Virus record (IMG/VR): IMGVR_UViG_3300020469_003402
Coordinates: 1-24,216 of that record
Strand: one strand, 5' to 3'
DNA: 24,216 nt
DNA from: a virus
Positions 1 through 24,216 of this stretch are shown here, piece by piece. The first letter of the stretch is position 1, and each line of letters opens with the position of its first letter. The notes under the pieces were generated by a model. The model had not been told where the DNA came from, did not search any database, and saw only the letters and a list, made by a program, of their open reading frames with translations. A program made the position numbers and the translations under genes.

Positions 1-229
1 TATAAAACTGTGGCGTAATTATGATGATCATACACTGTACTCGGCAGATAGATCTATAACTGTGGTAATGCAAGGGCGGGTTACAATAAAAAAACAGCAC
101 ACAGAACATGTACTTGAACCAGGTTATGGAGTTGCTATGTCAAGTAGGGAACAGTATTGTTTGCAAGCAGCGTCGGATACACTGCTTTATAACATCTGGG
201 GAATGTGGCCTTGTGAGGTTAAGCCCTAG
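1..229 (+). CDS. Cupin-like protein, C-terminal part
   Basis: An open plus-strand frame (codons from base 2) enters from the left edge and stops at TAG 227-229, leaving 75 residues; the start lies outside the window. The text looks like a real protein: the middle reads ITVVMQGRVTIKK, then a segment with LEPGYGVAMSS, then YNIWGMWP. Short beta-strands separated by turns, with a G(R/x)V strand and a PG turn, fit the second half of a cupin beta-barrel, but the metal-binding histidines cannot be judged from this piece. The end overlaps the end of the convergent minus-strand nuclease gene by 11 bases. Base composition is a little richer in G+C than the neighbours. Function and substrate are unknown. 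The coding call is fairly secure; the cupin assignment is by pattern only. Confidence 0.6.
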   Translation, partial: IKLWRNYDDHTLYSADRSITVVMQGRVTIKKQHTEHVLEPGYGVAMSSREQYCLQAASDTLLYNIWGMWPCEVKP

Positions 230-1874
230 TTTGTTCATCTTCTGTGTCAATATAATCTTGGTCTGGATCGTCCGCAGACTGCGCCTGCGGTTGTTGAGCT
301 TTGACTTGTTGTGTATCTAATTTTTCTATATCTGCAAGTTCCTTCAGCAGATCTCCCATTTCAACTAGATTCCTTACAGAACCGCTGGACAGTCGAGAAC
401 CAAATTTAACCAACAGTGCTTTTGGATCTAGCTTTGCTCCGTATTTTCCTAGTTTCTTAGTGGCAACATCTTTCAACAACACACCATAGATTTGGATTGA
501 CATCTTTGTTTTGTCATAGAACATTTGTAAATCATACAAACTTAGTGCATCATAAAGACGATCATCGAATGCTAATTCTTTGTAAGGTGTGGCTTTATTC
601 AATGACAGTATTACCATTGTAACACCTTTTTCCATACGAGTCGCATGCAACACGATGTTATTATATAGGGTTCTTACTAGATCAAATTCTTTTGCTAAAT
701 TATCATCTTTTACATAAAGATTAACTTGTTTTGCAGCTTCGTCGTATAATTTTTGGAATGGACCTTTTGAAAAATTAAACAACGCTGCTGAACTATCTTT
801 ATCGTTAATTGGTGTCTTAAATCCAAATTGAGTTTTAAAATTAGACGATAATGTAATGCCTACAGTTTGTTCAAAGAAACTCTGTAAATTTTCAAATGTG
901 CCTCCGCTTACCTGTCCAAATTGACCAACCGTGCCTGCCTTTAAACTTAACAACCTAGTTACAGTGCCATCATATAAGATTTTTAAATCTACTTTAGTAA
1001 TAGACTGGTTCTCGGCATCACCTCCATCTGATATAATTTCCACAAGATTTTCGTTTGGATCTGCTTTTGCTTTATCAACAGCAACTTTTGCCCTGTCACT
1101 GGTATTAGCATATATTACAGCATTACGAACGTGTTCTTGCATGCCTGTGACAGTTTTGGTAGGACATTCATACTCTTTAACAAGAGTAAAATCTTTGACA
1201 CTTGTGTCCATTGGATTACCTTCGGTCATCCAAACTTTCAATCCTTTAGTGCTTTTAGCATTTAACTTCAGGAGATAACTTACTTGATCATTTGCAATAG
1301 ATTTGTCTTCATAGTCTGTGACACCTCTTGCTATTTTATCCTTTGATACTACCACTTTCTTAAGGACATCTATTAACATAGCTTGATCAATATTCCTGCC
1401 TCCTTGTATGAATTTAGCAGTGATTGCTGCACCTAGCACAGCCTCAGCTATGTCACCTAGATTTGGGACTAACGAGCCAGTTGCAGCATCTGTTTTAAGC
1501 ATGTCAGGCAGATACATAGCTTCTCCGTCAACAAAAAACACAGTATAATTAATTATGTCATCTACGTCGGTATTTAGATTCCCAGCCCATTTTTCCCATG
1601 CATCGACAGTTGTCTTGCGGTTATATTTCATAATACTGTCAATTTTTCCATACTTTGCAATATTTTTCTTTTTATCTATCATCCATAGGAAAGTTTTCTC
1701 TTTACGGATACTCTTTGCAATTGAGTTAATATACTTGCGTGGATTGGGATTTTTAGATGTTATATCTTTGTTGAATTGTTTTCTAGCCATGTTCACAGAT
1801 GGAATAGGAATTAATTCACCATCTACAAAAGCTTCTTTTTCCTGTAACTCAACTTTAAATTCTTTAAATCGCAT
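219..1874 (-). CDS. Putative PD-(D/E)XK nuclease, HpaII-like phage protein
   Basis: A 551-residue soluble protein. The central half has the layout of a PD-(D/E)XK nuclease: a helix with GDIAEAVLGAA (Glu144), a strand ending at Asp296 (KVDLKILYDG) and a following strand RLLSLKAG with Lys312, then a conserved-looking GQFGQVSGG loop. This resembles phage proteins annotated as HpaII-type restriction endonucleases, which I recall from marine T4-like phages; the first 130 residues are of unknown role. The C-terminus is acidic and low in complexity (Gln, Asp and Glu rich), probably disordered. The ATG at 1874 follows AAAGGA by 8 bases, and a late-promoter-like box lies upstream. A nuclease could degrade host DNA or trim phage DNA; which one is not visible. 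The fold is inferred from motif spacing only. Confidence 0.5.
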   Translation of the reverse strand: MRFKEFKVELQEKEAFVDGELIPIPSVNMARKQFNKDITSKNPNPRKYINSIAKSIRKEKTFLWMIDKKKNIAKYGKIDSIMKYNRKTTVDAWEKWAGNLNTDVDDIINYTVFFVDGEAMYLPDMLKTDAATGSLVPNLGDIAEAVLGAAITAKFIQGGRNIDQAMLIDVLKKVVVSKDKIARGVTDYEDKSIANDQVSYLLKLNAKSTKGLKVWMTEGNPMDTSVKDFTLVKEYECPTKTVTGMQEHVRNAVIYANTSDRAKVAVDKAKADPNENLVEIISDGGDAENQSITKVDLKILYDGTVTRLLSLKAGTVGQFGQVSGGTFENLQSFFEQTVGITLSSNFKTQFGFKTPINDKDSSAALFNFSKGPFQKLYDEAAKQVNLYVKDDNLAKEFDLVRTLYNNIVLHATRMEKGVTMVILSLNKATPYKELAFDDRLYDALSLYDLQMFYDKTKMSIQIYGVLLKDVATKKLGKYGAKLDPKALLVKFGSRLSSGSVRNLVEMGDLLKELADIEKLDTQQVKAQQPQAQSADDPDQDYIDTEDEQTRA

Positions 1875-1892
1875 AATAGAAATCCTTTTACG

Positions 1893-1900
1893 TATTTATT
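1893..1900 (-). promoter_or_regulatory. T4-type late promoter box (one mismatch)
   Basis: The minus strand reads AATAAATA, one base from the T4 late box TATAAATA, 18 bases before the ATG of the nuclease gene and upstream of its AAAGGA ribosome site. It sits in the 38-base gap after the membrane operon. In A+T-rich DNA such a match can occur by chance; copies also lie inside coding sequence (for example near 9546, 14607 and 15566). Position is the main support. Confidence 0.4.
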
Positions 1901-1912
1901 CTATGTAAAAGA

Positions 1913-2452
1913 TTATAGCCATGGCTCGCTATCTGCGGTTCCTGGTCCGTCATATTTTTTTGGTGGTAGGTAACGATTATGATCCATATCGTGTATCGTA
2001 AATAATCCGCCTTCACTCTTGTTTGTACCCTGACCTGCAGACTCAGTGCTTACCGTGGGTAAGTGTCCTGCATCTCCATCAACAAAGTCGCCGTCAAAGA
2101 ATCCCTGCTGCACAAGACCCTCGCCTTTCCTACGCATAGCATCCTGTAGTTTCTTGTGGCGGTCTTCTGTATAATCTATTTGATATGCGATTGGTTCTGT
2201 TTCATTATCATGTACTACCCACATGTAAAGATACTCTTCGTTCGTGCTTGCGTAACTTAAGAATTCAAAAGGAATAGTCTTTAGTTTGACTGTAGGATAT
2301 CCTAACACTGTGTCAAAATAATAATAAAGTCCAACCGCACTAGCCATAGTTACTGGAATGATATAGTAGAGATGTACGCTGGATTTAGTTGAAATCAGAG
2401 CATAGATAACAATCAAACTAACTACTATGCAGATAAACAAGAAATAAGTCAT
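1913..2452 (-). CDS. Two-pass membrane protein of the ExbB/ExbD-like operon
   Basis: This 179-residue protein has two hydrophobic segments near the N-terminus (about residues 3-20 and 27-46), then a soluble region. The last 70 residues are rich in Gly, Asp, Ser and Pro and look disordered. I do not recognise a family. It is the third gene of an apparent operon: its ATG overlaps the TGA of the ExbD-like gene (ATGA), and AGGA lies 10 bases upstream, so translation is probably coupled. The context suggests a third subunit or partner of the channel-like pair upstream. It could also be a spanin- or exclusion-type membrane protein, but nothing in the sequence proves this. Confidence 0.7.
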   Translation of the reverse strand: MTYFLFICIVVSLIVIYALISTKSSVHLYYIIPVTMASAVGLYYYFDTVLGYPTVKLKTIPFEFLSYASTNEEYLYMWVVHDNETEPIAYQIDYTEDRHKKLQDAMRRKGEGLVQQGFFDGDFVDGDAGHLPTVSTESAGQGTNKSEGGLFTIHDMDHNRYLPPKKYDGPGTADSEPWL

Positions 2453-3066
2453 GGTCCGTGTTTCCTTACAAGATTCTTAGGAAGATAGTTTATATTTTCT
2501 ACAAGTCCTGCTGGAGTTATTTTGAATCTCACAAATGTTTCTTCTTGTCCGTGGGCCGAAAAAACTTTTGAACTATTGTGAATAACTTGAAATGGGTTTA
2601 GTCGCAACACTTCAACAGTAACATTTGCATCACCTGATATATGTTTAGGATGAGCACCTACGTTCCCATGACTGTATAGATGTGCATTTACAGTATACTT
2701 TCCAGACTCTAGTGCTCTAAGCGAAACTATTTCTCTGTTTATCCTTACAAATTTGACTTCGCCGTCGGCTGTGATAAAAGTGTCATTGCGTGTACCTAGA
2801 TCATCCTTATCAAGATGTAAACTGCCTTTGTTCGGAGAAACATAGCTTACAATCCCACTAGGTGAATCTATCCATAGATCCATATCAGCTGTATGCATGT
2901 CATCCCAACTAAGGATGACCAGTATTTCAGCTTTCTGTTCTATGTCTGCAGTTTTTTCAGGTGTGTTGATTAATAAGAAACTTATTAAGAATAACATTAC
3001 AAATCCTAGCATGAGATTAAACAATAAATCAATAAAAGCTAGATTTGAAATGTATCTATTATCCAT
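2449..3066 (-). CDS. ExbD/TolR-like membrane protein with YfaP-like periplasmic domain
   Basis: A 205-residue protein with one N-terminal membrane helix, FIDLLFNLMLGFVMLFLISF, carrying an Asp (residue 13) at the start of the helix, as in ExbD, TolR and MotB, where this Asp carries protons. The rest is predicted to be periplasmic. Residues about 50-95 (MDLWIDSPSG, then LDKDDLG) resemble the YfaP/DUF2135 beta-domain instead of the usual ExbD/TolR C-terminal fold or an OmpA peptidoglycan-binding domain. I chose the ATG at 3066 because GAG lies 7 bases before it. An in-frame ATG at 3078 has no ribosome site and would lengthen the overlap with the upstream gene. The likely partner is the ExbB-like protein just upstream. 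The helix and partner argue for a proton-driven complex; the role of the outer domain is unknown. Confidence 0.65.
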   Translation of the reverse strand: MDNRYISNLAFIDLLFNLMLGFVMLFLISFLLINTPEKTADIEQKAEILVILSWDDMHTADMDLWIDSPSGIVSYVSPNKGSLHLDKDDLGTRNDTFITADGEVKFVRINREIVSLRALESGKYTVNAHLYSHGNVGAHPKHISGDANVTVEVLRLNPFQVIHNSSKVFSAHGQEETFVRFKITPAGLVENINYLPKNLVRKHGP

Positions 3067-3502
3067 CAGTGCTCTCATCTATTAACACTAATTGCAGTTT
3101 TAGTATCACACTACAAACCAATCCTATCAATGTGGTCCATAATGCAGTTCCCATGCCAGTAGCCATGATAGCTAGTGCATCCTGTACACTAGCAGTGTCA
3201 TCAACATTTATGTCAGTAAACACTGTGGTCAGCATGTATATAAATCCTACTACTGTGCCAATCATACCTATGCTTAACATGGTTTCACTAACAAACCATT
3301 CTTGCACGGTATCAAATGCCTTTTTAATATGTAATTTATATCCAAGCCTTAGAGAGAAAAGGAAGAATAAACCTAGGATAAGCCAACTTAGTTTTGTTAT
3401 ATCATTTTCATATAATTGATGGATGAATCCAAAGAACCAACTTATTGTTATGATTAATATACTGAAACAAAAGATAGTCCACCATTTTAATTTTATTTGC
3501 AT
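3059..3502 (-). CDS. MotA/TolQ/ExbB-like proton-channel protein
   Basis: A 147-residue membrane protein with four hydrophobic stretches at about 7-27, 38-57, 74-95 and 112-140. The last two carry the family signature: SIGMIGTVVGFIYML, then ATGMGTALWTTLIGL, which matches the conserved G-T-V-x-G and A-L-x-T-T-x-x-G-L elements of ExbB, TolQ and MotA. Known relatives form a pentameric ring that passes protons and drives an ExbD/TolR/MotB partner; that partner is encoded directly downstream with an 8-base overlap. It is shorter than ExbB or TolQ (about 230-245), mainly lacking the long cytoplasmic loop. ATG 3502 follows AGGA by 6 bases and an exact T4 late box, so it is probably made late. A role in lysis, superinfection exclusion or energising the envelope is possible. 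Confidence 0.75.
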   Translation of the reverse strand: MQIKLKWWTIFCFSILIITISWFFGFIHQLYENDITKLSWLILGLFFLFSLRLGYKLHIKKAFDTVQEWFVSETMLSIGMIGTVVGFIYMLTTVFTDINVDDTASVQDALAIMATGMGTALWTTLIGLVCSVILKLQLVLIDESTDG

Positions 3503-3519
3503 CTAAATTCCTGTTATTG

Positions 3520-3527
3520 TATTTATA
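3520..3527 (-). promoter_or_regulatory. T4-type late promoter (exact TATAAATA)
   Basis: The minus strand carries TATAAATA exactly, 17 bases before the ATG of the ExbB-like gene, with the ribosome site AGGA between them. In T4 this box is recognised by the gp55 sigma factor with gp33 and the sliding clamp. Neither gp55 nor gp33 lies in this window. Confidence 0.6.
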
Positions 3528-3557
3528 TTGTAAATAAACCATTTATTAACAAAGAGA

Positions 3558-5195
3558 CTATGGATTTTTCCATTGTGCAAATGTAACTGCGTTTACATCT
3601 GTTGAATGAACATAGTCTGAACTATCTTGTGTCCTTATCCTCCCCTGTCCGTACACAATATCGTAATCTCTATAGGCAACTGGTCTTTGTACTGTCACAT
3701 CTATGTATTCTCCGTAATCTGTACCAAGTGTTAAAAAAGTTACCCATCTTCCGTTCTTGTTACGGAAAGCTCTGCCATTGGCAATCACTCCTGCAAATTC
3801 TATCCTATCTAACCATTGTTGTCGTACGCCTAATCCTTCAGGAAATTCTCGTTGCCACCAACCTGGTTTAGTTGGTAAGTTCATCCTATGTGCTTCACAT
3901 TGATATACCCAAGATCTATAACTGCCTTGGCAGTGTTTTAAACATGCAGCCCAAAAATCTCTCTTACGATGTGCCTTTTGATATGCTAAGGCCCAGATCA
4001 ATCTACCTAGGTTTACAGCATGAGCCCTGCATAGACCGAAACCTCCTAGTTCTTGCAGTGCTGCCATAGCTTCGTGTTTACGAGGATGATCGCCTAGTTT
4101 CTGCATAAACTCAAGTATGCGTTCGTCATTCTTTTTGGCAAATGCACGCCGATACATGTCAGCTTCATAGTGATCTACGTCTATAATATTAGATATTATT
4201 TCAATAGCATCATCTTCAAACACAATAGCATCTTGCACTGCTTCCTGACTCCAATCATGGAACATGCTTGCTTTTTGTCTACCACTGAGTGCGACAGGGC
4301 GTATCAGTGCTGTAGCAAATACACAATCTTCTACAGAGGTTGGTTGTAGAGCACGGAATAGTCTGCGCATTGCAGGAGACTCTCCTTGCGTAACACCTAG
4401 CACATCTCCCCTACACAATAACTCACTAGTAGCTGGATCAGTCCTTGGATATTCTGTAAGTGCAGTGTCAGGATCAATTTCTAGTAGCTGTGACAACCCT
4501 CGATTAGCTAATATGTCTACTTTAAGGTGTTCAAGATCTTCCACTTCATATTTGTCTAACAATATTTGATTATCTGCTGATATAAGACTCTTTGGCAATT
4601 TCCTAGTAAACATTACAATACCTCCGCAGTGTTTACTAATGCAACGTTTTTTTCCTAATAGCTTGTATTCAATACGTTTTGCTTCTTTAGGATCAACTCC
4701 AGCAGATTCATAACTAAACCCTCTTTTGAGATTTCCTACAGCACCTAATCTTTTTGCTGCTTCTCTGCGAGCACTCTTTTCTTTGTAAGTTACATAGTTA
4801 CTGAGTCTTGCAGTCTTGCCAGGCCACTTGCGGAATATCCTCTGCATTACTTCAAGTTGCTGATGATGTTCAAAGTCAATGTCAACATCAGGAAGGTCGT
4901 CACGCATGGGATTCATAAAACGTGCAACAGGTATTCGCCATTTGATAGGATCAACATCTGTGATACCTAGTAGATAACAAATAAGACTAGAACCTGCACT
5001 GCCTCTAGTCATATGTGTTAAATCTCGAGTGAGATCAATTATATCACATATCTGTAAAAAATAATTTGTGAATCTTTGATTAAGTATAAGTTCAAATTCT
5101 TCAACAAGCCTTAACTTATACTCTTCGCCTGTGGGGAGGTCTCTCTTAAAGCGATTCATTAATCGCTGGATGTTTTCTAAATCTGTATTTGCCAT
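3558..5195 (-). CDS. DnaE-type DNA polymerase III alpha core lacking PHP
   Basis: This 545-residue protein aligns by motif with bacterial DnaE from the palm onwards. RGSAGSSLICYLLGITDVDP (64-83) matches the DnaE GRGS motif. PDVDIDFEH carries Asp105 and Asp107, and LKVDILANRGL carries Asp227; these are the three palm aspartates of E. coli DnaE (401, 403 and 555). Fingers follow (GESPAMRRLFRALQP at 271-285, ALIRP at 296-300), then AHAVNLGRLIWALAYQKAH (391-409) and a C-terminal region like the OB-fold (about 465-545). The N-terminal PHP domain and the tau-binding tail are missing; DnaE is about 1160 residues. T4 normally replicates with the unrelated family-B gp43, so this may be a repair or accessory polymerase. 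It could also have lost activity, but all three aspartates are present. Confidence 0.8.
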   Translation of the reverse strand: MANTDLENIQRLMNRFKRDLPTGEEYKLRLVEEFELILNQRFTNYFLQICDIIDLTRDLTHMTRGSAGSSLICYLLGITDVDPIKWRIPVARFMNPMRDDLPDVDIDFEHHQQLEVMQRIFRKWPGKTARLSNYVTYKEKSARREAAKRLGAVGNLKRGFSYESAGVDPKEAKRIEYKLLGKKRCISKHCGGIVMFTRKLPKSLISADNQILLDKYEVEDLEHLKVDILANRGLSQLLEIDPDTALTEYPRTDPATSELLCRGDVLGVTQGESPAMRRLFRALQPTSVEDCVFATALIRPVALSGRQKASMFHDWSQEAVQDAIVFEDDAIEIISNIIDVDHYEADMYRRAFAKKNDERILEFMQKLGDHPRKHEAMAALQELGGFGLCRAHAVNLGRLIWALAYQKAHRKRDFWAACLKHCQGSYRSWVYQCEAHRMNLPTKPGWWQREFPEGLGVRQQWLDRIEFAGVIANGRAFRNKNGRWVTFLTLGTDYGEYIDVTVQRPVAYRDYDIVYGQGRIRTQDSSDYVHSTDVNAVTFAQWKNP

Positions 5196-5262
5196 TGTGC
5201 CTTTCTATGCCTACACAGATTTATTTAAATCAAAAAAATATATAAACAATTAATAATGACTT

Positions 5263-5550
5263 TTAAAAATAGTTGAATTTATCATCTGTAATCTTACGAG
5301 CTTCCATTTCAAAAGGATTATTCCAATAACCATGTCTGCAACTGTAGTAGACATACAACAAAACAAATTTAAACCATCCATGTTCGGCAAACTGATCCAT
5401 GTGTACTTCTTCATGGATTTTAAGTTTTATGTTTTTAAGATTGCTGGGCGTCCTGTACAAAGCTATATTTTTACTAATAGTAATTGCTGCAAATTTCTTT
5501 GGAAAGAAAAAAGAAATGTATTTGGGCATTAATAAATGTTGTTTTTCCAT
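5263..5550 (-). CDS. Small HExxH metallopeptidase-like protein
   Basis: A 95-residue protein with IHEEVHMDQ at 45-53, a textbook HExxH zinc motif followed by Gln. After a hydrophobic stretch with aromatic residues it has YWNNPFEMEAR (75-85). An HExxHxxQ helix followed by NPFExEA is a pattern I know from small bacterial and phage proteins of unknown substrate, where the later Glu could be the third zinc ligand. There is no clear signal peptide. It starts 2 bases after the reductase gene ends, with AGG 6 bases before ATG, so it belongs to the primase-helicase-reductase unit. A 67-base gap with no convincing promoter or terminator separates it from the polymerase gene. Peptidase activity is inferred from the motif alone. 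Confidence 0.6.
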   Translation of the reverse strand: MEKQHLLMPKYISFFFPKKFAAITISKNIALYRTPSNLKNIKLKIHEEVHMDQFAEHGWFKFVLLYVYYSCRHGYWNNPFEMEARKITDDKFNYF

Positions 5551-5551
5551 A

Positions 5552-6385
5552 TTAACCTACAAAAGCCTTTTCCACTACGTAGTCTCCTGGTGTGTTAGTA
5601 TTACCTTCTTTGAATCCATTTGATTCGAGTATTGTTTTTAAGTCTTCGTTAAATGCCATTGAGCCACACAGCATTACTTTATCTTCAGTAGGATTCATGT
5701 TTGGTAACACTCTTTTTTGTTCTATTTGTTCTTGTATGCGTCCTTGGAATCCTTTATATCCTTTATCCTGTGTTACTGTTGCTAAAAAATTTACTCTGTT
5801 GCGATAAAAAAAATCTTTGTAAGGATCAAGTTCTCTAGGAGTCCTTACTGTCCAAGTTACATTTACTTCTTTAAAGTTCCAAAAAATATCACGCTGCCTT
5901 ACTAAACTTATAAAAGGAGCAATGCCAGTTCCAGTTGCTAATAACCAAAGATTTTTACCCGGTGTAAGATTTTCTAACAACAGTGTGCCAGTTGATTTAC
6001 TACCTACTTCTAAAGTGTCTCCTGGTTGGATATTTTTTAATCTCGATGTAAGTTTTCCATTTGGAACTTTTATGCTGTAAAATTCTAAGAAATCATCAGT
6101 AGGAGAACTTGTGATACTGTATGCTCTTTTTGTTTTGTCTCCTAAACCAATCATAACAAACTCACCAGCTTTAAATAAATAACCGTTTGGTTTAGTTGTT
6201 TCAAATCGAAATAATTTGTCTGTGTAATGATGCACTTCTGTGACTTCTACGGTATGTTTATTTGCTGCAGGTTTATCGTACTCGTTACGTGTTTTCCATT
6301 CTGCAAGTTCTCTTTGCCATTCTTCTTCTGACAAGCCATGCCATCCCCTACAAAAATCTGGGCTACGTCCGCATCCACAACTCAT
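5552..6385 (-). CDS. Ferredoxin-NADP reductase with N-terminal CDGSH-like motif
   Basis: A 277-residue protein. Residues 44-277 form a complete Fpr-type ferredoxin/flavodoxin-NADP reductase: RAYSITSS (87-94) binds FAD, GTGIAPF (152-158) and MLCGSMAFNED (238-248) bind NADP, and the end YVVEKAFVG matches bacterial Fpr. The first 35 residues are an addition: Cys3, Cys5, Cys12 and His16 in CGCGRSPDFCRGWH, then LSEEEWQRELAEW. The C-x-C-x6-C-x3-H spacing is two residues short of the CDGSH [2Fe-2S] motif (C-x-C-x8-C-x3-H), so this may be a fused iron-sulfur or zinc site. The start codon overlaps the helicase stop (ATGA). It may supply electrons to a phage enzyme such as ribonucleotide reductase or a desaturase; no partner is visible here. 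Confidence 0.85.
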   Translation of the reverse strand: MSCGCGRSPDFCRGWHGLSEEEWQRELAEWKTRNEYDKPAANKHTVEVTEVHHYTDKLFRFETTKPNGYLFKAGEFVMIGLGDKTKRAYSITSSPTDDFLEFYSIKVPNGKLTSRLKNIQPGDTLEVGSKSTGTLLLENLTPGKNLWLLATGTGIAPFISLVRQRDIFWNFKEVNVTWTVRTPRELDPYKDFFYRNRVNFLATVTQDKGYKGFQGRIQEQIEQKRVLPNMNPTEDKVMLCGSMAFNEDLKTILESNGFKEGNTNTPGDYVVEKAFVG

Positions 6386-7815
6386 ATTTGTTCTTCCGTG
6401 TTAAGTGTGTTTAAAAAATCTTTAAGTTTACCGCTATCAGTTTGTGCTTTGATCTTACCAACATTATCACCCTGTTCTAGCGAGGCGTCTGTGTGATTAG
6501 ATTGTGTATTAGCTTGTCTTTTGATCTGATCAAACACTGTGCTTTTTTGCTTTGAAAATTGTTTATAATCATCATCTTCGTTCATATCACGTATTCTTAA
6601 ATTATCTATATCAAATTCAAGATCTATCTTTTGCCCAACACCACTGCTGTTCCTTGTTTTCATTAACTGTATTTGATATCTACCACGTTCACGCATTGCT
6701 CTACTGGTAAAGATACCAATTACATTATCCGCTGTTTGTATTTTACTTAACCCTCCTGATATATGTGAATGATCAAATTCGATTTCTTCAACACTAGCTC
6801 TATTAAGTTGACTAGCTGTAACAAACAATGCATTGCTTTCCATTGCTAAATTACGAAGTTCTTCACTAACATATTTGTCCTTGACAAAGAGATTTTCAGC
6901 AGATATTTTCTTAGCAATAGGCATCATTAAATCTAAGTAATCTACAAGTATTACATCAACTTTCCTATTAGTTTTAATTTCATATTCTTTAACATAGCTT
7001 CGTAAGTCGTTTGCATTTTTACCACTTGGCATATACTTAACCTGTAATGCTCCGCTTTTCTTGCCAATCATCTTGACTTTCATTTCTACATCATCAAGAT
7101 TTTTAAATATTTCTCTAGTAGGTATATCAGTAACCATACTGTCAATACGCATGCTTACAATATTTTCACTTAATTCAAAAGTTAAGTATAGGACATTCTG
7201 TCCAGCTAGAGCCCAATTGACTGCTAAGTTAGCAAGGAATAAACTTTTACCTGCGCCAGATCCACCAGCGAATATATTTAATTCTCCCCTATTAAACCCT
7301 CCAAACAATCTCTTGTCCAGGGTAGTCCAACCTGTGCTTACTTGTCCGTTGTTGCTTTTTATCTCCTCTAATCTACTACGAGGATCTCTCCAATAATCTG
7401 TACCAAGATTTTTTTGCAATCCAATCTGTACTGCAGTTTTAACAAGATCTTCTACAGGTCCATATTCTCCTTTTTCTAAATGGTCAGCACTTTGGAGTAT
7501 CGCAGACTCTAACGCTTTGTGTCTGCTAAATGTTTCAAATTCTTGTAATAACCAGTCATAATGTTGTTCTTGTAATTGACCTGCAGCAGATAATTTAATG
7601 TTGCAAACTGCATTGATCATATCAAGAGTAGGCAATGCATTGTGTTCACTGACATAATTTTTTAAGAATTCTGCTGCTGGTTGTAGTCGTCTATCAAATG
7701 TTTTCGGATCAAATACTCCTTGGCATCGGATAAAAGATTCAGCATCTGTTAAGAACATTTCGAGATATACTTTTTGTATATCATAACCATAATCTACATT
7801 CTGTCTTGTTGGCAT
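6382..7815 (-). CDS. 41: Replicative DNA helicase, DnaB/gp41 type
   Basis: A 477-residue RecA-fold hexameric helicase of the T4 gp41 type, which unwinds DNA 5' to 3' at the fork with the primase. The N-terminal helical domain spans about 1-140. The motor domain has Walker A GGSGAGKS (184-191), a catalytic Glu in LTFELS (211-216), Walker B VDVILVDYLDLM (286-297), the TASQLNR sensor (333-339) and an arginine-rich RERGRYQIQLMKTRNS segment (375-390). The last 70 residues are polar and probably flexible. ATG 7815 lies only 4 bases after the carbamoyltransferase stop and has no clear ribosome site, so it may rely on coupling. It ends in a 4-base overlap with the reductase gene. Length fits gp41 (475). 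Confidence 0.95.
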   Translation of the reverse strand: MPTRQNVDYGYDIQKVYLEMFLTDAESFIRCQGVFDPKTFDRRLQPAAEFLKNYVSEHNALPTLDMINAVCNIKLSAAGQLQEQHYDWLLQEFETFSRHKALESAILQSADHLEKGEYGPVEDLVKTAVQIGLQKNLGTDYWRDPRSRLEEIKSNNGQVSTGWTTLDKRLFGGFNRGELNIFAGGSGAGKSLFLANLAVNWALAGQNVLYLTFELSENIVSMRIDSMVTDIPTREIFKNLDDVEMKVKMIGKKSGALQVKYMPSGKNANDLRSYVKEYEIKTNRKVDVILVDYLDLMMPIAKKISAENLFVKDKYVSEELRNLAMESNALFVTASQLNRASVEEIEFDHSHISGGLSKIQTADNVIGIFTSRAMRERGRYQIQLMKTRNSSGVGQKIDLEFDIDNLRIRDMNEDDDYKQFSKQKSTVFDQIKRQANTQSNHTDASLEQGDNVGKIKAQTDSGKLKDFLNTLNTEEQI

Positions 7816-7819
7816 ATTA

Positions 7820-9331
7820 TTATGAAAAAACTTTTGTATTATACATTATAGCAAATTTATCTGCATCTGTCAAATTGTTTACCATTGGTTTGCCTTTTAT
7901 ATTTAAACTGGTGTTAAGTAAAATTGGACAACCTGTTATTTCATACCATCTTTCCAACAGCGTCCTAAAACCCGTGTTATCTTTCTTTGTAACCGTTTGA
8001 ACTCTGCTGGTTCCGTCTGCGTGGATAACTGCAGGGTATCTTTTAGGATATTTACAATGTGAGGTGTATTGCATATAACGTCCGTATGGTGGCCGAAATA
8101 TTCTGTCTGCATGTTCTTGGAGTACTGCAGGCGCAAATGGTCTAAATTTTTGACGTTGTTTAATTTCGTTGACCCTATCCTTAATATTGCTAGCACGAGG
8201 GTCAGCAAGAAGACTACGATTACCAAAAGCACGAGGACCGAACTCGGCTCTTCCTGATGCAACCCCTGCAATACCTGTTTGTAAAAGTTCTTGAATGATT
8301 TCATCAACTGGATATTCTCCTCCTATATCATAGCCAAGGAAAGGTCCTGACCATTCAGTGTGTTCTTCTTTATGTGCAAGTACTGCTCCTATACTAGAAC
8401 CAGCATCACCTGGATTGGGCATGATCCATACATTTTTCCAATCATTTTCTATAATTTTATTTGCTGCACAATTCAAAGCACATCCTCCCATAAAAACAAA
8501 ATTTTTATTTGGAAAATAATTTTTAATATTTTTACTTATAAAATTCAGTAACTCTTCGTATGCAGCCTGTACACTTGCTGCTGTGTCATATGCCCATTGT
8601 GTAAATATCTGTTGTCCATTTATAATATCAAATGCTTTTTCTGTTGGGTGCCACCACATGCACCCTCGGTGTAAATTTTCTTTACATTTTACAGTAGGAA
8701 AATTAAACCAATACTTAGTGTGTAATTCTTCAAAATTAAAAAACTTTTCAAGTATATCATTTTTATAAATTGGTTTACCATATGCAGCCATACCCATTAA
8801 TATGTATTCATCTTCATTTGGTTTCAATCCTATGCGTTGTGTAAAAGCACTATACCACAAGCCAATGCTGTTAGGAAAATTTGTACTATGAACTTTCTTT
8901 ATCTTGTTCTTATTTGCAGTCCATATTGTTAATGTGTTAAATTCACCAATAGCATCTATCACAAGTATTGTAGCATTTGTAAATTTGCTTGTGAAATATC
9001 CAGCAGCAGCATGACTATGATGGTGGTTAATGATTTTGATAGGAACAGAAATGTTGTATTTTTTCAAATATTTTTTGACATTGTTTTCCCTAAACCTTAA
9101 ACCTTGTCCTGCTGATAGTTGACGTATAGATTTCAACATTGGATTCTCATACCAAACAACTTGTTGTGGATATCCCCAACGTTGTGCGTACCGTATGATA
9201 TCTACATTCAAATGTCGATCATTTTTAAGTCCACTAAATCTTTCTGTATGACTTGCAAATACAATATCGTTGTCATGAAATACTGCCAATGCAGCATCAT
9301 GACTGTTAGCACTTATTCCCCAAATAATCAT
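7820..9331 (-). CDS. NodU/CmcH/TobZ-family carbamoyltransferase
   Basis: A 503-residue two-domain carbamoyltransferase. The Kae1-like N-terminal domain has the metal-binding NHHHSHAAAGYF (102-113) and MGGCALNCAAN (281-291). The YrdC-like C-terminal domain has the family hallmark GRAEFGPRAFGNRSLLADPR (360-379), RPFAPAVL (397-404) and LNTSLNIKGKPMV (472-484). Relatives make carbamoyl-adenylate from carbamoyl phosphate and ATP and pass the carbamoyl group to a hydroxyl, on antibiotics or Nod factors. Related phage enzymes have been linked to carbamoylation of 5-hydroxymethylcytosine in DNA. Its place between primase and helicase, in the same compact unit, favours a DNA target, but a sugar made by the glycosyltransferase cassette is an alternative. 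It is slightly shorter than most family members (about 540-600). Confidence 0.93.
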   Translation of the reverse strand: MIIWGISANSHDAALAVFHDNDIVFASHTERFSGLKNDRHLNVDIIRYAQRWGYPQQVVWYENPMLKSIRQLSAGQGLRFRENNVKKYLKKYNISVPIKIINHHHSHAAAGYFTSKFTNATILVIDAIGEFNTLTIWTANKNKIKKVHSTNFPNSIGLWYSAFTQRIGLKPNEDEYILMGMAAYGKPIYKNDILEKFFNFEELHTKYWFNFPTVKCKENLHRGCMWWHPTEKAFDIINGQQIFTQWAYDTAASVQAAYEELLNFISKNIKNYFPNKNFVFMGGCALNCAANKIIENDWKNVWIMPNPGDAGSSIGAVLAHKEEHTEWSGPFLGYDIGGEYPVDEIIQELLQTGIAGVASGRAEFGPRAFGNRSLLADPRASNIKDRVNEIKQRQKFRPFAPAVLQEHADRIFRPPYGRYMQYTSHCKYPKRYPAVIHADGTSRVQTVTKKDNTGFRTLLERWYEITGCPILLNTSLNIKGKPMVNNLTDADKFAIMYNTKVFS

Positions 9332-9334
9332 TTT

Positions 9335-9466
9335 TTAATCGTATATAAAAGGATCTCTTTTTCTTAATTCTTTCAGTCTTTTGCGAAACTCTATTTCTTC
9401 TTTACACCAGTCATAAGGATATCTTATATACATCCAAATTTTTTTTAGATGTTTTTTCCAAACCAT
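9335..9466 (-). CDS. Short basic peptide of 43 residues
   Basis: A 43-codon gene: it begins MVWKKHLKKIWMYIRYP and ends FRKRLKELRKRDPFIYD. The ATG lies inside the last codons of the primase gene (22-base overlap) and follows GGAG by 7 bases, which strongly supports translation. The peptide is highly basic and has a likely amphipathic helix in EIEFRKRLKELRKRD. The ending KRLKELRKRDPFIY resembles short conserved peptides I recall from marine T4-like phages, with no known function. It fills the gap between primase and carbamoyltransferase; the TAA ends 3 bases before the next ATG. It could act with the primase or helicase, by position only. Confidence 0.75.
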   Translation of the reverse strand: MVWKKHLKKIWMYIRYPYDWCKEEIEFRKRLKELRKRDPFIYD

Positions 9467-10425
9467 CTTTTTGCTCCAAGTTTAATTTTTAATGCAGTTT
9501 GTTGTTTATATTTAATAATACTGTTCAAAGTAAGTATTCTTCCGTATTTATCAACAGCATCTCCTACATCTTTTACAGTTTCGTCCCAAGGTGGCATACT
9601 TATTGTCCAACCATTGTCTATAGCAATTTCAACAAAGTTTTTGCCTGCTTTATCTCTATCAGGAACACAAATAATTTCTTTTTGTAATGAATTTAGTAGT
9701 AAAACTTGTTGTTGATTTATTTCTGAACCAAGTGTGGCTAGACCTTGCATATGGATTGCATCAATTGGTCCTTCACATACTATAGCAAATTTTTTATCAA
9801 CTGTTTGGTTATCATATCCATAAACATAGCCAGGTTGTGAAGAAGTAAGGTATTTTACTTTGTTTTTTTTAACTGATCTTGCAGTATAACCAACAATATT
9901 TTTTTTGAATGTAAAAGGAATAATTAATCGATCTTTGTATGCTAACTGTGATGACCAATATAGATTATTTTGAAAATAAGATAAGGATCTGTTATCTATG
10001 TAGGCTAAAACATGTTGTACCAATTTTTGATCAACTTGGCTTATATTCTTTGTGTTTTCTGGCAATAAGGTTGTAGTAAAGTTCGGAATAGTTACAAGTT
10101 TTGTGCTTCCATAGAGACCTTCGTTTTGTCTTAGTATCTCTAATGATAACTTTGTGATAGTTTCGTCATTTACGTTAATCCATGACAGAAATTTTTTTGT
10201 TTTATTTGATAGATTCCTACCGGCCTGCCATGAGCATTTATAACCACAGTTAAAACAGTGATAACTAAAAGACCCATCTGCATTAGGTAAGAATCCTCCA
10301 CGTCCTCGGTTATCCATTCTATGGCCATTATGATGACAACAAGGCGCATTAAATGATATCCAACCACTTGGTGTTTTTTTTCTTTTGTTAGGTAGATGTT
10401 GTAAAAATATATCAGTTATAACCAT
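9445..10425 (-). CDS. 61: DNA primase, DnaG/gp61 type
   Basis: A 326-residue TOPRIM primase that makes RNA primers for lagging-strand synthesis with the gp41 helicase. An N-terminal zinc-binding region (residues 29-60) has Cys and His at 29-32 and the pair FNCG with Cys57 and Cys60. The TOPRIM core has VCEGPIDAIHMQ with catalytic Glu218, then CVPDRDKAG with Asp256 and Asp258, followed by KDVGDAV (285-291). Length fits T4 gp61 (342). A near-consensus sigma-70 promoter sits immediately upstream and would start RNA at about the ATG. There is no ribosome site, so the mRNA may be leaderless. The 3' end overlaps a 43-codon gene. Confidence 0.93.
   Translation of the reverse strand: MVITDIFLQHLPNKRKKTPSGWISFNAPCCHHNGHRMDNRGRGGFLPNADGSFSYHCFNCGYKCSWQAGRNLSNKTKKFLSWINVNDETITKLSLEILRQNEGLYGSTKLVTIPNFTTTLLPENTKNISQVDQKLVQHVLAYIDNRSLSYFQNNLYWSSQLAYKDRLIIPFTFKKNIVGYTARSVKKNKVKYLTSSQPGYVYGYDNQTVDKKFAIVCEGPIDAIHMQGLATLGSEINQQQVLLLNSLQKEIICVPDRDKAGKNFVEIAIDNGWTISMPPWDETVKDVGDAVDKYGRILTLNSIIKYKQQTALKIKLGAKRWFGKNI
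9474..9477 (-). promoter_or_regulatory. Ribosome binding site of the 43-residue peptide
   Basis: GGAG on the minus strand, 7 bases before ATG 9466. It lies inside the primase coding sequence and is the main reason to believe the short gene is translated. Confidence 0.6.
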
Positions 10426-10430
10426 AATAT

Positions 10431-10459
10431 ATTATAATATGATTATGTTAATTTGTCAA
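10431..10459 (-). promoter_or_regulatory. Consensus sigma-70 promoter of the primase unit
   Basis: The minus strand has TTGACA (10459-10454), a 17-base spacer and TATAAT (10436-10431), a perfect match to the bacterial consensus. It fills the 34-base gap after the structural gene, right behind that gene's TAA. The -10 box ends 5 bases before ATG 10425, so the predicted first RNA base is in or next to the start codon. It probably drives primase through the polymerase gene, early in infection. Confidence 0.85.
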
Positions 10460-11239
10460 TTAATTTCTTACCAATATTTTAGATATTGCTGTGGTTGGAT
10501 TAGCACTAGCTTTAAATCTTATATAGGAAAATACACCATTAAAATTTACAGGCACAGGTGTTGTTTCAGATCCAGTAAAAGTTAATGTTGTAAGGTCAGC
10601 CCAATTTGTTCCAACTGAAATTGTGTTTTCTAAAGTTGCTTGCGTAATGACAGTGCCTGTGTAATTATTTGTATATATAGCAGCAGTGTGCAGAGCCTCG
10701 TTACCATTGATTGCAGGTTCAGCATTAATAGATTCACTGTACCAAACAGCACCATCCTGTGTGAATGTGGTTACATTATATGTGTCTGATGGTCCTGGAA
10801 ATGCATAGTCATCTACAAATATAGTGGCATCATTATCAAAATGACTGTCAGAGTATGTTAACGTTTTATTATTACTACTATCTGTCAAATATATATTATA
10901 TCTCAAATACTGTCTTGGAATATTGTATAAATCATTTTCTGTTATATTTACAGTAAACATTCCTCTTGCAGCACTGCTATCATCTAAATAATTTAACACA
11001 CCGTCATGTTTTATTACTTGTTTGCCACTTTCATCAAAAGCAACAAATTTTGGGGTATAATTTGTTACACTAATTGGTTTTTGATCAGCATTAACCAGTC
11101 TAAATTGCAGTCTATTATCAATTCCCCTGTAGACTTTTAATTGACGTGTATACACTTTTTTATACTCCGTGGTAATACCTACTTCACTAGCAATGATTGT
11201 AATTACATTATTAACTAAATACCTAGGTGTAAGTTGCAT
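10460..11239 (-). CDS. Probable virion structural protein, beta-rich
   Basis: A 259-residue protein beginning MQLTPRYLVNNVITIIASE. It is rich in Thr, Asn, Ser and Val, has no long hydrophobic helix and alternates short strands, as phage tail and baseplate proteins often do. Residues about 28-60 (KVYRGIDNRLQFRLVNADQK, then PISVTNYTP) resemble the N-terminal domain of BppU-type upper baseplate proteins, which also pair a measured quantity with a polymorphic beta-domain. The rest resembles a jelly-roll adhesin or galactose-binding-like domain. The frame is open further upstream to 11368, but that part overlaps the divergent plus-strand gene and reads as low-complexity aromatic text, so I use ATG 11239. 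There is no clear ribosome site. A late-box-like AATAAATA lies 4 bases upstream. Coding is secure; the role is a guess. Confidence 0.55.
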   Translation of the reverse strand: MQLTPRYLVNNVITIIASEVGITTEYKKVYTRQLKVYRGIDNRLQFRLVNADQKPISVTNYTPKFVAFDESGKQVIKHDGVLNYLDDSSAARGMFTVNITENDLYNIPRQYLRYNIYLTDSSNNKTLTYSDSHFDNDATIFVDDYAFPGPSDTYNVTTFTQDGAVWYSESINAEPAINGNEALHTAAIYTNNYTGTVITQATLENTISVGTNWADLTTLTFTGSETTPVPVNFNGVFSYIRFKASANPTTAISKILVRN

Positions 11240-11243
11240 ACTA

Positions 11244-11251
11244 TATTTATT
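11244..11251 (-). promoter_or_regulatory. Late-promoter-like box before structural gene
   Basis: AATAAATA on the minus strand, one mismatch to the T4 late box, only 4 bases before ATG 11239. If it is used, RNA would start at about the ATG. It is weak evidence alone, because the 30-base divergent region is almost all A and T. Confidence 0.25.
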
Positions 11252-11269
11252 AGGAAAGATTGAATTATA

Positions 11270-11644
11270 ATGTTGAGAAAAGAAATAGAAAGAGATCACC
11301 CATATATTAGCGTACTTACTTATGGAGGGAAAGAGTATGTTGGCATCATAGTCAATCAAGATCAACATATTACAAGTATTTTAAATTATGCAGCTTGCAG
11401 AAATTTTTCAGACAAACAAATGTTATTAGAATTAGGAAAGACATGGTGGATGGAAAGCAACAGGATGATTCCTATAACAATTTTTTTACATGAAGAAATT
11501 ACAGCTATACGTTATTGTCAGATGAACATGAACACAAAAGACGTCCATGTAGTATCAGGTCCTACTGTAAATCTCAGTTCCATTAATTCTAAACGTGTTA
11601 AAAGAAAAAATATACAGTTAATTAGAAGACCTAAGAAGGTGTAA
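11270..11644 (+). CDS. Conserved phage protein of unknown function (lone plus-strand gene)
   Basis: A 124-residue protein, the only complete plus-strand gene here. It reads as a real globular protein: YGGKEYVGIIVNQDQHI near the start, then LELGKTWWMESNRMIPITIF (about 54-73) and a basic C-terminus (KRVKRKNIQLIRRPKK). I recall proteins with the same YG-x-EYVGI and WWxESNRxIPI pattern in cyanophages and other marine T4-like phages, without assigned function. AGGA lies 14 bases before the ATG, which is further than usual. The gene is divergent from the structural gene (30-base gap) and its end overlaps the convergent mini-DnaE by 14 bases. No clear plus-strand promoter is visible. The basic tail could bind nucleic acid. 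Confidence 0.8.
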   Translation: MLRKEIERDHPYISVLTYGGKEYVGIIVNQDQHITSILNYAACRNFSDKQMLLELGKTWWMESNRMIPITIFLHEEITAIRYCQMNMNTKDVHVVSGPTVNLSSINSKRVKRKNIQLIRRPKKV

Positions 11645-12191
11645 ATTCAGCACACAGTAAATTCATATGGACAATTACTGCTACTGCATACGAAATAGCA
11701 TGTGCTTTTTTAAAATAATACGATCCGTCATTAGGTACTATCCATACGTTATCCAAAATAAAATCCCAATTATCTTTTTGTAAATATCTTTTTGCTGGAC
11801 GGATTATTGCTAGTACTGCTGCAAGTTGTTCAATATTTCTTGGTTTCAGTTGTATTACAATGTCACTATGTCCAGACAGATGAAATAGCTTATCTATAAA
11901 AATTTTATGTTCTAATAAATCCCATAATGGTTCTGTTTCCATAAGTTTGATCAAATGAGCTTCATCTTTCACATCTTTATACAGTGACACATTTAAAAAA
12001 TCAAGTTTAAAGTAACCTCTCTGTTCTGCTTTTTTATAATCAATTGTACAATAATTAGTGACAGGATCTTTAGGAATTTCTGTGACGTATACTCCAGTGT
12101 TGTGTTTTTTATTATTTTTTAGAACTGCTACTGTATGATCTAGTGTAGATAATATTTGATCTCTGTTTGCAAAATCAATGTCTATGTCCAT
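11631..12191 (-). CDS. Miniature DnaE-like (Pol III alpha palm) protein
   Basis: This 186-residue protein is a cut-down DnaE. It begins MDIDIDFANRDQ, matching the palm PDxDxDF with Asp4 and Asp6. KHNTGVYVTEIP (29-40) matches the H-x-G-G strand, and GYFKLDFLNVSLY (59-71) carries the third palm Asp at 64. Residues 85-132 (EPLWDLLE, then KPRNIEQLAAVLAIIRPAK) match the fingers, and YYFKKAHAISYAVA (158-171) matches the DnaE F-x-K-(S/A)-H-A-x-x-Y-A motif. So all three catalytic aspartates remain, but most of the fingers, thumb and other domains are gone. Similar proteins exist in cyanophages, as far as I recall, usually unnamed. Its start overlaps the end of def by 17 bases. It may be a regulatory or accessory protein and not a working polymerase. 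Confidence 0.75.
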   Translation of the reverse strand: MDIDIDFANRDQILSTLDHTVAVLKNNKKHNTGVYVTEIPKDPVTNYCTIDYKKAEQRGYFKLDFLNVSLYKDVKDEAHLIKLMETEPLWDLLEHKIFIDKLFHLSGHSDIVIQLKPRNIEQLAAVLAIIRPAKRYLQKDNWDFILDNVWIVPNDGSYYFKKAHAISYAVAVIVHMNLLCAEFTPS

Positions 12192-12678
12192 GTTTGTTCA
12201 TCTTATATGCTTTTTTTGTAGCCATCTTCCATGCTAATCTTGTAGCTCTGTCCTTAAATGTAATACCTTGCAGATGGTCATATTCGTGTAGAAAACATCG
12301 AGCAGAGTATTCTGTCAAGTGCTGTCTCTTTTGTTCAAGATTTTCATCAGTATATTCTACAAGAACTTCTTTCGGACGTTTAACTTGCACAAACACATCT
12401 GGAAAACTTAGACATCCTTCTATATCTATTACGGTATCTTTTGTATGTTGCAGTATCTGCGGGTTTATGCATAGGCTACAATTTTCTCGTGAATCACCCA
12501 TCACAAATAACTGTTTGTTTATACCAACTTGGCTAGCACTTAAACCAATGCCGTTATGTTCGATCATTAATTCTACCATTTGATATTTCAATTCGTATGT
12601 GTTGAAATCAACAGAAGTAATGTCAATAACATCAAGTTTTTTATCTAAAAATTCGTTTGGATAGTAAAGTAGATTCAT
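12175..12678 (-). CDS. def: Peptide deformylase
   Basis: A 167-residue deformylase with all three metal-site motifs: NGIGLSASQVG (42-52), IEGCLSFP (86-93) with the zinc or iron Cys89, and FLHEYDHLQG (129-138) with His131 and His135 and catalytic Glu132. It removes the formyl group from new N-termini. Marine phages often carry def, thought to process phage or host proteins during infection. The start overlaps the zinc-finger gene stop (ATGA), and its end overlaps the start of the mini-DnaE. The C-terminus is basic (TKKAYKMNKHGHRH). Confidence 0.97.
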   Translation of the reverse strand: MNLLYYPNEFLDKKLDVIDITSVDFNTYELKYQMVELMIEHNGIGLSASQVGINKQLFVMGDSRENCSLCINPQILQHTKDTVIDIEGCLSFPDVFVQVKRPKEVLVEYTDENLEQKRQHLTEYSARCFLHEYDHLQGITFKDRATRLAWKMATKKAYKMNKHGHRH

Positions 12679-13367
12679 AAATCACTTTCTTTGATAATAT
12701 CTTTTGCTATCTGTAATTCGGTATTCCTACGTTTGAATTGTAAGGACCAATATTCTGGATTCATTATATGATATATCATTTCTAGCTGCTCCGTGTTAAA
12801 TTTATTTAACATTTCTCTACCTGTATGAGAATTTAAAATTACCCAAGGACTAATTTTTCCATCTTTTATATCATATACTGCACGTGAAAGAGATACAAAA
12901 TTAAAATAATGATTCCATAATGCAGGTGGATTATTTTCAGCCCATTTGACCATTGTAAGAACTGTGCGCTCAAGTGCAACAGATACATGTTCTTTTCTAA
13001 TTAAATTTAAAGCATACGTCTCATATAGTTCGTCTTTACACCAATGCTCTAATTTTATACCACTGGTAACTATATAGTCTATGTATTGTTCTGTATATAA
13101 TGGTTGAACATTTGCAATATAACTACCAAATTTAACAAATGCATTGTAATAAGGAGATTGCATAAAGTTATCATAAGTTTTATTCTTAGTACAATGACTA
13201 GTCAATTTATAAAACTGATTGTATGCATAAAAACCTAATTGAACACGTTTCTCTCCTTTTTGTAAAGCTCTTCGTTTCTTTTCGCACATATGTGCAAAAA
13301 GAGTTTTTTCTTTACTGTAGGATGTATTACAGTATATACATTTAAAAGGTTTTTCTATTTTGTGCAT
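12675..13367 (-). CDS. Zinc-finger protein of unknown function, conserved in T4-like phages
   Basis: A protein of 230 residues from ATG 13367. The start has a C-x2-C-x12-H-x-C zinc finger: CIYCNTSYSKEKTLFAHMC (residues 10-28), followed by the basic KKRRALQKGEKR. The body has AYNQFYKLTS, SPYYNAFVKFGSYI and KDGKISPWVILNS and appears helical. I recall relatives with this layout in cyanophages and pelagiphages, with no assigned role. A TTG at 13385 would add six residues and overlap the upstream stop (TTGA), but its GGAG would lie only 2 bases away, so I prefer ATG 13367, although it also lacks a strong site. The finger and basic stretch suggest nucleic-acid binding. It lies between the gp62-like gene and def. 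Confidence 0.75.
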   Translation of the reverse strand: MHKIEKPFKCIYCNTSYSKEKTLFAHMCEKKRRALQKGEKRVQLGFYAYNQFYKLTSHCTKNKTYDNFMQSPYYNAFVKFGSYIANVQPLYTEQYIDYIVTSGIKLEHWCKDELYETYALNLIRKEHVSVALERTVLTMVKWAENNPPALWNHYFNFVSLSRAVYDIKDGKISPWVILNSHTGREMLNKFNTEQLEMIYHIMNPEYWSLQFKRRNTELQIAKDIIKESDL

Positions 13368-13381
13368 GACTTTTTCAGCAA

Positions 13382-13843
13382 TCAAATCTCCATCCCGTGA
13401 TCAAGAATTAATTGTTTAATATTCTCATTACTTTCAATAATAACATATGTGTCAATATCAACTGATTTTGCACTTGGATACAATTCACACAATTTTTTTC
13501 TATATTTTTGCTTTTGTTTATCAAGAGATAAGTGATCAGTTTTAAAACCAATATATGGATGAAATTTAATTTTGTTATGTAACCGTTTTCCTAATGCGCA
13601 AAGTGTTATCCACATTATTTTTGGATTTCTACTAAAAAGTAGATAGTGTTTATTAAAATATTCATTTGTATAGAGAATAGCTAGTTTTTGTATATCTGCG
13701 GATCCAGACACGCTCGATACATATCTGTTTAACAAAAAGAAAGGAATTGCTTTCTTTTGGTTAAGGGTTAGTTCTTCCCAAACCTCTTTGGAACCTGTGT
13801 CAATTGCGGCTAGCAGATCTTTTACTGGTATTTTTTCACTCAT
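13382..13843 (-). CDS. 62: Probable sliding-clamp loader small subunit (gp62-like)
   Basis: A 153-residue protein beginning MSEKIPVKDLLAAIDTGSKE. The stretch AIPFFLLNRYVSSVSG, then NEYFNKHYLLFSRNPKIMW, then LGKRLHNKIKFHPYI, follows the pattern of T4-type gp62 (x-x-F-M-V-N-R-x-L-S, M-N, then a K-R-x-x-K-W segment). gp62 joins four gp44 subunits to load the gp45 clamp; gp44 and gp45 are not in the window. The gene has its own near-consensus promoter, with the -10 box 5 bases before ATG and no ribosome site, so the mRNA is predicted to be leaderless. It ends next to the zinc-finger gene. I rate the gene as certain and the gp62 name as likely only. Confidence 0.6.
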   Translation of the reverse strand: MSEKIPVKDLLAAIDTGSKEVWEELTLNQKKAIPFFLLNRYVSSVSGSADIQKLAILYTNEYFNKHYLLFSRNPKIMWITLCALGKRLHNKIKFHPYIGFKTDHLSLDKQKQKYRKKLCELYPSAKSVDIDTYVIIESNENIKQLILDHGMEI

Positions 13844-13848
13844 AAATT

Positions 13849-13877
13849 ATTATATTATATTAATTTACAAAAGTCAA
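13849..13877 (-). promoter_or_regulatory. Sigma-70 promoter before the gp62-like gene
   Basis: TTGACT (13877-13872), a 17-base spacer and TATAAT (13854-13849) on the minus strand. The -35 box lies in the last codons of the upstream gene. TATAAT ends 5 bases before ATG 13843, exactly the geometry of the primase promoter, so transcription should start in the ATG. Confidence 0.8.
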
Positions 13878-14361
13878 TTATTTCTGTTTGTTTTGATACT
13901 TCTTTAATAAAAAATGCGCACAATGGTTCAGGTTCATCATTTAAAGGTACTGATAAAAGTTGTCCATTTTTCACTTTAGGAAAATACCATTTTACATCAT
14001 TGTAAAAATTTGTAACTTTAATTTCAGCATAATCAGCTTTTACACTACGTAATGGATTGAATAAGAAAGCATCAAATCCCCTGTCGTTTAAACTAGTCAA
14101 TGGTAAAATTTCCAAATCTTTACCAGTATGCCTACACCCTACAGCAATATGCCAATCAACAGGCATTACTAATTCATGTTCACCTATACGCAGCACAATA
14201 GCTGGCATATTAAATGATTCTAAAAATATCAAAGGTATGAAGAAAAAATCTGGATCTTGTGGATCACTGTTATCTAAAACACTGAATCTAAAATCATCTT
14301 CTATTTCTTCAGGTAAATTATTTAAATGATAACTTGTGTTATCTAGTGTAAGTATACGCAT
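13855..14361 (-). CDS. Conserved phage protein downstream of uvsW, unknown function
   Basis: A 168-residue protein beginning MRILTLDNTSYHLNNLPEEI. The text is globular, mixed alpha/beta, with LRIGEHELVMPVDWHIAVG and PLTSLNDRGFDAFLFNPLRS in the middle, and no metal or nucleotide motif that I recognise. I recall relatives with the same MPxDW and SLNDRGFxAxxFNP pattern in marine T4-like phages, without a function. ATG 14361 is chosen because AGGA lies 5 bases upstream; the frame is open to an ATG at 14394, which overlaps uvsW and has no such site. It follows uvsW by 16 bases and probably shares its transcript. Confidence 0.8.
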   Translation of the reverse strand: MRILTLDNTSYHLNNLPEEIEDDFRFSVLDNSDPQDPDFFFIPLIFLESFNMPAIVLRIGEHELVMPVDWHIAVGCRHTGKDLEILPLTSLNDRGFDAFLFNPLRSVKADYAEIKVTNFYNDVKWYFPKVKNGQLLSVPLNDEPEPLCAFFIKEVSKQTEIIDFCKLI

Positions 14362-14377
14362 TTTATTCCTATTAAAA

Positions 14378-15844
14378 TTATTTTTGCCAATCAATCTTTT
14401 CTATTGTAAATGGATATTCAGCTTGTTTATAAAATTTTTTCCTTTCTGTAATATGTTTTTTTGCAAATTTACACGTACTCGTAATATCCCATATTTGTAC
14501 AAAATCTTTATCTTTTGCCTTACGGATACCCCTACCAATTGATTGAATCACCCGAACAAATGATTTTCCAGGTTCCAACAACACTAAATTAAAAATACGC
14601 GGTATATTTATTCCAACTGCCGCTACACCATATGTAGCAATAATTACCATATTTGTTGCGTCTTGTACTTCGTCATAAGTTGATGTTCTATCTTTTAATT
14701 TAACATCACCATTTATAAAAATAGAATTAGGAATTGCTTCTGATAATTTTTCACCTGCGCTTATCCTATCGACTAGTATAAGAGTATTTCCACTTTCTTT
14801 TATATTCCTAAGAGTTGTTGCAATATATTTAATTCTTTCGTCGTTAGTTACAAGATATTTTAATTCAGATTGATAATCTTTATGCACTTGTGTATCTAAT
14901 AATTGTAAAATATTTACATGACAGTTAGAAAGAACTCCTTTGTCTTGTAATTCTTTAGCAGTTATCTTTCCTATAACTGGTCCTATGCTGCTTAATAAAG
15001 CTTCAAATTCAAAACTTTCTTTTGGTATTGTACCAGTTAATCCCCATCGTATGGGAGCATTTTTAAGATTTTTAGTCAACAAGTTTTTTAAAATTTCAGC
15101 CTTTGCTTGATGCACTTCGTCAATTATTACTGTTTTTACATTGTCTAAAAATTCAGCTAGGGTTAAGATAGATGTGCCATCCTTTGCTTTTTTATCTAAA
15201 ACATTTAAGCTTTGCCATGTACATATTGTATGTGTTTTATTTAAATCCTTCCTGTCACCAAAGTAAACACCAACATCAAGATTACAATTTTTATAATCTG
15301 TTTCTGTCTGGGTGACTAATGATTTGTTTGGCACTATTACTAAACTACGACCATACTGTTCTGTAATATGACTTAACGTGGCAGTGGTAATAGTTTTACC
15401 TGCACCGGTGGCTATTTCCTGTAACGATTGTGGATTTTCTAAAAAATTGTTGATTGCTGTTACCTGATAATCACGTAGTACTATATGCTCACCTGCAGCC
15501 ACATGTCCACTTGGCCATTTGACATTTTGATCCTTCCAATAATCACACGTTATTTTAGGAAATTCAATATTTATTGTTTGTCTTTTATCAATTACATCTA
15601 CAATATCTACATTGTTGTTTTGTAATATTTCTGAAATAGTATCTAAATGGTTAACATAGCCTGTACCTCCAATACTAAAAAAAGGAATTTTACCATCCCA
15701 TCTGCCAAGTTTGTAAGTCGGCATGTATCGTGCGTATGGTACTTCAAATTTTAATTTATTTGCTATTTTTCTACGTATATCAATATCAAGACCAATTAAT
15801 TTTATGTTTACTTCATCTTCTATTATTAGCTTGCAAGTTTTCAT
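14378..15844 (-). CDS. uvsW: UvsW-type RNA-DNA/branch-migration helicase
   Basis: A 488-residue SF2 helicase with the UvsW plan. A short N-terminal domain (about 1-100) precedes the motor: motif I IATGAGKT (144-151), Ia VPNKSLVTQT (171-180), II DEVH (242-245), III LTGT (269-272), IV LILVDR (355-360), V YGVAAVGINIPR (405-416) and VI QSIGRGIRK (434-442). In T4, UvsW unwinds R-loops and moves branched DNA, switching replication from origin to recombination mode. Length fits T4 UvsW (about 500). Its ATG overlaps the stop of the upstream unknown gene (ATGA), suggesting coupled synthesis with that protein. Confidence 0.95.
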   Translation of the reverse strand: MKTCKLIIEDEVNIKLIGLDIDIRRKIANKLKFEVPYARYMPTYKLGRWDGKIPFFSIGGTGYVNHLDTISEILQNNNVDIVDVIDKRQTINIEFPKITCDYWKDQNVKWPSGHVAAGEHIVLRDYQVTAINNFLENPQSLQEIATGAGKTITTATLSHITEQYGRSLVIVPNKSLVTQTETDYKNCNLDVGVYFGDRKDLNKTHTICTWQSLNVLDKKAKDGTSILTLAEFLDNVKTVIIDEVHQAKAEILKNLLTKNLKNAPIRWGLTGTIPKESFEFEALLSSIGPVIGKITAKELQDKGVLSNCHVNILQLLDTQVHKDYQSELKYLVTNDERIKYIATTLRNIKESGNTLILVDRISAGEKLSEAIPNSIFINGDVKLKDRTSTYDEVQDATNMVIIATYGVAAVGINIPRIFNLVLLEPGKSFVRVIQSIGRGIRKAKDKDFVQIWDITSTCKFAKKHITERKKFYKQAEYPFTIEKIDWQK

Positions 15845-17118
15845 TCTATTAACTCTATTGGATTTGATACAGAATATGGAGGTAAATTATCATAATATAT
15901 TACTAAATCACAGCCCTGTGTAAACAATTGTACATGAGTGCTACATCTATAGCAATCTAAAATTACTACAGATTGCGGATGCCAATTACTTTCTAGTAAA
16001 GGTTTTGGTAATTTAGTACTATTAATATATACGACATCAACATTGTGTGTTGAAAAATTTGAATTTAGGTGTTGATTTTTAATATAATTATTAAAATCTA
16101 TATTTTCTTCTGTAGAATTATCTAATCTAAATAATACACTTGTGTTTACCTTAGTTGTCTTAAGTTCTTCTTGTATAATTTGATTTGCATCATACAATTG
16201 CGTTCGCACATTAATATCTTTAAAATGCTTAGAATTTTTATCTCTTAATATAAACAATACTGGTAGACGATCAAGAGAAACTAAACTTCTAATTATATTC
16301 CTTAAAGAATAATCTATATTCTTAATAAAAATTTGTCTAGATTTACGTTGTACTATTTGTTTTGTTAGTCTATCATAGTATGATAATTCTTGCTGTAATG
16401 TTTCTTTATCAAAATGTTGTAATCCTAAAATATCTTTCCTATCCATATATTTTACTATGGTTTCTCTGGCTGGTAAACCTAGATTTTTTACTGCGTAATT
16501 ATATGCACTGGGTGAAATATTTTTTAATTTAAAATTATAAATTCCTGGTAAGAACAATGATGAATTATCGTATATAGATTTGATGTTATTATAATATTCT
16601 GTTATTTCTGGATCTATTTCAAAATTACAATCTTTTAATTTATCAACAATACAAAAAACATTTTTTTCTGTGAAACGCAAATAGTGTGTTTTAGTTTTAG
16701 AATTATATCCTGAAGCTCCCTGTTGTAATGATTTTATAAGATCAATATGTTTGATCATTTTTTTACTGAAAGGGAATCTAATAGCTAACATTTTTACTTC
16801 AGTAGCAGCATGAAACAAATCTTCATAACTGGTTTGAATAACTAGTTGTATAGTTTTAGATCTGTTTATAATTCTATATTCTTGTTTAACAATATCAATA
16901 TCATTGCAAAAATTTGTGTAACCAAGTTCTAGCCATTCTTGTTTAAATTCTAATAATTTCTTTTTTGCTAAAAGGTGTTGACGATCGGTCATTGCAATAT
17001 GCTTTTTAGCTTGATTTGCTAAACTATACAGCAATTTTTTGTCTTCAGTTTTTATAGGAATTTTAGGATTATTCTCTTGTGAATCTACTAAAATTATAAG
17101 ATAATCTTCTACTGTCAT
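15841..17118 (-). CDS. Unknown 425-residue protein coupled to uvsW
   Basis: I do not recognise this protein. It is rich in Lys, Asn and Ile. Its second half has alternating hydrophobic strands and helices: RLPVLFILRDKN (about 277), TSVLFRLDNS (about 322), HNVDVVYINSTKLPKPLLES (about 357) and VVILDCYRCSTHV (about 383), ending CDLVIYYDNLPPYSV. This rhythm resembles the second RecA-like domain of an SF2 helicase, but there is no Walker A or DEAH motif, so it may be a catalytically dead relative or an unrelated alpha/beta protein. Its stop overlaps the uvsW start by 4 bases, which suggests a physical or functional partner of UvsW. A promoter-like sequence lies upstream. No clear ribosome site precedes ATG 17118. 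Confidence 0.75.
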   Translation of the reverse strand: MTVEDYLIILVDSQENNPKIPIKTEDKKLLYSLANQAKKHIAMTDRQHLLAKKKLLEFKQEWLELGYTNFCNDIDIVKQEYRIINRSKTIQLVIQTSYEDLFHAATEVKMLAIRFPFSKKMIKHIDLIKSLQQGASGYNSKTKTHYLRFTEKNVFCIVDKLKDCNFEIDPEITEYYNNIKSIYDNSSLFLPGIYNFKLKNISPSAYNYAVKNLGLPARETIVKYMDRKDILGLQHFDKETLQQELSYYDRLTKQIVQRKSRQIFIKNIDYSLRNIIRSLVSLDRLPVLFILRDKNSKHFKDINVRTQLYDANQIIQEELKTTKVNTSVLFRLDNSTEENIDFNNYIKNQHLNSNFSTHNVDVVYINSTKLPKPLLESNWHPQSVVILDCYRCSTHVQLFTQGCDLVIYYDNLPPYSVSNPIELIE

Positions 17119-17141
17119 AACAATACCATATTTTATATAAT

Positions 17142-17170
17142 ATTATAACACTTTACAAATAAGAAATCAA
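17142..17170 (-). promoter_or_regulatory. Sigma-70 promoter candidate for the uvsW unit
   Basis: The minus strand has TTGATT (17170-17165), a 17-base spacer and TATAAT (17147-17142). The -10 matches exactly, the -35 four of six. The predicted RNA start is at about 17135, giving a leader of about 17 bases before ATG 17118. The -35 lies in the last codons of the glycosyltransferase gene. Confidence 0.55.
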
Positions 17171-18016
17171 CCTAGAAAGTGGATATCCTGTTGAAATTTC
17201 ATCTGCTGTCCATTCAGTAAAGCTTATTTTTTTAAGCCATTCTTCTCTATCAGGGTGTATTGGTTGTTCAATGTGTTCGAATGTTTGATTGCTTACTGGC
17301 CATGCTAAACTTTTTTTATTAACAAAAATTGGAACTCCTGCTATAGCTGCTAGTGTACCAGGATTACTAGAATAATTTACAACAGTTGAAATATTTGTTA
17401 AATCAAAATCATAATCATCATAAGTATCTTTTAACTTTACAGGTTGCTGTAACGTGATATTTTTATGATGTTTTATATGTTTTTTATCTATAGGACATCT
17501 TGGATGTGGTCTTATAATTATATTCTGATTTGAATATTTCCTAATTTCAACAATGGTGTTGTTTACCCATGCATCCATATGCAATGGTGAATCCCATTGC
17601 ATACTACTTCTGTGTTGACCTGCAATGAGTATAGCACCTTGTTTGTGATGCCAAGGTTTTAAAGATAATTTTAGTTTGGAAATCCTACTTTCATCGATGT
17701 CGTAAGTACCGTAACAGGCAGAACCGGTTATTCCATTAACAGCCATCTTCCATGTATGACCTCTTGCGAAAGCACCAACTTCTAAAACAATTATGTTTTT
17801 ATTTTGTTGTTTGGCACGATTCCATATTTCTAAATTACCTTGCATTCGACCACGTAATAAAACACTCCAAATTACATGTACGTCTGCTGATAAACTATTA
17901 TGTATACATTTATAACCTAACCTATTAGCGCCCATTTGAAAAGCATCAAAAACAGGTTTGCTATTCAATGCTCCAAATTTAGACCATAAACTAAATGTTT
18001 TGCCAGTATGGTTCAT
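17153..18016 (-). CDS. GT-B-like (capsule-synthesis type) glycosyltransferase
   Basis: A 287-residue protein, one of four related domains in this cassette. The shared block reads KYSNQNIIIRPHPRC (160-174), then NYSSNPGTLAAIAGVPIFVN (214-233), then a C-terminal W-x-x-D-E-I-x-x-G. RPHP followed by a Ser-rich loop and a (T/A)-x-(A/E)-A-x-x-G-(V/I)-P strand is the donor-sugar half of GT-B folds such as capsule polysaccharide synthesis proteins. The N-terminal half has HVIWSVLLRGR and IIVLEVGAFARG (75-86). The acceptor and sugar are unknown. Its start overlaps the upstream GT-A gene by 26 bases, with only a weak ribosome site. It is the last gene of the cassette. Confidence 0.7.
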   Translation of the reverse strand: MNHTGKTFSLWSKFGALNSKPVFDAFQMGANRLGYKCIHNSLSADVHVIWSVLLRGRMQGNLEIWNRAKQQNKNIIVLEVGAFARGHTWKMAVNGITGSACYGTYDIDESRISKLKLSLKPWHHKQGAILIAGQHRSSMQWDSPLHMDAWVNNTIVEIRKYSNQNIIIRPHPRCPIDKKHIKHHKNITLQQPVKLKDTYDDYDFDLTNISTVVNYSSNPGTLAAIAGVPIFVNKKSLAWPVSNQTFEHIEQPIHPDREEWLKKISFTEWTADEISTGYPLSRLISYL

Positions 18017-18836
18017 TTCTTAACACACTTAAATCTCGTCTAGCACTTTTCTTTGTAGCCTTCCTTGCTCCTTTTAGATGATCAATCCATGTGCCTAAAA
18101 TACAGTTTATAATCGGATGGCCTCCTCCTCCAGTTTTTGCAGTAGCCAAAGAAAGATTTTCTGTATAATCAAAATAATTTGGATTTTGTTTTTTAAATTT
18201 ATCTAGAACATGTCCGAACACATAACTATCGTGCCATTCTTCTAATTTGAATATACCTTGTTCAGCATTTTCATACATAGCTTCGAATTCCTGTAAGAAT
18301 TTCCTACAAGTGCTATCATTAAGGTTTAGTCCATAAAAACCACATTCGGGCCAGGTCTGAGCAGTTTTACCTCTACCTACATAAGTAATCCATTTGTCTT
18401 TTGGCAATAAAGCTGCAAAATCATTGTACGCCCAATCATTATGCACAAAGGTATCAGCATCCATCCATATACACCAGTCGCTACAATGATTTGCTGTTTC
18501 AAATATTGCATAAACTTTGTTTGCAAATCTTACAGCATCCCATTTAAATTCTTTGTGCCAATCTTTTGGCCTCTTTGCTTTGATATGATCAGGAGGAATA
18601 CCATTAGCATATAAAACATTTTTATACCGTTTTTTAAATGCTTTTAGTTTTGGTAAAGATTCTGCAGCATTTAAAATTGTAATCTGCTCTTTATTTTCCA
18701 AATTTGGATTACAATTTTCTGCATAGCATATTAATTTAATTTTATTATCAACTCTTGTTGTAAAAGAATCCAAAAACCTTTGTCCATACAGTGTCAATCC
18801 TTCCTGATTAAACGTAGTAACAACAGTAATATTCAT
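17991..18836 (-). CDS. GT-A-type glycosyltransferase
   Basis: A 281-residue protein, MNITVVTTFNQEGL at the start. It has a GT-A nucleotide-sugar site: WCIWMDADTFVH, with the DxD pair Asp126 and Asp128, and later ECGFYGLNLND and EEWHDSYVFGHVL. Relatives transfer a sugar from a UDP- or GDP-sugar using a metal held by DxD. ATG 18836 is chosen because it overlaps the upstream TGA (ATGA) with AGGA 7 bases before it; an ATG at 18860 lies inside the upstream gene. Acceptor unknown. It is likely translated together with its neighbours. Confidence 0.75.
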   Translation of the reverse strand: MNITVVTTFNQEGLTLYGQRFLDSFTTRVDNKIKLICYAENCNPNLENKEQITILNAAESLPKLKAFKKRYKNVLYANGIPPDHIKAKRPKDWHKEFKWDAVRFANKVYAIFETANHCSDWCIWMDADTFVHNDWAYNDFAALLPKDKWITYVGRGKTAQTWPECGFYGLNLNDSTCRKFLQEFEAMYENAEQGIFKLEEWHDSYVFGHVLDKFKKQNPNYFDYTENLSLATAKTGGGGHPIINCILGTWIDHLKGARKATKKSARRDLSVLRNEPYWQNI

Positions 18837-19759
18837 ATATATTTCCTTACGTGTTTCCAATATGATCCGTTTTCTATTTCCTCAAAATTCCAATGAAAGG
18901 TTGCAAGTCTATTTAACCATCTGTGCCTATCAAACTGCATAGGATTTTCTATCTCTGAAAAATCAAGATTTGATACTTCTGCACACTGACTATGTAATGG
19001 ATCAGTGATATATGCATTATAACCACAAATAATCGGTCCAACAATTGAACTACTGTTATGATTTACTACTGCATAACAATCTAACAAATCTTTTTCTATA
19101 GTGGTATTTAAATCCGTTATAAATGTATTATTAAATTTTTTTACAATCGAATTAAAAAATTTCCAACATTCGCGGGTGTTCTTATCTTTAGGATGAAATC
19201 TAATACGGATAGGTCTATCTGTATGTGTTCGGATTCTTAAACATGTAGATTCAAACCAAGATAGCAAAGATAGTTTTCCCATACTCCAACCTTTATCTCT
19301 TTGTGCACAAATCAATATATGGGCTCCTCCTTTTTTATAATCTTGGATTTTTAAATTAAGATCTTTTGATATCTGTTGCCATCTTGTATGATTAGGTTCG
19401 CTATCAAAATACATACCTGTATTGGGAAATACACCATTAAAACTATAACGTAGATAATGCAACGGTTCATTCGCAGGATTTGCGTACAGGAATAAATTAC
19501 TATCTGAAGTGCACACATGACTATTTTGGGTTCTGTTTATCACTCGTTGCCTAAGATCAAGATGTGGTAATTGTTTACCTTTTTCATGTTGCCAGCCCTG
19601 TATTAAACCAATATCTGCATCTATAAGATCAAATCCATCGTGAATTACTCCTGTATCACCAACAGCGTTTACACCTTGGACAAATTTCTTCAACATAGTT
19701 TTTTTTTCATAACTATTATTTAATCTTGGCAATACCTTTGAGTAACTGACTACTTTCAC
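18833..19759 (-). CDS. GT-B-like glycosyltransferase with GTG start
   Basis: A protein of 308 residues from GTG 19759. The shared block is THTDRPIRIRFHPKD (178-192), then AVVNHNSSSIVGPIICGYN (230-248), then W-N-F-E-E-I-x-x-G-x-x-W-x-H-V at the end. I chose GTG 19759 because it overlaps the upstream stop (GTGA) and GGAG lies 9 bases before it. An ATG at 19813 would place 18 residues inside the upstream gene. The first 65 residues include HDGFDLIDADIGLIQGW. It is related to the proteins at 17153, 21510 and the C-terminal half of 19756. The start HNSSS replaces the RPHP-linked SSNS loop of its cousins, so the sugar specificity may differ. Confidence 0.7.
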   Translation of the reverse strand: MKVVSYSKVLPRLNNSYEKKTMLKKFVQGVNAVGDTGVIHDGFDLIDADIGLIQGWQHEKGKQLPHLDLRQRVINRTQNSHVCTSDSNLFLYANPANEPLHYLRYSFNGVFPNTGMYFDSEPNHTRWQQISKDLNLKIQDYKKGGAHILICAQRDKGWSMGKLSLLSWFESTCLRIRTHTDRPIRIRFHPKDKNTRECWKFFNSIVKKFNNTFITDLNTTIEKDLLDCYAVVNHNSSSIVGPIICGYNAYITDPLHSQCAEVSNLDFSEIENPMQFDRHRWLNRLATFHWNFEEIENGSYWKHVRKYI

Positions 19760-21474
19760 TGAACATGGCTCCAAGCAAAGCCATTTATCATCTCTTTTCT
19801 TGTAAATTGGCAATAGCTAAGATGACACATTAATGAATACATATCATCTTTACTGGGATAAGTTAGGCATTCTATATTTGCCAAGCTAGTGTTGCATAAC
19901 ATAGAAGCACAATTAGGGCCTAAAGTAATAGCAGGTACACCATTCATTAATGCTTCTAGTGCTGCTATACTGTTATATGTAATAAGGCAATATATATCAT
20001 TTTTTCGTAAAATATTTGGTAACATATTGCTATCGTTGAATCTTTCTGGCCTACTCGGTTTGATTCTAATTTCAATTGGTCTGTCAGTATATGTTTGTAA
20101 TTCTCTTTTAATTTGTTGCACCCATATATCACTTGCTGGTAGGTCAAACAATTTCATGACATTATCACTTGGTGGACACACAAGAACAGTTGTACCTTCT
20201 TTAAATTTATGAAATTTCCAATCTAATAATCTATCATCTGGTCTTTCAATAATAGGTCCCATGTTTTGTAAATTATTTTTAGTAACTCTATGATAACCTT
20301 TTAATTTACTTTTGTCATTTCCAAAATAACCTGTGTCTATATAATAATATTCTCTTTTTGTTTTCCAACAATGATGTAATCCTTCTCTGGTACTTTTACC
20401 AACACCTCGCATAACAATAGGACGTCCTTTTGTTTTTTCTTTTTGCCAATCGCTTAGAATACCACCGCATCCATAAACAAACGCTTGTAAATACTCATCA
20501 TATTTATGTGTAGATTTTGTGTATGTTAAAGCATCATTAAATATCGCAGCTACCTTTGCATATTTTTTTCTAGTTTTTACGTTGACAGTTTCATTTACCA
20601 TAGTAATTGCTTTGGTAGTATTAAATCCATAATATTCTCCATCTGGGTCGATGTATGAATCGCTAACTGCTTTTAACGTGTGTAAAAGCGGATCTTGATA
20701 ACTACAGTCTTCAATAAGTTGGGGCGAAGCTTGTGCTGCATTTAATTTCTTTTTTGTTTTTGTTAATTCATCATGTAGATATTTACGTTCTATCTTATAA
20801 AATTCATTTGCGTATGCACAATCGGCACAATTATCAAACCAAGGACCACCTTCTGTGTAATGTAAAAATTTAGGTGTACCGTCTTTTGGTACATGGTACC
20901 AATTTACTAACCAATTCCATTCATGACTTATTTTTCCTATATCATTATCATGGAGCCAAGAAAATCTATGTAAATATTTGCCATCAATTTTAGGATTATT
21001 CACTAATGACTTTGTAAGTATCTGATTTGAAACATGTCCACAATTAAATAACATCATGCTAGACCAATTTTTCCTAGGATACAAATGTTGGATCTGACCA
21101 TCCATTTTATATCCTTTTCTTGGTGTGTAGTCATGTTGTGCACACATCAAAGCATACTTTTCATTACAATGATCAAACAATTGTTTTATATCAGTAAGAG
21201 CAATAAAGTCGCAATCAACGAACAATGCCCAACCTTTAAAATCGCATAATTCAGGTACTAGAAATCTCGAAAATGTAAATTCAGTGCTAGAAAGTTTATC
21301 TGTATCTCTCCAATATAATCCATTTTTCTTTACATCTTTTAATTTAATCGGTTGTATATCAACAGGCACTGATGCATAGGTCATTATACTTTCTTTACAG
21401 GTGTGGAAAGCAATATGCTCTCTTGAATCATATCCTACAAAAATTTTTAAATCTTCTTGATTTTGTTTTGTCAT
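19756..21474 (-). CDS. Two-domain glycosyltransferase, GT-A fused to GT-B-like
   Basis: This 572-residue protein joins two enzymes. The N-terminal half (about 8-225) is GT8-like: IFVGYDSREHIAF (11-23), STEFTFSRFLVPEL (63-76), ALFVDCDFIALTDI with DCD at 87-89, and HYTEGGPWF (205-213). The C-terminal half (about 330-572) is the GT-B-like family of this cassette: TYTDRPIEIRIKPSRP (461-476), then LITYNSIAALEALMNGVPAI (497-516). The donor-type motif here is KPSRP in place of RPHP. A lysine-rich linker lies near 235-250. There are 35 bases before the next gene upstream and no ribosome site or promoter I trust. It could add two sugars in sequence; both substrates are unknown. Confidence 0.8.
   Translation of the reverse strand: MTKQNQEDLKIFVGYDSREHIAFHTCKESIMTYASVPVDIQPIKLKDVKKNGLYWRDTDKLSSTEFTFSRFLVPELCDFKGWALFVDCDFIALTDIKQLFDHCNEKYALMCAQHDYTPRKGYKMDGQIQHLYPRKNWSSMMLFNCGHVSNQILTKSLVNNPKIDGKYLHRFSWLHDNDIGKISHEWNWLVNWYHVPKDGTPKFLHYTEGGPWFDNCADCAYANEFYKIERKYLHDELTKTKKKLNAAQASPQLIEDCSYQDPLLHTLKAVSDSYIDPDGEYYGFNTTKAITMVNETVNVKTRKKYAKVAAIFNDALTYTKSTHKYDEYLQAFVYGCGGILSDWQKEKTKGRPIVMRGVGKSTREGLHHCWKTKREYYYIDTGYFGNDKSKLKGYHRVTKNNLQNMGPIIERPDDRLLDWKFHKFKEGTTVLVCPPSDNVMKLFDLPASDIWVQQIKRELQTYTDRPIEIRIKPSRPERFNDSNMLPNILRKNDIYCLITYNSIAALEALMNGVPAITLGPNCASMLCNTSLANIECLTYPSKDDMYSLMCHLSYCQFTRKEMINGFAWSHVQ
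19769..19772 (-). promoter_or_regulatory. Ribosome binding site setting a GTG start
   Basis: GGAG on the minus strand, 9 bases before GTG 19759. With the GTGA overlap it decides the start of the GT-B-like gene ending at 18833. Confidence 0.6.
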
Positions 21475-21509
21475 TTATTTTTTTAAAAGATGTTTAAACG
21501 ATTACCCAT

Positions 21510-22451
21510 TTATTGCTTCTTTTGTAGTCCAATCGTTCTTAAATGTTGCCACATATCACCATTTGCAACTTCTTCGTTATTCCATATAGTGTATGATATC
21601 ATGTTACACCAAGTACTTATGTCTATGTTATAGTCTAGTTGTTCGATTTTTGATAAACATTTATGTCCTATATCATATGCAGAGGAAGTACTACTTAATG
21701 TAAATATTGGTATTCCTTTTTCAATTGCTTCTACACAACTGTTGCTACTGAAAGTTACTACACAGTATGCATTTTTAAAATCTTCTTGTAAGCCTGTTCC
21801 GCCATTAAGTGTTGTTGTAGAATTAAAATTTTTGCTTATACTAACGTTTTTGTAAATGTCATTTATAAGTTTTTCTTCTTTATATAATTTTGTTGTGCCA
21901 AGAGGATGTGGACGTATAACAATATTTCTATCAGTGTACTTACGTATTTCTTTTATTTGATCTATAATATAATTATCAAAAGATTTATAACCTGCATTAT
22001 ACATTTCTATTAATGCACTGTCGCCTTCGAGCTGTCCCATAATTAAAATATTATCTCCAGGACTATTCCAATTAATAAAATTAAGATTGTTTTCTTTTTT
22101 TATTTTTAACCAACGACTATTGTCTACATGGTTATTATTAAATTCTCCAATACCATTTTTGTAACTAGTCCAACCCCATCTTCGATAATTTGGTAGTTGG
22201 CGCATTGCGCCTTCTTCACATACAAGAAAAGGTAACTGTGTATTCAGCACATGTTTATATGCATCAGCTTTTTCTTGTCTATTATATTTGAGATATGGAT
22301 TGTAAATATTAAATTGTACAAAACAATTTGTGTTATATTCTTTATCTGCTACATATTTTGTAGCAATATATTTGTCATTATGATGTCTAACTCCTTGATC
22401 AAATTGTTCAAGTTTCCTTTTTACTATTTGTTTAAAACCAGTTATAATCAT
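21510..22451 (-). CDS. GT-B-like (capsule-synthesis type) glycosyltransferase
   Basis: A 313-residue protein with the shared block at 171-185 (KYTDRNIVIRPHPLG), then CVVTFSSNSCVEAIEKGIPI (230-249), then WNNEEVANGDMWQHLR at the end. The N-terminal half has LVCEEGAMRQLPNYRRWGW (77-95). RPHP plus SSNSCVEAI is typical of KpsC/KpsS-like and related capsule or surface-sugar enzymes. Its start overlaps the GT25 stop by 4 bases (ATGA). Of the four copies this looks closest to the cellular family, with the RPHP motif and Ser loop intact. The sugar and acceptor are unknown. Confidence 0.75.
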   Translation of the reverse strand: MIITGFKQIVKRKLEQFDQGVRHHNDKYIATKYVADKEYNTNCFVQFNIYNPYLKYNRQEKADAYKHVLNTQLPFLVCEEGAMRQLPNYRRWGWTSYKNGIGEFNNNHVDNSRWLKIKKENNLNFINWNSPGDNILIMGQLEGDSALIEMYNAGYKSFDNYIIDQIKEIRKYTDRNIVIRPHPLGTTKLYKEEKLINDIYKNVSISKNFNSTTTLNGGTGLQEDFKNAYCVVTFSSNSCVEAIEKGIPIFTLSSTSSAYDIGHKCLSKIEQLDYNIDISTWCNMISYTIWNNEEVANGDMWQHLRTIGLQKKQ

Positions 22452-23125
22452 AAGTTTTTAGTTAGACTTGCTGTATCTATATTATTACCAATAGCATAGT
22501 AAGGATGTAATCTAGCAACTGTAGGCACGGTTGTTTGAAGTTTTACTATTGTCGCATTTATTTGTTGATCAGCTGGTCTATGTCCATTTATTTTTATATA
22601 TCTTAGTATTTTCTTAGCGGCATGTGGTTTAATTATGTAAGAGTATGCGCCTTTAAAATAATCTTTAAGACCATATTTTAATACTTTTACTGGATTATTG
22701 GTATATGATGAAACTGTGGTTGGTAGATATTTTTCTGCATTTAAGTCTCGTTCGTAGTGTTCATTATAAGGATCTAGTCTATCTAATTTTAACACATCGT
22801 CAAATTGATCTAATATATTGTCTTGTATAGGCCGAGTTAAATATCCGTCATGTTCTAAAATAATAATTGGTTCATCTAGATCAACACAGATTTTCCATAG
22901 ATAGTAGTGACTAAAGAAACAACCAATAACACCTAGCCGACCTTTTTTAAATTTGCCTTGTGGCTTTAAACCTGTCATAGCATAATGATGTTCAAAATTG
23001 TTACCATTAATTGCTTTGTAGTATTTTGGACAAAGTCCGTGTTTAATGGCCTGTAACAAACACTCTTCAGCTATTTGACACGAGTGTTCATTTTCTTCTA
23101 ATCTGATGATAAATGTGTTTATCAA
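22448..23125 (-). CDS. Glycosyltransferase family 25 (LPS-type)
   Basis: A 225-residue protein with the GT25 plan: INTFIIRLEEN at the start, GCFFSHYYLW (68-77), then IIILEHDGYL (87-96), and AYSYIIKPHAAKKIL (160-174) near the end. The usual EDD metal site is EHD here. GT25 members add galactose or glucose to LPS or lipooligosaccharide. The start is TTG at 23125, overlapping the uvsY stop (TTGA), with GGAGG 10 bases upstream; no ATG fits. It is the first gene of the sugar cassette and joins it to uvsY with no gap. Confidence 0.85.
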   Translation of the reverse strand: MINTFIIRLEENEHSCQIAEECLLQAIKHGLCPKYYKAINGNNFEHHYAMTGLKPQGKFKKGRLGVIGCFFSHYYLWKICVDLDEPIIILEHDGYLTRPIQDNILDQFDDVLKLDRLDPYNEHYERDLNAEKYLPTTVSSYTNNPVKVLKYGLKDYFKGAYSYIIKPHAAKKILRYIKINGHRPADQQINATIVKLQTTVPTVARLHPYYAIGNNIDTASLTKNL

Positions 23126-23577
23126 AGACTTGCATCCTCCATGCCTGCTACTCTAAGTTTTACAATATTTGTGATTTGCCACTGTTTTTGATCAAGAGAT
23201 TTAAGTACGCCAAGCCATTTGTTTCTTATTAAAGCAAATTCATTTATAATTTTTTCATAATCAACTACATCTGCTTCACCGTCAACATATTTCTCTACAT
23301 CTCTGCTACTTAGTGCTCGTTGATAATTTTCAAGATATTTTTTAAAAAATTTACTTCTAAGACGTTTTAGTTCTATATTTAAATATTCTAAAATTGCTTC
23401 TATTTCTTGTAATTGATTAAATCTATGTTCAACAATACCAGGAAGATTTGCTGCAGCTTTCTCAACACTACCATGTAATTTACATTCGGATCGTGCAGAA
23501 ATAAGTTCATGCTCAAAGAATTGAATAGCATTTGGCAACTCATTTAAGTCTCTTGAAATTTTAGAATACCATCCCAA
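23122..23577 (-). CDS. uvsY: UvsY-like recombination mediator
   Basis: A 151-residue helical protein. The second half matches the UvsY pattern: a basic coiled stretch (IELKRLRSKFFKKYLENYQ), a YVDGEADVV acidic turn, then a long helix leading to QWQITNIVKLRVAGMED, like the UvsY ending I-K-N-x-x-x-x-x-x-F-x-x-G. UvsY loads UvsX on single-stranded DNA in place of gp32. T4 UvsY is 137 residues. No ATG is available; the start is TTG 23577, supported by AAGGA 5 bases upstream. It lies two genes from uvsX, a position that supports the name. Confidence 0.75.
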   Translation of the reverse strand: MGWYSKISRDLNELPNAIQFFEHELISARSECKLHGSVEKAAANLPGIVEHRFNQLQEIEAILEYLNIELKRLRSKFFKKYLENYQRALSSRDVEKYVDGEADVVDYEKIINEFALIRNKWLGVLKSLDQKQWQITNIVKLRVAGMEDASL

Positions 23578-23582
23578 TTTAT

Positions 23583-23587
23583 TCCTT
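23583..23587 (-). promoter_or_regulatory. Ribosome binding site setting the uvsY TTG start
   Basis: AAGGA on the minus strand, 5 bases before TTG 23577, in the 8-base gap between two genes. It supports a non-ATG start for uvsY. Confidence 0.55.
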
Positions 23588-23798
23588 AATAATCTTCGTC
23601 TAGTATTTCTCCATCTAGATAATACTCAATTGCAGTATCTAGTTCTTGGTAATTGCCTAAACAATTTTTAATTATATTTGTCTCGGTATTATAGTCAGCC
23701 AGTAAATCGACAAAACGTTCAGCTACTACAGATAGGTGTTTTTTATCAATGTATTCAGTAAATACTGCCCAAGTATCTAATATTTGTTCTTCACTCAT
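23586..23798 (-). CDS. Small acidic protein between uvsX and uvsY
   Basis: A 70-residue acidic protein, MSEEQILDTWAVFTEYIDKK at the start and EYYLDGEILDEDY at the end, mainly helical. I do not recognise a family. ATG 23798 overlaps the uvsX end by 8 bases and follows AGGAGA by 9 bases, a strong site; the frame is open upstream to 23825 but that start lacks a site. It may modulate UvsX or UvsY, by position only. Confidence 0.75.
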   Translation of the reverse strand: MSEEQILDTWAVFTEYIDKKHLSVVAERFVDLLADYNTETNIIKNCLGNYQELDTAIEYYLDGEILDEDY

Positions 23799-24216
23799 TA
23801 TTCTCAGTCTCCTGTAAATCTTCACTAAGGGTACTAGGCGTATTTACCTTATCATGTAAATTTACAGAATCTTGCATTACCATATCTAATAGTTCACCCG
23901 TCCAATTTTTTCGATATTCTTTGTGTTCATTACCTTGGGAATCTACATATAATAATCGATTGCCATCTTTTTTTATCAAACCTTGTTTTTCAAAGAGATC
24001 AACTAACCCACTATAAGGATTCATCCCAGTCTCATAAGGAATTTTAACCTGGACACCTTCAAATGGTTTAGCATATCTTGTTTTCATTACTTTACATGCT
24101 GCACGTATACCATTTACTTCTGAAGTTTTATTTCCATCTAGATCTTCTTTAAGCTTTAGTTTTTTCATAGCAACAACAATACTGCTAGCATATATGAATC
24201 CTTGTCCGCCTGATAT
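23791..24216 (-). CDS. uvsX: UvsX recombinase, C-terminal part
   Basis: The frame is open through the right edge, giving the last 141 residues of UvsX, the T4-type RecA/Rad51 strand-exchange protein (391 residues in T4). The visible part begins ISGGQGFIYASSIVVAMKKL, which matches the UvsX segment S-G-G-x-x-x-x-Y-S-S around the second DNA-binding loop, followed by the VMKTRYAKPFEGVQVKIPYE strand pair and a helical SGLVDLFEKQGLIKK near the end. An internal ATG at 24168 exists, but the conserved text continues upstream of it, so it is not the start. The acidic tail ends ETENNE. The stop overlaps the next gene. Confidence 0.85.
   Translation of the reverse strand: MSGGQGFIYASSIVVAMKKLKLKEDLDGNKTSEVNGIRAACKVMKTRYAKPFEGVQVKIPYETGMNPYSGLVDLFEKQGLIKKDGNRLLYVDSQGNEHKEYRKNWTGELLDMVMQDSVNLHDKVNTPSTLSEDLQETENNE

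Follow-up and report, generated by a model that had tools for sequence, protein, structure and literature searches.

The proton-driven ring/axle motors described to date serve in motility, in the maintenance of the outer membrane, in the uptake of nutrients and in defence against phages. In the TolQR system, residues T145 and T178 of TolQ and D23 of TolR are essential (PMC12905483). How some phages without spanins breach the outer membrane is an open question (PMC6139136). Here we describe a viral locus of three overlapping genes, designated B, D and T. The genes look like a small proton-driven machine of the inner membrane and the periplasm. The same set occurs in the chromosomes of many Alphaproteobacteria and in phages of several unrelated lineages. 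In some phages it is joined to an enzyme that cuts the cell wall, which points to a function at the envelope of the host in late infection. No account of the B-D-T set, in phages or in cells, was found in the open-licence literature.

The window, that is the whole stretch of DNA that was analysed, is a 24,216-base virus record carrying T4-like replication genes (UvsX-like, UvsW-like and DnaB-like helicase) and a gene for a PolIII-alpha-like polymerase. It also carries a carbamoyltransferase gene and a run of glycosyl-/polysaccharide-transfer-like genes, at 7820-9331 and 17153-23125. The features of the B-D-T locus are the following:

3520-3527, minus strand: TATAAATA, a T4-type late-promoter-like motif
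3059..3502, minus strand: B, 147 aa, ring protein of the MotA/TolQ/ExbB family according to Pfam PF01618
2449..3078 as listed, minus strand: D, 209 aa, putative axle protein (from conservation and structure model)
1913..2452, minus strand: T, 179 aa, predicted two TM helices and OB-fold-like domain (from structure model and topology)

The first-pass annotation of this DNA had proposed that translationally coupled genes encode a TolQ/ExbB-like ring protein, a TolR/ExbD-like helix with the key Asp and a third membrane protein, a description that agrees with the present results. The overlap between B and D is 20 nt as listed and 8 nt if D begins at the in-frame ATG at 3066, and D and T overlap by the sequence ATGA. 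As the D homologues begin with MDxRYxSNLAF, the true start of D is probably this in-frame ATG.

The B protein matched the Pfam family PF01618 (MotA_ExbB) with 27.1 bits, compared to a cut-off of 22.9 (E 3.8e-6), and displays hydrophobic segments at approximately residues 9-28, 40-57, 72-95 and 115-138. When aligned by HMM to E. coli TolQ, T83 and T124 of B correspond to TolQ T145 and T178, respectively, and these ring threonines are kept in 51/54 (T83) and 53/54 (T124) relatives. Judged from its sequence, B is a member of the MotA/TolQ/ExbB family with both TolQ ring threonines. Regarding solved structures, the nearest PDB match to the B profile was ZorA (E 0.0017), and ZorA models were matched by up to 51 of the 54 B members. 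It should be noted that the match to ZorA models is not specific, since the main MotA-like family of PADLOC is ZorA.

The D protein has a single N-terminal TM helix whose Asp, D17 (numbering as listed), is invariant in 54/54 relatives and falls on TolR D23 in the HMM alignment. Comparison of the D profile with TolR gave an E value of 0.057, and no ExbD model was present among the Pfam matches of the 54 D members. Neither D nor T of the window had a Pfam or PHROG match, and no NCBIfam name applied to either protein. PHROG_1735, a family without assigned function, weakly matched 23 D proteins. The periplasmic domain of D was predicted to be all-beta in the AlphaFold2 model (pLDDT 87.9; all the structure models are single chains). 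The best structural matches of this model were four TerD entries with Z scores of 10.7, 10.4, 9.9 and 9.1 (VIA) over 129-144 residues, followed by one entry at 8.9, which is a lower-confidence integrative model, and by the next unrelated family at 6.3. Among the families listed, the modelled domain is closest to the TerD fold. A Foldseek comparison of the D and T models with the PDB returned nothing at E<=0.001, and no Pfam TerD match was obtained by sequence among the D members. The outer domain had previously been called YfaP-like, a label that is correct only in part: DUF2135/YfaP (PF09906) was matched in 2/54 D members (E 0.024 at best) and in a cellular D at 0.066, and the predicted structure is closest to TerD. 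Residues D65, D67, D92, D93, N98 and E116 are invariant in the domain; they would be compatible with a calcium site like that of TerD, and calcium binding by the periplasmic domain of D is a putative property.

The T protein has two TM helices, and in 45/54 sequences the loop between them carries more positive charge than either flank; the mean net charges are -0.67, +1.57 and -0.24 for the first flank, the loop and the second flank, respectively. Following the positive-inside rule, both ends of T would lie in the periplasm (N-out/C-out), and the C-terminal domain is predicted from the sequence to be periplasmic. The soluble part was modelled as an OB-like barrel (pLDDT 80.4) with Z scores of 6-6.7 only, a weakly supported likeness that may reflect a common arrangement. 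In one marine clade, and limited to it, T runs on into a T4-type lysozyme. This was observed in five contigs (L020, L027, L028, L030 and L179), in which the lysozyme part corresponds to the phrog_7 endolysin (E 7.6e-64) and the catalytic E-x8-D-x5-T pattern could be read from the sequence. Among the five fusion proteins, identity falls to 50% over T and to 72% over the lysozyme, with dN/dS values of 0.05-0.37 over both halves, which denote purifying selection. This divergence and these ratios argue that the fusions are maintained and are not assembly errors. Given the topology of T, the fused enzyme would be held in the periplasm.

Among annotated phages, D is present in 27 records, all with Rhizobium or Sinorhizobium hosts, where it is named only as a hypothetical or numbered protein. 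In six phages of different groups (16-3, X2_25, TM3_3_14B, RHph_N3_13, P10VF and RHph_I1_18), D lies between B and T, and homologues of B and T in isolates were found only in phages also carrying D. Integrase genes are present in 16-3, X2_25 and TM3_3_14B. Searches of IMG/VR yielded 102 relatives, and the B-D-T order was kept in 84/84 untruncated viral loci; later searches added 17/18 further loci with B-D-T, T being undetected in the remaining one, and six more loci. Such a recurrence in fixed order is more than chance. B-D-T is an indivisible cassette while its neighbours vary. Two insertions within it were observed: B and D are separated by a Seg-like homing endonuclease in one locus (L006:6225-6983), and D and T by a 288-aa protein of no recognised kind in another (L071:4424-5290). 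The commonest neighbour family is ClpP (13/54 non-redundant viral loci). An SbmA/BacA-type transporter gene adjoins the cassette in at least 7/54 of these loci and in further loci. Only 7/80 viral SbmA loci have the cassette nearby, which rules out SbmA/BacA as an obligate partner. The gene for this peptide transporter is itself highly conserved among viruses, with 85% or more identity to the query in 80 viral contigs (L089-L168; 207 relatives). Lipoprotein genes stand beside the cassette in few viral loci, and the lipoprotein found in cells (see below) has no viral homologue near the cassette, so the idea that viruses regularly pair the cassette with a lipoprotein was discarded. In 16-3-like phages and prophages (L003, L006, L007, L171, L174, L175 and L177), a gene for a secreted trypsin-like protease precedes B and one for a metallophosphoesterase follows T; relatives of both are located near the cassette in RHph_N3_13 too.

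A profile search detected D in 59/385 sampled Alphaproteobacteria genomes (~15%, about one in seven), in 5/297 genomes of the family of the Rhizobium genome and, at 1e-10, in 16/398 genomes across its phylum. A motif-based scan of species genomes yielded nine genomes only, several of them through 16-3-like prophages. The 59 Alphaproteobacteria genomes rule out a phage-only module, and the operon can no longer be viewed as the phage peculiarity that was at first supposed. In the 40 cellular loci inspected, B, D and T occur in order in 35; the other five comprise three with B and D only and one with D only above threshold, some of these four being at contig ends, and one in which the called T frame starts before D. 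Truncation or a T below threshold accounts for most of the five. The TM Asp is kept in most cellular D copies. The surroundings, read from the sequences, are chromosomal: mreC/mreD/PBP2/RodA-type genes, a SUF operon, PQQ dehydrogenases and RecO, of which the RodA and PQQ neighbours were confirmed by further matching. One cellular set adjoins mre/PBP2/RodA cell-wall genes. A lipoprotein gene directly follows T in 8/40 loci (L285, L298, L307, L308, L309, L312, L313 and L321), one of these lipoproteins showing a weak DUF3108-like match, and a role as outer-membrane partner is possible. In a FastTree of B+D, midpoint-rooted and read without support values, the marine viral clade is placed beside copies from ~1-Mb genomes of 28% GC, the 16-3-like phages fall together with copies of high-GC Alphaproteobacteria, and a further branch holds the lytic Rhizobium phages. 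Because of the wide chromosomal spread, transfer from host to phage appears the simpler reading of these sequences.

As noted in the first-pass annotation, an exact motif precedes the operon: TATAAATA is the sole copy in the window, compared to 5.8 expected from shuffles, and lies just upstream of B, with 25 nt from the motif start to the B start codon. TAAATA was then looked for in low-GC (mostly T4-like) loci in which 25 nt or more of intergenic DNA precede B, with other such genes as controls. At a distance of 12-60 nt, it preceded B in 16/21 loci, versus 16/131 of the other genes (p 4e-9, a value to be taken as a guide, the loci being not fully independent) and was the best of all 15 permutations of its letters. 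The sigma-70 hexamers TTGACA and TATAAT were not enriched upstream of B in the same low-GC loci. This enrichment points to late transcription in the marine T4-like group. By contrast, the nearest relatives of the window leave no room for a promoter before B, which overlaps or abuts the gene for PolIII or an oxidoreductase (in L263-L265, B overlaps the PolIII gene); this speaks against a simple lysis role. The earlier designation of a late operon finds support across the marine T4-like group, though not in these nearest relatives. In RHph_N3_13 and P10VF, the cassette is located amid replication genes.

As our best explanation, advanced with slightly less than even confidence, B-D-T would be a PMF-coupled envelope complex of the MotAB/TolQR/ExbBD kind that serves as a late release aid in marine T4-like viruses. 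Its parts deserve different degrees of trust: from its sequence, B-D-T is very probably a proton-coupled complex, it likely acts on the envelope, and a help in release or lysis in phages is a tentative proposal. What the comparison shows directly is the gene content and order, the residues, the predicted topology, the fusion, the promoter enrichment and the cellular copies, and from these we infer assembly, proton flow, late timing and a release role along the following lines. B would form a ring around the D axle and, as the conserved residues suggest, the TM Asp of D would carry protons past the B ring threonines. D would project its TerD-like, probably calcium-binding domain into the periplasm, and T, a membrane protein of two helices, would contribute an OB-like domain on the periplasmic side, the proton flow being turned into work on the peptidoglycan or the outer envelope. 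The system would be native to Alphaproteobacteria chromosomes, sometimes with a lipoprotein, and phages of those hosts would carry their own copies. In marine T4-like phages, the copy would most likely be made late, act on the host peptidoglycan or outer envelope and help open the cell, and in one clade the fusion to T would keep an endolysin in the periplasm. The broadest form of this proposal is rather doubtful: that several phage lineages adopted an alphaproteobacterial PMF machine for release, with the endolysin built in in one clade, so that a proton-driven complex would assist lysis, either in place of holin and spanins or in addition to them.

Two observations, the endolysin fusion and the late-type promoter, speak for a role in phage release. 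Against a simple lysis role, RHph_N3_13 and RHph_TM3_3_14B also have an endolysin and Rz/Rz1-type spanins elsewhere in their genomes; with such full lysis cassettes present, B-D-T is not a simple replacement of them, and spanin substitution was ruled out as a general role. The presence of cellular copies also speaks against a plain lysis role, as the chromosomal copies must serve something other than lysis in healthy cells, and so does the location amid replication genes seen in some phages. Regarding model searches, the Rz Pfam model had no match in 24 records, missing even the Rz/Rz1-like pair recognised by eye in TM3_3_14B, the T4 holin model had none in any record, controls included, and the phrog_7 endolysin was not found in 17 records, many of them fragments. 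Two gene annotations were revisited. In RHph_N3_13 (L252:9722-10033), the annotated gene 9722-9913 starts too late, and the longer frame is a lipoprotein overlapping the Rz-like gene, an o-spanin missed by annotation. The annotated holin p110 of phage 16-3 (L254:29049-29279) reads as an HNH-type small nuclease (C-x2-C ... H-H) with no hydrophobic segment, and from this pattern the holin annotation looks wrong.

Phages carry auxiliary metabolic genes, and the viral copy might supplement or override the host B-D-T and so preserve envelope function during the shutdown of the host proteome. This reading is compatible with the cellular operons in the same class of hosts, with the position of the marine viral clade next to the copies of the low-GC, ~1-Mb genomes, and with host-like phage neighbours (ClpP and SbmA, and ClpS- and SufT-like proteins recognised by eye); as it leaves the endolysin fusion and the late promoter unexplained, we consider it unlikely. 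A Zorya-like function in superinfection exclusion or inter-phage defence, in which the complex would detect or prevent damage done to the envelope by a second phage, would accord with the ZorA resemblance of B and with the maintenance of the cassette close to the integrase or immunity region of temperate phages and prophages. Such a function appears quite improbable, however, since the long ZorA tail and a ZorB-type partner are lacking, since no ZorC or ZorD was recognised among the neighbours examined, and since known exclusion genes are early, which makes the late promoter type a poor fit. Finally, B and D might work as a Ton-like energiser that powers uptake through outer-membrane receptors, together with the SbmA/BacA-type inner-membrane transporter encoded next to the cassette in some viruses. 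The adjacency of the transporter gene and the cellular lipoprotein following T would agree with it, whereas the scarcity of the cassette at viral SbmA loci and the structure of T, which with two helices and an N-out topology is unlike TonB, render it very improbable.

B-D-T would represent a further kind of proton-driven ring/axle motor, distinguished by the TerD-like domain of its axle and by a novel third component, and neither Pfam nor NCBIfam has a name for two of the three proteins in spite of their spread in about one-seventh of the sampled Alphaproteobacteria and in phages, including marine ones. Its cellular operon is a possible third Tol/Ton-like system. For phages without spanins, the set is a concrete and testable candidate for the breach of the outer membrane; 16-3, which carries it, is on the published list of spanin-less phages (PMC6139136).

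Compared with known systems, B-D-T resembles spanins and tethered endolysins in consisting of phage membrane proteins with periplasmic domains, the T-lysozyme being a tethered endolysin. It differs from the two-component spanin, made of an inner-membrane coiled coil and a small outer-membrane lipoprotein, in the architectures of B, D and T, and it coexists with Rz/Rz1-type genes in two phages. The likeness to TerD concerns the predicted fold and the conserved acidic motif of the periplasmic domain of D, which in D stands behind a TM helix in the periplasm and has no TerD sequence match. ZorAB had been put forward as the nearest parallel in plan, with no effector gene following, and the latter point was borne out, as none was recognised among the neighbours examined, nor were ZorC, ZorD or ZorE in the annotated isolate neighbours or the scanned recurrent neighbour families. 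ZorAB as the best parallel is not supported: although ZorA chains are the best-scoring PDB entries for the B profile, B has 147 aa compared to 280-729 aa in the deposited ZorA chains, hence no long cytoplasmic tail as in ZorA, and the ZorB model was matched by 4/54 D proteins (best E 0.0015) and not by D of the window. By sequence, B-D-T appears to be neither phage-specific nor Zorya, and is best described as an unrecognised cellular proton-channel envelope complex also carried by phages. From TolQR/ExbBD, it differs by the periplasmic domain of D, modelled as TerD-like and without a sequence match to ExbD/TolR, and by T, of another topology, in place of TolA/TonB, D and T having no Pfam or NCBIfam match. 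With TolQR/ExbBD it shares a ring protein with two threonines, an axle helix with an Asp and a short ring protein, and some cellular copies are paired with a lipoprotein, as in Tol-Pal; at the level of the channel, B-D-T belongs, as far as its sequence indicates, with TolQR and ExbBD.
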